NCBI RefSeq assembly: GCF_027532945.1
Contig: NZ_JAPZTZ010000001.1
Coordinates: forward strand, 1 to 64,000
Reading direction: 5' to 3'
Source: Phreatobacter sp.
GTDB lineage: Bacteria; Pseudomonadota; Alphaproteobacteria; Rhizobiales; Phreatobacteraceae
Length of the DNA: 64,000 bases
Shown here: piece by piece, positions 1 to 64,000 of the stretch
Position numbering within the stretch: position 1 is the first letter of the stretch
Layout: each line of letters starts with the position of its first letter
The notes under the pieces: generated by a model
The model's input: the letters and a program-made list of their open reading frames with translations, nothing else
Told to the model about the DNA's origin: nothing
The model's database searches: none
Position numbers and translations under genes: made by a program

Positions 1-232
1 CGGGCCACCACCCGGATGCTTGATCCAGGCCACCCAACGAACTCCACGCGAGCCGGCGGGCTTCGGCATCGAAGTCCGGTTCCGCGGGGTGACCCGCGGG
101 GCCAGGAGGCACGCTGCCTCCGCGCCTGACGGCGCTTCACCCCTCGCGCTTCCTCTCGGGGAGGGCGGGGACCGACGGAGAAAAACCCGGCCGGTGAGGC
201 GCGGGCCCGAAACGCCATGTCCGGAGGAGCCC

Positions 233-496
233 ATGACCCCCGACGAGCAGCGCGCCATCCGCCGCCATCTCCACAGCGCCGAGGGCGCGCATCTCCTCTG
301 CCGCCGCAAGGCCTGCCGCCGCGCCCGCGCCTGCCGGCTCGGCGACAGCTGCGCCAGCCGCCTCTATGCCAACGGCCTCTTCCCCGACAATCAGGAGCTC
401 ATGGCCCTGCACTTTGCCTATCTGCTGGAGCTCGCGGGCCATTGGAAGACGCTGCCGCGCCCCCCAAACGCAAAACGGGGCCCGAAGGCCCCGTGA
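233..496 (+). CDS. small Cys-containing hypothetical protein
   Basis: Encodes 87 residues. The start is the ATG at 233, preceded by a GGAGG at 223-227; a longer frame opens at 20 but has no such signal. Four Cys (23, 28, 34, 40) lie in a very Arg-rich stretch (CRRKACRRARACRLGDSC), which could bind a metal or nucleic acid; that is inference. The C-terminus (residues 60-87) is low in complexity, and its last codons overlap a strong hairpin that reads as a terminator for the opposite strand. I do not recognise the family. The gene is convergent with the secreted protein gene at 519-785. Confidence 0.55.
   Translation: MTPDEQRAIRRHLHSAEGAHLLCRRKACRRARACRLGDSCASRLYANGLFPDNQELMALHFAYLLELAGHWKTLPRPPNAKRGPKAP
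477..492 (-). terminator. Rho-independent terminator with UUCG loop
   Basis: A 6-bp GGGGCC/GGCCCC stem which, read on the minus strand, has a TTCG tetraloop and is followed by GTTTTG. It lies just past the stop of the minus-strand gene at 519-785. The same hairpin with the same GTTTTG tail recurs at 1589-1604. Confidence 0.7.
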
Positions 497-518
497 CAGC
501 ACGTCCTGCGCTTCGCCC

Positions 519-785
519 CTACTGGACCCGCGTCCGGCGCGTCACCGCGAAGTCGAGATTGCTCAGCGACAGCTGCATGGCCTCGCCGGCCGCATTGGTG
601 GTGCGGCAGGTCCAGCGGCCATCGGCGAGCGACAGCGCCGAGCAGGGCGCGAAGCCCTCCGCCTTCAGCACCAGGGCGATCATCCGCACCTCCTCGGAGG
701 TGGCGGCGCGGGCCGGCAGCTCGTCGGCCAGCGCCGGGGCGGCGAGGGCGGCGAGCAGGGCGAGAGAGGCGAGGGGCGCGCGCAT
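519..785 (-). CDS. small secreted protein, PepSY-like fold possible
   Basis: 88 residues with a Sec signal peptide (MRAPLASLALLAALAAPALA, cleavage near residue 20), so periplasmic or secreted. The mature part has the helix then strand pattern of PepSY-type proteins: a short helix with the GF(A)P turn near 44-47, then ADGRWTC and a final strand ending LDFAV. The two mature Cys (48 and 60) could form a disulfide. It starts 3 nt after the stop of the zinc-ribbon gene at 789-1277, so the two are probably co-transcribed and end at the hairpin at 477-492. The PepSY link is a weak inference from pattern. Confidence 0.6.
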   Translation of the reverse strand: MRAPLASLALLAALAAPALADELPARAATSEEVRMIALVLKAEGFAPCSALSLADGRWTCRTTNAAGEAMQLSLSNLDFAVTRRTRVQ

Positions 786-788
786 GGC

Positions 789-1277
789 TCAGGCTCCGCG
801 GCCGGGGACGGGTTCCAGCTCGCTCTCGCCGGCAATGCGCTCGAAGCTCTCGTCGGGGCTGCGGATGCGATATTGCATCCCGCCGTTCTCTGAGGGGCGC
901 AGCGCCACCACCACGAAGGGGGCGGCCGGCGGCCGGCGCGAGCCATAGGGGATGAGCAGCTTCACCCGCGACCCCACGGGGTAGCGCGGGCCGCCGACGA
1001 CGCTCACCGCGTCGGTGGTGGTCCAGTGGTGGTCGCAGGCGGCGCAGTGCCAGTCGTGCTCGATGGCGCGGGCGGTGCGGTGGCGCGAGCGCACCGGGGC
1101 GATGGGCAGCGGGCTGCCGCAGGCCGGGCAGCCGCCGGTGCGGTCGCCGGCACCGGTCGGGACGACGCGCACCTTGCCGGCCACGGGGGCCTGGGCAACG
1201 GGGTGGAACAGCGCCTCGGCGGCGCGCCATTGCTGGCGCTGGACGGCGGCGGGGCGGCGGTGGGTGGTGATGGCCAT
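789..1277 (-). CDS. zinc-ribbon hypothetical protein
   Basis: 162 residues with two CxxC knuckles, CPAC at 50-53 and CAAC at 78-81, the spacing of a treble-clef or zinc-ribbon fold. The C-terminal half (about residues 95-155) is a beta-rich segment with FVVVALRPSENGGMQYRI and SPDESFERIAGESEL. I recall such segments in short uncharacterised rhizobial proteins, but no function. It could bind nucleic acid or another protein. It lies directly upstream of the secreted protein at 519-785 on the same strand, in a two-gene unit. No signal peptide or membrane segment is visible. Confidence 0.6.
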   Translation of the reverse strand: MAITTHRRPAAVQRQQWRAAEALFHPVAQAPVAGKVRVVPTGAGDRTGGCPACGSPLPIAPVRSRHRTARAIEHDWHCAACDHHWTTTDAVSVVGGPRYPVGSRVKLLIPYGSRRPPAAPFVVVALRPSENGGMQYRIRSPDESFERIAGESELEPVPGRGA

Positions 1278-1588
1278 GACAAACCTTTCGCGCCGGGGCG
1301 CGGGACGAGGGCGCTCCGCACCGGGGGATCCGGCGGCGGGCGGGGAGGCGAGGCGGGCTGTCGGGCGTCGGGCCAGGCGCGGATGGCGCTGGGCGTCGGG
1401 CGGCGAGAAACCGGTCGGGCGGTCCTGCGGTCCGCGAAAGACGCGGCAAGGGGGCGGCAGGGGGACGGCGGGCGGAGGCCGAGGCTGGCCCGCGCGTCGA
1501 AGGCGGCATCATGCGCCCTCGCGCCGCTTTCTCCTAGCGATTGTTTCCAGGCGGCCTGTGGCGGGGCGCCGCGCCCCCGACGCAAAAC
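1278..1588. other. intergenic region, no gene seen
   Basis: About 310 very GC-rich bases between the zinc-ribbon gene and the rplS terminator. Open frames cross it on both strands but have no start signal and look like unselected GC-rich frames. It should hold the promoter of the 1277-519 unit; I could not pick out a convincing -35/-10 pair. Confidence 0.5.
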
Positions 1589-1604
1589 GGGGCCCGAAGG
1601 CCCC
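1589..1604 (-). terminator. rplS Rho-independent terminator
   Basis: Hairpin GGGGCC-TTCG-GGCCCC on the minus strand followed by GTTTTG, 31 bases past the rplS stop. It is identical in stem, loop and T-rich tail to the one at 477-492. Confidence 0.8.
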
Positions 1605-1634
1605 GTTCCGTCATGCTGGCAATGGCGAAAAGGC

Positions 1635-2009
1635 TCAGGCCTTCTCGGAGCGGTCCTGGCGCTCGGCGATGCGGGCCGACTTGCCGCGGCGATCGCGCAG
1701 GTAATAGAGCTTCGCGCGACGGACCTTGCCGCGGCGCACCAGCTTGATGGAGTCGATCGACGGGGAGTGCACCGGGAAGACGCGCTCGACGCCCTCGCCA
1801 TAGGAGATCTTGCGGACGGTGAAGCTCTCCATCAGGCCGCCGCCGGAGCGGGCGATGCAGACGCCCTCATAGGCCTGGACGCGGGTGCGGTCGCCTTCGC
1901 GGACCTTCACATTGACGATGACGGTGTCGCCGGGGGCGAATTCCGGGATCTGCTTGTCGCCGAGGACGCGGGCGGCCTCTTCGGCCTCGATGGTCTGGAT
2001 GAGGTTCAT
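1635..2009 (-). CDS. rplS: 50S ribosomal protein L19
   Basis: 124 residues, the usual bacterial L19 length plus a short charged C-terminal tail. Family hallmarks are visible: [16 protein letters not shown] near 24-39, [16 protein letters not shown] near 43-57, and [24 protein letters not shown] near the end. L19 sits at the 30S-50S interface of the ribosome. It is the last gene of the ffh-rpsP-rimM-trmD-rplS block but is separated from trmD by about 350 bases carrying two palindromic repeats, so it may have its own promoter or be expressed differently from trmD. Confidence 0.97.
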
Positions 2010-2197
2010 CGGTTCAATCCTTGTGGCCGGGCTTGGCCGGCATCTTGTTGGTCTTGGTTCCGAGGATGGGCCTTCAAAAGGCAGGCCCGCCGGAAGGCGG
2101 CTCGATAGTCGAAAAGGGAGGGATTGTCACGCGGATTCTGCCGCGGGGGAGGCAAAGGGATGGTTTGGCGTCGGAGATGCGTTGCACGGCCCAACTG

Positions 2198-2237
2198 CGT
2201 CCTTCGAGGCTCGCTGCGCTCGCACCTCAGGATGAGG
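2198..2237 (-). repeat. REP-like palindromic element, copy 1
   Basis: Contains CGTCCTTCGAGGCTCGC and GCGAGC arms and ends CCTCAGGATGAGG. Read on the minus strand it matches the 2298-2343 element except for a shorter centre. I recall this family as very common between genes in Rhizobiales chromosomes. Together with the next copy it forms an inverted pair 60 bases apart, able to fold into a large stem in the trmD-rplS transcript. Confidence 0.75.
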
Positions 2238-2297
2238 GAGGTGGTGGGTTGCAGGTGCGTCTGCAGCCAGACCCGTTTAATGCCAGGAACCCACATT

Positions 2298-2343
2298 CCT
2301 CATCCTGAGGTGCGAGCTCCGGAGGAGCGAGCCTCGAAGGACG
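2298..2343 (+). repeat. REP-like palindromic element, copy 2
   Basis: Begins CCTCATCCTGAGGTGCGAGC and ends GAGCCTCGAAGGACG, with TCCGGAG at its centre. It is the inverse of the 2198-2237 copy with a longer middle. It lies 20 bases past the trmD stop. Confidence 0.75.
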
Positions 2344-2363
2344 CGCTTGGGTTCTGCCATCCG

Positions 2364-3050
2364 CTATTGGCCGCGCTTTGCCCAGAGGTCCGGCCGCCGC
2401 TCCCGCGTGATCCGCTCGGCCTCGGCGCGCCGCCACCTGGCGACCTTCGCATGGTCGCCGGAGACCAGCACCTCGGGGATCGGCCGGCCCTCGAAGACCT
2501 GCGGGCGGGTGTAGTGCGGATATTCGAGCAGGCCGGTCTCGAAGCTCTCCTCCGAGCCGCTCTCGGCATGGCCCATGACGCCGGGGAGGAGCCGCACGAC
2601 GGCGTCGAGCAGCACCAGCGCGCCGAGCTCGCCGCCGGAGAGCACATAGTCGCCGATGGAGACCTCGGTGAGCCCGCGGGCCTCGATGACGCGCTCGTCG
2701 ACGCCCTCGAACCTTCCGCAGAGGATCACCGCGCCGGGGCCGGCGGCGAGGGTGCGGACATAGTCCTGGGTGAGGGGCCGGCCACGCGGCGACATGAAGA
2801 GCCGGGGGCGCGGGTCACCCTCGGGAGAGGCATGGTCGATGGCGCGGGCCACCACATCGGCCTTCATCACCATGCCGGGGCCGCCGCCCGCCGGCGTGTC
2901 GTCCACGGTGCGGTGCTTTCCGCTCGCGAAGTCGCGGAGGAGGTGGGTCTCGAGGGCCCAGGCCTCGCCCAGCGCCCGTCCGGCCAGCGACAGGCCGAGG
3001 GGGCCGGGGAACATCTCGGGGAAGAGGGTGATGACCGAGGCGCGGAACAT
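2364..3050 (-). CDS. trmD: tRNA (guanine37-N1)-methyltransferase
   Basis: 228 residues, near the usual length. TrmD uses S-adenosylmethionine to methylate G37 of tRNAs that read codons starting with C or G, preventing frameshifts. The SPOUT knot is clear: [15 protein letters not shown] at 109-123 and [15 protein letters not shown] at 131-145, followed by [16 protein letters not shown], the segment holding the catalytic and tRNA-contacting residues. It starts 9 bases after the rimM stop on the same strand, so the two are co-transcribed in the conserved order. The next gene in the block, rplS, is moved away by an insertion of repeats. Confidence 0.97.
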
Positions 3051-3059
3051 GGCCCGCCC

Positions 3060-3596
3060 TCAGTCGCGGTCTTCAGGGTCGCGCGGCGTGTCCTCGAGCA
3101 GGCCCGGCGGCGGGTCGATGACGAGCTTGCCCGCCGCGATGTCCACCACGGGCACCACGGCCTTGGTGAAGGGGATCATCACCGCCTTCTGGCCCTTGCG
3201 GGCGACATCGATGACGTCCCCCGCGCCGAAGTCGAAGATCGCCGTCACCGTGCCGACGGCCTCGCCGGTGACGGTCTCGACCTTCAGGCCGATGAGGTCG
3301 GCATGGAGGAACTCGTCCTCACCGTCGGCGGGGGGAATGCGGTCGCGCGGCACGAAGAGCTGGAGGTTGGTCACCGCCTCGGCCGCGTCGCGATCCTTCA
3401 GTTCGGCGACGCGGGCGATCAACACCTCGCCGGCGGGCCGCAGCGACTGGACGGTGAAGAGCCGCCCGTCGCGGGATTGGAGGGGCGAGTAGTCGCCGAT
3501 GGCGGCGGGGTCCTGGGTGTAGGACTTGACGCGCACCTCACCGCGCACCCCGTGCGGGGCGCCGAACTTGGCGACGAGGACGAGGTCGGTGGACAT
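3060..3596 (-). CDS. rimM: 16S rRNA-processing protein RimM
   Basis: 178 residues. RimM binds ribosomal protein S19 and helps mature the 3' domain of 16S rRNA. The N-terminal barrel shows LVAKFGAPHGVRGEVRVKSY (about 6-25) and the C-terminal PRC-barrel shows IGLKVETVTGEAVGTV and MIPFTKAVVPVVDIAAGKLVI. It lies between rpsP and trmD as in most proteobacteria. The 129-base gap to rpsP contains a palindrome related to the REP elements downstream of trmD. Confidence 0.96.
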   Translation of the reverse strand: MSTDLVLVAKFGAPHGVRGEVRVKSYTQDPAAIGDYSPLQSRDGRLFTVQSLRPAGEVLIARVAELKDRDAAEAVTNLQLFVPRDRIPPADGEDEFLHADLIGLKVETVTGEAVGTVTAIFDFGAGDVIDVARKGQKAVMIPFTKAVVPVVDIAAGKLVIDPPPGLLEDTPRDPEDRD

Positions 3597-3617
3597 GGGG
3601 CCTCGATACGGCGGGAT

Positions 3618-3661
3618 GCGTCCTTCGGCGCCCGTCGCATACGGCGGGCCTCGAAGGACGC
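3618..3661. repeat. REP-related palindrome between rpsP and rimM
   Basis: GCGTCCTTCG at 3618-3627 is repeated inverted as CGAAGGACGC at 3652-3661, enclosing a GC-rich centre. The outer arms match those of the elements at 2198-2343, so this is a diverged or shortened member of the same family, in the leader between two essential genes. Confidence 0.65.
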
Positions 3662-3725
3662 GGGCGGCCTCCGCATCAGGCGAAGGGCGGGAGCCGGCGG
3701 AGGCGAACCCCCGCCGGCGGGATCA

Positions 3726-4076
3726 TCAGGCCTCGGCGGACTCGCCGGCCTTCTGGGCCTTCGCGGCGGCACGCTCCTCGGCGCGCTTGCCGGGCTTGGC
3801 CTTCTCCGGGTTGTTGCGCGGGGCGCGCTTCAGCAGGCCCTCGGCGTCGAAGAAGCGGGCGACGCGGTCGGTCGCCTGGGCGCCCTTGGCGAGCCAGGCC
3901 TTGGCGGCCTCGACGTCGAGCTCGTAGCGCTTCTGGTCCTTGCCGAGCATCGGGTTGTAGGTGCCGATCTTCTCGATGAAGCGGCCGTCGCGCGGGGCGC
4001 GGGCGTCGGCAACGACGATCTGGTAGAACGGGCGCTTCTTGGTGCCGCGGCGGGCGAGGCGGATCTTGAGCGACAT
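3726..4076 (-). CDS. rpsP: 30S ribosomal protein S16
   Basis: 116 residues. The conserved core (about residues 1-85) begins [20 protein letters not shown], then [15 protein letters not shown] and a helix around [18 protein letters not shown]. The Ala/Lys-rich C-terminal tail is the extension usual in alphaproteobacteria. S16 is needed for 30S assembly. It follows ffh by 45 bases on the same strand and precedes rimM, the classic order. Confidence 0.97.
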
Positions 4077-4121
4077 GGGATACTCCGGTGGGTCGTTCGT
4101 GATGGAAGGGTGAGGGGCCGG

Positions 4122-5657
4122 CTATTTCTTCTTGCCGAAGGGGAAGCCGGGAAGGCCGGGAAGCTTGGGGCCGCCGCCGAGGCCGGGGAAACCCTGGGGC
4201 AGGCCGCCCGGCATTCCGGGCGGCAGCGACGGCATCTTGTCGGGCAGCCCGCCGGGCATCTTCTTTTGAAGCTCGGCGAGCATTTCCGGCGTCGGCTGCG
4301 GCATGCCGCCGCCGAGCCCGAACATGTTGGCGAGGCCCGCCATGGGGCCGCGCTTTCCCTGGGCGCCGCCCATGGCCTTCATCATGTCGGCCATGCCACG
4401 GTGCATCTTCAGGAGCTTGTTGACGTCTTCCGGCTGGGTGCCGGAGCCGCGGGCGATGCGGCGGCGACGCTTGCCGTCGATCTCCTTGGGGTTGCGGCGT
4501 TCCCATGGGGTCATGGCGTGGATGATGGCGCGCTGGCGCTTGATCACCTTGTCGTCCATGGCGCCGGAGATCTGCTTCTGCATGTTCTTGACGCCGGGCA
4601 GCATGCCCATCAGGCCCTGCATGCCGCCAATCTTCAGCATCTGGTCGAGCTGGTCGCCGAGGTCGTCCAGGTTGAACTGGCCCGACTGCATGCGCTTGGC
4701 GATCGCCATGCCCTTTTCGGCATCGATCGATTCCGCGGCCTTCTCGACGAGCGAGACGATGTCGCCCATGCCGAGGATGCGGCCGGCGATGCGCTGGGGA
4801 TGGAAGTCCTCCAGGCCGTCCATCTTTTCCGACGTGCCTAGCAGCTTGATCGGCTTGCCGGTGACGGCGCGCATGGAGAGCGCCGCGCCGCCGCGGCCGT
4901 CGCCATCGACGCGGGTGAGCACCACGCCCGTGACATTGACGCGGCCGGTGAAGGAGCGGGCGACGTTGACGGCGTCCTGGCCGGTGAGGCTGTCGACGAC
5001 CAGCAGCGTCTCGTGCGGGCGGGCGACCTTCTCGACCTCGGCCACCTCGATCATGAGGGCCTCGTCGACATGGGTGCGGCCGGCCGTGTCGAGCATGACG
5101 ACGTCGTAGCCGCCGAGCCGGCCCGCCTCGATGGCGCGGCGCGCGATCTGCACCGGCGTCTGGCCGGCGACGATGGGCAGCGTGTCGACGCCGATCTGCT
5201 GGCCGAGGACGGCGAGCTGTTCCATCGCCGCGGGGCGACGGGTGTCCAGCGAAGCCATCAGCACCTTCTTCTTCTGGCGGTCGAAGAGGCGCTTTGCGAT
5301 CTTGGCGGTGGTGGTGGTCTTGCCCGAGCCCTGAAGGCCGACCATCAGGATCGGCACCGGCGGCACGGCCTGGAGGTCGATGGCGACGCCCTCGGAGCCG
5401 AGCGTATCGACGAGCGTGTCGTGGACGATCTTCACGACCATCTGGCCGGGGGTCACCGACTTGATGACCTCGGCGCCGATGGCGCGGTCACGCACCTTGT
5501 CGGTGAAGGAGCGCACGACCTCGAGCGCGACATCCGCCTCAAGCAGGGCGCGGCGCACCTCGCGCATCGCCTCCTGGACATCGGCTTCGCTCAGCGCGCC
5601 GCGGCCCTTGAGGCGGTCGAGGATGCCGGACAGTCGTGTCGACAGGCCTTCGAACAT
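4122..5657 (-). CDS. ffh: signal recognition particle protein Ffh
   Basis: 511 residues from the ATG at 5657 (MFEGLSTRL); a frame extending to 5849 adds 64 residues unlike any Ffh, so the shorter start is chosen. Ffh binds 4.5S RNA and signal sequences and docks with FtsY to target membrane proteins. An N domain is followed by the GTPase domain with P-loop GLQGSGKTTTTAK (107-119), DTAGRTH and TRVDGDGRGG. The Met-rich M domain (about 300-430) contains RIARGSGT, the RNA-binding element. The C-terminus is an unusual run of about 60 Gly/Pro/Met/Leu-rich residues with repeated LPG and MPG steps. First gene of the block. Confidence 0.97.
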   Translation of the reverse strand: MFEGLSTRLSGILDRLKGRGALSEADVQEAMREVRRALLEADVALEVVRSFTDKVRDRAIGAEVIKSVTPGQMVVKIVHDTLVDTLGSEGVAIDLQAVPPVPILMVGLQGSGKTTTTAKIAKRLFDRQKKKVLMASLDTRRPAAMEQLAVLGQQIGVDTLPIVAGQTPVQIARRAIEAGRLGGYDVVMLDTAGRTHVDEALMIEVAEVEKVARPHETLLVVDSLTGQDAVNVARSFTGRVNVTGVVLTRVDGDGRGGAALSMRAVTGKPIKLLGTSEKMDGLEDFHPQRIAGRILGMGDIVSLVEKAAESIDAEKGMAIAKRMQSGQFNLDDLGDQLDQMLKIGGMQGLMGMLPGVKNMQKQISGAMDDKVIKRQRAIIHAMTPWERRNPKEIDGKRRRRIARGSGTQPEDVNKLLKMHRGMADMMKAMGGAQGKRGPMAGLANMFGLGGGMPQPTPEMLAELQKKMPGGLPDKMPSLPPGMPGGLPQGFPGLGGGPKLPGLPGFPFGKKK

Positions 5658-5936
5658 GATCGCTCCAACCAGCATTTCCGGGGGACCCCGAAAATGGTCC
5701 CGGGCACCGCGGACCGCAACGCAATTCGCGCCCGAGGGCGCATCCTGCGCTGTCGGGCGGGAGCCTCCGGGGTCTGGCCCCGGTCGGCGGGTTGGGTCTC
5801 GGATGAACGAGAGTGCGGTGGCGATAGAGCGGGAGGCGCGGAAAGTCAAGGAATTGCGGGCCGCTGCACGGCATGCCCGTGGCAGAATGAGCCACGAATC
5901 TGCTCTACCCCAAAAGGCGTCGCACGGATCCGCCCC

Positions 5937-6626
5937 TTGGAAACCTCACTTTACCTCCCCGTCAAAACCTATCTCGAAGGCCTCGGCTTCACCGTGAAGG
6001 GCGAGGTGATGGGCTGCGACCTCGTCGCCCTGTCCGAGGGCGAGCCGGTCGCCGTGGTCATCGGCGAGCTCAAGCAGAGCTTCACCCTCGATCTCGTGCT
6101 GCAGGCGGTGGACCGCGCCAGCGCGGCGGATGAGGTCTGGCTCGCGGTGAAGGCTTCGACCCGCGGCAAGGGACGCGAGCGCGACCGGCGGGTGCTGAAG
6201 CTGTGCCGGCTCTGCGGCTTCGGACTTCTGACCGTTCTGCCCATGGGCGGCGTCGAGGTGCTGGTGGAGCCCGTGCCCTGGACGCCGCGGCGTGACGCCA
6301 AGCGCCGCTCCCGCCTCGTCGCCGAGCATCGTCGCCGCCGTGGCGATCCGGCGACCGGCGGCTCAACCCGCAAGCCCATCATGACCGCCTATCGCCAGCG
6401 GACGCTGGCCATGGCGCAGGCGCTGTCCGGCGGGCCGCAGCGGCCGCGCGACCTCAAGACCCTCGCGCCCGACGCTCCGGCCATCCTCGCCCGCAACGTC
6501 TATGGCTGGTTCGAGCGGGTTGACCGCGGTCTCTACGGCCTGTCGGCTGCCGGCCACGCGGCGCTCGCCACCTGGCGCGCCCATCCCTCCGCCGCGGGCC
6601 TTTTCGAGGCGGCGCCAGCGGGCTGA
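5937..6626 (+). CDS. DUF2161 PD-(D/E)XK nuclease-like protein
   Basis: 229 residues from the TTG at 5937. The family typically opens with METSLYLPVK, and here the codon before ETSLYLPVK is TTG with no ATG or GTG nearby, so an alternative start is likely. Residues 17-50 hold the PD-(D/E)XK-type pattern: D28 in GCDLVAL and E44-L45-K46 in IGELKQ. The C-terminal half (about 140-229) has a winged-helix look, ending FERVDRGLYGLSAAGHAAL. DUF2161 proteins are annotated as possible nucleases or phosphodiesterases, with no established substrate. Transcribed divergently from ffh. Confidence 0.75.
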   Translation: METSLYLPVKTYLEGLGFTVKGEVMGCDLVALSEGEPVAVVIGELKQSFTLDLVLQAVDRASAADEVWLAVKASTRGKGRERDRRVLKLCRLCGFGLLTVLPMGGVEVLVEPVPWTPRRDAKRRSRLVAEHRRRRGDPATGGSTRKPIMTAYRQRTLAMAQALSGGPQRPRDLKTLAPDAPAILARNVYGWFERVDRGLYGLSAAGHAALATWRAHPSAAGLFEAAPAG

Positions 6627-6632
6627 CAGGCC

Positions 6633-7046
6633 TCAGCCGCGCCGGCACACCTGGGAGAGGTCGGCGAAGCTCCTGGCGATGGCCTCCTCGGAGCGGGCGA
6701 TCATCCGCCGACCGCCGGCACTGTGGCAGTCCCAGCGGAAGCCGGCGCGCCGGGCGAGTGAGCGGCGGAACTCGGCCGCGAGGATGCTCATGCTCTGCGG
6801 CGTGACGCAGCCTGCCGCCGTCCGCCGGAACCGCGCCTCGAGGCGCGGCGGCCGCCCGCAGGCCTTCAGGAAGGTCTCCAGCAGCGCATAGGAATCGACG
6901 CGCCGCATCACCTCGCCGCGCTGATGGTCGGTCAGCATGTCGAAGCTATATCCGGACGACTGGGCCGCGGCGGGCTTCGTCGTGACGAGCGCGAGCGCAA
7001 TAAGGCCGGCGAGAGAGGCGATGGGGAGGAGGGAGAATCGGCGCAT
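6633..7046 (-). CDS. secreted four-cysteine hypothetical protein
   Basis: 137 residues with a signal peptide (hydrophobic 4-21, probable cleavage after the AAA before QSS near 28). The mature domain has four Cys (63, 80, 107, 134), enough for two disulfides, and is rich in Arg and Ala helices. I do not recognise a family. It ends 6 bases from the end of the DUF2161 gene, tail to tail, and starts divergently from ispA. Location would be periplasm or outside; function unknown. Confidence 0.65.
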   Translation of the reverse strand: MRRFSLLPIASLAGLIALALVTTKPAAAQSSGYSFDMLTDHQRGEVMRRVDSYALLETFLKACGRPPRLEARFRRTAAGCVTPQSMSILAAEFRRSLARRAGFRWDCHSAGGRRMIARSEEAIARSFADLSQVCRRG

Positions 7047-7169
7047 GACGGGGGACGTGTGAAGCGGCGGTACTCTAGCGCCGTCGTGTCCCTCGGCAAG
7101 CTGCCGACTTGACGCGAGGCCGCCCCTCCGCCACGGCTCGGCGGGTCAGCATCAATCCCCGGCCCGCCC

Positions 7170-8096
7170 ATGTCCTCATCCCTCCTCGACCAGCGCCTCG
7201 CCGCCGCCGCGCGCCTCGTCGAGGCCGAGCTCGAACGCTTGCTGGCCGACTCCGTCCTGCCAGGCGAGTTCGACCGGCCGCAGCGGTTGCTCGCGGCCAT
7301 GCGCCACGCGGTGCTCGCCGGCGGCAAGCGGCTGCGGCCTTTCCTCGTCATCGAGAGCGCCGCGCTATTCGGCATCGCGCCGGAGCGGGCCGTGGCCGCC
7401 GCAGCCGCGCTGGAGCTCGTCCACTGCTATTCGCTCGTCCATGACGACCTGCCGGCCATGGACGACGACGATCTGCGCCGCGGTCGTCCGACCGTCCACC
7501 GTGCCTATGACGAGGCCACAGCCATCCTCGTCGGCGATGCGCTGCAGACGCTGGCCTTCGAGGTCATGGGCGGGGCGTCCCATGCCGACCCGGCGGTGCG
7601 GGCCGAACTCACCGTGCTGCTCGCCCGCGCCTCGGGGCTCGGCGGCATGGCCGGCGGCCAGATGCTCGACCTCGCGGCGGAAGGCCGCTTCGATGGCGGC
7701 ACGCCGCTCGCCCTCGCCGAGGCCGAGATCCGCCGCCTTCAGGCGATGAAGACCGGCGCGCTGATCCGCTTCGCCTGCCTCGCGGGTGCCGTGCTCGGCC
7801 GGGCCGATGCGGCAAGGCGCGAGGCCCTCGTCGCCTATGGCGAGACCATCGGCCTCGCCTTCCAGATCGCCGACGATCTCATCGACCTGGAGGGCGACGC
7901 GGCCCTCGCTGGCAAGGCTACCGGCAAGGACGCGGCGCGGGGCAAGGGCACCCTCGTCTCGCTGCGCGGCGCCGACTGGGCCCGCGACGAACTGACGCGC
8001 CTCGTGGCCGCCGCCGCGGCCCATCTTGAGCCCTTCGGCGCCGCCGCCGCAGCGCTCGACGCCACCGCCCGCTTCATCGCCGAGCGCGAGGTCTGA
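7170..8096 (+). CDS. ispA: farnesyl diphosphate synthase
   Basis: 308 residues, the length of bacterial short-chain trans-prenyltransferases. It condenses isopentenyl diphosphate with dimethylallyl and geranyl diphosphate to make C15 farnesyl diphosphate, feeding quinone, hopanoid and undecaprenyl synthesis. First Asp-rich motif DDLPAMDDDDLRRGRPT at 92-108 and second QIADDLIDLEGD near 232-243 bind the Mg-diphosphates. GGKRLRPFLV at 51-60 is the IPP-binding strand. The HCYSLVHDDLP context resembles FPP synthases; a geranylgeranyl product cannot be excluded from sequence alone. It stands alone, without xseB or dxs next to it. Confidence 0.9.
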   Translation: MSSSLLDQRLAAAARLVEAELERLLADSVLPGEFDRPQRLLAAMRHAVLAGGKRLRPFLVIESAALFGIAPERAVAAAAALELVHCYSLVHDDLPAMDDDDLRRGRPTVHRAYDEATAILVGDALQTLAFEVMGGASHADPAVRAELTVLLARASGLGGMAGGQMLDLAAEGRFDGGTPLALAEAEIRRLQAMKTGALIRFACLAGAVLGRADAARREALVAYGETIGLAFQIADDLIDLEGDAALAGKATGKDAARGKGTLVSLRGADWARDELTRLVAAAAAHLEPFGAAAAALDATARFIAEREV

Positions 8097-8187
8097 GGCG
8101 GGCGGCAGCCTCCCGCTCCCTCGCCTTGACTCGCTCGCGGCCCGCCACCAGCATCCCGGCTTCGTTTTACGGGGTAGGGGTTTGGCG

Positions 8188-9720
8188 ATGACGTTTTTCT
8201 CCACGCGATGGCTTTTTGCAGCCGTCCTCGGTCTGGCCATGGCGGCAGGTCTCGCCGCCCCCGCCGAGGCGCAGAAGCGGCAGAACACCATCCGCTTCGC
8301 CTATGATCAGGTGCCGGAGAACGTCGACCCCTTTTTCAACAATGTCCGCATCGGCGTCATCATCGCCCATCAGGTCTGGGACACGCTGATCTATCGCGAC
8401 CCCAAGACCAACGAATACAGGGGCCAGCTCGCCACCGCCTGGCGCTGGATCGACGAGAAGACGCTCGAGCTGGACCTGCGCCGCGGCGTGAAGTTCCATA
8501 ACGGTGCCGAGTTTACCGCCGACGACGTGGTCTTCACGTTGAATTTCGTCGCGAACCCCGCCAACCGCTCCACCACCCAGTCCAACGTCAACTGGATCGA
8601 CCGCGCCGAGAAGATCGATGCCCACAAGGTCCGCATCATCACCAAGCGGCCCTTCCCGGCGGCGATCGAATATCTCGCCGGTCCCATCGTCATCCACCCG
8701 GCGGCCTACTACCAGCAGGTCGGGCCGAAGGGCATGAACGAGAAGCCGGTCGGCTCCGGGCCGTATCGCGTCGTCGACCACCAGATCGGCCGCTCCATCA
8801 CCCTGCAGCGCAATCCCGACTATTTCCGCGACGGGCCGAAGCCGCAGCCGCAGATCGAGCGCATCGTCATCCGCTTCATCCCCGATCGTCAGACCCAGGT
8901 CGCCGAGATGCTGTCGGGCGGCCTCGACTTCATCATGAACATTGCGCCCGATCAGGCGCAGCAGATGCGGGCCGTGCCAACGTTGCAGATCGTCTCCGGC
9001 GGCACGATGCGCATCGTCTTCCTCAACTTCGCGACCACCGAGAATTCGCCCGCCCCGCAATTGCGTGACGTCCGTGTACGCCGGGCCATCGCCCATGCCA
9101 TCGACCGCCAGACCATGGCGCGTCAGCTGGTCGGCGAGGGCTCGCAGGTGATCAACGCCATCTGCTTCCCCTCGCAATTCGGCTGCGATGCCTCGCAGGC
9201 ACCTGTCTACGACTTCGATCTGGGCAAGGCCCGCGCACTGATGGCGGAGGCGGGCTTCCCCAACGGCTTCGACATCGAACTGCACGCCTACCGCGAGCGC
9301 AACCAGTCCGAGGCGATGATCAACTACCTGCGCGCCATCGGCATCCGCGCGACGCTGCGCTTCGGCCAATATGCTGCGATGCGCGACCAGGTGCGCGCCA
9401 ACCGTGCCGCCATGGCGCACCAGACCTGGGGCTCGTTCTCGATCAACGACACCTCGGCCTCGACACCGGTCTATTACAAGGGCCTCGACGACGACATCTC
9501 GCGCGATCCGAAGGTCATCGAGCTCCTCGAGCGCGGCGACACCGTCACCGATCCGCAGCAGCGCATCGCCGCCTATCGCGAGGCCCACAGGATCATCGGC
9601 GAGCAGGTCTATTCGGTGCCGCTCTACAACCTCGTGACCTTCTATGCGGCGTCGCGCGACCTCGAATTCGCCGCCTATCCGGACGAGCTGCCGCGCTTCT
9701 GGGAGATGCGCTGGAAGTGA
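8188..9720 (+). CDS. peptide/nickel-type ABC substrate-binding protein
   Basis: 510 residues from the ATG at 8188; the frame opens earlier but this start gives a clean Sec signal peptide (cleavage AEA|Q near 28). It belongs to the SBP_bac_5 (DppA/OppA) family: IRFAYDQVPENVDPFFNN at the N-terminus, DLRRGVKFHNGAEFTADDVVF near 96-116, GSGPYRVV and VRRAIAHAIDR. It would capture oligopeptides or similar substrates in the periplasm for the two permeases that follow (63-base gap). No lipobox is seen. The genes downstream suggest a peptide or amino-acid-derived ligand, which is inference. Confidence 0.9.
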   Translation: MTFFSTRWLFAAVLGLAMAAGLAAPAEAQKRQNTIRFAYDQVPENVDPFFNNVRIGVIIAHQVWDTLIYRDPKTNEYRGQLATAWRWIDEKTLELDLRRGVKFHNGAEFTADDVVFTLNFVANPANRSTTQSNVNWIDRAEKIDAHKVRIITKRPFPAAIEYLAGPIVIHPAAYYQQVGPKGMNEKPVGSGPYRVVDHQIGRSITLQRNPDYFRDGPKPQPQIERIVIRFIPDRQTQVAEMLSGGLDFIMNIAPDQAQQMRAVPTLQIVSGGTMRIVFLNFATTENSPAPQLRDVRVRRAIAHAIDRQTMARQLVGEGSQVINAICFPSQFGCDASQAPVYDFDLGKARALMAEAGFPNGFDIELHAYRERNQSEAMINYLRAIGIRATLRFGQYAAMRDQVRANRAAMAHQTWGSFSINDTSASTPVYYKGLDDDISRDPKVIELLERGDTVTDPQQRIAAYREAHRIIGEQVYSVPLYNLVTFYAASRDLEFAAYPDELPRFWEMRWK

Positions 9721-9782
9721 GGCCTTGATCCGGCCGTGGCGGCATCGCCCCGGCCGGATCGGCAATCCCGGGGCCCGCTTCC

Positions 9783-10700
9783 ATGTTCTCCTATACGCTC
9801 AAGCGCCTCGCCCTCGCCGCCCTCGTGGCGCTGGCGGTCTCGGCGCTCGCCTTCGTGCTCCTGCGCCTGTCCGGCGACGTCGCCATCGCCATTGCCGGCG
9901 AGGGCGCGCGGGCCGAGGACATCGCCGCCGTGCGCCAGCAATACGGCCTCGATCGGCCGCTCGTCGTTCAGTATTTCGACTGGCTCGGCCGCACTCTCAC
10001 CGGCGATTTCGGCCAGTCGCTCTATTTCCGTACGCCGGTCTTCGGGCTCATCGCCGACAAGATCCAGACGACGCTGATCCTGGCCCTCGCCGCCATCCTC
10101 TTCGCCCTCGCACTGTCCATCCCGCTCGGGGTCATGGCTGCGGTCTGGCAGAATTCCTGGATCGACCGGCTCTGCCTGTGGATCGCGGTGGCCGGCCAGG
10201 CGCTGCCCAACTTCTTCTTCGCGCTCTGCCTCATCATGGTCTTCTCCATCGGCCTCGGCTGGCTGCCGGTGTCGGGCACCGATGGCTGGGAGAATTTCAT
10301 CATGCCGACGGTGGCGCTCGGCTACTATGTCACCCCGCCCTTCATGCGCCTCGTCCGTGCCGGCATGGTCGAGGTGCTGAATGCCGACTACATCCGCACG
10401 GCCCGCGCCAAGGGGCTGCCCTCCTCCACCGTCATCATCCGGCATGGCCTCCGCAACGCGCTGGTGCCGGTGGTGGCCCTGACTGCGGTGCAGCTCGGCT
10501 TCCTGCTCGGCGGCTCCATTGTCATCGAGACGGTCTTCGCCCTCGACGGCCTCGGTTACCTCGCCTACCAGGCCATCGCCCAAAAGGACTTCCCTGTGAT
10601 CCAGGCGGTGCTGATGCTGCTGTCGATCGGCTATGTTCTGCTGACCCTGGCCGCTGATCTCGTCAATGCCTGGATCGATCCCAGGATCCGGGTGGGCTGA
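9783..10700 (+). CDS. ABC transporter permease, DppB type
   Basis: 305 residues, DppB/OppB family. It begins MFSYTLKRLALAALVALAV, the usual first membrane helix, then the periplasmic loop with QYGLDRPLVVQYFDWLGRTL and GDFGQSL. About six membrane helices follow. The cytoplasmic EAA loop, ADYIRTARAKGLPSSTVIIRHGLRNALVPV, would contact the ATPase. The partner permease starts 2 bases past its stop. No ATP-binding subunit gene is found in this window near the cassette. Confidence 0.92.
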   Translation: MFSYTLKRLALAALVALAVSALAFVLLRLSGDVAIAIAGEGARAEDIAAVRQQYGLDRPLVVQYFDWLGRTLTGDFGQSLYFRTPVFGLIADKIQTTLILALAAILFALALSIPLGVMAAVWQNSWIDRLCLWIAVAGQALPNFFFALCLIMVFSIGLGWLPVSGTDGWENFIMPTVALGYYVTPPFMRLVRAGMVEVLNADYIRTARAKGLPSSTVIIRHGLRNALVPVVALTAVQLGFLLGGSIVIETVFALDGLGYLAYQAIAQKDFPVIQAVLMLLSIGYVLLTLAADLVNAWIDPRIRVG

Positions 10701-10701
10701 C

Positions 10702-11595
10702 ATGAGCGACATCGTCCAGGTCCCGCCCGTCGTCGCTGCCGTCGCCCCGTCGCGCTTCCGTCGGCGCGTGCTGAAGCACAAGGGCCTGCTGATCGGCTCG
10801 GCCATCTTCGCCGCCATCGTGCTCATGGCCCTGCTGGCGCCCTTCGTGTCGCCGCACGACCCCTATGCCCAGGACCTCACCAACCGCCTCGTGCCGCCGG
10901 TCTGGTACGAGCGCGGCAGCTGGCTCCATCCGCTCGGCACCGACAATCTCGGCCGCGACTATCTCTCGCGCACGCTCTATGGCGCGCAGATATCGCTGCT
11001 CATCGGCCTGTCGGTGATGCTGATATCGGGTTTCATCGGCACCGGCCTCGGCCTCGCGGCCGGCTATTTCGGCGGCCGCGTCGACCTCGTCGTCACCTTC
11101 ATCATAACCACCCGCCTCGCGCTGCCCGTGGTGCTGGTGGCGCTTGCCGTGGTGGCCATGGTCGGCGGCACGCTCGGCATCGTCATTGCCGTGCTGGGAC
11201 TGCTCAAATGGGATCGCTTCGCCGTCGTCATGCGCTCGGCGACGCAGCAGGTGCGCTCGCTCGACTATGTCGAGGCGGCCCGTGCGGCGGGGGCGAGCCA
11301 GCTGCGCATCATCCTGCGTGAGGTCCTGCCCAACGTGATGCCGCACCTCATCGTCGTCGGCACGGTGGAGGCCGCGAGCGCCATCCTGCTGGAGGCGGCG
11401 CTGTCCTTCCTCGGCCTCGGCGTCCAGCCGCCGCTGCCCTCCTGGGGCCTGATGATCTCGGAGGCGAAGAACTTCATGTTCTTCTCCTTCTGGCTCATTG
11501 CCATCCCCGGCTCGGCCCTGGCCCTCCTCGTCCTCGCCATCAACATGATCGGTGACGGCCTACGCGATGTGACGGCTCCCGACAGCCGGTCGTGA
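10702..11595 (+). CDS. ABC transporter permease, DppC type
   Basis: 297 residues from the ATG at 10702, 1 base after the previous stop, so translation is coupled. DppC/OppC family: N-terminal tail and first helix (about 30-50), then the DPYAQDL and HPLGTDNLGRDYLSRTLYGAQISL segment conserved in this family, and the EAA loop DYVEAARAAGASQLRIILREVLPN. It ends FLGLGVQPPLPSWGLMISEAK plus a last helix. It forms the heteromeric channel with the 9783-10700 product. The next gene is a peptidase, not the expected DppD/DppF ATPases. Confidence 0.92.
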   Translation: MSDIVQVPPVVAAVAPSRFRRRVLKHKGLLIGSAIFAAIVLMALLAPFVSPHDPYAQDLTNRLVPPVWYERGSWLHPLGTDNLGRDYLSRTLYGAQISLLIGLSVMLISGFIGTGLGLAAGYFGGRVDLVVTFIITTRLALPVVLVALAVVAMVGGTLGIVIAVLGLLKWDRFAVVMRSATQQVRSLDYVEAARAAGASQLRIILREVLPNVMPHLIVVGTVEAASAILLEAALSFLGLGVQPPLPSWGLMISEAKNFMFFSFWLIAIPGSALALLVLAINMIGDGLRDVTAPDSRS

Positions 11596-11694
11596 GCGCG
11601 ACCGGCCTGCGCATGACACACATACCGCGCCGCCGTGGCGAAACCTCGCCGCGGCGGTAATCTGCCGCTGCCATTCCCTGCGAAGAGCCTTGCC

Positions 11695-13089
11695 ATGACC
11701 CGCGCTGCCGCCATTGCCGCCGCCCATCAGATGTTCGACGACGGCAGTCTCAAGGCCATCTTCGCCCGCCGCATCGCCATCCCCACCGAAAGCCAGAACC
11801 CGGCCCGCGCGCCGGACCTTGCCCGCTACCTCACCGCGGAAATGCAGCCCTCCCTGGAAGCCATGGGCTTCTCCTGCCGCATCCTCACCCATCCGCGCGC
11901 CAAGGGACCCTTCCTCCTCGCCGAGCGCATCGAGGACCCGGCCCTCGTCACCGTTCTGGGCTATGGCCACGGCGACGTCATTGCCGGCCTCGAGGGCCAG
12001 TGGAAGGACGGTCGCGACCCCTGGACGCTCGATGACACCGGCGAGCGCTGGTACGGCCGCGGCGTCGTCGACAACAAGGGCCAGCACGCCATCAATATCG
12101 AGGCGCTGCGCTGTGTCCTGAATACCCGCGGCAAGCTCGGCTTCAATGTCCGCTACCTCATCGAGATGGGCGAGGAGGTCGGCTCCGCCGGCCTGCATGA
12201 CCTTGCCCGCGACAACCGCGAACTCTTCCTTGCCGACCTGCTGATTGGCTCCGACGGCCCGCGCATGACGGCGGAGCGCCCGACGCTCTGCCTCGGCTCG
12301 CGCGGCGGTTACCGCATCGACCTCGAGATCAAGGCCCGCGAGGGCGGCCACCATTCCGGCAACTGGGGCGGCCTCCTGTCCAATCCCGGCGTGCGTCTTG
12401 CCCACGCCATCTCGACCATCATCGGACCGACCGGCCAGGTCCGCGTCCATGAACTCCTGCCGAAGGACATGCCGGACTCGGTCAAGCGTGCGCTCGCCGA
12501 TATCGAGCCGGCCAGCATTCCCGGCGGTCCGCAGATCGAGCCCTGGTGGGGCGAGCCGGGCTTCACCCCGGCCGAGAAGGTCTATGGCTGGAACACCTTC
12601 GAGGTGCTGGCCTTCGGCTGCGGCGACATCGGCAATCCCCAGAACGCCGTGCCGCCCTCGGCCAAGGCGGTCTGCCAGATCCGCACCGTGGTCGGGTCCG
12701 AGCCCGAGGGCTTCATCCCCGCCATCCAGCGCCACCTCATCCGCCACGGCTTCCCCGATGTCGAGGTCTCCTCCGGCCGAGACGCCGCCTTCAAGGCGAC
12801 GCGCACCGACCCCGATCATCCCTGGGTGCGCTGGGCGGCAGCCTCCATCGCCGAGACGACGGGCAAGAAGCCTGCGGTCATCCCCAATGCCGGTGGCTCG
12901 CTGCCGAACGACGTTTTCGCAGAGATCATCGGCATGCCGACCATCTGGGTGCCGCATTCCTATCCCGGCTGCTCGCAGCACGCCCCGAACGAGCACGTGC
13001 CGTCGGCGCTGGTGCGCGAGGCCATCGGCCTCATGGCCGGGCTCTACTGGGACCTCGGAGAGGGCAAGCACCCGCCGCTGGCGCGCTGA
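11695..13089 (+). CDS. M20 family metallopeptidase
   Basis: 464 residues from the ATG at 11695; an in-frame ATG at 11635 gives 20 unlikely residues. M20 enzymes are two-zinc exopeptidases or amidohydrolases (ArgE, DapE, carnosinase types). Metal ligands are visible: H92 in GYGHGDV, bridging D126 in GRGVVDNKG, and the E160/E161 pair in EMGEEVGS; the dimerisation domain follows, and SYPGCSQHAPNEH supplies the last His. PNAGGSLPNDVF is typical of the ArgE/DapE branch. It has no signal peptide, so it would act in the cytoplasm on imported di- or acyl-peptides. It lies 99 bases after the permeases and 15 bases before the DadA-like gene. Confidence 0.88.
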   Translation: MTRAAAIAAAHQMFDDGSLKAIFARRIAIPTESQNPARAPDLARYLTAEMQPSLEAMGFSCRILTHPRAKGPFLLAERIEDPALVTVLGYGHGDVIAGLEGQWKDGRDPWTLDDTGERWYGRGVVDNKGQHAINIEALRCVLNTRGKLGFNVRYLIEMGEEVGSAGLHDLARDNRELFLADLLIGSDGPRMTAERPTLCLGSRGGYRIDLEIKAREGGHHSGNWGGLLSNPGVRLAHAISTIIGPTGQVRVHELLPKDMPDSVKRALADIEPASIPGGPQIEPWWGEPGFTPAEKVYGWNTFEVLAFGCGDIGNPQNAVPPSAKAVCQIRTVVGSEPEGFIPAIQRHLIRHGFPDVEVSSGRDAAFKATRTDPDHPWVRWAAASIAETTGKKPAVIPNAGGSLPNDVFAEIIGMPTIWVPHSYPGCSQHAPNEHVPSALVREAIGLMAGLYWDLGEGKHPPLAR

Positions 13090-13104
13090 GGGGAGGCGAG
13101 GACG

Positions 13105-14355
13105 ATGACGCAGGAGCGGGTCGACGTCGCCATCGTCGGCGGTGGCATGGTTGGCATGGCGACCGCGCTCGCCTGCCGCGAGCGCGGCCTGTCGGTGACC
13201 GTTGTCGATCCTGGCGGCATCCGCGATGCGGCGAGCTATGGCAATGCCGGCGTCATCTCGCGCGGCTCGATCATCCCGGTCGCAGGTCCCGGTATCCTCA
13301 AGAAGCTGCCGCGCTATGCGCTGAACCGCGAGGTCGCCATGCGGGTCGACTACGGCTCGCTGCAGGTCGTCGCGCCCTGGCTGATCGCCTTCCTGCGTCG
13401 CTGCAACGAGGCCTCCCTGCGCGAGGCCGCTGCCGCCCTCGATCCGCTCTGCGCGGCCGCCTATGACGAGCACTGGCGCATCGCCGGCGAGATCGGCGCC
13501 CGCGACCTCATCCAGCGTCGCGGCTGGGTGAAGCTCTATCGCAGCGAGGCGGCGTTCGAAGGCTCGGCGCTGGAGCGCGAGCTCCTCGCGCACCACAAGA
13601 TCGGCTTCGAGGTGATTGACGGCGCCGAACTGCCGCAGTTCGAGCCGGCGCTGAAACGGCGCTACGCGAAGGCCGTCTGGCACACCGAGACCGGGTCGGT
13701 GCGCGACCCAGGCGCTCTCGTCCAGGCCTATGAGGCCGCCGCCCGCCACCGCGGTGTGACGGTCGTCGCCGGCCGCGCCCGCACCGTCGTCGACGAGGCG
13801 GATGGCGCCCGCATCGATCTCGAAGGCGGCGCGTCGATCTTGGCCGCGACCGTCGTGATCGCCGCGGGGGCCGCCGCCCATGACCTCACCCGCACCATGG
13901 GCTATCGCCTGCCGCTTGCCGCCGAGCGCGGCTATCACCGCCATTTCGTCGATGCCGGCGAGCACAAGCTCTCCCGGCCGATCAACGATACCGGCGGCGC
14001 CTATGTCGTATCGCCCATGAATGCCGGCCTCAGGCTTCTCTCGGGCGTCGAACTCGCCCGCCGCGACGCCCCGCCGAACCTCACCCAGATCACCGCCGTC
14101 GAGGCCGACGCGCGGCAGACCCTCGCCATCGGCGAGACGGTCGAGGACACCGCCTGGCATGGCGCCCGTCCCTCGACCCCGGATGGCCTGCCGGTCATTG
14201 GCCGCGCCCCGCGGCACCGCAATGTCGTCTTCGCCTTCGGCCATGGCCATATCGGCCTGTCCACCGGGCCGATCACCGGCCGCCTTGTCGCCGAGATCGT
14301 CACCGGCGTGCCGGCGAGCCTGCCCATCGCCCCCTTCTCGCCGGGTCGTTTCTGA
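13105..14355 (+). CDS. DadA-like FAD-dependent D-amino acid dehydrogenase
   Basis: 416 residues of the DAO superfamily. VAIVGGGMVGMATALACRERG near 8-28 is the FAD dinucleotide fold, and SYGNAGVIS near 46-54 and a C-terminal GHGHIGLSTGPITGRLVAEI are typical of DadA-type dehydrogenases. Such enzymes oxidise D-amino acids (or sarcosine/glycine-like amines) to 2-oxoacids and pass electrons to the respiratory chain. It sits 15 bases after the M20 peptidase and before a TRAP system, suggesting it oxidises an amino acid released or imported by this locus. The exact substrate is unknown. Confidence 0.85.
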   Translation: MTQERVDVAIVGGGMVGMATALACRERGLSVTVVDPGGIRDAASYGNAGVISRGSIIPVAGPGILKKLPRYALNREVAMRVDYGSLQVVAPWLIAFLRRCNEASLREAAAALDPLCAAAYDEHWRIAGEIGARDLIQRRGWVKLYRSEAAFEGSALERELLAHHKIGFEVIDGAELPQFEPALKRRYAKAVWHTETGSVRDPGALVQAYEAAARHRGVTVVAGRARTVVDEADGARIDLEGGASILAATVVIAAGAAAHDLTRTMGYRLPLAAERGYHRHFVDAGEHKLSRPINDTGGAYVVSPMNAGLRLLSGVELARRDAPPNLTQITAVEADARQTLAIGETVEDTAWHGARPSTPDGLPVIGRAPRHRNVVFAFGHGHIGLSTGPITGRLVAEIVTGVPASLPIAPFSPGRF

Positions 14356-14471
14356 GACCTCCGCGCGCTGCCGCCCTGTTGCCCGCCAATCGACCGTTGC
14401 CAGCGTCCGGCAGCTGGATACAGTTGGGATACAGGCGGGCGAGACGACCCGTGGACCAGAGGTGTGAGACC

Positions 14472-15458
14472 ATGTTCAAGCGAATGATCGCGGCGGCCGG
14501 CATGGCCGCGGCCTTGGTGGCGGGTGCCATGGCACCGGCAACGGCGCAGACGGTCGAATGGCGCGGCGGTTCCATCGGCGGCGGCTGGTACACGATCGTG
14601 TCCGGCGCGGCGAAGTTGCTGGAGGAGAAGGTCCCCGGTCTGACGATCAAGGCCGTGCCCGGCGGCGGCGCCGCCAATCCGGTGGCCGTGCAGCAGGGCC
14701 AGGCCCAGCTCGCCATGTCCATCGACATCTTCGCGTCGATGGCGGCGACCGGCACCGGCACCTACCAGGGCCGTCCGGCTGCCGACAAGCTGCGGATGAT
14801 CGGCCAGTCCTTCGGCGACACGCCCTATCACTTCATCCGCGCGCCGGGCCAGACCATGGACATCCCGACGCTGTTCCGCGAGGGGCGCAACATCCGCTTC
14901 GGCGGCGCCAATAACGGCGCGACCGACGAGATCGCCCTGCGTTGGCTCCTTGCCGTCTATGGCCAGACCTATGACAGCCTGCGCGCCCGCGGCTGGCGCT
15001 TCCAGCTTGCCGCCTATGGCGACCTCGCCAGCGCCTATCGCGACGGCCAGCTCGACTATGCCTTCTTCGCCCTCGGCCTTCCGGGGTCGGCGGTCGTCGA
15101 CATGGCCACCGGCCGTGATGGCGAAATTCTCGACATTCCCCAGGACGTCATGGACGCCTTCAAGCAGCGCCACGGCATGGGCTCCGGCGTCATTCCGGGG
15201 GGAACCTATCCGCGCTTCCATGGCAACCGCGAGGTCAAGACGCTGGTCATGGCGACGACGCTCGTCACCTCCTCCGATGTCTCCGAGGACATCGTCTACA
15301 AGATCACCAAGGCGATCTGCGAGAACATACCCGAACTGCCGCGCATCCACGGCTCGCTGAAGGATTATCGCTGCGAGACGGCCATCGCCAACCGCCCCGT
15401 TCCGGTTCATCCCGGTGCGCTGCGCTACTACCGCGAACGCGGCTGGGTGCAGGGCTGA
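14472..15458 (+). CDS. TAXI-type TRAP solute-binding protein
   Basis: 328 residues from the ATG at 14472, which yields a clean signal peptide (cleavage after TAQ/A near 25); the frame extends further upstream without support. The family shows VEWRGGSIGGGWYTIVSGAAKLLEEKVPGL then PGGGAANPVAVQQGQAQLA, the usual TAXI opening. It would deliver substrate to the fused TRAP membrane protein encoded next. A hairpin at 15475-15498 separates the two and may make the binding protein more abundant than the permease. Known TAXI ligands include organic acids and amino acids; the ligand here is not deducible. Confidence 0.9.
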   Translation: MFKRMIAAAGMAAALVAGAMAPATAQTVEWRGGSIGGGWYTIVSGAAKLLEEKVPGLTIKAVPGGGAANPVAVQQGQAQLAMSIDIFASMAATGTGTYQGRPAADKLRMIGQSFGDTPYHFIRAPGQTMDIPTLFREGRNIRFGGANNGATDEIALRWLLAVYGQTYDSLRARGWRFQLAAYGDLASAYRDGQLDYAFFALGLPGSAVVDMATGRDGEILDIPQDVMDAFKQRHGMGSGVIPGGTYPRFHGNREVKTLVMATTLVTSSDVSEDIVYKITKAICENIPELPRIHGSLKDYRCETAIANRPVPVHPGALRYYRERGWVQG

Positions 15459-15474
15459 CGCGACGACCTGACGA

Positions 15475-15498
15475 GGCCCGGGCTTAACCGCCCGGGCC
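15475..15498 (+). terminator. terminator-like hairpin between TRAP genes
   Basis: Perfect 9-bp stem GGCCCGGGC/GCCCGGGCC with loop TTAACC, followed by TTCTGCCTTTCC. It lies 16 bases past the TAXI stop and 45 bases before the permease start. It could be a partial terminator or an mRNA 3'-end stabiliser that sets the stoichiometry of binding protein to permease. Confidence 0.6.
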
Positions 15499-15542
15499 TT
15501 CTGCCTTTCCGGGCCTTCGCCAGCCCCATCGGATATTCCGCC

Positions 15543-17504
15543 ATGCGTGAACTCAAAGGGCCGGTCTTCTGGCTCACCGCGGCCGTCGCCGTCTTCGCCT
15601 CGCTGTTCCACCTCTGGACCGGCGGCTTCGGCTTCCTGGAGCCGCGTGAGCAGCGCTCCGTGCATCTTCTGATCCTGCTGCCGCTGGCGTTCATTCTCTA
15701 TCCCGCGACGGAGCACTCGCCGAAGGACCGGCCGAGCCTGGTGGACTGGCTCCTGTCAGCCCTCGCCATCCTGCCGAGCCTCTATTCCTTCTCCTGCGCC
15801 AATGGCGGGCCCTACTGCTCCTCGGTCATCAATCTGCGCTTCGAGACGGTCGATCCGGTGTCCACCGTCGAACTCGTCTTCGGGATCATCGCCATCGTTC
15901 TCGTCGTCGAGGCGCTGCGCCGGGCGGTGACGCCGGTGCTCGCGGGTCTCGTCTCCGTCGGCCTGCTCTATCTCTTCGTCACCGAATACATGCCGGGCAT
16001 CCTGCATTTCCGCGACATCCCCGCGGTGCAGATCGTCGAGACCATGTACCTGTTCAATTCGAACGGCATTTACGGCTCGATCACCGGCATCTCCGCCACG
16101 ATGGTGGCCATGTTCATCATCTTCGGCGCCTTCATCGAGGGCTCGGGCGTCGGCATGCTGTTCCACAATCTCGGCATGAAGGTCGCGGGCCGGCAGGCCG
16201 GTGGGCCCGCCAAGGTGGAGGTCGTCTCCTCCGCCATGTTCGGCACGATCTCGGGATCGTCGGTGGCCAATGTCTTCGCCACCGGGTCCTTCACCATCCC
16301 CGCCATGATCAAGCTCGGCTATCGCCGCCAGTTCGCGGCGGGCGTCGAGGCGGCCTCGTCGGTCGGCGGCCAGATCATGCCGCCGGTCATGGGCGCGGGC
16401 GCCTTCATCATGGCCGAGATCACCAACATCCCCTACCAGACCATCGCGCTGGCGGCGATCGCGGGCTCGCTGCTCTACTTCTTCATGATCCTGGTCAGCG
16501 TTCATTTCGAAGCAAAGCGCCTGCGCCTCACCGGCTGCGATCCCTCCGAAATCCCGGACTGGAGTGTCGTGGTGCGTGACCTGCACCTGTTGGTGCCGGT
16601 CTTCGTCATGGTGGGCGCCATGGCGCTCGGCTACTCACCCTCCTTCGCCGCCTTCTGGGGCATCATGGCGGTCTGGCCGGCCTCCTGGCTGCGGGCCCAT
16701 ACACGCCTCTATCCGGCGGATGTCCTGCGCATGCTGGCGGTCGGTGGCCGCAACATGGTGGTCGTGGCGCTCGCCTGCGCCGGTGCCGGCATCTTCGTCG
16801 CCTGCCTCACCGTCACCGGCATGGTGATCTCCTTCTCCACCATCGTGACGGGCCTTGCCGGCAACAACCTCTACATCGCCGGCATTCTCATCGCGATCAC
16901 CGTGCTGATCCTCGGCATGGGTGTGCCAACCACCGCCGCCTACATCATCGGCGCGGCGATCGGCGCCCCCATCCTCCAGCAGTTCGGCGTGCCCGTGCTC
17001 GCCGCCCACATGTTCGTCTTCTACTTCTCCATCCTCGCGGATGCGACGCCGCCGGTCTCGGTCGCCTCCTATGCGGCTGCCTCCATCGCCCGCTGCAGCC
17101 CCATGGCGGCTGGTGTCGTCGCCTTCCGTCTCGCCATTGCCGGCTTCGTCGTCGGCTTCTCCTACCTGCACTCCAGTGCCCTGCTGCTGCAGGACAGCTG
17201 GCCGGAGATCATTGGTGAGTTCCTGGCCAATGCCATCGGCCTGACGCTGCTGGCTGCCGGCTTCTTCGGCTTCTTCCGCGCGCCTTTGCCGATGCTGGTC
17301 CGCGTTCCGCTCATCCCGCTGGGGATCATGGCGACGCTCTTCGATCCCATACCCGTCTGGTGGCGCGTCGCCATCGTGCTCGCCGTCTGCGTTGCTCTCT
17401 ACCTCGCTCAGAAGGGCGCGGCGGACCGTGAGGACGGCGTCCTCGCGGATGAGGCCGCCGCGAGGACGGAAGCAAGGCTCGCCCGGGAAACAGCAGCGCC
17501 ATGA
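15543..17504 (+). CDS. TRAP transporter permease, fused 4TM/12TM
   Basis: 653 residues and strongly hydrophobic. It joins the small DctQ-like part (first about 170 residues) to the large DctM-like part, the arrangement that always partners TAXI binding proteins. DctM-type features include the GSSVANVFATGSFTIPAMIKLGY and SSVGGQIMPPVMGAGAF segments in the middle and GMGVPTTAAYIIGAAIGAPIL later. It is a secondary carrier driven by an ion gradient. The stop overlaps the start of the following enolase-superfamily gene by 4 bases, so they are translationally coupled. Confidence 0.93.
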   Translation: MRELKGPVFWLTAAVAVFASLFHLWTGGFGFLEPREQRSVHLLILLPLAFILYPATEHSPKDRPSLVDWLLSALAILPSLYSFSCANGGPYCSSVINLRFETVDPVSTVELVFGIIAIVLVVEALRRAVTPVLAGLVSVGLLYLFVTEYMPGILHFRDIPAVQIVETMYLFNSNGIYGSITGISATMVAMFIIFGAFIEGSGVGMLFHNLGMKVAGRQAGGPAKVEVVSSAMFGTISGSSVANVFATGSFTIPAMIKLGYRRQFAAGVEAASSVGGQIMPPVMGAGAFIMAEITNIPYQTIALAAIAGSLLYFFMILVSVHFEAKRLRLTGCDPSEIPDWSVVVRDLHLLVPVFVMVGAMALGYSPSFAAFWGIMAVWPASWLRAHTRLYPADVLRMLAVGGRNMVVVALACAGAGIFVACLTVTGMVISFSTIVTGLAGNNLYIAGILIAITVLILGMGVPTTAAYIIGAAIGAPILQQFGVPVLAAHMFVFYFSILADATPPVSVASYAAASIARCSPMAAGVVAFRLAIAGFVVGFSYLHSSALLLQDSWPEIIGEFLANAIGLTLLAAGFFGFFRAPLPMLVRVPLIPLGIMATLFDPIPVWWRVAIVLAVCVALYLAQKGAADREDGVLADEAAARTEARLARETAAP

Positions 17505-18616
17505 TCATCGATCGCATGCAGGTGCGGCTGACGCGCTGGCCGCTGAAGATGACCCGCAAGCATGGTGTCGGCGACGTTGCCGACACGCTGCCCGGCGTCG
17601 TCCTGTCGCTCCATACGCGCGACGGCCGTGTTGGCTGGGGCGAGGCGGCGCCCTGGTCGGTCTTTTCCGGGACCGCCGAGGCGGCGGTCGCCGCGCTCGA
17701 CGTCTATCTCCGCCCTCTCGTCCTCGGCCGCACGGCAGCCGAGCGGCAGCGGATCATGGCCGAGGCCGACCGCGCCCTCGTCGGCCACCCGGAAGCCAAG
17801 ATGGCGCTGGACATCGCGCTGCACGACCTCGCCGGCCAGGTGGCGGGCGTGAGCGTCGCCGACCTGCTCGGCGGCGTCGTCCGCGACAGCATCCAGCTCT
17901 CCGTCTCCATCGCCAATCCCGACTTCGATGCCGACCTCGACTTCGCCCGGGCACGCCTTGCCGAGGGCGTGAGGCTCTTCAAGGTGAAGACCGGCTTCTC
18001 GACCCATGCCGAGGATATGGCGCGGCTGGAGCGGCTCGCCGCCATCCTCCCCGCCGATGCCTCACTGCGCATCGACTACAACCAGGGCCTGGCCGCCGTC
18101 GACGCCATCCGCACCCTGCGCGACGTCGAGGCCTTCCGCCCCGCTTTCATCGAGCAGCCCGTCGCCCGCGACCGCCGCGACGCCATGGCCGAGATCACAA
18201 GGGCCCTCGACACGCCGATCCTCGCCGATGAGAGCGTCTTCTCACCAGAAGAGGCGGTGGACTGCGCCCGCGCCCGCTATGCCGACGCCATCTCGATCAA
18301 GCTGATGAAGGCCGGCTCCTTCGCCAAGGGGAAGGCCATCGCCGCCATCGCGAGTGCTGCCGGCATGCCCTGCTACGGTGGCACCATGTACGAGGCCGGC
18401 ATCGCGCTCACCGCCGGCATCCACTTCGCCGCCTCGACGCCGGCCATGACGCTCGGTGCTGAGTACTACACCTCTGCCTTCGTGCTGGGGACGGAGATTC
18501 TGGAGGAGCCCGTCAGGCTTGAGGCCGGCGCCTCCTGGCTGCCGACCGGGCCCGGCCTCGGCATTCGGGTGGATGAGGCGGCGCTCAAGGGCGCGACCGT
18601 GGAAGCGAGGGGGTAG
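17501..18616 (+). CDS. mandelate racemase/muconate lactonizing enzyme family protein
   Basis: 371 residues of the enolase superfamily. Catalytic layout of the MLE subgroup: KVK (K161, K163) on one side, metal ligands D192 (RIDYNQG), E218 (FIEQP) and D243 (LADES), and K267 (SIKLMK) on the other side. Members are cycloisomerases, N-acylamino acid racemases or dipeptide epimerases; all abstract a proton next to a carboxylate. The locus (peptide ABC, M20 peptidase, DadA-like oxidase, TRAP) makes an epimerase or racemase acting on a peptide or acyl-amino acid attractive, but this is inference. Start ATG overlaps the TRAP gene stop (ATGA). Confidence 0.85.
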   Translation: MIIDRMQVRLTRWPLKMTRKHGVGDVADTLPGVVLSLHTRDGRVGWGEAAPWSVFSGTAEAAVAALDVYLRPLVLGRTAAERQRIMAEADRALVGHPEAKMALDIALHDLAGQVAGVSVADLLGGVVRDSIQLSVSIANPDFDADLDFARARLAEGVRLFKVKTGFSTHAEDMARLERLAAILPADASLRIDYNQGLAAVDAIRTLRDVEAFRPAFIEQPVARDRRDAMAEITRALDTPILADESVFSPEEAVDCARARYADAISIKLMKAGSFAKGKAIAAIASAAGMPCYGGTMYEAGIALTAGIHFAASTPAMTLGAEYYTSAFVLGTEILEEPVRLEAGASWLPTGPGLGIRVDEAALKGATVEARG

Positions 18617-18660
18617 GCCCGTCTCGCGCCTGACACGCCATCCGGAAGCCCCAGAACGAC

Positions 18661-18685
18661 CATGCCCGGCACAGGGCCGGGCATG
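18661..18685. terminator. possible bidirectional terminator hairpin
   Basis: Perfect 10-bp inverted repeat CATGCCCGGC/GCCGGGCATG with a 5-base loop, in the gap between the converging enolase-superfamily gene and typA. There is no clear T-tract on either side, so it may act as a Rho-independent-like barrier only weakly. Confidence 0.45.
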
Positions 18686-18714
18686 GGGAACCATCAGACT
18701 GGCTTTCGCAGCCC

Positions 18715-20532
<1,818 letters not shown>

Positions 20533-21040
20533 GGGAGCGGGCGTCCAGTCGGCCAATACAAAAAGGCGGGCAGCATATGTCTGGCGGCCCGCGTGAACTC
20601 TGTTGCAGTGCATCTATAGGAGGCGGCCCGTCGGCGCAACGGCGACGGCAGGCACGGTCGGGCGTCGCCGCCGCCCGTCGCAAATTGCAAGACCTGTTGC
20701 GGAATGCGAGGCCCAAACGGCGAGAGCATATGGAGGGGCACAGGTTTCGCCCACCACATCTGGAGATCTGGGGTCATTCGCTCCCACATGTTGTGGCGCC
20801 CGTCCCTGGCATCACCCGTGCAGGACAGACAACGGTCCGGCATCAGGTTACGCGTCGCCGGGCCAATGGCTCGGACGGGAGGGGGCAGCGATCTGCGACC
20901 CCTTGAGAGCGGCCTCCTCCCCTCCACGCGCCTGCCGCGTACCGCGCGGACTATCCGTGAAAACCCCCATGTCGCTGCGGCAGATTAACGCTACGGTCCG
21001 TCACGACCGTGCACCGGCTGAGGGGAGCCGCTTTCCAGCC
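20533..21040. other. 508-base intergenic region, no gene seen
   Basis: Lies between the divergent typA and Tat-peptide genes. Open frames on both strands lack start signals and recognisable content. It should contain promoters for both flanking genes. No repeat, tRNA-like fold or clear promoter pair could be picked out by eye; a small RNA or long leader cannot be excluded. Confidence 0.45.
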
Positions 21041-21394
21041 ATGACCGACGAGATCAACCAGACCAAAGACAAGCCCGCCGAGGGCTCCGCCGAGACCGGC
21101 GGGCTCCTCGACCGCCGCCTGTTCTTCTTCAAGACGCTGGCCGGAGCCGCCACCGTCGTGGTTCCCGCAGCGGTCGCAACCTCCCAGCCGGCCGAGGCGC
21201 AGCGCTTGCGTGTCACCGACAGCGACACCAATGACCGCCAGGGACGCGGCCGTGGCCGTTTCGTCCGCCGCCGCGGCACCGACAACGACCCCTTCGATGA
21301 TCCGGGCCGCGGCCGGGTGCGCACCTTTCGGCGCAATGTCCGCGTCACCGACAACGATCCGCGTGACCGGCGTGGCCGCGGACGCGGCTGGTAA
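21041..21394 (+). CDS. putative Tat-exported repeat peptide
   Basis: 117 residues from the ATG at 21041. Residues 24-54 form a probable twin-arginine signal: DRRLFFFK (R25, R26), a hydrophobic core (AGAATVVVPAAVA) and AEAQ cleavage near 53. The remaining 64 residues consist almost wholly of three repeats of the form TD(S/N)DxxDxxGRGR starting at T59, T80 and T103, linked by Arg-rich spacers. There is no Cys and no larger domain. A JmjC/cupin_4 oxygenase gene begins 21 bases downstream, so the repeats could be its hydroxylation substrate; alternatively the D-x-D-x-x-D spacing could bind calcium. Both are inference. I do not recognise the family. Confidence 0.7.
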   Translation: MTDEINQTKDKPAEGSAETGGLLDRRLFFFKTLAGAATVVVPAAVATSQPAEAQRLRVTDSDTNDRQGRGRGRFVRRRGTDNDPFDDPGRGRVRTFRRNVRVTDNDPRDRRGRGRGW

Positions 21395-21415
21395 GCCCGC
21401 CGGATCGATCCTGGC

Positions 21416-22591
21416 ATGACCCTCGCACGCGATGCCTTTGGCCTCGCCTTCGGTGCCTTGTCGGTTCCGGAGGTCCTGGCGCTGCGCGAGGACAGTCGCG
21501 CCCGCCACCTTAAGGGCGGTGATGCCAGCCGCTTCGGCGCGCTGGTGGGGATCGACGATCTCGATGCCTTCCTGCGCACCGACGCGGCCCAGACGCCCCG
21601 CGTCACCATGGCCGACTCCTCGCGCAATGGCAGTGCCGCCGTTCCCGACGACCTCTTCACCGACGAGGACGGCCGCATCGATCCGGTCGAGCTGTTTCGC
21701 CTGTTCGATGCCGGCGCGACGCTGGTCGTCTCGCAGTTCCACGAGATGCACCCGCCGCTCGCCCGCTTCTGCCGCGGCCTCGAGAAGGTCTTCCTCCATG
21801 CGGTGCAGGCCAACATCTACCTGACCCCGCCCGGCGCCCAGGGCTTTCGCACCCATTACGACACCCACGACGTGCTGGTCCTGCAGGTCTCCGGCCGCAA
21901 GGCCTGGCGCGTCTAGGACGCCATGCTCATGCCCCATGCGACGCGCAACACGCCCTGGGACGGCACGCTCCACCGGGCCGATCCGGCCGGGGCGAAGGAC
22001 GTCCTGCTCGAGGCTGGCGACGTGCTCTACGTGCCGCGCGGCGTTGCCCACGACGCCTCGGTCCAGGAGGGCGGCGAGCCGTCGCTGCATGTGACCGTGG
22101 GTCTGCTCGACCCAAGCTGGGCCGACGCGCTCAAGGCCGCCATCGATCAGATGGAGCAGACGCAGCCGGCTCTGCGCCAGTCCTTCCGCACCTGGCGCAT
22201 CGGCGATCCCGCGGTGCGTGCCGGCCTCGTCGAGGCGGCGCGGGAGCGGTTCGCGGCTGTGGCCAATGAAGCTGCGATGGACCTCGTCGCCATGAGCTTC
22301 CTCCAGCGACTTGGCACCGACCGCATGGTCATGCCCGGGCGAAGCCTCCGCACGCCCAAGCCGGGTCCCGACGACCGGCTGATCCTCGCCGATGCCGTCC
22401 ACCATGTGATCGTCCCGGTGGGCGAGGGGGCCGAACTGCGCTGGGCGGGGCCGACCCTGCCCCTCACCATGGCCGAACTCGGCTGGATCGAGCAGCTCTC
22501 GGCCGGCGCCACGCCGAGTGCCCTCGGCGTCGAACAGGCGCTTGCCTTCTGCACCCGCCTCGTGGCGCTGGGGCTTCTGGAGCGCGCCTGA
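21416..22591 (+). pseudogene. JmjC/cupin_4 oxygenase interrupted by in-frame TAG
   Basis: One reading frame of 392 codons encodes a cupin_4 (ROX-type JmjC) protein, split by a TAG at 21914-21916. The first part (166 residues) carries the iron ligands H147 and D149 in THYDTHDVLVLQVSGRKAWRV; the remainder carries the third His in LYVPRGVAHDA (about 212) and the C-terminal dimerisation/winged-helix region. Family members usually have Tyr after WRV, so TAG probably replaces TAC or TAT by one base. Relatives (YcfD/RoxA, MINA53, NO66) hydroxylate Arg or His of ribosomal proteins with 2-oxoglutarate and Fe(II). Without readthrough the metal site is incomplete. Sequencing error, a true pseudogene or amber readthrough are all possible. 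The downstream part keeps an intact frame. Confidence 0.75.
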
Positions 22592-22684
22592 CACCAGGGC
22601 CTTGCAATCAGCGGGTGCGCGTCAACGCCTCCTTAACGACGTCCATGGCATCAAGGCCTTCGGCATGACGTTGGGTCAGGTTCT

Positions 22685-23308
22685 GTGTCGAAACGTCCAT
22701 CCGTCAATTTGCACCGTCCGAACAGCACGACGATCCTCGTTGCTAACGAACAATCCTTTTCCCGGCGCATCATCCGCTCGGTGGTGACGGGGCTTGGCCG
22801 GGTCGCCGAATGCCGCACCGGCTTCGAGGTGATCGAACAGGCCGAGCAGCTCCGGCCGAACCTGATCATCCTCGGCTACAATCTCGCTGGTCTCGATGGG
22901 CTGGAGGTTACCCAGCTCCTGCGCCGGGCCCAGGGCGGCCTGCAATACACGCCCATCATCATGATCTCGGGCTTGCCCACCCGCACCGCCGTCCTCGGCG
23001 CGGTGACCGCCGGGGTCCACGAATATGTCGCCCGTCCGTTCAGCATGAAGACGCTGCGCGCCAGGGCCGAGGCCGTCCTCGCCATGCCACGGCCCTTCCT
23101 GCGCACCCGCGTCTATTTTGGCCCCATCCCCCGCGCCAAGATGGTGCGCTCGGAGGTTCTCGGCCGCGTCGGCGAATCCGCCATGGCCAGCATGATCTGC
23201 GGTGTCCATCACGGCCGTGCCGACGAACGCCAATGTCCGCTCGGCCTCAATTGCCTGTGCAAGGACTATGTCCGTCCGACCCAGCAGGCCGAGATTGTCG
23301 GACTCTGA
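22685..23308 (+). CDS. degenerate receiver-domain protein with Cys/His tail
   Basis: 207 residues from the GTG at 22685. Residues 15-135 have the CheY-like fold pattern, but the phosphoacceptor Asp is Gly (G64 in IILGYNLAGLDG), the acidic pair is N21-E22 and the conserved Lys is Arg (R117 in ARPFS). It is therefore a pseudo-receiver, unlikely to be phosphorylated. The tail (140-207) has C172, H175, H176, C184, C190 and C192, a possible metal site. It probably acts through protein-protein contact. It lies tail to tail, 3 bases from the end of the neighbouring PAS-GGDEF-EAL gene. Confidence 0.75.
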   Translation: MSKRPSVNLHRPNSTTILVANEQSFSRRIIRSVVTGLGRVAECRTGFEVIEQAEQLRPNLIILGYNLAGLDGLEVTQLLRRAQGGLQYTPIIMISGLPTRTAVLGAVTAGVHEYVARPFSMKTLRARAEAVLAMPRPFLRTRVYFGPIPRAKMVRSEVLGRVGESAMASMICGVHHGRADERQCPLGLNCLCKDYVRPTQQAEIVGL

Positions 23309-23311
23309 GCC

Positions 23312-25933
23312 TCAGGCGACCGCCTCGAAACCCTCGACCCGTGCGCGCTCGGCGATCCACGCCTCCAGTGTGGCAGGCGGCAGGGCCGGGGCGAAAAGAT
23401 AGCCCTGTATCACGTGGCAGCGCAGGCCCTGCAGGAACCGCCGCTGCGGTTCGGTCTCCACGCCCTCCGCCACGACGGTGAGCCCGAGGCTCTGGCCGAT
23501 GCGGATGACGGCGGAGGCCACGGCGCGGGCGTTCTTGTCGCTCTCCAGGCCATGGATGAAGCTCTGGTCGAGCTTGATCTCCTCGATCGGCAGCGTCGAA
23601 AGGGACGAGAGGCTGGAATAGCCCGTGCCGAAATCGTCGAGCGACAGTCGAACGCCGAGCCGCGCCACGGCCTCGACGGTCGCCCGCGTGGCCTCGCAAT
23701 CGTCCATCATGATCCCCTCGGTGATCTCGATGGTCAGCACGTCGGGTTCCAGGCCCGCCGCCTCCAGCGCTGCGGTGACGATGAGCGGCAGGCGGCGGTT
23801 GCGGAAGTTCATCGGCGAGAGGTTCACCGAGACGGAGGGAATGGTGAGCCCGCTGGCGCGCCAGGCGGCGACCTGCCGGCAGGCCTCGACGAGAGCCCAT
23901 TCGCCGATGGCCTCGATCAACCCATATTCCTCGGCGAGGCCGATGAAGCGCGACGGTGGCACCTGGCCGAAGACAGGGTGATGCCAGCGGGCGAGCGCTT
24001 CGAGCCCGTGCAACGTGCCGTCCTCGCCGCTCAGCTGCGGCTGGTAGTGCAGCTGCAGGTGGCCGAGGGCGAGCGATTCCTTCAGCGCCTCGCCCATCCT
24101 CAGCCGCTCCTCCACCTCGCGGTTCATCGCGGGATCATAGAAGCGGTAGGCGCCACGGCCGGCGTTCTTCGCCGCATACATGGCGGTGTCGGCGTGTTTC
24201 AGCAGTTCCTCGCGATCGGCGCTGTCGCCGGGATAGAGGCTGATGCCGATGCTGGCGGTGGTCGACAGCATCATCGAATCGATGGCCAGGGGCTGCGACA
24301 GCGCCTTGACGATGCGCTCGGCGACCATCGAGGCATGGGTACTCTCGCAACTGCCGAGGATGACGACGAACTCGTCGCCGCCGAGGCGGCTCACCATGTC
24401 GGTCGGGCGGACCTGCTCTCTGAGGCGGCGGCCGATTTCCACCAGCAGCGCATCGCCGGCCGAATGGCCGAGCGTATCATTGACGTCCTTGAACCCATCG
24501 AGGTCGAGGTAGAGCAGCGCCATGCCGGCAAGGCCACCCTCATCGATCCTTGCGATGCGTTGATCGATCTCATCGGCCAGCTTCGAGCGGTTCGGCAGGC
24601 CGGTCAGTGTGTCGTAATAGGCGAGCTGGGCGATATGGGCCTTGGCCTCATGCCGCTCGATGGCGAGGGCCGCGAGGTGAAGGCACGCCTCCACCAGGCG
24701 CTCGTGCCAGGCGCTCGGACCGCGTTTCTCGCGGTAGTAGAAGGCGAAGGTGCCCGCGACACGGCCGTCCTTCAGCTTGATCGGGCTCGACCAGCAGGCC
24801 TTGAGGCCAAGCGGCAGGGGCAGCGACTTGTAGGGCGCCCAGAGCGGATCGGTCTCGATATCCTCGACGAGCACCGGCTCGCCCCGGAAGGCGGCCGTGC
24901 CACAGGAGCCGACGCCCGGCCCGATCGCTAGTCCGTCGATGGCGGCGGAGTAATGGTCTGGCAGGCTGGGGCCGGCGATGGGACGAAGGGTCTTCTCTTC
25001 GTCCACGCGAATCATCGAGCACACGACGCCCGGGGCGATGGCCTCCACCTCGCGGCAGATGAGGGTCGCTACCGCCTCGAGTTCGTCGTCGCGGGCGACC
25101 GCCTCCAGCACACGCTGCTGGAGCACCTGCGACTGGCGCGTCTCGGTAATGTTGGAGATGACACAGACAGCGTTGCGCAACTTGCCGGCGTCATCGAAGA
25201 CCGGGTTTACCGTCGCCGCGATCCAGAGCTCCCGGCCGGCCTTGTCATAGCCGATGAGTTCGATGGTGACGCTCTTCTCGCCATGCGACAGACCCGCGAG
25301 CCCACGCAGGATCGAGGAGTCGGTGTGCTGGCCGGCGAGCAAGGTGGAGGGGACCTGCCCGATCAACTCCTCGCGCGAATAGCCGAACATGTCGATGAAC
25401 GACCGGTTGGCATAGACGATCCGCTGATGCCGGTCGGTGATGATGACCGCACGGTCCGTTTCGTTGGCGACCAGCGACAGGAGATAGAGCTCCTCGCGGC
25501 GCCGCACCTCCTCGGTGACGTCCTTCACGAAGGAGGCATAGTAGATGCAGCCGTCGATGGTGGTGCGGGAGAGCGAGAGCGAGCCGAAGACGGTCGAGCC
25601 GTCGGGCCTGACGATCGGGACCTCCACGGTGGTGCCGACGAAGCGATTCTTCGCGCCATGGCGGTTGCGGTCGATCCCGGCATCGTGGTTCTGGCGATGC
25701 TCCTCTGGCACCAGGAGGGAGACGTTGCGGCCTAGGACCTCCTCGCGCTTGAGGCCCCACATGCGTTCCGCCGCTGCATTGAACAGGACGACGCAATTGG
25801 CGTGATCGATGACGACGACGCCGTCGATGGCCTGTTCCAGGATGGGGCCGAACAGACCCATGTCCTTGATGGAGACCTGTTGCATGGTCATGCCGGTCGT
25901 TCCGTTGCCCCGCCCTCGTCTGGGGGCGTTCAT
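23312..25933 (-). CDS. PAS-PAS-GAF-GGDEF-EAL protein, DosP-like
   Basis: 873 residues; an alternative start at 25891 (MTMQQVS) would remove 14 residues and has a better upstream GGAAC. Domains: PAS (about 25-145), PAS (150-270), GAF (275-430), GGDEF (435-605, motif GGDEF at 518-522 with inhibitory-site RPTD at 509-512), EAL (610-865, EAL at 645-647, DDFGTGYSS). The whole order and sequence resemble E. coli DosP, a heme O2-sensing c-di-GMP phosphodiesterase. The first PAS has EEHRQNHDAGIDRNRHG (H79, H83, H92), where heme-PAS proteins place their proximal His, but heme binding is uncertain. It could both make and degrade c-di-GMP. No membrane segments, so cytoplasmic. Confidence 0.9.
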   Translation of the reverse strand: MNAPRRGRGNGTTGMTMQQVSIKDMGLFGPILEQAIDGVVVIDHANCVVLFNAAAERMWGLKREEVLGRNVSLLVPEEHRQNHDAGIDRNRHGAKNRFVGTTVEVPIVRPDGSTVFGSLSLSRTTIDGCIYYASFVKDVTEEVRRREELYLLSLVANETDRAVIITDRHQRIVYANRSFIDMFGYSREELIGQVPSTLLAGQHTDSSILRGLAGLSHGEKSVTIELIGYDKAGRELWIAATVNPVFDDAGKLRNAVCVISNITETRQSQVLQQRVLEAVARDDELEAVATLICREVEAIAPGVVCSMIRVDEEKTLRPIAGPSLPDHYSAAIDGLAIGPGVGSCGTAAFRGEPVLVEDIETDPLWAPYKSLPLPLGLKACWSSPIKLKDGRVAGTFAFYYREKRGPSAWHERLVEACLHLAALAIERHEAKAHIAQLAYYDTLTGLPNRSKLADEIDQRIARIDEGGLAGMALLYLDLDGFKDVNDTLGHSAGDALLVEIGRRLREQVRPTDMVSRLGGDEFVVILGSCESTHASMVAERIVKALSQPLAIDSMMLSTTASIGISLYPGDSADREELLKHADTAMYAAKNAGRGAYRFYDPAMNREVEERLRMGEALKESLALGHLQLHYQPQLSGEDGTLHGLEALARWHHPVFGQVPPSRFIGLAEEYGLIEAIGEWALVEACRQVAAWRASGLTIPSVSVNLSPMNFRNRRLPLIVTAALEAAGLEPDVLTIEITEGIMMDDCEATRATVEAVARLGVRLSLDDFGTGYSSLSSLSTLPIEEIKLDQSFIHGLESDKNARAVASAVIRIGQSLGLTVVAEGVETEPQRRFLQGLRCHVIQGYLFAPALPPATLEAWIAERARVEGFEAVA

Positions 25934-26092
25934 GGCACCGGCGAATTGTGCGGTCAGGACGTGGGGAATTCGTAAACGCAGAAACGGCTTGCGGAACTAA
26001 AAGCCGCTCCGGCGCTTGATCGCGTCGTTTGGTAAACCGGTTGCTGAAAAGGTCATTGCGCCAAAAGATTGCCGTAACGTCGCGGCCACGCC

Positions 26093-27601
26093 TCAGCCCA
26101 GGAAGGCCTTGTAGGCGGGGTTGTCGGTCTCCTCCCAATAGGGATAGCCGAGCGCATCGAGCCGCTTCTTGAGCTGGGCATGATCCCCCGCCGGCACCTG
26201 GATGCCGGCGAGAACGCGGCCATAGTCGGCGCCGTGATTGCGGTAGTGGAACAACGAGATGTTCCACCCTTCGGACAGCGAGGTGAGGAACTTCAGCAAG
26301 GCGCCGGGCCGCTCCGGGAACTGGAAGCGGAAGATGCGCTCGCCGGCGACGCCGTGGGTCTTGCCGCCGACCATGTAGCGCACGTGCAGCTTGGCGAGTT
26401 CGTTGTCGCTCATGTCGAGCACGGGATAGCCGTGTTCGGCGAGCAGGGCGAGGATGGCGCGCTTCTCCTCGCCGCCGGCATCGAGCTGCACGCCGACGAA
26501 AATCTCCGCCTTCTGCGGGTCGGCATAGCGGTAGTTGAACTCGGTGATGGCGCGCTTGCCGAGAAGCTGGATGAAGCGGCGATAGCTGCCCGGCTTCTCC
26601 GGTATGGTCACCGACAGCAGGGCTTCGCGCTGCTCGCCGATCTCGGCCCGTTCGGCGATGTGGCGCAGGCGGTCGAAGTTCATGTTGGCGCCGGAATTGA
26701 TCGCCACCAAGGCGCCGGTGCCGCGATGGCTGGCCGCATAGGTCTTCAGTCCCGCGAGGCTGACCGCGCCCGAGGGCTCGGCGATGGCGCGGGTGTCCTC
26801 GAAAATGTCCTTCACCGCGGCGCAGATTTCGTCGGTGCTGACCGTGATGACGCCGTCAAGCAAGTCGCGACACAGGCGGAACGTTTCCTCGCCAGCCTGC
26901 CGCACGGCGACGCCGTCGGCGAAGAGCCCGACCTGGTTGAGGATCACCCCTGAGCCGGCGGCGATGGCGTCCCGCATGGAGGCCGCATCGTCCGGCTCGA
27001 CGCCGAAGACCTTGATCTCCGGCCTGAGGAACTTGACGAAGACGGCAAGGCCGGCCGCCAGCCCGCCGCCGCCGATGGGCACGAAGATCGCGTCGATGGC
27101 GTCGGGGTGCTGGCGCAGGATCTCCATGCCCACAGTGCCTTGGCCGGCGATGATGTCGGGATCGTCGTAGGGGTGGATGAAGGTCTGCCCCTTCTCCGCC
27201 TCGATCTGGCGGGCATGGGCATAGGCCTCGTCGAAGTTCTCGCCATGGAGGACGACGCGCCCGCCCCGGCTCCGCACTGCCTGGACCTTGATGTCCGGGG
27301 TGGTCTTCGGCATCACGATCGTGGCGCGCACGCCGAGCTTCTGCGCTGCCAGCGCGACGCCCTGCGCGTGATTGCCGGCCGAGGCGCAGATGACGCCGCG
27401 ATCGAGCGCCTCGCGCGGCAGGCCGGCCATCTTGTTGTAGGCGCCGCGCAGCTTGAACGAGAAGACCGGCTGCAGGTCCTCGCGCTTCAGCCGCACCGCC
27501 GTGCCGAGGCGCTGCGCCAGGCGCGGCATCGGGTCGAGCGGGCTCTCGATGGCCACGTCGTAGACTCGGGCCGAGAGGATGGCGCGGATGTAATCCTGCA
27601 T
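26093..27601 (-). CDS. ilvA: threonine ammonia-lyase, biosynthetic
   Basis: 502 residues, the length of the long biosynthetic form. It deaminates threonine to 2-oxobutanoate, the first step to isoleucine, in the cytoplasm. PLP-binding Lys is K50 in VFSFKLRGAYNKM; SAGNHAQGVA and PIGGGGLAAGLA bind substrate and PLP phosphate. The last 170 residues form two ACT-like regulatory domains (start near LLSVTIPEKPGSYRRF and FQFPERPGALLKFL) that give isoleucine inhibition and valine activation in the family. It is 159 bases upstream of the DosP-like gene on the same strand, probably a separate unit. Confidence 0.96.
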   Translation of the reverse strand: MQDYIRAILSARVYDVAIESPLDPMPRLAQRLGTAVRLKREDLQPVFSFKLRGAYNKMAGLPREALDRGVICASAGNHAQGVALAAQKLGVRATIVMPKTTPDIKVQAVRSRGGRVVLHGENFDEAYAHARQIEAEKGQTFIHPYDDPDIIAGQGTVGMEILRQHPDAIDAIFVPIGGGGLAAGLAVFVKFLRPEIKVFGVEPDDAASMRDAIAAGSGVILNQVGLFADGVAVRQAGEETFRLCRDLLDGVITVSTDEICAAVKDIFEDTRAIAEPSGAVSLAGLKTYAASHRGTGALVAINSGANMNFDRLRHIAERAEIGEQREALLSVTIPEKPGSYRRFIQLLGKRAITEFNYRYADPQKAEIFVGVQLDAGGEEKRAILALLAEHGYPVLDMSDNELAKLHVRYMVGGKTHGVAGERIFRFQFPERPGALLKFLTSLSEGWNISLFHYRNHGADYGRVLAGIQVPAGDHAQLKKRLDALGYPYWEETDNPAYKAFLG

Positions 27602-27674
27602 GACGGCGGGTCCTTCCGCCGCTGCTCCTAGCGCGCCGGAGCGGCGGAGGGAACCGCGTCGGCGGCGCGGCGCC

Positions 27675-29603
27675 TCAGCGCTGGGGCACCGTCGCGGGTG
27701 CCGGGGCTTCCGGCGACGGCTGCGACTGGGCGTCGGCCCGCGGCGCCTCGCCGGCCGGGACGGGGGCGGTGGCGATGGCGGGCGGCGCCTCCTGGCGCGG
27801 CAGTTCGGCGGTCAGCGCGCTCACCGGATCGGTCACGCCAGCGCCGAGGCGCGGGTCGGGGATCGCGCCCTGCCTGGCGGTCGCCTGCAGCAGGCGCCGC
27901 AGCATCGCCGGATCGGCGTCGGGATGGCGCTCGAGGATCAGCGCCGCAACGCCGCTGACATGGGCTGCCGCGACCGACGTGCCGGAGGAGATCTGGTAGC
28001 CGCCGCGCGGCGCCGGGAGGATGATCTCAACGCCCGGGGCTGCGAGAGCCACGTGCTCGCCCTGGGTCGCTGCATCGAAGAGCCGGCCGTCGCGGTCCGT
28101 CGCCGTGACCGCGATGACATTGGGATCGGCGGCCGGATAGGCAATGGGCGCGTTCGGCCCGCCATTGCCCATGGCCGCGATCATGGCGATGCGCCGGTCG
28201 GCAGCGACCTGGATGGCACGGGCGATCATCGGGTCGCGCGGTCCGGCGAAGCTCATGTTGATGACCTTGGCGCCGTTGCGGATGGCCCAGTCCATCGCCT
28301 TGACGATGTGGAAGCTGGTGCCGGTCGAGCCCTGGGTCTGGCCGGGCGCGAAGGCGCGGACGGCGTAGATGTCGGCCCCTGGCGAGACGCCGACCAGCTG
28401 GCGCTGCGCCACGATGGCGCCGACCATGCCGGTGCCGTGCTCATGCGCGCGGAACTGGCCGCCCACCGCATCAAAGCTCTGGACGACGCGGCCCTCAAGC
28501 TCGGGATGGCTGGCATCGACGCCGGAATCGATGACGGCGATCGCCACACGCTGGCCGCGGGCGAGCTGGTGCGCCTCCTGCAGCCGGAGCGCGCCGATGA
28601 CATATTGCAGGCGCTCGTCGCCCCGCGCCCGCATGGCGTTGGCCGATTGCAGCTTCACGCGGAATTCCGGCCTCTCGAACACGTAGTTGGGCTGGATATA
28701 GGCAAAGCCCACGGCTTGCTGCATGGCGCGAATGGCGGCCGGCACGGTCTGGCGGTTCGGCACGCGGTAGCGGTGCATTACCGCACCGACCGTTTCCGCC
28801 GTCTCGCGCTGCAACAGGCGCAGACCGAAGCGCCGCTCCACCTGGCGGATCGCCTCGGGCGGCGCGTCCGGCGACATGATGAAGAGAACTTCGCCCGCGA
28901 CGAAGCGCCGTTCGTTGGCAGGCGGCAGGCCCGGCGGCTCGCTAGCCGGCGACCGCGCATCGGTGTTGGCGCGCGCCTGTTCGATGATCGAGAGAATGGC
29001 CGGCACGGCGATGGCCGCCGCCGCGGCGCCGATGATCGCGTTGCGTCCGCCGCCGCCGCCGCCGAAGCCGCCACCGCCGGGCAGGCCGGGGGGCAGGATG
29101 CCGCCGGGACCACCGGGAATGCCGCCTCCTCCAACCGCCGCGCCGAGCACGGGGGCGATGACACCGAGCGCTGCCGCGGCGCCTGCGGCATTGCCAGCTT
29201 CAGGCTGCGCCTGGGGCGCGCGGGCGGGGCCGCGCCGCGCACCGCGGACGGCAGGCTGCTGCGGTCGGGCCTGGGCGGGCGCAGGCAGGCCCAGGACGGG
29301 TGCGAGGGCACCGAGCCCGCCGGGAAGGCCTTGCGGGGCTGCCTGCTGCGGCTCGGCGCCCCGGCGAACGGCGCGCGGGGCGGTGGAGGTCGGCTGGCCG
29401 CGGCGTGGGACTGCTGCACCGGGACGGCGCACGTCATTGGCGCGGCCCGCACCCTGGGCGCCGCCGAGAGACCGCAAGCCTGCCCCGAGGTCGAACTGGG
29501 CGGCGGCCGGACGGAGTTCAAGCCCCGGCAGGCCGCCGAGGCCCATCAGGACGGCGAGCGTTCCGGCAAGCGCGATGCGGGAGCGGCGTGACGGCAGGGA
29601 CAT
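27675..29603 (-). CDS. secreted S8 family serine peptidase
   Basis: 642 residues. Signal peptide (hydrophobic 10-30, cleavage near AAAQ 36), then about 200 residues of Pro/Ala/Gly-rich low-complexity sequence with GGGGFGGGGGG at 177-186 and a hydrophobic stretch at 189-207 (AIIGAAAAAIAVPAILSII) that may insert in a membrane. Residues 232-310 look like an inhibitor-type propeptide. Subtilisin domain 340-570 with the complete triad D359 (VIDSGVD), H388 (HEHGTG) and S543 (SSGTSVAAAHV); N480 region AAMGNGG supplies the oxyanion hole. The C-terminus is Pro-rich. Substrate unknown. Divergent from the PAS-GGDEF-EAL gene at 29838. Confidence 0.9.
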   Translation of the reverse strand: MSLPSRRSRIALAGTLAVLMGLGGLPGLELRPAAAQFDLGAGLRSLGGAQGAGRANDVRRPGAAVPRRGQPTSTAPRAVRRGAEPQQAAPQGLPGGLGALAPVLGLPAPAQARPQQPAVRGARRGPARAPQAQPEAGNAAGAAAALGVIAPVLGAAVGGGGIPGGPGGILPPGLPGGGGFGGGGGGRNAIIGAAAAAIAVPAILSIIEQARANTDARSPASEPPGLPPANERRFVAGEVLFIMSPDAPPEAIRQVERRFGLRLLQRETAETVGAVMHRYRVPNRQTVPAAIRAMQQAVGFAYIQPNYVFERPEFRVKLQSANAMRARGDERLQYVIGALRLQEAHQLARGQRVAIAVIDSGVDASHPELEGRVVQSFDAVGGQFRAHEHGTGMVGAIVAQRQLVGVSPGADIYAVRAFAPGQTQGSTGTSFHIVKAMDWAIRNGAKVINMSFAGPRDPMIARAIQVAADRRIAMIAAMGNGGPNAPIAYPAADPNVIAVTATDRDGRLFDAATQGEHVALAAPGVEIILPAPRGGYQISSGTSVAAAHVSGVAALILERHPDADPAMLRRLLQATARQGAIPDPRLGAGVTDPVSALTAELPRQEAPPAIATAPVPAGEAPRADAQSQPSPEAPAPATVPQR

Positions 29604-29837
29604 GCGGACCTCGTCGGCGTTCGGGCAGCCTGCCCTAGGGCGGCCCTGTTTCCAACCTGCGGCGTCACCGGCATGGTTCGGTTTCGCGCGCCCCCTGCCG
29701 CAGCAGCATCAGTGTCATCCGTTGCAATGCCCCGATACTCGCCAGTTGACGCGGTTCATCGCGCACTTCAACCGCCGGGTTAACGCAATGTTCGGCGAAT
29801 CGCGCTACCACCGCTGTCTTGAGCCAGGGAGCGGGGA

Positions 29838-32800
29838 TTGGCTTTGACGCGGATGGGAGCGGCTGGCCGAGTCGAACGGGATCGACGCTCTGCCGATCCC
29901 GCCGCGCTCGATTACCGTGACATCGCCCTCGACTCCGTCGCCCACGGCTTCTGCGTCTTCGCCCCCGATCTGACCATTCGCCTCGCCAACGCCAGGATGC
30001 GAGAGATCTTCGGCATGTCCGAGGATGTCATCCGTGTCGGCGCGCCGATGCGTGGCCTGCTCGTCTATAGCGCGAGCCGTGGTCGTCTCGGCAACAAGAC
30101 CATCGAGGAGGCCTGGGCCGAACGGCTCGCCCTCCTGGCCAAGGGTGAACCCTTCTCTCGGATCGAGGAATTCGCCGACGGGCGGGTGGTCTCCATCCGC
30201 TACCAGCCCGCCGCCCATGGCTGCTGGGTCGGCATCCACCACGACATCACCGCCCAGCACCGCCTCGAGCAGGAGTTACGTGCCCAGGCTTCGATCTTCG
30301 AGGAGGCGCTGGAGAACATGTCCCACGCCCTGGCGGTGTTCGACGTCGACCAGCGGCTCGTCATCTTCAACAGCCGCTACATCACCATGTACGGCTACGA
30401 TCCGGCCATCGTGCGTCGCGGCGCCCACCTCCGCCAGGTCCAGGCTCACGGCATCGAGCGCGGAATCTATGCCGGCATGACGCTGGAGCAGTTGCAGGAA
30501 GACTCGCGCCGCGTCATCGCGTCCGGTTCGGAGGTCAGCAAGCGCCGGCAACTGCTCGACGGGCGATGGATCGAGACCCGGTCACGGCCCATGCCCGGTG
30601 GCGGCTGGGTGTTCACTGCCGAGGACGTGACGGAACGCGAAACCTTCATCCAGGAGCTGAACGAGCAGCACCAGCGCTTCGACGCGGCGCTTAATGCCAT
30701 GTCCCAGGCGTTGTGCATGTTCGACGCGGACCAGCGCCTGATCGTCTGCAACGAGAACTACGTCACCCTCTTCGGCGCCGATCCCGCCGTGGTGAAGCCG
30801 GGCATTACCCTGCGGGATATCTTCGCGCATGGCGTTCAGCTCGGCAGCTATCCCGGGATGAGCGCCGACGAGCTCGTTGCCCGGCGTCTCGAAGCGATCG
30901 CCCGCAGCGACGGGAGAAGCTACGACCAGGAGATGACCGACGGTCGCATCATCGCCGTCTCCATCGAGACCATGGCGAATGGCGGCTGGCTCGGCATGTT
31001 CGAGGACGTCACCGAGATCCGCCGCGCCGAGGTGGAGCGCGCGCGGGCGCTGGCCGAGGTGCAGCAGCAGAACCTGCTCCTCGACGCCACGCTCGAGAGC
31101 ATGGCACAGGGCCTCTGCGTCTATGACCGCCACATGCGCGTCGTGGTCCGCAACCGGCGCTACCTCGACATCTACAGGCTGGAGGAAGACGATGTCCGGC
31201 CGGGCATGACCATGGTCGAGGTGATCGAGCGCAGCGTCGCCCGCGGCGTCCATACGAACGGGCGAACGGCGCAGGACATCGCCGACGAATTCATGAGCAT
31301 GGTGGAGGCGCACAGGGGCTATGCCCTCACCCGGCATCTCGCTGACGGCCGCATCCTGAACATCCGCGTCCAGCCCATGACCGATGGCGGCTGGCTCGCC
31401 ACCTTCGAGGACGTCACGGCCCGCGAGCGCGCAACGCTGGAGCTCAGCGAGCAGCACCGCCGCTTCAACGTGGCGCTGAACAACATGGCCCATGGCCTCG
31501 CCATGCTCGATGAAAATCTCAACCTCATCGTCTGCAACCGGCGCTACCTCGACATGTACGGCATGTCCGCCGATGTCGTGCGTCCCAGAATCGCCATGCT
31601 GGACATCGTCCGCCACAGCATTGCCCAGGGCAACTACGCCAAGGCAGGCCCCGAGGAACTGGTCGCCGACTATTTGGACAGCCTGCGCCGCGGCGAATAT
31701 CTCTCCCACCGCCACTTGTCCGGCGACCGCATCTACAAGGTCCTCTATCAGCCCATGCCCCATGGCGGCTGGGTGGCAGTCCACGAGGACGTGACCGAGC
31801 GCCACAAGGTCGAGCAGCACATCGTCCATCTGGCTCACCACGACGCGCTCACCGGCCTGCCGAACCGGACTCTCTTCCGCGAACGCCTGGCTGAAGGGCT
31901 GGCTGCTCTCTCGACCTCGGATGGTTCGCTCGCCCTGCTCTGCCTCGACCTCGACCATTTCAAGTCGGTCAACGACACGCTCGGCCACCCCGTCGGCGAC
32001 GAGATGCTGTCGGTGGTCGCCCGCCGCCTCGAACAGGCGGTCGGCGATGCCGGTACGATCGCCCGTCTCGGCGGCGACGAATTCGCCATCCTGCTGAGCG
32101 GGCGCGACGGGACGCCCGGCGGCGCCGAATGCATGGCGCGCCGCCTCGGCCAGACTCTCAGCGAGCCGCTCGTTATCGAAGGGCACGTCATCAACACCAG
32201 CATGAGCATGGGCATCGCCATCGCGCTGCGCGACGCCGGGTCGGGCGACCAGTTGATGAAATGCGCCGATCTCGCGCTCTACCGCGCCAAGGCCGAGGGC
32301 CGTTCAACCTACCGCTTCTACGAGGCGGACATGAGCCGCAGCATGGAGGCGCGCCGCGAACTGGAGCTCGACCTGCGCGAGGCGCTCGCGGCGCAGGAAT
32401 TTCACCTCGTCTTCCAGCCGCAGGTCGACAGCACCGGCCTCAAGCTTGCCGGCTTCGAGGCGCTGGTCCGCTGGACCCATGCTTTGCGCGGCCCGGTGCC
32501 TCCGAACGACTTCATCCCGATCGCCGAGGAGACCGGCCTCATCGTGCCGCTTGGCCGCTGGGTGCTTGAGGCCGCTTGCCGCCAGGCCGTCACCTGGCCC
32601 ACCTCCGTGCCGGTCGCGATCAACCTCTCGCCGGTTCAGTTCAAGGACCGTCAGCTCGTCGACATGGTGAGACGGGTCCTCGCCGAGACGGGCCTTGCTC
32701 CCGGCCGGCTGGAGCTGGAGATCACCGAGGCGGTGCTGCTGCAGAACGACGACGTCACCATGGCCATGCTGCACGACCTTCGGGCGCTCGGCGTGCGCAT

Positions 32801-33110
32801 CGCCATGGACGATTTCGGCGTCGGCTACTCCTCGCTGAGCTACCTGCGCCGCTTCCGCTTCGACAAGATCAAGATCGACCGGTCCTTCATCGCCGATCTC
32901 GACCGCGGCGCGGACAATGCGGCGATCGTCCGCGCCATGGCACAGCTCGGCCGCAGTCTCGGCATCGACACCACCGCCGAAGGGGTCGAGAGCGAGGAGC
33001 AGCTCGCCATCGTGCGCGCCTGTGGCTGCAGCCACGTCCAGGGCTATCTCGTCAGCCCGCCGCGCGGCACAATGGATGTCTCGGGGCTGATCGATCGGTT
33101 CCAGGGTTAG
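29838..33110 (+). CDS. five-PAS GGDEF-EAL protein
   Basis: 1090 residues from TTG at 29838 (AGGGAG upstream) or ATG at 29853. The N-terminal 650 residues hold five tandem PAS_7-like repeats, each with a (N/S)M(A/S)xx(L/F)x(V/M)(F/Y/L)D opening and a NxxY(L/V/I) turn, starting near 30, 155, 285, 410 and 535. Then GGDEF (motif at about 745-749) and EAL (EAL at about 874; EITEAVLL; MDDFGVGYSSLSYL; KIKIDRSF). Catalytic motifs of both enzymes are intact, but the RxxD inhibitory site before GGDEF is absent, unlike the 23312-25933 protein. No signal peptide or membrane helix. It probably links an internal signal to c-di-GMP turnover. Confidence 0.92.
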   Translation: MALTRMGAAGRVERDRRSADPAALDYRDIALDSVAHGFCVFAPDLTIRLANARMREIFGMSEDVIRVGAPMRGLLVYSASRGRLGNKTIEEAWAERLALLAKGEPFSRIEEFADGRVVSIRYQPAAHGCWVGIHHDITAQHRLEQELRAQASIFEEALENMSHALAVFDVDQRLVIFNSRYITMYGYDPAIVRRGAHLRQVQAHGIERGIYAGMTLEQLQEDSRRVIASGSEVSKRRQLLDGRWIETRSRPMPGGGWVFTAEDVTERETFIQELNEQHQRFDAALNAMSQALCMFDADQRLIVCNENYVTLFGADPAVVKPGITLRDIFAHGVQLGSYPGMSADELVARRLEAIARSDGRSYDQEMTDGRIIAVSIETMANGGWLGMFEDVTEIRRAEVERARALAEVQQQNLLLDATLESMAQGLCVYDRHMRVVVRNRRYLDIYRLEEDDVRPGMTMVEVIERSVARGVHTNGRTAQDIADEFMSMVEAHRGYALTRHLADGRILNIRVQPMTDGGWLATFEDVTARERATLELSEQHRRFNVALNNMAHGLAMLDENLNLIVCNRRYLDMYGMSADVVRPRIAMLDIVRHSIAQGNYAKAGPEELVADYLDSLRRGEYLSHRHLSGDRIYKVLYQPMPHGGWVAVHEDVTERHKVEQHIVHLAHHDALTGLPNRTLFRERLAEGLAALSTSDGSLALLCLDLDHFKSVNDTLGHPVGDEMLSVVARRLEQAVGDAGTIARLGGDEFAILLSGRDGTPGGAECMARRLGQTLSEPLVIEGHVINTSMSMGIAIALRDAGSGDQLMKCADLALYRAKAEGRSTYRFYEADMSRSMEARRELELDLREALAAQEFHLVFQPQVDSTGLKLAGFEALVRWTHALRGPVPPNDFIPIAEETGLIVPLGRWVLEAACRQAVTWPTSVPVAINLSPVQFKDRQLVDMVRRVLAETGLAPGRLELEITEAVLLQNDDVTMAMLHDLRALGVRIAMDDFGVGYSSLSYLRRFRFDKIKIDRSFIADLDRGADNAAIVRAMAQLGRSLGIDTTAEGVESEEQLAIVRACGCSHVQGYLVSPPRGTMDVSGLIDRFQG

Positions 33111-33345
33111 AGGCTTGCTCAGGTTCCGTATTCACCGCAACTGACAGCCTGAAGGCGCTTGCTACGATACCAAAAGCCACCGGCTGGGTGACTCGGATGG
33201 TACCTCCCATATCCCCGAAGCTGTTCTCAGGCGTGCGATGGACCCCCACTGTTTCAGTCGGCTTGCTACTAGCCGATACGTGCCGAACCCGCCATTTACG
33301 CGCCCAAAAGGAAAGGAGGTCGCCCCAGGATCATATGATCGTAAG

Positions 33346-34077
33346 CTAAATCTGAGTCGGCCGTTCTGGCGCGGCCCAGAGGGGATTTAGCGCTTCCCAA
33401 GCAACTCTTTGCACCTTCACGGGGTGAATCTGCGACAATGCAGCCCACAGGATCTGACATTCGGGCTGTTTCAGGCGCCAGCACGCCTCATACACGGCGT
33501 CGGAGAGAGGTCGTGCGTTGGTCGGATTTATGTAATGAATAAGTCCAGTATTCATGATTCTAATGTTCTCCGAAATGAGGCCATTTGAAATTAGCGCATA
33601 AAGATACGCTCGCGTTTCCTGCATGTGGCGTTCGTATCTCTCTTGGCCACGCGCAGCGTCAATTTCTGCAGAAAGTGTTTCTTTTTGCAGGGGGGTTTCG
33701 CGTATGAGAACATCCTTCGCCTCATCACGATTGTTCAAAATCCAATTGATGTGCTCATGAGTTATTGAAAATTTGTGATCAACATATGTAATTGATTGAA
33801 AGCAAGAAAAATTATCAAATGAGTCCAAGAATTTCAGAAACTTCACCCATTTGGATTGCAGTGAAGAGCATAGTATATCCTTGGAGATTTCGTCAGGCTT
33901 CCACAGAACACACTCCCATCCCATTGCTCGTATGTGAGTCTGAAGCGCCGGCTTGTCCGTAAAGAATACACATCGTTGTCCAGGAATTGCAGGGTAAACG
34001 GCGTCAAAATCTGTCCCGAATAGGCAGCTAACGATTAAGTGCGCTCGTTCGGTCCTCGGTGGCATGTGTTTTCCCAT
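33346..34077 (-). CDS. glycosyltransferase-like protein (DUF616/TOD1-MUCI70 type)
   Basis: 243 residues from the ATG at 34077, which has AGGAG just upstream; the frame extends to 34176 but that part overlaps a strong hairpin. It is clearly AT-richer than its neighbours, suggesting transfer. Pattern: LIVSCLFGTDFDAVY, CVFFTDKPALQTHI, MGWECVLWKPDE, KWVKFLKF, ITYVDHKFSI and a long helix with GQERYERHMQETRAYLY, ending PECQILWAALSQIHP. This follows the layout of DUF616 proteins (a FTD, then a W/YxD strand, an ETG/NTG turn and a DQ-like end). The donor and acceptor are unknown. The match is by eye only. Confidence 0.55.
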   Translation of the reverse strand: MGKHMPPRTERAHLIVSCLFGTDFDAVYPAIPGQRCVFFTDKPALQTHIRAMGWECVLWKPDEISKDILCSSLQSKWVKFLKFLDSFDNFSCFQSITYVDHKFSITHEHINWILNNRDEAKDVLIRETPLQKETLSAEIDAARGQERYERHMQETRAYLYALISNGLISENIRIMNTGLIHYINPTNARPLSDAVYEACWRLKQPECQILWAALSQIHPVKVQRVAWEALNPLWAAPERPTQI

Positions 34078-34134
34078 GGCTCCTAGATATCGGAAAATTC
34101 GAAAAACGGGATCGACTTGTCGCCAGTTGCGTAC

Positions 34135-34166
34135 CGAACGTCCATATCCGAAGGTATGGACGTTCG
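34135..34166 (-). promoter_or_regulatory. 12-bp perfect inverted repeat upstream of glycosyltransferase-like gene
   Basis: CGAACGTCCATA (34135-34146) and TATGGACGTTCG (34155-34166) flank 8 bases. Read on the minus strand the loop is CCTTCGGA, containing a C-UUCG-G tetraloop. There is no T-tract, so it is not a standard terminator. It sits 58 bases before the chosen start and may be an operator or a structured leader. Confidence 0.55.
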
Positions 34167-34355
34167 ATGTCAACATAGATCACAACCAACGGCGGCAAAC
34201 TGACCAATGGCACGGAACCCGCCCGAAGAGCGGGGCTGTCGTGTGCAGTACCCTTATTTGATCGGCACACCACGAAATTCTTGCTGTTGCGAGATCATGG
34301 CCAAAATAGCCTTCGCCGCGAGAAGGTGATCAGAATACTATGTAGGTTTGGCCGA

Positions 34356-34997
34356 CTACCCTTCTTTTGCCGGTTTGCGAGCAAGCCAGGTCGCGTGGTC
34401 GACGCGATCGAGGCCGAAGACCTCGTCCTGGCGGGAATAGAGATTGCCGAAGAGCCGGCCGACCGGGCGATAGGCCGCCATGTCGACGTTGAACTTCTCG
34501 TCCATCACGTCCTCGCGGACATGCACATGCAGCACTCGCCCGACCAGCAGTTCGCGCTGCGGTCCGAAGGCGAGTGACACCTCGCGGACGCATTCGAGCG
34601 CGGCCGGCGCCTCGGCGATCCGCGGTGCAGGGATGGTCACCGAGGCAGCTGTGGTGAGGCCGGCAGCCTCGACCTCCGAGACATCGGGCGGGAAGTCGAT
34701 GGCGCAGGTGTTCATGGCCTCGGCCAGCGCCTCGTCGACCATATTGACCACGAAGGACCCGGCCGCGGCGATGTGCCGGGTCGTGTCCTTCGGGGAATGG
34801 TCGGGCTTGTGCTGCAGGCCGAGGACGACGAGGGGCGGCGCTTCCGAGAACACGTTGAAGAACGAGAAGGGGGCGGCGTTCACCACCCCGCCCGGGCCGA
34901 GCGTCGAGACCAGCGCGATGGGACGCGGCACGACGAGCGAGCAGAGGATCTTGTAGATCCGGTCCCCCGGCAGGGTGTCGAGCGGGATGGAGCGCAT
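34356..34997 (-). CDS. flavin reductase-like FMN-binding protein
   Basis: 213 residues of the flavin_reduct/FMN split-barrel family. It opens YKILCSLVVPRPIALVSTLG and then shows VNAAPFSFFNVFSEAPPLVVLGL, the usual FMN-binding core, and a later VGRVLHVHVRED strand. Members reduce flavins or act as the FMN subunit of two-component oxygenases. It begins 14 bases after the stop of the degenerate PCuAC gene, so it may be the last gene of the copper cluster, although a functional link is not obvious. The region on its other side is the AT-richer island. Confidence 0.85.
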   Translation of the reverse strand: MRSIPLDTLPGDRIYKILCSLVVPRPIALVSTLGPGGVVNAAPFSFFNVFSEAPPLVVLGLQHKPDHSPKDTTRHIAAAGSFVVNMVDEALAEAMNTCAIDFPPDVSEVEAAGLTTAASVTIPAPRIAEAPAALECVREVSLAFGPQRELLVGRVLHVHVREDVMDEKFNVDMAAYRPVGRLFGNLYSRQDEVFGLDRVDHATWLARKPAKEG

Positions 34998-35011
34998 TGC
35001 GGCCTCAGCGG

Positions 35012-35440
35012 TCAGGAGGAATAGGGTGCACGCTCCACCCAGATCTCGACCTCCTTGGCGCCGTTGCGCTCGAAGACGAGGGTCAGGGGGAAGCGGTCAC
35101 GAACCTTCAGCGGGCGCTTCAGGCCGGTGAGCAGAAGATGCGGCCCGTCCGCTCGCATGCCGATCGGCCGGCGGGGGACGATGTCCCAGCGCGGGGCGGC
35201 GGGCCCGCCGGCCACCGGGCGGAACTCCACGGCCTCAGCCACGTCCGTCCGCGCGGACAGGAGCGCGTCGGGCTGGTTCTGGACGACCGCCAGCGGCATG
35301 AAGGCGCGCGTCGTCGCCCCCTCCGACGGCAGGCACCAGGCATGGCCGATCATCAGGTCGCCGTGGCGATAGGAATGCGCGAAGGCCGGCACTGCCGCGA
35401 GAAGCGCGGGGGCAGCGAGAAGACTGCGGCGATCGATCAT
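35012..35440 (-). CDS. PCuAC-family protein, degenerate copper site
   Basis: 142 residues from the ATG at 35440, giving a signal peptide (MIDRRSLLAAPALLAAVPAFA). The fold follows PCuAC copper chaperones: IGHAWCLPSEGATTRAFMPLAVVQN and a C-terminal GPHLLLTGLKRPLKVRDRFPLTLVFERNG. However, the copper ligands of the family are mostly lost: no His where the first ligand lies (EAVEFRPVAG), and the final HxM is HLL. It follows the intact paralog by 1 base. It may have become a partner or bind another ligand. Periplasmic. Confidence 0.8.
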   Translation of the reverse strand: MIDRRSLLAAPALLAAVPAFAHSYRHGDLMIGHAWCLPSEGATTRAFMPLAVVQNQPDALLSARTDVAEAVEFRPVAGGPAAPRWDIVPRRPIGMRADGPHLLLTGLKRPLKVRDRFPLTLVFERNGAKEVEIWVERAPYSS

Positions 35441-35441
35441 G

Positions 35442-35960
35442 TCAGTGCCTCGCCGCGCCGTGGCCGGCAGGGCCCGGTGCGCCGACCGGCGCCACGTCAT
35501 AGGCGATCTCGATCGTGCCGGCCTTCTCGAAGACCAGCGTGCCCCGCAGCGGCGCGCCGGCCCGGACCGGCTCGCCCAGCTCCATGAACATCATGTGGTA
35601 GCCGCCCGGGCGCAGTTGAACCGAACCCCCCGCGGGGATCTCCAGACCGCTGCGCAGCTCGCGCATCCGCATCATGCCGTCGGCCATGGCCATTTCGTGG
35701 ACCTCGACCCGCGGCGCGCCCGGAAAGGTGCCGCCGACGAGACGGTCCGGCGAGGTGCCGGTATTGCGAATGGTCATGAAGCCGCCGGCGACCCGGGCGC
35801 CGCCCGGCGTCGCGCGGGTCCATGGCGCTTCGATCACCAGCGCGCCGAGGCGGAAGATGGCGGGGTTTGCGGCAGCATTGCCGGTGTGGCCATGGCCCTG
35901 GGCCACGGCAATGCTGGGAACGATGGCGGCGGCGGCCGCGAGAAACAGGCGTCGGTTCAT
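35442..35960 (-). CDS. PCuAC copper chaperone
   Basis: 172 residues from the ATG at 35960 with a signal peptide (cleavage near AVAQ 20) and a His-containing N-terminus (QGHGHTG). The Cu(I) motif is complete: H88, M99, H122 and M124 (HEM, RMR, YHMMF), matching H-x10-M-x21/22-H-x-M. PCuAC proteins carry Cu(I) in the periplasm to the CuA site of cytochrome c oxidase. It overlaps neither neighbour; the DUF2946-like gene ends 38 bases upstream and the degenerate paralog starts 1 base downstream. The C-terminal tail HGAARH may also bind metal. Confidence 0.9.
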   Translation of the reverse strand: MNRRLFLAAAAAIVPSIAVAQGHGHTGNAAANPAIFRLGALVIEAPWTRATPGGARVAGGFMTIRNTGTSPDRLVGGTFPGAPRVEVHEMAMADGMMRMRELRSGLEIPAGGSVQLRPGGYHMMFMELGEPVRAGAPLRGTLVFEKAGTIEIAYDVAPVGAPGPAGHGAARH

Positions 35961-35998
35961 GGATATCTCTCGATCAGGGACAGGGGAGGCGGCGGTCA

Positions 35999-36340
35999 TC
36001 AGGCGATGACCGGCGGCGCCCTGGCGGCCTGGTCGAGAGTGGGGCGAGGTCGGAAGGCCTCCGCCGGCGCCCCCATGGAGCGAGCCATGGGAGCGAAGAC
36101 GACAGGTGTTGCGGGCTCGCGGACCGGGATCGCTGCGCCATCGCCGCCGCCGGCGAGAAGGCAGTGCACTGTGCAGTTCCGGTCGGGCGGGTGGCTGTTG
36201 CCCTTCTCGTCGGACAGGCAGAAGCCCGTCAGGTCCGGCATGGCGGCAACCTGCGCCGCCCGCGCCGTCTGCACGAGCAGTCCCTGCGCGGCGAGCGCAA
36301 AGGCAAGAAGGAGGATGGCAACAAGGCGCATCGGGCGCAT
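35999..36340 (-). CDS. DUF2946-like small membrane/secreted protein
   Basis: 113 residues. The N-terminus (about 5-28) is a hydrophobic signal or anchor. The middle has FCLSDEKG and NCTVHCLLAGGG, a CxxxC-type pattern seen in DUF2946 proteins, which commonly neighbour copper genes. The C-terminal part is Pro/Ala-rich with no further domain. First gene of the minus-strand copper cluster (DUF2946-like, PCuAC, degenerate PCuAC). It probably handles copper at the membrane, inferred from neighbours. Confidence 0.7.
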   Translation of the reverse strand: MRPMRLVAILLLAFALAAQGLLVQTARAAQVAAMPDLTGFCLSDEKGNSHPPDRNCTVHCLLAGGGDGAAIPVREPATPVVFAPMARSMGAPAEAFRPRPTLDQAARAPPVIA

Positions 36341-36391
36341 GCGGCCTATCTAGGCCCCTGTGATGCCCGCGGCAATCACAGGGCGCGCGGG

Positions 36392-37096
36392 TCAGCGCCG
36401 CTGCGGTGCATTGGCCGCCGGCGCCTGCGGCTGGGCCGCCTGGGGCTGGCCCTGGACCGCCGGGGCGCTCTGCTTGCAGTCGGTGAGCCAGACATCATAG
36501 ACGGCGTGCTCGACGCCGGAGAGGCCGGGGCTCGCCGCGAACATCCAGCCAGAATAGATGCGCCGGACCTCTCCCGAGAGCGTCACCTCGTCGACCTCGA
36601 CGAAAGAGGTCGTCTGCGGCGTTTCCGTGGAAGGGCGCGTGTAGCAGACGCGCGGCGTCACCTGCAGCGCGCCGAACTGCACCGTCTCGTCGATCGCGAC
36701 GTCGAAGGAGATGATGCGGCCGGTGATCTTGTCGAGGCCGGAGAAGACGGCGGTGGGATTGTTGATCTTCTGCCGGGGCGGCGCGATCACCGTTTCGTCG
36801 GGAGCCGGCGCCACCGTCTCGCCGGGAAGGGCGCGGCGGCGGTCGCGCGGCGCATCATCGGCGGAGGGCGGCGGCGGGTCGGTGGGGACCGCAGGACGGG
36901 CGGGGCGGGCCTGCGGCGGCCGCGGAGCCGGCGGCAATTGTCCTGCCGGCGGCGGGGCGCTCGGACGCGGCTGCGAGGTGGGCGGAGGCCCCAGCTGCAA
37001 CTGCGCCAGGACCGGGCCGGAGGCGGGTGCGAGCGCGGCGAGCGCGAGCGCACCGAGGCCGGTCAGCGCAAGAAGGATCCGGGGAGAAGGGGCCAA
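36392..37096 (-). CDS. DUF2155 domain protein
   Basis: 234 residues from the TTG at 37096, which gives the signal peptide APSPRILLALTGLGALALAA; the next in-frame ATG upstream (37177) has no ribosome-binding site and adds 27 unlikely residues. A Pro-rich linker (about 35-105) leads to the DUF2155 core: INNPTAVFSGLDKITGRIISFDV, FGALQVTPRVCYTRP and SGWMFAASPGLSGVEHAVYDVWLTDC. Periplasmic, function unknown. In many rhizobia this gene lies beside NDUFA12 and aat; here NDUFA12 is next to it (37230) but aat is 17 kb away. Confidence 0.8.
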   Translation of the reverse strand: MAPSPRILLALTGLGALALAALAPASGPVLAQLQLGPPPTSQPRPSAPPPAGQLPPAPRPPQARPARPAVPTDPPPPSADDAPRDRRRALPGETVAPAPDETVIAPPRQKINNPTAVFSGLDKITGRIISFDVAIDETVQFGALQVTPRVCYTRPSTETPQTTSFVEVDEVTLSGEVRRIYSGWMFAASPGLSGVEHAVYDVWLTDCKQSAPAVQGQPQAAQPQAPAANAPQRR

Positions 37097-37229
37097 GCTG
37101 TGCTCTCTCGTCCGTGGTCGTGGCACCGGCGGCCGGTGCGCGGCGGAAGCAGGCGAACAGGGCCTGCTGCCGGTCATGTGACGCGGGAAAGTGGCGGAAC
37201 CATGCCGATGCGGCGGTTCCGCGCCTCGA

Positions 37230-37637
37230 TCACTGACCAGGCGTCCAGGCCTGGTAGTCGCCGGTGGCGCGGGGACGCTTGCCGGCGGCGAGCGTCGACC
37301 CCGGCGGGCGATAGGCCTCCGCCGTGCCCGTGCCATTGGGCTTGTGCGGCTTTTGCCAGGCGCGCGGCTGATAGGAAGCGGAGGTCGGCGGCTCGGTGGT
37401 GCGATGATGCATCCAGCCGTACCAGCCCGGCGGGATGGCGGAGGCGTCGGCATAGCCGTTGTAGATGACCCAGCGACGCTCGTGGCCAAGCGCTGGGTCC
37501 TTGGCAAAGCGCGAGCGGTAGTAGCGGTTGCCGAACTCGTCCTCGCCGACGAAGACGCCGTCGCGCCAGATGGTGAACTGCGTGCCGAAGGTCTGGCTGT
37601 TCCACCAGGTGAAGAACTTGAGGAAGAAGGCCTTCAT
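37230..37637 (-). CDS. NADH:ubiquinone oxidoreductase subunit NDUFA12
   Basis: 135 residues from the ATG at 37637 (MKAFFLKFFTWWNSQTFGTQ), the conserved start; a longer frame exists. Family marks: GVFVGEDEFGNRYYRS, RRWVIYNGYADASAIPPGWYGWMHH and the final YQAWTPG. NDUFA12 is an accessory subunit of respiratory complex I found in alphaproteobacteria and mitochondria, bound at the junction of the peripheral arm. It precedes the DUF2155 gene on the same strand, the usual pairing. Confidence 0.93.
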   Translation of the reverse strand: MKAFFLKFFTWWNSQTFGTQFTIWRDGVFVGEDEFGNRYYRSRFAKDPALGHERRWVIYNGYADASAIPPGWYGWMHHRTTEPPTSASYQPRAWQKPHKPNGTGTAEAYRPPGSTLAAGKRPRATGDYQAWTPGQ

Positions 37638-37768
37638 GGACCGCCCGCGCGCGATTTCCGGATAGTCCGGTTCATGCCACCCGCGCCGGCCATTGTCCAG
37701 CCGCACCCCGCTCATGGCAGCGGCCGCCCCCGGGGGAGCGGCCGCGCAGAATAAGCGTTCAGAGGCGA

Positions 37769-38662
37769 TCAGACGTCGTCGCCGCCGAAATCGTCGTAGC
37801 CACCGCCGTTGTCGTAGCCGGCCTCGTGGTAGCTGTCATTGCCATAGCCCTGATCGTAGCCGCCCTTCTCCGCGCTCTGGTCACCGGCACCGCCAGTGTA
37901 GCTGTCCTGCGGAGCGCTCTTCTCGGCCGACTGGGTGGCGCCGGCATCGGTTGCCGGAGACGCCGAAGCGGTGCGGGTGCCGCCGCCCATCATCGAGGAG
38001 ATGGCATTTGCGGCGAGCATGCCGCCGGCAACGCCCACCGCGGCCGTCGCGGCCGTGGCGAGGAAGCCGCCACCGCGGCTCTGCTGCTGCGGAGCGGCCT
38101 GCTGGCCCCAAGGACCGCCCATCGGGCCACCCTGCGGACCACCCTGGGGCTGACCCCAGGGACCACCCTGCGGACCACCCATCGGACCACCCTGCGGCTG
38201 GCCCCAGGGGCCGGGCTGGGGCGGAGCGCCATAGCCGGGCTGCGGCGGACCGCCATAGGCAGGCGCGGCGGGCTGCTGGCCGAAACCGGGGGGCGGCGGA
38301 GCCATGCCCATGCCGAGCGGACGCGGCGGGGCCGGCGGTGCAGCGGCGGGCTTCGAGCCGAAGATCGAGGACAGGAAGCCGCCCTGCTGGGGCTCCGGCT
38401 GGCGCTGGAGCTGCTGCTGGAGCTGGTCGATCTGGCCCTGCATGCCGCGCAGCTGGCCCTGCATCGCCTCGTTCTGGCGCGACAGGTCGTTCAGCGCCTG
38501 GTCGGAGACATACATGGACTGCAGCAGCGCATAGACGGCGCCGGGCTGCTGGGTGAGGCGCTCCTTGATGAAGGCGTCGACCGCGGGGTCGCGCTGCTGG
38601 CTTTCGGCCGATTTGAGGCGGTCGAACAGGCCGGCGATGATGTCGCGTTCCTGTTGGTTCAT
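37769..38662 (-). CDS. DUF2076 domain protein with Gly-Gly-Pro repeats
   Basis: 297 residues from the ATG at 38662. The N-terminal 95 residues are the DUF2076 helical region (MNQQERDIIAGLFDRLK, then a QGQLRGMQGQIDQLQQQLQ coiled coil). Residues 110-195 are a Pro/Gly/Gln-rich stretch with repeated WGQPQGGP and GGPMGGP units. A hydrophobic segment (about 200-225, FLATAATAAVGVAGGMLAA) follows, then an acidic Tyr/Gly/Asp-rich tail ending GGYDDFGGDDV. Such proteins are probably envelope-associated; their role is not known. The repeat count (38111-38230) would vary easily. Confidence 0.8.
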   Translation of the reverse strand: MNQQERDIIAGLFDRLKSAESQQRDPAVDAFIKERLTQQPGAVYALLQSMYVSDQALNDLSRQNEAMQGQLRGMQGQIDQLQQQLQRQPEPQQGGFLSSIFGSKPAAAPPAPPRPLGMGMAPPPPGFGQQPAAPAYGGPPQPGYGAPPQPGPWGQPQGGPMGGPQGGPWGQPQGGPQGGPMGGPWGQQAAPQQQSRGGGFLATAATAAVGVAGGMLAANAISSMMGGGTRTASASPATDAGATQSAEKSAPQDSYTGGAGDQSAEKGGYDQGYGNDSYHEAGYDNGGGYDDFGGDDV

Positions 38663-38851
38663 GGGGAAGGATCCTCCGGAAGACGGGTCGAGGCGGGTCG
38701 CCCCCGCATGCTGCCTGTCTGGCACCGCTGCATGGCGATCTCATGTCGCTTCGGCAGACGATTCACTGGGCGGAGGAAACATGGGACCGCGACTGCCACA
38801 ACGCCAGAGCCCATCGGCGTGGCGGCGCGTCGCAGCCCCCATAACGACAAA

Positions 38852-38871
38852 GGCCGGGGCAAGCCCCGGCC
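38852..38871 (-). terminator. terminator of porin gene
   Basis: GGCCGGGGC and GCCCCGGCC arms about 28 bases past the porin stop. On the minus strand the hairpin is followed by TTTGTCG, a short T run. Confidence 0.6.
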
Positions 38872-38898
38872 TCCGGCTATCCCGTTGAAGGGATCAGA

Positions 38899-39780
38899 TC
38901 ACTTATAGGGCAGCTTCGACCACTGCAGGTCGACCGAGAGGGTCGCCACCACGCTGTGGCCGCACCAGTTGGACCGGCCCGAGCCGGTGAACACGCCGCG
39001 ATAGTCGCCGGTCGTCGCGAAGCACTGCTGCGAGGTCAGGTTGGTGCCATGGTAGCGCAGGTCGAGGGTGACGGCGTCCTTGTAGGTCCAGGACACACCG
39101 GCATTCCAGTACAGGTAATCCTGGATGTTGAAGTTGCCGGCTCCGAAGACGGTCGTGTTGCCCAGCCAGTAGTGACCGACGGCGCCCGAGATGGCGAAAT
39201 CATTCGGCAGCTTGTACTTGGCGTTGACCTCGGCATAGAGGCCATAGGCGCCGGTGCCGAGCCAGTTGGCCGAGTAGTAGACCGCGCCGCCCAGGTTGAA
39301 CTGGGGGGTGATGTCGTAGCCGGCCTTGCCGTAGAACTCGAGGAAGTCGGTGTTGCGCGGCGTCCAGGTGCCGGCGAGCGCCACCGGGGTTTCGGCGCCG
39401 GTGGTGATGAACTGGCGCTCCGGCGTGTAGAGGTAGAACATGGCGCCGAAATCGAGCGTCAGGTCGCCGATGACCGGGCGGATACCGGCGTAGATATCGA
39501 TCTCGCCGACGGGGCGGGTCGGCAGCTTGGTGGTCCAGAAGGCCGCGCCGCCGTAGAGCCAGCCATAGCGCAGCTCGCCGTAGATGTTGATCGCGGGGCC
39601 GCGCGCCGATTGCGAGATACCGCGGAAGTTATAATCCGACATCAACTTGCCGCCGAAGGCGAAGTCGAAGGCCCACGGCGCCGGAGCGGCAATCGCCGGC
39701 GGAGCGGCCACATCGGCGGCCTGTGCGCCCGAACCGAGCGCGGCAGCCAGAAGGCCGGTGAGAACGACTTTTCGGAACAT
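38899..39780 (-). CDS. TorF family putative outer-membrane porin
   Basis: 293 residues. Signal peptide MFRKVVLTGLLAAALGSGAQA (cleavage at AQA|AD). The mature protein alternates polar and hydrophobic residues in about ten to twelve strands with aromatic girdles, for example AFDFAFGGKLMSDYNFRGISQSARGPAIN, the opening of the TorF/Gcw_chp family, and a final strand ending LSVDLQWSKLPYK. It is probably an outer-membrane channel; substrate unknown. It has its own terminator downstream and a roughly 150-base leader upstream. Confidence 0.85.
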   Translation of the reverse strand: MFRKVVLTGLLAAALGSGAQAADVAAPPAIAAPAPWAFDFAFGGKLMSDYNFRGISQSARGPAINIYGELRYGWLYGGAAFWTTKLPTRPVGEIDIYAGIRPVIGDLTLDFGAMFYLYTPERQFITTGAETPVALAGTWTPRNTDFLEFYGKAGYDITPQFNLGGAVYYSANWLGTGAYGLYAEVNAKYKLPNDFAISGAVGHYWLGNTTVFGAGNFNIQDYLYWNAGVSWTYKDAVTLDLRYHGTNLTSQQCFATTGDYRGVFTGSGRSNWCGHSVVATLSVDLQWSKLPYK

Positions 39781-39930
39781 CTGCGTCTCCTGCCTGCGGG
39801 GCCGTTGCTCCGGCCCAAATCACCTTCAGTACGTCACGATCACGTCACAACCCGACGTGGCAGGGAAGGAAAAAAACGAGGCAAAAGACTGTGTTTCGCC
39901 CAAATAATCGGCATCCACGAAGGAAGAAAA

Positions 39931-39958
39931 GGCTCTGTTGCGCCGCGGCAACAGAGCC
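39931..39958 (-). terminator. aceB terminator
   Basis: An 11-bp stem GGCTCTGTTGC/GCAACAGAGCC with a 6-base loop, followed on the minus strand by TTTTCTTCC, 33 bases beyond the malate synthase stop. It lies upstream of the porin gene. Confidence 0.85.
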
Positions 39959-39991
39959 TTTGTTAACCATTTTGGTCCTTACGGCGATTCG

Positions 39992-41581
39992 TCAGGTCAG
40001 CATCCGGTAAGCCGGAAGCGTGAGGAACTCTTCGAAGTCCGGTGCCAGCGACAACGTGCGGAACAGACCGATCGCCTCCTTGAACCGGCCCTTGTCAAAT
40101 GCCTCGGCGCCAACCTCGTTCCGGACGACCTCCATCTCCTCCTTCAGCGCCCGGTCGAAGAAGTCCGGGGTGCAGGCGATGCCGCCCTCCAGCGCCACGC
40201 CATAGGTGGTCCACTGCCAGATCTGCGCGCGGGAGATCTCGGCGGTCGCGGCATCCTCCATGAGGTTGTAGATCGGCACGGCGCCGCGGCCGCGCAGCCA
40301 GGCCTCGATGTACTGGACACCGACGCGGATGTTCTCGCGGTAGCCGGCCTCGGACTTCGAGCCCTCGTGGATCTGAAGCAGATCCTTCTGGCCGACGCTG
40401 ACGTCGTCACGCTGGCGCGACACCTGATTTGGCGTCGGCATGAGGCGATCGAAGGCCTCCATCGCCACAGGCACGAGGTCGGGATGGGCGACCCAGGTGC
40501 CGTCGTGGCCGATGGTGGCCTCGCGCTCCTTGTCCGCCTTCACCTTGGCGAAGGCGGCGGCATTGGCCTCGGGGTTGTTCTTGATCGGGATCTGCGCCGC
40601 CATGCCACCCATCGCGAAGGCGCCGCGCTTGTGGCAGGTCTTCACCAGAAGCTCGGCATAGGCCTTCAGGAAGGCCTTGCTCATCACCACCTGGCTGCGG
40701 TCCGGCAGCACATAGGCCTGGTTGCGGGCAAGCTTCTTGATGAAGGAGAAAATATAGTCCCAGCGGCCCGCATTGAGGCCCGCCATGTGGTCCTTCAGCT
40801 CGAACAGGATCTCGTCCATCTCGAAGGCCGCCGGCAGTGTCTCGATCAGGACGGTCGCCTTGATCGTGCCCTTGGGGATGCCGAGCTTGTCCTGGGCATA
40901 GACGAAGACGTCGTTCCACAGCCGCGCCTCGAGATGGCTCTCCATCTTCGGCAGGTAGAAATAGGGGCCCGAGCCCTTGGCGATCGACGCCTTGGCGTTG
41001 TGGAAGACGTAGAGGCCGAAGTCGAACAGCGAGCCCGACATATCCTCGCCGTCGACCTGCACATGGACCTCGGGCAGGTGCCAGCCGCGCGGGCGCGGGA
41101 TGATGACCGCGACCTTGTCCTTCATCGCATAGGACTTGCCGGAATTGGGATCGGTGAAGGCGAGGGTGCCGGCCCAGCGATCCCTGAGGTTGATCTGGCC
41201 CTCGATCTGGTTCGACCAGGTCGGCGAGTTGGCGTCCTCGAAATCGGCCATGAAGCACTTGGCGCCGCAGTTCAGCGCGTTGATGACCATCTTGCGGTCC
41301 ACGGGGCCGGTGATCTCGACGCGGCGGTCCTGTAGGTCGGCCGGGATCGGCGCGACGGTCCAGGCGGCGTCACGGATGTGCTTGGTCTCGGCCAGGAAGT
41401 CGGGCAGGGCGCCGGCGTCGAACTGCTTCTGCCGCTCGACGCGCAGCTTCAGCAGCCGCTTGCGGGTCTCGTTGAAGGTGCGCTGCAGGTCCACCACGAA
41501 GGCGATGGCCTCGGGGGTCAGGATCTCGTCGTAGCGGGGGCCCATCGCGCCTGTGATGGTGACGCCGGTCATCGCGGTCAT
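39992..41581 (-). CDS. aceB: malate synthase A
   Basis: 529 residues from the ATG at 41581, 6 bases past another ATG (41587); the GAGGAG at 41588-41593 fits 41581 better. It condenses glyoxylate and acetyl-CoA to malate and CoA. Family signature near KCFMADFEDANSPTWSNQ, then RPRGWHLPEVHV and a long TIM-barrel core including VFVYAQDKLGIP and GRWDYIFSFIKK. The C-terminal plug contains the catalytic Asp region (EDAATAEISRAQIWQW). It would consume the glyoxylate made by glycolate oxidase, encoded 4 kb downstream (glcDEF). Confidence 0.96.
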   Translation of the reverse strand: MTAMTGVTITGAMGPRYDEILTPEAIAFVVDLQRTFNETRKRLLKLRVERQKQFDAGALPDFLAETKHIRDAAWTVAPIPADLQDRRVEITGPVDRKMVINALNCGAKCFMADFEDANSPTWSNQIEGQINLRDRWAGTLAFTDPNSGKSYAMKDKVAVIIPRPRGWHLPEVHVQVDGEDMSGSLFDFGLYVFHNAKASIAKGSGPYFYLPKMESHLEARLWNDVFVYAQDKLGIPKGTIKATVLIETLPAAFEMDEILFELKDHMAGLNAGRWDYIFSFIKKLARNQAYVLPDRSQVVMSKAFLKAYAELLVKTCHKRGAFAMGGMAAQIPIKNNPEANAAAFAKVKADKEREATIGHDGTWVAHPDLVPVAMEAFDRLMPTPNQVSRQRDDVSVGQKDLLQIHEGSKSEAGYRENIRVGVQYIEAWLRGRGAVPIYNLMEDAATAEISRAQIWQWTTYGVALEGGIACTPDFFDRALKEEMEVVRNEVGAEAFDKGRFKEAIGLFRTLSLAPDFEEFLTLPAYRMLT

Positions 41582-41699
41582 GCTCATCTCCTCCTCTTGC
41601 CGCGGTCGGAACACGCGGCGCATGACAGAGATATAGAGCGCGGCGGCCTATGCCGAAACGAGCGAAGGTGCTCAGCACTTTATCCGTGAGGGAAATAAT

Positions 41700-42038
41700 C
41701 TAGCGGATCGCCTCGCGGGCCGCGGCCAGCCAGCGGGCTTCGACGCGCCCCTCGCCACTGGCGAGGAGCGCCCGTTCCAGATGCCGATCCGCGTCGGTCA
41801 TCACGCCATCCGTCAGATGGATGGCGCCGCCGAACACCCGCCAGGTTCCGGCAGGCAAGCCGGCACAGTCCGTGCTGACCACGAGGCCGCGATAACCGAG
41901 GCCGGGTGGAGAGGGGGCCGCACCGGTCGCCGGGACGAGGTCGCGCACGAGCCCGGACAGGACCGCGGCCTCCTCGCAGGAGAGTGTCCATGCGGGATTC
42001 GGCATGCCCGAGAGCAGGTCGATCATCACCGCCAGCAC
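41700..42038 (-). CDS. SGxPNPxW-domain protein, short form
   Basis: 112 residues from the GTG at 42038, chosen because it gives MLAVMIDLLSGMPNPAW, aligning with the start of the upstream paralog; the nearest ATG is at 42026. Two motifs are shared with that paralog: LSGMPNPAW (FSGRPNPSW there) and GLGYRGLVV (ALGYRGFTI there), then a matching FGG/LGG strand and a helix. It lacks the Cys/His C-terminal domain. No signal peptide. I do not recognise a named family. It begins 35 bases past the stop of the paralog, so the pair is probably an operon arising by duplication. Confidence 0.6.
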   Translation of the reverse strand: MLAVMIDLLSGMPNPAWTLSCEEAAVLSGLVRDLVPATGAAPSPPGLGYRGLVVSTDCAGLPAGTWRVFGGAIHLTDGVMTDADRHLERALLASGEGRVEARWLAAAREAIR

Positions 42039-42072
42039 GGTGATCGCCCCATGCCGGTCACCGGTCCGAAGC

Positions 42073-42912
42073 TCAGTTGATCCGGACCCAGGAGCCGGTC
42101 GCCATGTAGCCGCAGAACTGGGTGTAGGGCCCGCGATCGCATGTTTTCGGATCCTGGATCGTCTTGCCGGCATTGTCGGTGTTGCGGGCGGCGGTCTGGC
42201 CGGGCTTGTGGCTCCAGCAGCCCACATTGTCCTGCCGGTACCAGTGGTAGTCGGTGTTCGGCCAGATCACCAGTGCCACGTACCAGCCCTGGCCGGCGGT
42301 GCGGGTGGCGGAGAAATCGGGCACCGGCTGCAGGCCGTCCGCTTGAGCGGCGGCCGAGACCGGCGCGCATTGCAGGTTGCTGAGCGTGATGCCATGCGCC
42401 CTGCCGGGCTGGGCGAAGGTGTTCGTCGCCTGGTTGTTCGCATAGTTGTAGCAGTTGTTGTAGGGCTGGATGGCCGGCGTGTTCCAGAAGGCTGGATTGT
42501 AGGCCGGCGCATCGGCCGCCTTGCAGATCGGGCAGGCCAGCGGCTTGAGGATCTTGGAGAGGTCGATCAGCTTGGTCCAGTTCACGAACTGGCTGCGCAC
42601 ATGCTTGCGGATGGCGTCCTCAATGGATTGCGCCGGAGCGGTGGCCAGCAGGAATTCCTCTACCTCCGGTCCGGCGATGTGGCCGCCAAGCAGCGCCCGG
42701 CCGCGGCTCGCGATTGTCGGCTTGCCGGTGTCGCCGCCGATCTCGCGGATGGTGAAGCCGCGATAGCCAAGCGCTGCGGGAGCGGCGGCCCGGCGAAAGG
42801 CCTTGGGCTGCGTCTCCCGGAAGCGCGTCAGGTCCTTGACCTGAGAGTCGCTGAGGATCCAACTGGGATTGGGCCGGCCGGAAAAGATCTCGAGTGTGAC
42901 ATGCACGGCCAT
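42073..42912 (-). CDS. SGxPNPxW-domain protein with NNCYNYA Cys/His domain
   Basis: 279 residues. N-terminal domain 1-95 with FSGRPNPSW (10-18) and ALGYRGFTI. Then CPIC (127-130) and a C-terminal domain with NNCYNYANN (152-160, C154), GWYVALVIWPNTDYHWYRQD (H223), WSHKPG (H235) and GPYTQFCGYM. The NNCYxYA plus HWYR...SHKPG arrangement looks like a Cys-His hydrolase or transglutaminase-like site (C154 with H223 or H235). I recall similar sequences in uncharacterised bacterial proteins but no function. No signal peptide, though an unconventional export route is possible. Precedes the short paralog. Confidence 0.65.
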   Translation of the reverse strand: MAVHVTLEIFSGRPNPSWILSDSQVKDLTRFRETQPKAFRRAAAPAALGYRGFTIREIGGDTGKPTIASRGRALLGGHIAGPEVEEFLLATAPAQSIEDAIRKHVRSQFVNWTKLIDLSKILKPLACPICKAADAPAYNPAFWNTPAIQPYNNCYNYANNQATNTFAQPGRAHGITLSNLQCAPVSAAAQADGLQPVPDFSATRTAGQGWYVALVIWPNTDYHWYRQDNVGCWSHKPGQTAARNTDNAGKTIQDPKTCDRGPYTQFCGYMATGSWVRIN

Positions 42913-43084
42913 GAGGTGTTCCTCCCTGGTGTCGAGTGCATGACGAACTTAATACAACTAAAAAGAGAATATGAGTCGCGATGTTTCCGGATGCGGGAAG
43001 GAGATCGCGCGTCGCATCGGCCGGCGTGCTGGATTTTGGCCGGCGCCCCGTCTATGGCGGGGCTCCCTGTTTCACCGATCCGCC

Positions 43085-44050
43085 ATGGCCGTCATCACTC
43101 CCGTCGATACCTATTCCTTCAGCCCGGGCGACCTCGCCATCGCCGAGCGGCGGCCCGGTATCTCGGCCTTCGTGCGCACGCGCAACGGAGCGGATTTCCT
43201 GCGCCCGACCATTCTCAGCCACGCCCCCTTCGTTGACGAGATCGTCGCCGTCTACAACCAGTGCACCGACGGAACCGAGGCTGTCCTCGCCGCGCTGCAG
43301 GACGAGCTCGGATCCGACAAGCTGAAGCTGTTCCACTACCTGCCGCGGGTTCATCCGCCGGGTTCCACGGCCCATGCCGCCGAGCCCGCGGCCTCGCCGC
43401 ATAGCGTCGTCAATTACTCGAACTTCGCCCTGACGCGCACGACGCGGCAGGTCGTCGTGAAGCTCGACGACGACCACATCGCCTTCGAGCGGGGCCTCGT
43501 CCCCATGGTCGAGCGGCTGCGGCGCGACGGCCTCGCGCCCGGACGGATGCTATGCTTCTCAGGCCTCAATCTGGTGCGGGACGAGGCGGGCAGGGTCGGC
43601 ATCCATGCCGATACGCCCTTTTCCGGCAATGGCGACATCGGCTTCTTCGCCATGACGCCGGACGCCTACTTCGTCCACGACCGCCGTTTCGAGGATTTCC
43701 GGAAATATCATTTCCGCCGGGTCTTCACCGGCTTCGCCTATTGGCACATGAAATATCTGAAGACCGGTCTCGGCTTCGCCAATTACGAGATCGGCAGCGG
43801 CGACAATCGTCGGTTCGCCCGCAAGGAGGAGGCCTTCCGCCGCCGCTGCGAGGTCCTCACCATCGCCGAAGTGGCCGCCGCCATGCCGCGTCTCAGGTCG
43901 CAGGTCATGCGGCGCGTTCCCATCGACAAATGGGCGCTGATCGGTAACCGCGCTCTCGCGATGGCTGGCGGTGCGGTCACGCAGGCCGACCTCGACGCCT
44001 TCCTCGCAACCTATGGCCTGGGGTCGGCTCTGGCGGAGGCCGTGGCCTGA
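43085..44050 (+). CDS. family 2-like glycosyltransferase
   Basis: 321 residues from the ATG at 43085; an earlier in-frame ATG (42971) adds 38 residues without support. The N-terminus GISAFVRTRNGADFLRPTILSHAPFVDEIVAVYNQCTDGTE is the GT-A nucleotide-binding start, and KLDDDHIAFERG (D128-D130) is the DxD metal site. The C-terminal part has YLKTGLGFANYEIGSGDNRRF. It would transfer a sugar to an unknown acceptor in the cytoplasm. It is divergent from the SGxPNPxW pair. Acceptor and pathway are unknown. Confidence 0.75.
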   Translation: MAVITPVDTYSFSPGDLAIAERRPGISAFVRTRNGADFLRPTILSHAPFVDEIVAVYNQCTDGTEAVLAALQDELGSDKLKLFHYLPRVHPPGSTAHAAEPAASPHSVVNYSNFALTRTTRQVVVKLDDDHIAFERGLVPMVERLRRDGLAPGRMLCFSGLNLVRDEAGRVGIHADTPFSGNGDIGFFAMTPDAYFVHDRRFEDFRKYHFRRVFTGFAYWHMKYLKTGLGFANYEIGSGDNRRFARKEEAFRRRCEVLTIAEVAAAMPRLRSQVMRRVPIDKWALIGNRALAMAGGAVTQADLDAFLATYGLGSALAEAVA

Positions 44051-44053
44051 CGC

Positions 44054-44084
44054 AAAAAGGCGCCCGCGGCGAGCCGCGGACGCC
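44054..44084 (-). terminator. ohr terminator
   Basis: GGCG/CGCC and CCGCGGC/GCCGCGG arms around a GA loop, with TTTTT following on the minus strand. It lies 21 bases past the ohr stop and also just past the glycosyltransferase stop. Confidence 0.75.
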
Positions 44085-44104
44085 CTTGGCCGGGGCCGGC
44101 CAGA

Positions 44105-44527
44105 TCAGGCGACGGCGAGGCGCACGTCGAGGTTCTTGCGGGTGGCCTCGGAATAGGGGCAGACGATGTGGGCCTGGGCAACGAGGTCCTCGAGCACGGC
44201 CTTGTCGATGCCAGGGGCGCTGATGGTCAGCCCGACATCGATGCCGAAGCCGGTGCCATCGTCACGCGGGCCGATGCCGACCGCCGCGCTCACCTTCGTC
44301 TCGGCAGGCAGCGCGACCTTGGCCTTGCCGGCGACGAACTTCAGCGCACCGAGGAAGCAGGCGGAATAGCCAGCCGCGAAAAGCTGCTCGGGATTGGTGC
44401 CCTGGCCACCGCCGCCGCCGAGCTCCTTCGGCGTGTCGAGCGTGACGGACAGGCGCCCGTCGTCCGACGCGGCGGTGCCGGTGCGGCCACCGGTGGCGGA
44501 ACCGTGGGCGGTGTAGAGGATCTTCAT
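44105..44527 (-). CDS. ohr: organic hydroperoxide resistance protein, OsmC family
   Basis: 140 residues from the ATG at 44527. Ohr reduces organic and fatty-acid hydroperoxides with two Cys: C57 (YSACFLGAL) attacks and C123 ([11 protein letters not shown]) resolves. The N-terminal [13 protein letters not shown] (Arg15) and [14 protein letters not shown] are the Ohr signature rather than OsmC. The cytoplasmic dimer uses lipoylated proteins as reductant in studied species. It is divergent from its regulator ohrR, with an AT-rich palindromic region between them, and has its own terminator. Confidence 0.95.
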
Positions 44528-44583
44528 GGGGGTCTCCCTGGGGCGGTGTTGAAACCGGCGCTGCGTCAGCGTCATGAATTACG

Positions 44584-44609
44584 TTGCACGCAATCTAATT
44601 GTTTGCAAT
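44584..44609. promoter_or_regulatory. probable OhrR operator
   Basis: Three overlapping short inverted repeats: TTGCACGCAA (44584-44593), CAATCTAATTG (44591-44601) and ATTGTTTGCAAT (44598-44609). They lie between ohr and ohrR, 57 bases from the ohr start and about 73 from ohrR. The AT-rich pattern with TTGC/GCAA arms is what MarR-type OhrR binds, so one site could control both promoters. Confidence 0.6.
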
Positions 44610-44681
44610 AGGTCATGTGACGCGGGATGCAGGCCTTGCGCCGCGGCGGCGGCTGCGGTCTCTGGGGCAGCGGAGGCGAGG

Positions 44682-45143
44682 ATGGCGGACGATCATGACG
44701 TTCAGAAGCTGGGCGACCAGCTGTGCTTCGCGGTCTATTCCGCGGCCCATGCCTTTACCCGGGTCTACAAGCCGCTGCTGGCGCCGCTGGGGCTCACCTA
44801 TCCGCAGTACCTGACCATGCTCGTCCTCTGGGAGCGGGACGACCTCTCGGTGAAGGCGATCGGCGAGAGGCTGGGCCTCGATTCGGGCACGCTGACCCCG
44901 CTCCTCAAGCGCCTCGAAAAGCTCGGCCTCGTCGCGCGCCGTCGTGATCCCCAGGACGAGCGTTCGGTGCTGATCGGCCTCACCGCGGAAGGGCTGGCGC
45001 TGAAGGCGAAGGCGAAGGACATTCCGCTCGCCCTCGGCTGCGCCATTGGCCGCCCCTGGCCCGATGTCATCCGGCTGCGCCAGGACATCGCGGTGCTGCG
45101 CGATGCGCTCAACGCCACGGCCGAGGCGGCCGGTCCCACCTGA
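44682..45143 (+). CDS. ohrR: MarR-family peroxide-sensing repressor OhrR
   Basis: 153 residues from the ATG at 44682, preceded by GGAGGCGAGG. The single reactive Cys is C15 in [15 protein letters not shown], the position used by OhrR to sense organic peroxides. The winged helix is clear: [40 protein letters not shown], then [16 protein letters not shown]. It is divergent from ohr, which it should repress. It ends 4 bases from the convergent glcF. Confidence 0.93.
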
Positions 45144-45147
45144 GGGT

Positions 45148-46572
45148 CTATTCGGCCGCGGCGAGCCCGGCCGGCCGCGCCGACAGCAGCGTGTCGGCGA
45201 GCGCTTCCGGCACCGTCCCGCCATGCGCCCAGTCGAGGAGCTCGACCGTGTGGACGATCGGCACGGGGCGCGCATGGTCCTCGTACCCCTTCGCGATCTG
45301 GGTGATGCAGCCGATATTGCCGGCGGCGATCACATCGGGGCGGGTCTTGTCGAGGTTCGCCACCTTCCGGTCGCGTAGTCGCTCGGCGATCTCCGGCTGC
45401 ATGATGTTGTAGACACCGGCCGACCCGCAGCACAGGTGACCCTCCGGCGGCTCCTTCACGGTGAAGCCCGCGGCCTTGAGGAGGTTCTTCGGCGTGTCCT
45501 TGATCTGCTGGCCGTGCTGCATCGAGCAGGCCGAGTGATAGGTCGCGACGATGCCATTGCCAGGAAGGGCGGGCAGGTCGAGCGTCGCCAGATACTCCGT
45601 GACGTCCTTGGCGATGGCCGAGACCCGCGCCGCCTTGTCGGCATAGGCCGGGTCGTTGCGGAACATGAAGCCGTAATCCTTGATCGTCGTGCCGCAGCCA
45701 GACGCCGTGATGACGATGGCGTCGAGCCCCGCCCCGTCCATCTCGGCGATCCAGGCGTCGATGGTGCGCTTGGCCTGGGCGTGGCTCTGCTCCTCGCGGC
45801 CCATATGGTGGACGAGCGCGCCGCAGCAGCCCTCGCCCTTGGCGAAGACCACCTCGATACCGATGCGTGTCAGGAGGCGCACCGCCGCCTCGTTGATGCC
45901 GGGCTGCAGCACCGGCTGGGCGCAGCCCTGCAGCAGCGCGACGCGGCCGCGCCGGACGCCTTCGGCCGGATGCACGCCGCCGCGGTCGAGATGTGAGCGC
46001 GAGGGCAGCCGGTCCGGCGCAAGTTCGATCATGGCGCGGGTGCGTTTCAGGATCCCGGCCCGCTCAGCGATCGGGCCGATGGTCTTGCGCGACACGGCGA
46101 CCGCCGCGCGGCCCTTCCAGCGCAGCACCGAGACCATGGACAGCGCCTTCTTGGCAAGGAAGCCGCCGGCGAGCGCCAGCCGGAAGCGGTTGGGATAGGG
46201 CAGGATGGTGGCGAGCACGCCCCGCATCAGCCGGTCGGTCCAGGGCCGCTCGTAGGTCGCCTCGATATGGGCGCGGGCATGGTCGACCAGGTGCATGTAA
46301 TGCACGCCCGAGGGGCAGGTGGTCATGCAGGAGAGGCAGGAGAGGCAGCGGTCGACATGCTTGACCACCTCGGCCGTCGCCGGACGGCCGGTCTCGAACA
46401 TCTCCTTCATCAGGTAGATGCGGCCGCGCGGCGAATCGAGCTCGTCGCCGAGCAGCTGGTAGGTCGGGCAGGTCGCGGTGCAGAAGCCGCAATGGACGCA
46501 GGTGCGGAGGATCTTCTCCGACGTGGCGATGGCGGGATCGGCGAGCTGTTCGGGCGTGAAGTTGGTCTGCAT
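45148..46572 (-). CDS. glcF: glycolate oxidase iron-sulfur subunit
   Basis: 474 residues from the ATG at 46572. Two 4Fe-4S sites: CVHCGFCTATCP (C25, C28, C31, C35) and CLSCLSCMTTCPSG (C76, C79, C82, C86). Two CCG domains follow (GEGCCGALVHHMG, HLCCGSAGVYN), typical of heterodisulfide-reductase-like subunits. With GlcD and GlcE it passes electrons from glycolate to the membrane quinone. Last of the glcDEF operon; 4 bases from the glcE stop. Confidence 0.95.
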   Translation of the reverse strand: MQTNFTPEQLADPAIATSEKILRTCVHCGFCTATCPTYQLLGDELDSPRGRIYLMKEMFETGRPATAEVVKHVDRCLSCLSCMTTCPSGVHYMHLVDHARAHIEATYERPWTDRLMRGVLATILPYPNRFRLALAGGFLAKKALSMVSVLRWKGRAAVAVSRKTIGPIAERAGILKRTRAMIELAPDRLPSRSHLDRGGVHPAEGVRRGRVALLQGCAQPVLQPGINEAAVRLLTRIGIEVVFAKGEGCCGALVHHMGREEQSHAQAKRTIDAWIAEMDGAGLDAIVITASGCGTTIKDYGFMFRNDPAYADKAARVSAIAKDVTEYLATLDLPALPGNGIVATYHSACSMQHGQQIKDTPKNLLKAAGFTVKEPPEGHLCCGSAGVYNIMQPEIAERLRDRKVANLDKTRPDVIAAGNIGCITQIAKGYEDHARPVPIVHTVELLDWAHGGTVPEALADTLLSARPAGLAAAE

Positions 46573-46576
46573 GGCC

Positions 46577-47755
46577 TCACATCCCCCGATACATGCGACC
46601 GGGATTGAGGATCCCATCCGGGTCGAAACTCGCCTTGATGCGCTTCTGCAGCGCCATGGCCGGCGTCGCGAGCGGCGCGAAGACGTCCACCGATCCTCGC
46701 ACCACCTCCGGTGCCCGAATGAGCGTCGCATGGCCGCCGGCAGCCTTGGCCGCGGCGTGGACGGCCTTTGCGCCGGCATCGCTGCCGATGGCAATGCCGG
46801 CCCAGACGAGGCCACCGCCCCAATCCAGCATCAGGCGCGGAGCCAGCGGTGCGAGCCGCTCCGCCAGCGCCGGTGCGGCGCTCGGCGGCACCGAGATGCG
46901 CCAGACCGCCTCCTCCGTATCGCTGAAGATCGCGGCGTCACGGATATCGGCCCAGAGTGTCAGGCCCGCCTCGCCGTCGATCACGGATACGGCGCCGTAG
47001 GGCGCGAGCAGCTTGGACAGCGCATCGGTGCGATAGGCGAGCGAGGCGGCAAAGCCCTCGATGCGGATGAGCGTGCGGGCGGCATCGGCCCCCTTGGCCG
47101 GCACATGCGCCGCCCCGGTCGGCTCGAACGGCGAGCCCAGCGCTGCCGAGAGCGCCGCCACCGCCTTCGCGACGTCGAGGCCTTCGATCACCAAAGTCCG
47201 CTCTGCTTCGGCGACGGGCAGGACCTTGAAACAGACCTCGTGGAAGACCGCGAGCGTGCCATGCGATCCCGCCAGCGCCTTCACCAGGTCGAGGCCGGTG
47301 ACGTTCTTCATGACGCGGCCGCCGGATTTCACGTCCTCGCCGAGGCCGTTGACGAATTTGAGCCCGATCATCGAGTCGCGCGCCGCGCCGAGATTGATCC
47401 GCGCGGGTCCCGAGACATTGGCCGCGGCAACGCCGCCGACGGTCGGCTCGCCGACGCTGCCCAGCAGGCGGCGATGATCCATCGGCTCGAAGGGCAGGCG
47501 CTGGCCGCGTGCCGCGAGCGTCTCGGTAACCTCGCGCAGCGGCGTGCCGGCCTTGGCGGCGATGACGAGTTCGGCGGGCTCGTAGAGCGTGATGCCCGAG
47601 AGCTTTGCGGTCGAGACTGTCGCGGCAGCCTGGACCGGGCGGCCGAGACCGGCGCGCGTGCTGCCACCGGCGACGGCGAGCGGCGTGCGGGCACGCCGAG
47701 CCTCGGTCACGATGGCGGCAAGTTCGGCCGCGGTGGAGGGCGTGTGGAGGGTCAT
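46577..47755 (-). CDS. glcE: glycolate oxidase FAD-binding subunit
   Basis: 392 residues of the FAD_binding_4 family. AVAGGSTRAGLGRP near 33-46, TGTP-like AGTPLREVTE, and PTVGGVAAANVSGPARINLGAARDSMIGLKFVNGLG with RVMKNVTGLDLVKALAGSHGTLAVFHEV are the FAD-site segments of GlcE. It forms the second flavin subunit of glycolate oxidase. It lies 7 bases past glcD and 4 before glcF. Confidence 0.95.
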   Translation of the reverse strand: MTLHTPSTAAELAAIVTEARRARTPLAVAGGSTRAGLGRPVQAAATVSTAKLSGITLYEPAELVIAAKAGTPLREVTETLAARGQRLPFEPMDHRRLLGSVGEPTVGGVAAANVSGPARINLGAARDSMIGLKFVNGLGEDVKSGGRVMKNVTGLDLVKALAGSHGTLAVFHEVCFKVLPVAEAERTLVIEGLDVAKAVAALSAALGSPFEPTGAAHVPAKGADAARTLIRIEGFAASLAYRTDALSKLLAPYGAVSVIDGEAGLTLWADIRDAAIFSDTEEAVWRISVPPSAAPALAERLAPLAPRLMLDWGGGLVWAGIAIGSDAGAKAVHAAAKAAGGHATLIRAPEVVRGSVDVFAPLATPAMALQKRIKASFDPDGILNPGRMYRGM

Positions 47756-47762
47756 GGATGCC

Positions 47763-49214
47763 TCAAGCCGCCGCGCGCGGCGTCTCGTCCCGCGGCGCGT
47801 CCAGCGGGAAGACCTTGGCGGGGTTGAGGATCCATTTCGGGTCGAGCGCCGTCTTGATCCGCGTCTGCTGCAACAGGTCCACTTCGGTGAACTGCTCGCG
47901 CATCAGGTCGCGCTTCTCGATGCCGACGCCGTGCTCGCCGGTGAGGCAGCCGCCGACCGCCACGCACAGACGCAGGATGTCCTCGCCGGCATGTTCGGCC
48001 TTCACCTGCTCGGCGGGGTCGTTGACGTTGAACATCACCAGCGGGTGGAGATTGCCGTCGCCGGCATGGAAGACATTGGCGACGCGCAGGCCGTAGCCCT
48101 TCACGATCCGGTCGATGCCCTCCAGCACCTCCGGCAGGCGGCCAGTCGGGATCGTGCCGTCCATACAGATATAGTCGGCGACGCGGCCGGTGGCGCCGAA
48201 GGCGGACTTGCGGCCCTTCCAGATGGCGGCGGTCTCCATGGCCGACTTCGATTCCTTCACCACCGCCACGTCATGGCGCCGGGCGATCTCGACGATGCGG
48301 GCGAGCATCGCGTCCATTTCGGCATCCGAGCCCTCGACCTCGATGATGAGCATAGCCTCGACATCCAGCGGATAGCCGGCCTTGGCGAAGGCCTCGCAGA
48401 TATGGATGGCCTCGCGGTCCATATATTCGATGGCGACCGGAATGATGCCCGCGCCGATGATGTCGGCGACCGTCTTGCCCGCCGCGGCGATCTCCCGGAA
48501 GCCGAACAGCACCGGCCGCGCCCCCTCAGCCTGGCGCAGGATGCGCACCGTCACCTCGGTGACGACGCCGAGCTGGCCCTCGGAGCCGACGAGCAGGCCG
48601 ATGAGGTCGTAGCCCGGCGCATCAAGCGCGCCACCGCCGATCTCGACGATCTCACCCTCCACCGTCACCAGCTTGAGGCCGAGGATATTGTTGGCCGTGA
48701 CGCCGTACTTAAGGCAATGCGCGCCCCCCGAATTCATCGCCACATTGCCGGCGATGGTGCAGGCGAGCTGGCTCGACGGATCGGGCGCATAGAAGAAGCC
48801 GGCATGGGCGACTTCGCCGGAAATGGCGAGATTGGTGATGCCCGCCTGCACCCGCATGGTGCGGTCGGAAAAGTTCACGTCGAGCACCCGGTTCATCTTG
48901 GCGACGCCGAGGACGACCGCGTCCTCCTGGGGGATCGAGCCGCCGCAGAGCGAGGTGCCGGCGCCGCGCGCCACCACGGGCACACCCTCGGCGTGGCACA
49001 GCGCCAGGATCGCCGCCACCTGCTCGGTGGCCTCGGGCAGGACAACGACCATGGGGATGCGGCGGTAGGAGGTCAGCGCATCGGTTTCGAAGGCGCGGCG
49101 CTCGTTCTCCTCGGTGATGACGCCCTCGCCCGGCACGATGGCCTTCAGCGCGGCAATCACCCGGTCGCGTTTCGCCAGCACGTCGGCACGCGGGGCAGGA
49201 AAGGCGATGGCCAT
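47763..49214 (-). CDS. glcD: glycolate oxidase catalytic subunit
   Basis: 483 residues from the ATG at 49214; a longer frame has no start signal. It oxidises glycolate to glyoxylate using FAD. FAD domain: PVVARGAGTSLCGGSIPQ and PSSQLACTIAGNVAMNSGGAHCLKYGVT, with GYDLIGLLVGSEGQLGVVTEVTV; the C-terminal catalytic cap holds VFHAGDGNLHPL and GGCLTGEHGVGIEK. First gene of the operon. It is divergent from a LysR-type regulator across a 148-base region with a palindrome. Product glyoxylate would be taken by the aceB product. Confidence 0.96.
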   Translation of the reverse strand: MAIAFPAPRADVLAKRDRVIAALKAIVPGEGVITEENERRAFETDALTSYRRIPMVVVLPEATEQVAAILALCHAEGVPVVARGAGTSLCGGSIPQEDAVVLGVAKMNRVLDVNFSDRTMRVQAGITNLAISGEVAHAGFFYAPDPSSQLACTIAGNVAMNSGGAHCLKYGVTANNILGLKLVTVEGEIVEIGGGALDAPGYDLIGLLVGSEGQLGVVTEVTVRILRQAEGARPVLFGFREIAAAGKTVADIIGAGIIPVAIEYMDREAIHICEAFAKAGYPLDVEAMLIIEVEGSDAEMDAMLARIVEIARRHDVAVVKESKSAMETAAIWKGRKSAFGATGRVADYICMDGTIPTGRLPEVLEGIDRIVKGYGLRVANVFHAGDGNLHPLVMFNVNDPAEQVKAEHAGEDILRLCVAVGGCLTGEHGVGIEKRDLMREQFTEVDLLQQTRIKTALDPKWILNPAKVFPLDAPRDETPRAAA

Positions 49215-49327
49215 GGCGGTCTCCCCTTGTTCTCGTCCGGAGGCTGGTGCGCAGCGCTCCGTCTGGAATTGTTTCAAACGACTATACGACGGATTACCAA
49301 TGGCGGAACGGCACCGCTGAGGTGAAG

Positions 49328-49350
49328 ATTATTTCCCTGGTGGAAACAAT
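49328..49350. promoter_or_regulatory. LysR-type operator palindrome between glcD and regulator
   Basis: ATTATTTCC (49328-49336) and GGAAACAAT (49342-49350) around CTGGT; the TTTCC/GGAAA core is perfect and gives the T-N11-A form bound by LysR proteins. A related ATTGTTTC lies at 49268-49275, inverted to GAAACAAT. The palindrome overlaps the regulator's own leader, 12 bases before its GTG. Confidence 0.6.
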
Positions 49351-49362
49351 GGAGCGCGGTTC

Positions 49363-50283
49363 GTGACGCCTCTCGCCGATCTGGAGATCTTCGCGCGGGT
49401 CGTCACCGCCGGCGGCATGTCGGCGGCGGGGCGCGAGATGGGCCTGTCGCCGGCCGTCATCTCCAAGCGCATCAAGCGGCTGGAGGAGCGGCTCGGCACG
49501 CGGCTCCTGCAACGCACGACCCGGCAGCTGTCCCTCACCGAGGCGGGGCAGGGCTATTACGAGCGCGTGGTCGCCATCCTCGCCTCCATCGACGAGGCGG
49601 AGACCTTCGTCACCCGCCGCTCGAACCTCGCCCGCGGCACCCTGCGCGTCTCGGCGCCGACCTCCTTCGGCCGCCTCCACATCGCCCCGCACCTGCGGCC
49701 CTTCCTCGCCGCCAATCCGGACCTCGTGGTCCATCTTGAGCTCTCCGACAGTTTCGTCGACATCGTCGGCGAGGGCTATGACGTCGCCATCCGCATCGGT
49801 GAGCTCGATGATTCCTCCTTCGTCGCCCGCCGCCTCGCCCCCAACCACCGCCTTCTTGTCGCGACCCCCGGCTATCTCGACGCCAGCGGCCGGCCGAAGA
49901 GCCTGTCGGACCTCGCGGGCCATTCGCTCCTCTCGCACAACACCGACACATGGCGGCTCGAGGGCCCCGATGGCTTGCAGCTCGTGCGCCTGCGCGGGCC
50001 CTTGCGCACCAATTCCTCGGAGGTCGTGCGCGAGGCTGTCCTCGCCGGCATCGGCATCGCCTTGCGCTCCACTTGGGACGTCGGGCCGGAGCTGAAGGAC
50101 GGCCGGCTGGAGGTCGTGCTGCCGCAATGGCGGGCGACCCGGCGCGTCGCCGTCCATGCCGTCTATCCGACCCGTCGCTTCCTGCCGCAGAAGGTCCGCG
50201 TCTTCGTCGACTGGCTCGCCGGGCTCTACGGGCCGGTCCCCTACTGGGACCAGGGGCTCGACCTGACGGCGCGGGACGGCTAG
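49363..50283 (+). CDS. LysR-family transcriptional regulator
   Basis: 306 residues from the GTG at 49363 (GGAG 9 bases upstream). Winged HTH at 1-60: LADLEIFARVVTAGGMSAAGREMGLSPAVISKRIKRLEERLGTRLLQRTTRQLSLT. The effector domain runs 90-290 with FLAANPDLVVHLELSDSFVDIVGEGYDVAIRIGELDDSSFVARRLAPN. It is divergent from glcDEF and has a palindrome at its own promoter, so it probably regulates that operon and itself; the effector may be glycolate, by inference. It is followed 31 bases later by hisZ. Confidence 0.88.
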   Translation: MTPLADLEIFARVVTAGGMSAAGREMGLSPAVISKRIKRLEERLGTRLLQRTTRQLSLTEAGQGYYERVVAILASIDEAETFVTRRSNLARGTLRVSAPTSFGRLHIAPHLRPFLAANPDLVVHLELSDSFVDIVGEGYDVAIRIGELDDSSFVARRLAPNHRLLVATPGYLDASGRPKSLSDLAGHSLLSHNTDTWRLEGPDGLQLVRLRGPLRTNSSEVVREAVLAGIGIALRSTWDVGPELKDGRLEVVLPQWRATRRVAVHAVYPTRRFLPQKVRVFVDWLAGLYGPVPYWDQGLDLTARDG

Positions 50284-50314
50284 AGGCTTGCCGTCCGCCA
50301 TTCCGGAACACCGC

Positions 50315-51451
50315 ATGACGCGCGCCCTGTCCGATCTTGACCTCCGCCTCGCCGCCCTTCTGGGCGAGGCTGGTTTCACGCGCGCCGAGCCGCCGCTGCT
50401 CATCGCTGCCGATCTGGTGCGCGATCTCGTCGGCGAGGCCATGGCCCGCCGCCTCTTCCTCACCACCGATGCCGAGGGTCGCGAGCTGTGCCTCAGGCCC
50501 GACTACACGATCCCCGTGGTGCAGGCCCATCTGGAAGGCCCTCGCGCCGCCGAGGCCGCGGCCTATGCCTATCTCGGCCCGGTGTTCCGCCATCGCCCCG
50601 GCATGGACGGGCAGTTCAACCAGGCCGGCATCGAGCTGCTCGGCCGCACCGATCGCGAGGCGGCGGAGGCCGAAGTCGTGGCGCTCGGCCTGAAGGGCGC
50701 CCGCCTCTACACGGACGGGCCGCTGAGGCTCGCGCTCGGCGATGTCGGGATCTTCATGGCGCTCGTCGGGGCCCTTGGCCTGCCGCCTGCCTGGCGCCGA
50801 CGCCTCGCCAAGGACTTCCGTCGCTCCGGCATGCTGGCGGGCGACCTCAAGCGTCTCGCAGAGCCGGCCCGCGGCGCGCCGACCCATGCCGGCCTCCTCG
50901 CCGCGCTGGAGGGCTCTGACCCGAAGGCCGCGCGCGCCCTCGTCACCGACCTCCTGTCCATCGCCGGCATCACCACGGTCGGCGGCCGCTCCGCCGCCGA
51001 TGTGGCGGAGCGCTTCCTTGAACAGGCGGCGCTCGGCGCCGGTGGCCTGAGCACGGAGCAAGTGGGCGTGGTCGAAAAGCTCCTCGCCATCGACACGACT
51101 GCAGCCTCCGCAGAGCAGCAGATCCGCGCGCTGGCGAAAGGCGCCGGTCTTGCCATGGACGAGGCGATCGACCGGCTCGCCCGCCGCCATGACCTGCTGG
51201 CGAGCGCCGGCATCGACCTCGGCGCCGCCCGCTTCTCCACCCGCTTCGGCCGCGACGTCGATTACTACACCGGCCTCGTCTTCGAGATCCACGATGGCGC
51301 CGGCGCCGAGGCTCGCCCTCTGGTCGGCGGCGGACGCTATGACCGCCTGACCGACATGATGGCGGCCAAGCTCGGCCTCGCCACGAAGGTGCCGGCCGTC
51401 GGCTGCGCCTTCTGGGTCGAACGCCTCGCGGCGGTGGGAGGCCGCGCATGA
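50315..51451 (+). CDS. hisZ: ATP phosphoribosyltransferase regulatory subunit HisZ
   Basis: 378 residues from the ATG at 50315; a TTG at 50288 would add 9 residues. HisZ is a histidyl-tRNA-synthetase paralog without aminoacylation activity that activates HisG in the first step of histidine synthesis. [16 protein letters not shown] corresponds to class II motif 2, and [15 protein letters not shown] and [10 protein letters not shown] to the C-terminal part. It overlaps hisG by 4 bases (ATGA). Confidence 0.92.
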
Positions 51452-52425
51452 CCGATACGCTCGTCTTTGCCATCCCCTCCAAGGGCCGCATCCTCGAATC
51501 CGCCCAGGACTTCCTCGACCGCGCTGGTCTGAAGCCTGTGCAGGGCCGCGGCGCCCGCGACTATCGTGGCACCATCCCCGGCCTCGACAATGTTGAGGTC
51601 GCTTTTCTCTCCGCCTCCGACATTGCGCGCGAACTCGTCGCCGGCACGGTCCATCTCGGCCTCACGGGCCTCGACCTGATGCACGAGGCGACGCCGGAGC
51701 CAGAGGACCGTCTCGTGTCGCTGACCGCCCTCGGCTTCTCCCGCGCGGATGTGGTGGTGGCCGTGCCGCAGGCCTGGATCGACGTCTCGACCATGGCCGA
51801 TCTCGACGATGTCGCGAGCCAGTACCGCGCCCGCCATCGCACGCGCATGCGTGTCGCCACCAAATACCTGAACCTCACCCGCGCCTTCTTCGATCGGCAC
51901 GGCATTGCCGATTACCGCATCGTCGAATCCGCCGGGGCCACCGAGGGCGCGCCCGCCGCAGGCGCGGCTGAGCTCATCGTCGACATCACCACCACGGGCG
52001 CGACGCTCGCCGCCAATGCGCTGAAAGTGCTCGACGACGGGGTGATCCTGAAATCGGAGGCGCATCTCGTCGCCTCACGCACGGCGGTCTGGGGCGCGGG
52101 CGCACTCGCCTCGGCCCGCGACATGCTCGACCGCATCCATGCCCAGGCGCGCGCAAGACAGCTGCGCGAGGTCCGCACCCGCTTTTCCGGCGCGGACGCG
52201 GCGCTGCTCGCTGAGGCGCGTGAGCGTTTTGGCGTCGAGGCGCCCTTCGGCGGCCCGACCTCATCGGGAATGCTGACGCTGCACTGCCCGCCAAAGGCAG
52301 TCTTCGCCCTCGGCCGCTTCCTGCGCGACCGCGGCGCCGAGACCGTGTCGGTCGCCGAGCTCGACTACGTCTTCTCGCGCGACAACCCGCTCTACGACCG
52401 GCTCACGGCCGCGCTCGCCCGCTGA
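51448..52425 (+). CDS. hisG: ATP phosphoribosyltransferase catalytic subunit
   Basis: 325 residues. HisG joins ATP and PRPP to make phosphoribosyl-ATP, the first step of histidine synthesis. It opens [24 protein letters not shown], then [13 protein letters not shown] and the PRPP loop region [45 protein letters not shown]. With HisZ next door it is the HisZ-dependent form, although its length (longer than the usual about 230) includes a C-terminal extension common in Rhizobiales. Start overlaps the hisZ stop. Confidence 0.94.
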
Positions 52426-52434
52426 CGCGACGCT

Positions 52435-52830
52435 TCAGACCGCGTCGGTCGAGGTGACGATGAAGGTCAGCAGCGCGCCATCCTCGTCGCGGATCGAGAC
52501 ATATTCGCCGATCTGGAAGAGGTGGTCGCCAAAGCGGTAGCCGGCCTCGTCGTCGTCGCTTCCGGCCGGGTCGTAGTCGAAGGTCCAGGTCGCACCCTTC
52601 GCACCGCCGGCCTTGTGGACGAGCAGCCCATGCTGGTCCTCCTCGCCCGCCCAGAAGCGATGAACCTTGCAGAGATCGCGATGCTCTTTCCAGGCGGCAA
52701 GATCGATCCGGCCTTCCGCGTCGAGCGGCGCGACGAACTCGTAGCCGTGCAGTTTCGAGCCCTCGGGAAAACCTGGCGAGCGGGCCATGTTGAGGCGGAT
52801 CCGGTGAAAGCCGCGGGGGAGGGTGGTCAT
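52435..52830 (-). CDS. conserved hypothetical protein
   Basis: 131 residues from the ATG at 52830 (MTTLPRGFHRIRLNMARSPGFP). It has a beta-rich pattern: a strand-rich start, EFVAPLDAEGRIDLAAWKEHRDLCKVHRFW, GLLVHKAGGAKGATWTFDYDP, DDDEAGYRFGDHLFQIGEYVSIRDEDG and a final LLTFIVTS strand. I recall close relatives as conserved hypothetical proteins in Rhizobiales but no function. It converges with hisG and lies downstream of azlD on the same strand. Cytoplasmic, no signal. Confidence 0.6.
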   Translation of the reverse strand: MTTLPRGFHRIRLNMARSPGFPEGSKLHGYEFVAPLDAEGRIDLAAWKEHRDLCKVHRFWAGEEDQHGLLVHKAGGAKGATWTFDYDPAGSDDDEAGYRFGDHLFQIGEYVSIRDEDGALLTFIVTSTDAV

Positions 52831-52908
52831 GGCGGGTCCTCTTCGCTGAAACGTCGCGATACGCATGCGCCGTTGGGCCACCGGCCGCCTTGATCGGGGT
52901 CAACAGGC

Positions 52909-53223
52909 TCAGCCGAACCCGACGCTCCTCACCGCGATCACCGCGGCCATGCCGGCCGCGAGCGCCGCGATATCCTTGCGGACCAGCACCATGACCGCCG
53001 CTGCGACAGCGACGCCGATCCAGGCGGCGAGCCCGCCGCGCATGGCCAGCGGCACCACGGTGGAGACGATGATGGCGCCGGGCAGCGCCTCCAGCGCGGC
53101 GCGCACGAAGGGCGTCGGCGGCACACGGCTCATGATCCAGTAGCCGGCGAAGCGGACGAGGAAGGTCGCCGCCGCCATGCCCGTGATGGCGATATAGGGC
53201 CAGGCCTCCTCAGGCACGCTCAC
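52909..53223 (-). CDS. azlD: AzlD branched-chain amino acid exporter subunit
   Basis: 104 residues with four membrane helices; it begins WPYIAITGMAAATFLVRFAGYWIMSRVP, the AzlD opening. With AzlC it forms a branched-chain amino acid exporter in known systems. Its start overlaps the azlC stop by 14 bases. Confidence 0.9.
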   Translation of the reverse strand: MSVPEEAWPYIAITGMAAATFLVRFAGYWIMSRVPPTPFVRAALEALPGAIIVSTVVPLAMRGGLAAWIGVAVAAAVMVLVRKDIAALAAGMAAVIAVRSVGFG

Positions 53224-53932
53224 GCAGCACTCCCGCGGCGAGCGAGCCGGCGAGGGCCCCCGTGACGATGAACCAGTAGCCCTCGGCGAGCTGCGCGGTG
53301 ACCACCGCGACGCCCGCGGCCACCGGCCAGGCGAGGCGGTCGCGACGGAGCCGGAACAGGCCGACCGACATGGCGGTGAAGGTCAGCGGCATCACCATGT
53401 CGATGGCGAAGCGCTTGGGGTCGGTGAGGAGATGGCCCAGCGCATGGCCGGGAATGGTGGCGAGCGTCCAGATCACCCACATGAACAGGCCCGCGCCAAT
53501 GAAGACGCCGGTGTCCTGCCCGCCTTGGGCGTGATACCGCGAAGCGACGACGAAATTGGCGTCCGTCAGTGCCGCAAGGCCCACATGAACCGGACCGGCC
53601 GGCCCGCGTGACAGCCAGGGCTGCAGCGAGGCGCCCATCAGCAGGAAGCGCAGGTTCACCGCCATGGTCACCACGACGATGGCGGCGACCGCCGCGAGGC
53701 TGAAGCTCTGTGTCCAGAGCTGGAGGCCGAGGAGCTGCGAGGCCCCCGCATAGACCGACAGGCTCATGAACACCGCCTGTCCGAGGGTCAGGCCCTTCTC
53801 GGCGGAGGTTGCACCGACCGCGGCAGCAAAGACGAGCGTGCCCGGCAGCAACGGCAGGCTGAGCCGTGCGCCCTCGACCATGCCGGCGAAGGTGCAGGGA
53901 GCGCGGGGAGGGGAGAGGCGCGAGGCATCCAT
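53210..53932 (-). CDS. azlC: AzlC branched-chain amino acid exporter subunit
   Basis: 240 residues. Five or six helices with the AzlC marks LPLLPGTLVFAAAVGATSAEKGLTLGQAVFMSLSVYAGASQLLGLQLW and GLAALTDANFVVA. Exports branched-chain amino acids (or azaleucine) with AzlD, encoded by an overlapping gene. Substrate here is inferred from the family. Confidence 0.92.
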   Translation of the reverse strand: MDASRLSPPRAPCTFAGMVEGARLSLPLLPGTLVFAAAVGATSAEKGLTLGQAVFMSLSVYAGASQLLGLQLWTQSFSLAAVAAIVVVTMAVNLRFLLMGASLQPWLSRGPAGPVHVGLAALTDANFVVASRYHAQGGQDTGVFIGAGLFMWVIWTLATIPGHALGHLLTDPKRFAIDMVMPLTFTAMSVGLFRLRRDRLAWPVAAGVAVVTAQLAEGYWFIVTGALAGSLAAGVLRERA

Positions 53933-54034
53933 GGCAGGTCCGTGGTGATGTCCTCTTGTCCCGTCCGCGAACGCTTCGGTCCAGCCCTGCGCGATGCAGG
54001 GCGGAACCCCGCCTGCCGCAGGGGTAAGGTGGCT

Positions 54035-54511
54035 TCAGCCGGCGATCGGCTTGCGGAAGAAGAACTCCCAGCTCGCGCTGGCATCGGCGAGATAGCGCTC
54101 CACCGGTTCGCGGACAAAGCCGAGCTTCTCGTAGAAGCGATGGCCCCGGGCAAAGCGCGTGTCGCTCCAAAGAACGATCTCCCGCGCACCGCGCGCCTTC
54201 AGGTAGGCCTCGCCCTCCGCATAGAGCCGCTGGGCGAGCCCAGAGCCGCGATGGCCGGCGCTCGCATAGACCTTGAAGAGTTCTCCGGTTCCGCCGACCG
54301 GCGTCATCACCGCCGCCAGCGAACCGATCACCTCGCCCCCCGCCTCGGCGACGAAGAGCTGTCCGCCCAGCCGCTGATAATGGCTGGCCGGCGCTTTCAA
54401 CTCGGGGAATTCCTCGTCGAGGAACAGGCAGCCCGGATACTCGGCAAAGGTCGTGGCGATCAGCGCGGCGAGGGCGGCGCCGTCGCTGTCGCGGGCAGGG
54501 CGGATGTTCAT
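54035..54511 (-). CDS. GNAT acetyltransferase
   Basis: 158 residues. N-terminal [27 protein letters not shown] and the acetyl-CoA loop [32 protein letters not shown], then [13 protein letters not shown]. Target unknown. It overlaps the aat stop by 4 bases (ATGA), so it is translated with the leucyl/phenylalanyl-tRNA transferase; a link to N-end protein modification is possible but unproven. Confidence 0.85.
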
Positions 54512-55188
54512 GCGTCGTGGGATCCGAACAGCGTGGCGCGGGCGAGCGCCTCAGGCGGCGGGAGCGGCTCTGGCGTGAAGCGCGCAGCGACGGGCAGCGC
54601 CGCCGCGAGCATGCGCTGGTAGCGGGCGCGGGGCACCTCGATGGCGCCGAGCGAGGCGAGATGTGGCGTCACGAATTGCGTGTCGAGCAGCACGAAGCCG
54701 TCGGTCCTGAGCCGCGCCACCAGATGGACCAGCGCCACCTTGGAGGCGTCGGTCTCGCGGTGGAACATGCTCTCGCCGAAGAAGGCGCCGCCGAGGCTGA
54801 CCCCGTAGAGACCGCCCACAAGGCGCCCGTCACTCCAGGCCTCCACCGTGTGGCAATGGCCGCGGCGGAAGAGTGCGCCATAGAGGGCGCGGATGCGGGC
54901 ATTGATCCAGGTGTCCTTACGCCCGTCCGCGGGCTCGGCGCAGCCGTCGATGACCGCGTCGAAATCGCTGTCCATGCGGATCTCGAAGCGACCCGCCTTC
55001 ACCGTCCGCGCGAGGCGCTTCGACACCAGCAGCCCTTCCAGCGGGAAGATGCCGCGGCGCTCCGGTTCCACCCAATAGAGACCCGGATCGTCGGCGCTTT
55101 CCGCCATCGGGAAAATGCCGCAGGCATAGGCCTTCAGCAGCACATCCGGCGTGATGGTCTGGTCGAGATCGTCGCCGTGGCGCGTCAT
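54508..55188 (-). CDS. aat: leucyl/phenylalanyl-tRNA--protein transferase
   Basis: 226 residues. It transfers Leu or Phe from tRNA to the N-terminus of proteins starting with Arg or Lys, marking them for ClpAP. Family marks: [29 protein letters not shown] and [23 protein letters not shown]. It is usually near accBC, DUF2155 and NDUFA12 in rhizobia; here those last two genes lie 17 kb away. Overlaps the following acetyltransferase gene. Confidence 0.95.
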
Positions 55189-55245
55189 GGGGTCAGTCTA
55201 GCCGCTCCGCGGGGGCCGGGCCAAGGACCCGATGGCTGCTGCCGT

Positions 55246-55659
55246 TCAGCGCAGCGCCTTCTCGAACCGGACCTCGCCCTCCGGCGTGCGGCCGGTCTCC
55301 GTCCAGCCCTGGCGGCGATAGAAGCGGTCGGCGCGGGTGCCGGGGTCGGTCGTCAGCCAGGCGCGGCCATGGCCCGCCGCTGCGAGGTGCACGCAAGCGG
55401 CGGCGAGCAGGTCGCGCGCCATGCCGCGCCCCTCGCTCGCCCGGTCCATGAAAAGGGCGAAGATCGAGCCGTCGCGCGGGTCGGCGGAGGAGAAGCCGTG
55501 GATATGGCCGTCCGTCTCGAAGACCCAGAACCCGTCACGGTCGATGAGAAAGGCGACGGTGTCGGTGATCTTCGCCGGGTTCGACAGCATGTTCTCCCTG
55601 ACGGCCCCGCGGATCTCCGAGATCCGCGGCAGGTCGGCGCGGGTGGCGATGCGGATCAC
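55246..55659 (-). CDS. GNAT acetyltransferase coupled to a Bug-type gene
   Basis: 137 residues from the GTG at 55659, whose GTGA overlaps the stop of the upstream binding-protein gene; the frame continues to 55698 without support. GNAT core: IRIATRADLPRISEIRGAVREN, then DGHIHGFSSADPRDGSIFALFMDRASEGRGMARDLLAAACVHLAAAGHGRAWLTTD and FYRRQGW. The substrate is unknown. Its translational coupling to a solute-binding protein is unusual. Confidence 0.75.
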   Translation of the reverse strand: MIRIATRADLPRISEIRGAVRENMLSNPAKITDTVAFLIDRDGFWVFETDGHIHGFSSADPRDGSIFALFMDRASEGRGMARDLLAAACVHLAAAGHGRAWLTTDPGTRADRFYRRQGWTETGRTPEGEVRFEKALR

Positions 55660-56645
55660 TGCTTCTCGATGCCCGCGACGCGCGCCGCCTCGGCCCACTT
55701 GGCGGCTTCCGCGACCACGCGGGCGGCGAGCTCATCGGGCGAGGAGGGCGCGATGACCATGCCGAGATTGTCGCCGAGTGCAGTACGCACCTCTGGCGCG
55801 GCGGCCGCCGCCCGCACGGCGGCATTCAGCTTGGTGACGACCTCGGCCGGCACGCCGGCGGGCGCGAACAGGGCGAACCAGGCGATGAGCTCGTAGCCCT
55901 TCGTGCCCGCCGCCTCGTCGACCGTCGGCAGGTCCGGCACCTGCGCGCTGCGCTGCTGCGAGGTGACGGCCAGCGGGCGCACCGTATTGCCGCGCACCTG
56001 CGGCAGCATGACGCCGAGATCGGCGGTGAAGAGGGTGACGCGGCCGGCGATGAGGTCCTGCATGGCATTGGGGCCGCTGCGGTAGAAGACGTGGGTCATC
56101 TTCATGCCGGTCATGGCCATCAGCATCTCCGTGGAGACGCGCTGGGAGGCCGAGGCCGAGGCGAAGGTCAGGTCGGTGCGGCCCTTGGCGTAGTCGATGA
56201 GCTCGCGGAGCGTCCGCACAGGCACCGAGTTCGGCACGGCGACGATGAGCGGCACCGACGACAGGAAGGACACCGGCTGGAAGTCCTTGTTCATGTCGAA
56301 GGGCACGTTGTTGAACAGCGCCGGGGCTGCCGCATTGGTCGAGTTGGTGCCGATCAGGATCGTGTAGCCATCCGGCGTTGCCTTGGCGACGGCGTCGGCG
56401 CCGATCAGGCCATTGGCGCCCGGACGGTTCTCGATGACGATGGACTGGCCCAGCGTCTTGGTCATCTGGTCGGCGAAGGTGCGGGCGACGATGTCCGTCG
56501 CGCTGCCGGCGGCGAAGGGCACGATCGCCCGGATCGGCCGGTTCGGATAGGACTGCGCCAGGGCGGCGCTGGCGCTGGCGAGAAGGCCGCAGGCAATCGT
56601 GGCAGCGAGCAGGGTGCGGCGGCGGACGGTCTCGGACATGGTCAT
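55656..56645 (-). CDS. Bug-family tripartite tricarboxylate-type binding protein
   Basis: 329 residues; start ATG at 56645, or 56639 (MSETVRRR). Signal with an RRR start then LLAATIACGLLASASAALAQ. Bug/TctC fold: YPNRPIRAIVPFAAGSATDIVARTFADQMTKTLGQSIVIENRPGANG, then GYTILIGTNSTNAAAPALFNNVPF and ATRS-like motif regions. It would bind a carboxylate in the periplasm, but no TctA/TctB membrane genes lie nearby, which is typical of orphan Bug proteins. The following acetyltransferase gene overlaps its stop. Confidence 0.9.
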   Translation of the reverse strand: MTMSETVRRRTLLAATIACGLLASASAALAQSYPNRPIRAIVPFAAGSATDIVARTFADQMTKTLGQSIVIENRPGANGLIGADAVAKATPDGYTILIGTNSTNAAAPALFNNVPFDMNKDFQPVSFLSSVPLIVAVPNSVPVRTLRELIDYAKGRTDLTFASASASQRVSTEMLMAMTGMKMTHVFYRSGPNAMQDLIAGRVTLFTADLGVMLPQVRGNTVRPLAVTSQQRSAQVPDLPTVDEAAGTKGYELIAWFALFAPAGVPAEVVTKLNAAVRAAAAAPEVRTALGDNLGMVIAPSSPDELAARVVAEAAKWAEAARVAGIEKQ

Positions 56646-56765
56646 CTCCCCGGTGGCTCGGACGTCGCGCGCGTCCGTTGCATGACATCCTCTCTAGCCG
56701 CTCGCCGGGATAAGGCAAGCCGGCCGCAATGTCGCGCAGCCTCCTCAAGACGCGGCGAGCGCGCT

Positions 56766-57443
56766 ATGTCCATGGCCATGACCGCCCGACGCCCGCCCCG
56801 CCGCACCTTGCTCGCTCTTCTCCTGCTGCTCTCGGCTCAGCTCCCGTCACCTGCCGTGGCGACCGAACGGGTGCCCCTCGCTGCCACCGCGCCGCAGGCG
56901 GCGCCGCTGGTCGAGCGGCTCAGGACCGGTGGCCTCGTTCTCTATTTCCGTCATGCCGACACGGCCGGGATGCCTTGCGACAGCTCCTTCCGGATTGGCG
57001 ACCGCGCCGGCCAGCGCAACATCTCGCCCCGTGGGCGGGAGCAGTCCCGCCGCATCGGCGACGCCATGGCGGCGCTGCGCATTCCCGTTGCGAAGCCCGT
57101 ACTGGCCGGCCCGGTCTATCGGGCCCGCGACACGGCCGAGGAGGCATTTGGCGTGTCCGAGGTCCAGGTCACGGATAGCCTTACCGCCGATGACTACGCC
57201 GGGCCTCGCCTCGACTGGGTGCTGGCCGAGCATCGCCGGCTGATGGCCGAGCCGCCGCCCGCCGGCCTGAACCGCGTCCTGGTCGGCCACCGGACCCCTG
57301 CCATCATGCTGTTTGGGCAGGAGGTCGCCGGCCGCGCTTTCCCGGAAGGCGCCGCCATCGTCATGGAGCCGGCTTCGCCGCCGCGGATCCTCGGCATCGT
57401 CATGTTCGCGCCTATTTCCGGAGCCGGCTTCCACGGCTGCTGA
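56766..57443 (+). CDS. secreted histidine phosphatase
   Basis: 225 residues from the ATG at 56766. Arg-rich start then a hydrophobic signal (LLALLLLLSAQLPSPAVA). The histidine-phosphatase motif is YFRHADTAG (RHA in place of the commoner RHG), with the second His in LVGHRTPAIM. Probably a periplasmic phosphatase of unknown substrate. Divergent from the Bug-type gene. The FRHADTAGMPCDSSFRIGDRAGQRNISPRG segment is typical of a secreted phosphoglycerate-mutase-like subfamily. Confidence 0.8.
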   Translation: MSMAMTARRPPRRTLLALLLLLSAQLPSPAVATERVPLAATAPQAAPLVERLRTGGLVLYFRHADTAGMPCDSSFRIGDRAGQRNISPRGREQSRRIGDAMAALRIPVAKPVLAGPVYRARDTAEEAFGVSEVQVTDSLTADDYAGPRLDWVLAEHRRLMAEPPPAGLNRVLVGHRTPAIMLFGQEVAGRAFPEGAAIVMEPASPPRILGIVMFAPISGAGFHGC

Positions 57444-57517
57444 CCGGGCGGCGCAGGGCGCCTGCCCGTCTTCATGGATTGACCCGGCGTCACGCTGCGG
57501 CCAACCTCCGGCCGCCC

Positions 57518-58711
57518 ATGCTGACCTCCTTCCCCTTCATCGTCTCCGCCCTCGGCATCACCCAGATCATCTCCTGGGGGACCATCTTCTATGGCATCTC
57601 GGTGCTGGCGAAGCCGATGATGGCCGAACTGGGCTGGAGCGCGACCTTCGTCTTTGCGGGGTTCTCGCTCTCGTTGCTGGTCGGCGGCATCGTGTCGAAG
57701 CCCGTGGCGCGCTTCATCGAGCGGCGCGGCGGACGCCTCACCCTGACCATGGGATCGCTGGTCGGTGCCTTCGGTCTCGCCATGCTGTCGCAGGTGAATG
57801 ATCCAATCGTCTATATCGCTGCATGGATCGTGCTGGGCCTCGCCTCGCGGCTGACCCTCTATGACGCCGCCTTCGCCACGCTGGTGGAGATCTATGGCAT
57901 GCGGGCGCGCCGGCCGATCTCGGTGCTCACCCTCTTCGGCGGCCTGGCCTCCAGCATCTTCTGGCCGATCACCCACTATCTCAACGAGGCCATCGGCTGG
58001 CGCGGCGCCTGGCTCGTCTGCGCCCTGGCCGTCCTCGTGCTCTGCACGCCGCTGCACCTGCTGCTGCCGCGGCTCGGCACGCCGATCGGTGGGTCGGAGG
58101 GCGAGGCGGCCCAGCCCGATCCCGAGCCGCTGGTGCCCGCGGAACAGAAGGCTTTCGCCGTCCTGATGCTGACCATCGCCATGGCCGGCAATTCCTTCAT
58201 CACCACAGCCCTGTCTGTCCATCTTATCCCCGCCGTCGTCTCCATGGGCATGGCGGCGGCGGTGGCGGTGTGGATCTCCTCGCTGCGCGGCGTGTTCCAG
58301 ACGCTTGGCCGCCTTGCCGAGATTATCTGGGGCAAGAACCTCGACCCCTTCCTCTTCGCCAACATCTCCACCGGCATGATGGTGCTGGCCTTCATCCCGC
58401 TGGCGCTTGGCGGGGTCTCGGTCCCCTTCTTCTTCGCCTTCAACATCCTCTTCGGCATCTCGGTGGGCCTTGCCACCATCGTGAAGGGCGCGGTGCCGCT
58501 CGTGCTGTTCGGCCGCCACGGCTATGCCAGCGTGCTCGCCTCCATCGCCACCCCCGGGCTGATCGTCACTGCCATGGCGCCGACGGCCTATGCCGCCGTG
58601 CTCGATGCCTCGGGGCCGGTCGCCGGCTTCTGGGTGATGTTCGTGGTATCTTTGTCCTCATTCGCGGCCACGGCGGCCCTTGCCTGGAGGTTCCGCCGCG
58701 TATCAGGCTGA
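57518..58711 (+). CDS. MFS transporter
   Basis: 397 residues from the ATG at 57518; a TTG at 57479 would add 13. Twelve hydrophobic helices; SALGITQIISWGTIFYGISVLAKPMMAELGWS opens a branch often annotated as arabinose efflux or oxalate/formate-like carriers. RFIERRGGRLTLTMG is the helix 2-3 loop motif. Substrate not deducible. It precedes copD by 15 bases on the same strand. Confidence 0.85.
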   Translation: MLTSFPFIVSALGITQIISWGTIFYGISVLAKPMMAELGWSATFVFAGFSLSLLVGGIVSKPVARFIERRGGRLTLTMGSLVGAFGLAMLSQVNDPIVYIAAWIVLGLASRLTLYDAAFATLVEIYGMRARRPISVLTLFGGLASSIFWPITHYLNEAIGWRGAWLVCALAVLVLCTPLHLLLPRLGTPIGGSEGEAAQPDPEPLVPAEQKAFAVLMLTIAMAGNSFITTALSVHLIPAVVSMGMAAAVAVWISSLRGVFQTLGRLAEIIWGKNLDPFLFANISTGMMVLAFIPLALGGVSVPFFFAFNILFGISVGLATIVKGAVPLVLFGRHGYASVLASIATPGLIVTAMAPTAYAAVLDASGPVAGFWVMFVVSLSSFAATAALAWRFRRVSG

Positions 58712-58726
58712 CGCGGGGAAGGCGCC

Positions 58727-59617
58727 ATGATTCTCGAATTCTGGCAGGGAGGGGGCGATCCGCTGCGGGGGCTCGCCGTCGTGGTCCGCGCGGCCGCGAT
58801 CATCGCGGCGCTGGCAGCGGCGGGTGCGGCGCTGTTCCTTGTCTTTGTCAGCGAGCGCCTCACCCGCGAGGAGGCGCGCTCCGCACGCGGCTGGCTTTCT
58901 TTCTTCGCCGTGCTCGCGCTGCTGTGCCTCGCGCTGCTCTGGCCCTTCCGTGCCGCCGAACTCTCCGGCATCCGCGATGGCATGGTGCGCTGGCCCCTCT
59001 ATCCCGAGATTGCCCGCTCCGCCTTCGGTGATGCCGCCTTCCTGACCGGCGCCGGCCTCGTTCTGCTCCTCTTCGCGCGTGTCCGCACCGCCTGGGGTGC
59101 GGGCCTTGCCACCGCCGGCGCCCTGCTCGTTGCCCTTGGCCTCACCATCGGGGGCCATGCGGCCGGCCATGCGCGCCGGCAGGAACTGGTGGCCCTCGGC
59201 ACCCTTCACGTCTTCGCTGCTGCCTTCTGGTTCGGCAGCCTCCTGCCGCTGCGCGCTGTCGCCCTGCGACGCGATCCCGCCTCTGCGGCCGAAGACATCC
59301 TCGACTGGTCGCGGCAGGCGATGGCCTTCGCGGTGCTTGCCGTGGTGACCGGCGCCGCCATGGCCCTGATGCTGGCCGGGCCGCCGACGGCCCTCGTCCG
59401 CGGCGGTTATGGCCTCGCCACCCTCGCCAAGACCGCGCTCGTCGTCGCCATGGTCCTTGGCGCGCTCGCCTGCCGCTTCCGCCATGCCCGGCTGATGGAG
59501 CGCGGCGACGTGCTGGCAGGCGATACCTTTCGCCGCTCCTGCACGCGCCAGTTCCTCTTCGGGCTCGCGGTCCTCTACCTCACCGCCGAGCTCGCCTCGG
59601 CCGATCTGGCGCGCTGA
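58727..59617 (+). CDS. CopD copper resistance membrane protein
   Basis: 296 residues with about eight membrane helices. The copper_res D pattern is visible: HVFAAAFWFGSLLPL with the His-containing helix GHAAGHARRQEL and the LATLAKTALVVAMVLGALACRFRHARL region. Such proteins carry copper across the inner membrane with CopC in known cases; no copC is next to it, although a copper cluster lies at 34.4-36.3 kb. It precedes rppH by 3 bases. Confidence 0.8.
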   Translation: MILEFWQGGGDPLRGLAVVVRAAAIIAALAAAGAALFLVFVSERLTREEARSARGWLSFFAVLALLCLALLWPFRAAELSGIRDGMVRWPLYPEIARSAFGDAAFLTGAGLVLLLFARVRTAWGAGLATAGALLVALGLTIGGHAAGHARRQELVALGTLHVFAAAFWFGSLLPLRAVALRRDPASAAEDILDWSRQAMAFAVLAVVTGAAMALMLAGPPTALVRGGYGLATLAKTALVVAMVLGALACRFRHARLMERGDVLAGDTFRRSCTRQFLFGLAVLYLTAELASADLAR

Positions 59618-59620
59618 CCC

Positions 59621-60130
59621 GTGACCGCTGCCGATCCCTACCGCCCCAATGTCGGCATCGCCCTCTTCGACCGCCGGGGCCGCGTCTTCATCGCCCGCCG
59701 CATGGGCGATGATGGACCGGAAATCATCTTTCCGGGTCATGAATGGCAGATGCCGCAGGGCGGGGTGGAGCCTGGCGAGGACCTCGAGCCTGCCGCGCGC
59801 CGCGAACTCGCCGAGGAGACCGGCATCCGCTCCGTCGCCCTGCTCGGCCGCATGGCGGAGGCCGTCACCTATGACTGGCCGCCCTGTCACGGTCCGCCTC
59901 ATCGCCTTGCGCGCTGGCGCGGCCAGCGGCAGGTCTGGTTCGCCTATCGTTTCACCGGCAGCGAGGCCGAGATCGATCTCGCCGCTTCGGCCGGAACCGA
60001 GCCGATCGAATTCGACGCCTGGCGCTGGGAGGCGCTCGCTTCGCTTCCCGATCTCGTCGTGCCCTACAAGCGCCCGCTCTATGCGGCTGTCGTCGAGGCC
60101 TTCGCGGCCTTCGCCATGCCTGCCGAGTGA
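59621..60130 (+). CDS. rppH: RNA pyrophosphohydrolase
   Basis: 169 residues from the GTG at 59621. The Nudix box is complete (GGVEPGEDLEPAARRELAEETGI, 47-69) and preceded by EWQMPQ, the RppH context. RppH removes pyrophosphate from the 5' end of mRNA to begin decay. It starts 3 bases after copD. Confidence 0.9.
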   Translation: MTAADPYRPNVGIALFDRRGRVFIARRMGDDGPEIIFPGHEWQMPQGGVEPGEDLEPAARRELAEETGIRSVALLGRMAEAVTYDWPPCHGPPHRLARWRGQRQVWFAYRFTGSEAEIDLAASAGTEPIEFDAWRWEALASLPDLVVPYKRPLYAAVVEAFAAFAMPAE

Positions 60131-60235
60131 CGGGCTGGAACCCGGGTCGATGCGGCGCAATGATCATCATCTGGTCACGATGGCCGACGAAGGTCCGCCC
60201 TCCCCGATGCCCGCGCTTCCGGAATGCCTGACGAC

Positions 60236-61891
60236 ATGACCGCCGCCCCCGAGACCGACGCCGTCACCCGCGCCTTCGAAGCGCTCGAGGCCAACCGGCG
60301 CGCCCTGATGGTCATGTCGCTCGCCGAGCTCTTTGAGGAAGACCCCAGGCGCTTCCAGAAGTTCTCGCTGAAGCTTGGGCCCCTGCTGATGGACTGGTCG
60401 AAGACGCGGGTGACCGCCACGACCATGCGCCTGCTCGTCGATCTCGCCCGCGCGGCGCGGCTGGAAGAGAAGCGCGAGGCGATGTTCGCAGGCCAGCGCA
60501 TCAACGCGACCGAGGATCGCGCCGTCCTGCATGTGGCGCTGCGCAACCTCTCGGGGACGCCCATCCTCACCGATGGCCGCGATGTCATGCCGGAAGTGGC
60601 GGCCGAGCGCGAGCGCTGCTTCGCCTTCGCCGAGGCGGTGCGCTCCGGCGCGCTGCGCGGGGCGACGGGCAAGCGGTTCAACACGATCGTCAATATCGGC
60701 ATCGGCGGCTCCGATCTCGGTCCCGCCATGGCCGCCGAGGCGCTGAGGCCCTATGGCAAGCGCGGCCTCGCCGTGCGCTTCGTCTCCAATGTCGACGGCG
60801 CCCATATTGCCGACACGCTGAAGGGCCTCGATCCCGCCCGCACCCTCTTTGTCGTGGTGTCCAAGACCTTCACCACGGTCGAGACCATGACCAATGCCCA
60901 GACGGCGCGGAACTGGATCGCTCAAGGCTTGGGCGAGGAGGCGGTCGGCCGCCACTTCGCCGCCGTCTCGACCAATCTCGCTGCGGTCAACGCCTTCGGC
61001 ATCGCCGAGGCCAGCATGTTTCGCTTCTGGGACTGGGTCGGCGGCCGCTACTCCGTCTGGTCGGCGGTGGGCCTGTCGCTGATGATCGCGGTTGGGCCCC
61101 GCCATTTCACGGCGTTCCTCGCCGGTGCCGAGCGGGTCGACCAGCATTTCCGCACCGCCCCGCTGAAGCGCAACATGCCGGTCATCATGGGCCTCCTCGG
61201 CCTGTGGCACCGCAACGTCTGGTCTTATGCCAGCCATGCCGTGCTGCCCTATGACCAGCGCCTCTCGCGGCTGCCCGCCCACCTCCAGCAGCTCGACATG
61301 GAAAGCCTCGGCAAGGGCGTGACGCTGGAGGGCAAGGCGGTGACCCGCCCGACCGGGCCGATCATCTGGGGCGAGCCGGGCACCAATGGCCAGCACGCCT
61401 TCTTCCAGCTGCTGCATCAGGGCACGGAGGTCGTGCCCTGCGACTTCCTCGTCGCCGCCTCGCCGCATGAGCGCGGGCGCAAGCATCATGACCTGCTGGT
61501 GGCCAACTGCCTGGCCCAGAGTCAGGCGCTGATGAAGGGTCGCTCCTTCGAGGAAGCGCGCGACCAGCTCATCGCCAAGGGGATGTCGAAGGCGGAGGCA
61601 GAGACGCTCGCCCCGCACCGGGTCTTCACCGGTAACCGGCCCTCGACGACCTTCCTCTATCGCAAGCTCGATCCGGCGACGCTCGGCATGATCGTGGCGC
61701 TCTACGAGCACAAGGTCTTCGTCATGGCCGCGGTCCTCGGCATCAATGCCTTCGACCAGTGGGGCGTTGAGCTCGGCAAGGAACTGGCGACGCGGCTTGA
61801 GCCGCTGGTGGCCGGAAAGACGATGGAGCTCGCCGGGCTCGATGGCTCGACGGCGGGTCTACTCGAGCACCTGAGGCGGATCAGGGTGTGA
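60236..61891 (+). CDS. pgi: glucose-6-phosphate isomerase
   Basis: 551 residues from the ATG at 60236; an in-frame ATG at 60224 adds four residues. Interconverts glucose-6-phosphate and fructose-6-phosphate. Marks: NIGIGGSDLGPAMAAEAL, WDWVGGRYSVWSAVGLSLMI, GEPGTNGQHAFFQLLHQG and the C-terminal QWGVELGKELATRLEP. Monocistronic by position between rppH and a convergent ABC binding protein. Confidence 0.96.
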   Translation: MTAAPETDAVTRAFEALEANRRALMVMSLAELFEEDPRRFQKFSLKLGPLLMDWSKTRVTATTMRLLVDLARAARLEEKREAMFAGQRINATEDRAVLHVALRNLSGTPILTDGRDVMPEVAAERERCFAFAEAVRSGALRGATGKRFNTIVNIGIGGSDLGPAMAAEALRPYGKRGLAVRFVSNVDGAHIADTLKGLDPARTLFVVVSKTFTTVETMTNAQTARNWIAQGLGEEAVGRHFAAVSTNLAAVNAFGIAEASMFRFWDWVGGRYSVWSAVGLSLMIAVGPRHFTAFLAGAERVDQHFRTAPLKRNMPVIMGLLGLWHRNVWSYASHAVLPYDQRLSRLPAHLQQLDMESLGKGVTLEGKAVTRPTGPIIWGEPGTNGQHAFFQLLHQGTEVVPCDFLVAASPHERGRKHHDLLVANCLAQSQALMKGRSFEEARDQLIAKGMSKAEAETLAPHRVFTGNRPSTTFLYRKLDPATLGMIVALYEHKVFVMAAVLGINAFDQWGVELGKELATRLEPLVAGKTMELAGLDGSTAGLLEHLRRIRV

Positions 61892-61938
61892 GGGGCGGAC
61901 CGGCGTTATCGCATCCGCGCTTGCGGCCCGCCTGACCC

Positions 61939-63579
61939 TCACGAAGCCGGGCCGACCGTCACAGGCGTGTAGTCCTGGAACCAGTTGCGCACCTGGGTGA
62001 AGCCCCTCACCCGCGGCGACAGCCCGCGCGGATTGAGGTCATGCACCACGAAGAGCGCCGCCGCGTCGTCCACCAGCAGCGTGTGCAGCTGGCCCATGGC
62101 CGCGTTCTGGGCGGCGGGGTCGAAGGCCTCGCGCATCACCTTGATCTGCGCGTCCACGGCCGGGTTGTTGTACCAGCCCCAGTTGACGCCGCGGGGCGCG
62201 GTCAGCGTCGAATCGTAGATCACCCAGCCTGTCGTCGGATCGATGGAGGGGATGGCGATGTTGAGGGCGTGGAAGCCGCGCTGCTGCTCGGAACGGGTTC
62301 CGCCGCGCAGCATGTTGATGATGGTGGTGAAGTCGACCACCTCGAACTTCACGTCGATCCAGATCTCCTTGAGGTTCTCCTGCATCATCTCGTTCATCGG
62401 CAGCGGCACCATCTGCCCGCCGCCGCCAGACGCGATCACCGCCACCACCTCCAGCCGCTTTGTCGGTCCATAGCCGGCTTCCTGCATGAGCTTCTTCGCC
62501 GCGGCGACATCGTAGCGGATGTCGAAGCTCGGCTTGCCGAACCAGGGATCGGCGGGAAGCACCTTGCCCTTGGCCGGCAGCGCCGTGCCGGACAGGAGCT
62601 GCACCATGGCGTCGCGGTCGATGGCGAGATTGGCGGCGCGGCGCACGCGGACGTCGCCGAAGGGCGTGCCCGGATTGACGTTAAGCCGCCAGGCCCAGAT
62701 ATGCGGATAGGAGTTCTGCACCACCTGGAAGCCCGCGCCCTTCAGCGAGGGAATGGCATCCGGCGGCAGGGTCTCGGCGATGTCGATCGTGCCGGCGCGC
62801 AGTGCCGCAATACGGGCATTGCCGTCGGGGATAGGCAGCAGCACGGTGCGCATCGTCTTCGGCACGCGGGCCTTGTCCCAATAGGCCGTGTTGGCCTCGA
62901 GCTCGACGCGCTCGCGCGGCGTCACCGACACGACCTTGTAGGGGCCGGTGCCGGCCGGACGCTGGGTGAAGCGCTGCCAGTCGCCGCCGAGCTCAGCATG
63001 GCGGGCGGGGCTGACGAACCACAGGAAGGAGAGCTGGTAGGGCAGCATGCCGTCGACCACGTTGGTGGCAATGGCGATGGTCCTGGCGTCGATCTTCTCG
63101 TAGCTGGCGACCGAGGAGAGGCGGGAGCGCACGAGGCCGACGCGCGGCTGGTGGAACTGCGGCGCGTCGGACTTGAAGATGGAATCGAAGTTCCAGATGG
63201 CCGCGTCGGCATTGAAGGGCGTGCCGTCGTGGAAGGTCACGCCCTCGCGCAGCGTGATGATCCAGCGCTGCTTGTTGGCGGGGTCCACCTCCCACTTGGT
63301 GGCGAGGCCGGGCGTCAGGCCGGAGGGCTGGTCGGCCTTGGAGAGGTCCCAGTTCACCAGCGCGTCGAAGACCATGTAGCCGCCGAAGCGGATGCCCTCG
63401 AAGCCGCCCTCCGGACCGCCCCACATGCGCGGCACGTCGGAGAGCGAGATGCCGATCCGGAGCGGCGCTGCGGCCTGGGCGAAGGCGCCTGAGGGGAGTG
63501 CGAGGGCGCCGGCGGTCGCGGCTGCGCCCTTCAGCACGGTGCGGCGGGAGAAGGCACTGCGGGACGGGTTGCGCGCCAT
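61939..63579 (-). CDS. Tat-exported peptide-type ABC binding protein
   Basis: 546 residues. Twin-arginine signal FSRRTVLKGAAATAGALALPSGAFA (S-R-R-T-V-L-K). SBP_bac_5 family: DVPRMWGGPEGGFEGIRFGGYMVFDALVNWDLSKADQPSGLTPGLATKWEV and GTGPYKVVSVTPRERVE. It would bind peptides or related compounds after Tat export. No permease genes are in the window beyond it; the next gene is a partial carbon-nitrogen hydrolase, so the locus may continue off the right edge. Confidence 0.88.
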   Translation of the reverse strand: MARNPSRSAFSRRTVLKGAAATAGALALPSGAFAQAAAPLRIGISLSDVPRMWGGPEGGFEGIRFGGYMVFDALVNWDLSKADQPSGLTPGLATKWEVDPANKQRWIITLREGVTFHDGTPFNADAAIWNFDSIFKSDAPQFHQPRVGLVRSRLSSVASYEKIDARTIAIATNVVDGMLPYQLSFLWFVSPARHAELGGDWQRFTQRPAGTGPYKVVSVTPRERVELEANTAYWDKARVPKTMRTVLLPIPDGNARIAALRAGTIDIAETLPPDAIPSLKGAGFQVVQNSYPHIWAWRLNVNPGTPFGDVRVRRAANLAIDRDAMVQLLSGTALPAKGKVLPADPWFGKPSFDIRYDVAAAKKLMQEAGYGPTKRLEVVAVIASGGGGQMVPLPMNEMMQENLKEIWIDVKFEVVDFTTIINMLRGGTRSEQQRGFHALNIAIPSIDPTTGWVIYDSTLTAPRGVNWGWYNNPAVDAQIKVMREAFDPAAQNAAMGQLHTLLVDDAAALFVVHDLNPRGLSPRVRGFTQVRNWFQDYTPVTVGPAS

Positions 63580-63755
63580 GACGGCCTCCGGACGTTGTCT
63601 GGAGGCATTGCATACAAGTCACGTGCCAGCCGCACGATGAAGCGAAGTAGCTGATTCAAATCATGATATTGAAAGGTCTAGCCAACGCGTGAGCGGCGCG
63701 AAATCCATCGCGCCGCCTGTCAATCAGGCAGGGATCGGTTCTGCCCGTCCGCTCA

Positions 63756-64000
63756 TCAGCGGCCCAGCGGCTCGCCCACGCCGACGCGCTCGGTGATGAG
63801 CTTGTAATGCTCGATGCGGCGGTGGCGCTTGAAGTCGAAGATCGTCTCCTTGCCGAAGACGGTCTCGTCGAGGTCGCAGGGGTGGACCAGCACGCCATCA
63901 TCCTCATGCGGCAGTTCGCCGACGATCTTGCCGTTGGGATCGACGATCAGCGTGCCGCCCATGAGGTGGTTGCCGTCTTCCGAGCCCGCCTTCGCCACCG
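63756..64000 (-). CDS. carbon-nitrogen hydrolase, C-terminal fragment (truncated by window)
   Basis: The reading frame runs off the right edge, so only about the last 81 codons are seen. AKAGSEDGNHLMGGTLIVDPNGKIVGELPHE and the end TIFDFKRHRRIEHYKLITERVG match the C-terminal part of nitrilase-superfamily amidohydrolases, particularly the N-carbamoyl-D-amino acid hydrolase branch (HRRxEHYxLI). If that is right it releases a D-amino acid, which would suit the binding protein at 61939-63579. The catalytic Glu-Lys-Cys are upstream and not visible. Complete gene unknown. Confidence 0.7.
   Translation of the reverse strand, partial: VAKAGSEDGNHLMGGTLIVDPNGKIVGELPHEDDGVLVHPCDLDETVFGKETIFDFKRHRRIEHYKLITERVGVGEPLGR

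Follow-up and report, generated by a model that had tools for sequence, protein, structure and literature searches.

The window, i.e., the whole stretch of 64,000 nucleotides of Phreatobacter DNA that was analyzed, contains a gene for a short repeat peptide and, on the same strand, a gene for an oxygenase of the JmjC_2 (cupin_4) family. The pair, its internal features and its flanking genes are given below; the flank names typA, response regulator and GGDEF/EAL, both here and in the relative G002, are what we take these genes to be from their sequence.

18715-20613, - strand: TypA-like GTPase gene flanking the pair, read from sequence
21041-21394, + strand: Tat-type repeat peptide gene, presumed substrate, 117 aa plus stop
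21041-21202, + strand: N-region and signal peptide, residues 1-54, with twin Arg at 25-26, a hydrophobic stretch and AEA/Q, read by eye
21215-21256, + strand: repeat 1, TDSDTNDRQGRGRG
21278-21316, + strand: repeat 2, TDNDPFDDPGRGR
21347-21388, + strand: repeat 3, TDNDPRDRRGRGRG
21416-22591, + strand: JmjC_2 (cupin_4) oxygenase gene, 391 codons plus final stop, interrupted at codon 167
21752-22126, + strand: PF08007 JmjC_2 domain, E 1.2e-28, the stop being read through by the search tool
21854-21862, + strand: His-x-Asp pair of metal ligands (codons 147-149), conserved without exception in the intact relatives aligned in A4 and A6
21914-21916, + strand: in-frame TAG within the oxygenase gene, codon 167 of 391; the frame is uninterrupted in 9/9 genus relatives
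22049-22051, + strand: third metal-ligand His, codon 212, downstream of the in-frame stop
22685-23308, + strand: response-regulator-like gene flanking the pair, read from sequence
23312-25933, - strand: GGDEF/EAL-like gene flanking the pair, read from sequence

The initial annotation described a protein of 117 residues with a twin-arginine-like signal and three repeats, and the open reading frame, the signal and the repeats were all confirmed by the sequence. The signal consists of DRRLFFFK, a hydrophobic stretch and a cleavage site (AEA/Q) recognized by eye, after which a mature part of 63 residues follows, with three TD-x-D repeats that each have a GRGR end. At the nucleotide level, direct repeats of 62 nt each start at 21209, 21272 and 21341, of which the second shares 65% and the third 71% identity with the first. 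The twin Arg is invariant in 11/11 genus rows of the alignment and TatC is encoded in the window's own genome, but the Tat models of Pfam and NCBIfam gave no match to the window peptide. The initial annotation could name no described family with these repeats. In the database searches the peptide obtained no family from Pfam (a single sub-threshold match, E 0.054) or from NCBIfam (zero matches). An antisense open reading frame of 547 aa (20951-22594) was rejected as a shadow frame, with selection acting on the forward frames.

The ATG of the oxygenase gene (21416) lies 21 bases past the peptide stop. A cupin_4 oxygenase had been annotated at this distance from the peptide; the JmjC_2 match and the spacing hold, but the frame is broken by the TAG. 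PF08007 (JmjC_2) matches both halves of the gene, at 50.7 and 38.1 bits (curated cut-off 22), and the whole domain with the stop read through scores 100.6 bits, above the gathering score. As read, the product has 166 aa and is without the third metal-ligand His. Reading of the TAG as a coding codon was rejected, since the relatives have open frames, and the enzyme may have been lost in the window's own strain via the stop. That the stop is a real mutation of this strain, and the system in the window dead or in decay, is a substantial possibility, although we lean slightly away from it. The TAG itself is in its favor, and so is the finding that PF08007 matched no gene of the 4.13-Mb assembly other than the window's. 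Repeat 1 of the window peptide also differs from the genus majority in three residues, and G008 has one of these three changes as well. Against it, the codons that differ from those of the relative G006 comprise 34 synonymous and 10 nonsynonymous ones before the TAG and 53 and 17, respectively, after it, with no sign of decay downstream; the lesion is therefore either very recent or an assembly error.

Homologs of the peptide were found in 10 of the 12 genomes of the genus Phreatobacter (own genome included), and the oxygenase gene lies directly downstream of the peptide gene in all 10. Both genes are absent from G002 and G010. In G002 (100% estimated completeness, 50 contigs) the flanking gene order is that of the window and only the pair is missing (L183), so that adjacency in the relatives stands alongside joint absence at a syntenic site. 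The absence in G010 is weak evidence, because that assembly is 85% complete and has no typA match either. Among the three segments compared, the mature peptide has the lowest mean pN/pS (0.154, 45 genus pairs), versus 0.394 in the 31 residues before the mature part and 0.348 in the oxygenase; within the genus, purifying selection on the mature peptide is thus strong. A further copy of the peptide, away from the pair, is found in G007 (L014/L122, 599134-599460); it is 66% identical and has no oxygenase match within 1.5 kb on either side. Several weak peptide matches were discarded: L002 (own genome, E 0.054) and L015 (G009) within the genus and L012 and L013 outside it have no D-x-D repeat peptide at the site, and matches L027-L033 (E 2.6e-4 to 0.0092) were left out as weak.

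When 397 genomes of the order were searched with the oxygenase, 26 had a match with an E value of 1e-10 or lower, and 16 of these genomes lie outside the genus. Seven of the eight best non-genus matches (at least 92 bits) lie near a D-x-D-rich Tat protein (L062-L064, L066-L069), and the eighth is L065, which has a radical SAM gene beside it. In 385 genomes of the class, profile A4, made from these enzymes, set 13 strong matches (at least 275 bits, own included) apart from 44 weak ones (at most 177 bits). Four more genomes with strong matches, all of family code f74, came from 367 genomes sampled across the phylum, together with one borderline match (G1047, 239 bits) and weak ones; this sample contained no strong oxygenase match outside the class.

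A common filter was run on all loci with about 1.5 kb of flank, some flanks being shortened by contig ends; it required an open reading frame of <450 aa with twin Arg (or Arg-Lys) and a hydrophobic stretch, followed by two or more D-x-D and an Asp content of at least 10%. In the class, an adjacent Tat D-x-D protein was present at 11 of the 12 strong loci (the window's excluded) versus 0 of the 44 weak JmjC_2 loci; the order sample gave 7/8 among the best non-genus loci and 0/8 among the weaker ones, and the phylum sample 4/4 among the new strong loci and 0/7 among borderline or weak ones. The lone exception in the class is L111 (G596), a strong oxygenase whose contig ends 28 bases past the gene, with no peptide within the contig. 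Co-occurrence across the 385 genomes follows the same pattern (both genes in 11, oxygenase only in 1, peptide only in 0, neither in 373; Fisher's exact test, P = 2e-20, kinship not corrected), and linkage and co-occurrence counts alike take in related genomes. The peptide and oxygenase genes are linked and co-occur. Conserved, as opposed to random, linkage had been put forward in the initial annotation as the check on a modified-peptide system; linkage proved conserved in the genus, the class and the phylum sample, which supports that reading on genomic grounds.

A profile of the repeats (A5, E 0.001) matched 11 of the 385 genomes, each of which is one of the 12 that have a strong oxygenase match, and none of the 373 class genomes without one. 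The rows of A5 are peptides beside strong oxygenases from ten genomes of the same sample plus one genus majority row, so the refinding of these peptides was favored, which does not explain the missing matches elsewhere; divergent peptides would escape A5, and the D-x-D-P types (L064, L066-L069) come from neighborhood scans instead. The 11 positive genomes belong to six family codes (f1, f55, f64, f67, f115 and f179), of which f64, f67 and f115 also hold genomes with neither gene (G408, G641 and G459); in G641 and G459 the JmjC_2 matches are weak only.

A peptide without an oxygenase neighbor had been named as a finding against the pairing, and such peptides do occur: besides the G007 copy, A5 matched 11 other contigs in four genomes (five in G625, three in G399, two in G543 and one in G632), and the four of these matches that were read are Tat repeat proteins. 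Yet the oxygenase is present elsewhere in each of these genomes, G007 included. One of these four, on a contig other than that of the oxygenase (L140, 1264-2073), has a C-terminal PG_binding_1 domain (E 1.6e-18).

When 27 neighborhoods were clustered, the oxygenase was found at 23 loci and the peptide in one cluster of 15 and another of 4, and any further gene family was present in at most 5 of the 27. A short precursor-like gene beside a tailoring enzyme gene, one feature of RiPP loci, is found here. ExbB, ExbD and TonB genes lie beside the pair in three genomes of one family (L067, 11405-13987; L068 and L069 by clustering), where a link to metal uptake is possible.

All 16 rows of A4 have the residues N, HxD, K and H, which A6 keeps as well, and their roles in this enzyme are presumably those of their counterparts in NO66 and MINA. 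The intact relatives thus have the complete metal triad (HxD...H) together with the 2-oxoglutarate residues. Their profile matched NO66 (2.8e-49) and MINA (2.8e-42) in the PDB, followed by YxbC (7.4e-19) and an L16 arginine hydroxylase (1e-10). In a tree of 55 chosen JmjC_2 rows, including 11 of the 44 weak class loci, the peptide-linked enzymes cluster together (4 label changes versus a shuffled mean of 18.8, 0/500 as low); the branch leading to the genus is long, 18 of the 52 inner branches are open and long-branch warnings were raised, and the peptide-linked enzymes may have a single origin.

A more distant pair is carried by a plasmid of Streptomyces clavuligerus (L156, 5772-7167), whose enzyme is 35% identical to that of G625 over 98%. 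A 48-aa peptide without a Tat signal, an annotated gene chosen by position and not via the filter, precedes the JmjC_2 gene and has two D-x-D-P-x-D-P units (ADNDPSDPP and ADPDPFDPVI). A gene for an S9 peptidase adjoins this pair. Of the eleven plasmid relatives scanned for a D-x-D peptide (L156-L166), S. clavuligerus was the 1/11 positive; an open reading frame flagged in L159 was rejected because it has no repeats, and searches of plasmids with the peptide gave no match.

Altogether 45 partner peptides were collected, ten of them from the genus; the set is incomplete, since L052 and L171 contain two or more further ones. D-x-D occurs in 45/45, in a collection whose filters favor D-x-D and Asp and which partners without D-x-D would escape. 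The element GxGR is present in 37 and missing from 8, and 36/45 have no His in the mature part, mature starts being set by rule (row G1030a is cut too early). Each peptide has 1 to 14 D-x-D units, e.g., nine TDQDTGAYADPVGQGRG-like units in the L107 partner and twelve D-x-D units in that of L117, and in some genomes several peptides accompany one strong oxygenase match. Furthermore, a motif L-x-x-x-(D/E/Q)-I precedes the twin Arg in 24/45 peptides, versus 0.54 expected by shuffling, a figure that is descriptive because the motif was widened once the first count was known and many of the peptides are related to one another; a stricter form was found in 13/29 versus 0.1 expected. In 20 of the 23 motif-bearing Tat peptides it lies seven residues before the twin Arg. 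No such motif was found in the peptides examined from the window's genus or from f55, f64 and f115.

We consider it probable that the two genes form a module in which the JmjC_2 enzyme hydroxylates the repeats of its partner, most likely at Asp, before Tat export. The oxygenase, a relative of NO66 and MINA, would act in the cytoplasm with Fe(II), O2 and 2-oxoglutarate and oxidize side chains of the D-x-D repeats, most likely by hydroxylating the beta carbon of Asp. The product would then leave through the Tat pathway; because Tat export follows synthesis, there would be time for modification in the cytosol. In many families the L-x-x-x-(D/E/Q)-I element is probably the leader on which the enzyme docks, and one enzyme may serve several peptides, whether linked to it or not. 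Once in the periplasm or cell wall, repeats rich in hydroxy-Asp would probably bind metal (calcium or iron); metal binding is the weakest step of the proposal and is based on composition, on the ExbB/ExbD/TonB neighbors in one family and on the peptidoglycan-binding fusion. The pairing, which recurs in alphaproteobacteria that are unrelated to each other, suggests an undescribed bacterial route of modifying a repeat protein before export.

Hydroxylation as the reaction fits the enzyme family. As to the target, the initial annotation had named Arg, His or other residues for ROX-type enzymes, and what the partners have in common is Asp, not Arg or His; because D-x-D is common to them while GxGR and His are often missing, Asp is the best candidate target and Arg a less likely one. 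The same module acting on the Arg of the GxGR element, or on the Gly that follows, is an unlikely but serious alternative. YcfD hydroxylates Arg of a ribosomal protein, an L16 arginine hydroxylase is among the JmjC_2 kin in the PDB, and all three window repeats have GRGR. With GxGR in 37/45 peptides, its Arg is very common and could be the target in most of the species; on the other hand, the 8 peptides without GxGR, that of S. clavuligerus included, would have no such target, whereas all 45 have D-x-D, subject to the collection bias noted above.

Distinctly less likely is that the enzyme makes a crosslink, a macrocycle or a backbone change in the repeats with no hydroxylation at all. A title on macrocyclization in RiPPs by an alpha-ketoglutarate-dependent dioxygenase, cited by PMC12710340, speaks for such chemistry, but NO66 and MINA, the closest solved structures, and the RiPP JmjC enzymes BpmG, PbsQ and BipG are named as hydroxylases. 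BpmG and PbsQ are described as hydroxylating Orn of a precursor peptide (PMC12257519), and so is BipG (PMC12707348). These enzymes of biphenomycin-type RiPP clusters offer a close parallel, as JmjC/cupin-like hydroxylases acting on the precursor of their own cluster. The clusters as described there add an MNIO, an arginase and a B12 radical SAM enzyme and target Orn, whereas the present system has two genes, a Tat signal and Asp repeats; arginase, MNIO, B12-rSAM and an FRF precursor do not characterize our loci, where no third family exceeds 5/27 neighborhoods (by clustering, not HMM) and the partners are Asp-repeat proteins.

The repeats could instead stay unmodified, as a calcium or polyanion type, with the oxygenase acting elsewhere, e.g., on a ribosomal protein, and with linkage reflecting co-regulation; we regard this as improbable, slightly more so than a crosslink. 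Asp-rich repeats can bind calcium unmodified, and the repeats of thrombospondin type 3, dockerin and RTX proteins resemble those studied here in D-x-D spacing and Gly-rich ends. Ribosomal proteins are moreover the targets of NO66 (RIOX1), MINA53 (RIOX2) and YcfD, which are JmjC_2 kin with the same N/HxD/K/H pattern, NO66 being the best PDB match; NO66 and MINA53 are described as hydroxylating His. Against this reading, the peptides scanned have no Pfam match to these or other known calcium-binding repeat families, A5 matched no genome of the 385 without this oxygenase subfamily, and none of the 44 weaker JmjC_2 loci has the peptide. The ribosomal oxygenases share sequence kinship with this enzyme but differ in gene context, its neighbor being a predicted exported repeat protein that mostly lacks His in the mature part. 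Finally, it is very improbable that the peptide carries the oxygenase out of the cytoplasm via Tat: small Tat proteins near enzymes have been modeled (TIGR02811, formate dehydrogenase region TAT target, likewise short and without an assigned role), but the matches here are weak, starting in the signal region and reaching at best 18.7 bits versus a cut-off of 48.45, and the range of D-x-D units, the several peptides per enzyme and the cytosolic location of 2-oxoglutarate all argue against it.

Enzyme-modified ribosomal peptides and proteins are known already, and what would be unusual in the proposed hydroxylation module is the substrate and the export route. Fusions of an RRE with JmjC (PF08007) are a further known system, and bacterial JmjC homologs with RiPP-like gene surroundings have been noted (PMC12710340); the passage concerned has no Tat-exported or Asp-repeat substrate, and "twin-arginine" has 0 occurrences in the main text. 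Within the literature searched, whose coverage leaves out most subscription papers, nothing was found on twin-arginine with JmjC and RiPP or on cupin_4 with a precursor peptide, PMC12710340 alone was found on PF08007 with RiPP, and titles and abstract openings held no Tat plus JmjC peptide system. If the proposal is true, exported repeat proteins are a new type of substrate for bacterial JmjC_2 kin of the human ribosomal oxygenases, and post-translational hydroxylation is joined to Tat export, a pairing not found in that literature. The partner peptides vary around a short core of Asp and so also provide natural substrate variants for studying enzyme recognition. A broader version, which we find doubtful, is an as yet undescribed but widespread class of secreted proteins rich in beta-hydroxy-aspartate, in which one promiscuous JmjC oxygenase acts on any cytoplasmic D-x-D-repeat protein and the Tat-exported products form a metal-binding layer or metallophore; this would be a genetically encoded, ribosomal-template counterpart of the hydroxy-Asp siderophores in periplasm and cell wall.

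Other JmjC_2 relatives lie in different surroundings, several of those on plasmids in peptide-like clusters of another type. On three Streptomyces plasmids (L162, L163 and L164), where no D-x-D peptide was found, two cupin-domain genes and an M13 metallopeptidase gene are present, with genes for an MFS transporter and a TPR protein also in two of them. The relative on plasmid pPg_03 of Pseudanabaena galeata (L157) lies near genes for a LanM lanthipeptide synthetase and NHLP secretion, and the copies on Mycetohabitans and R. etli plasmids have radical SAM genes nearby. In G066 (L065; 8912-10108, 10092-11300 and 11355-11729), JmjC_2 overlaps a radical SAM gene and adjoins a short, Gly-rich peptide with YxQ-type repeats, and this locus looks like a separate RiPP cluster.
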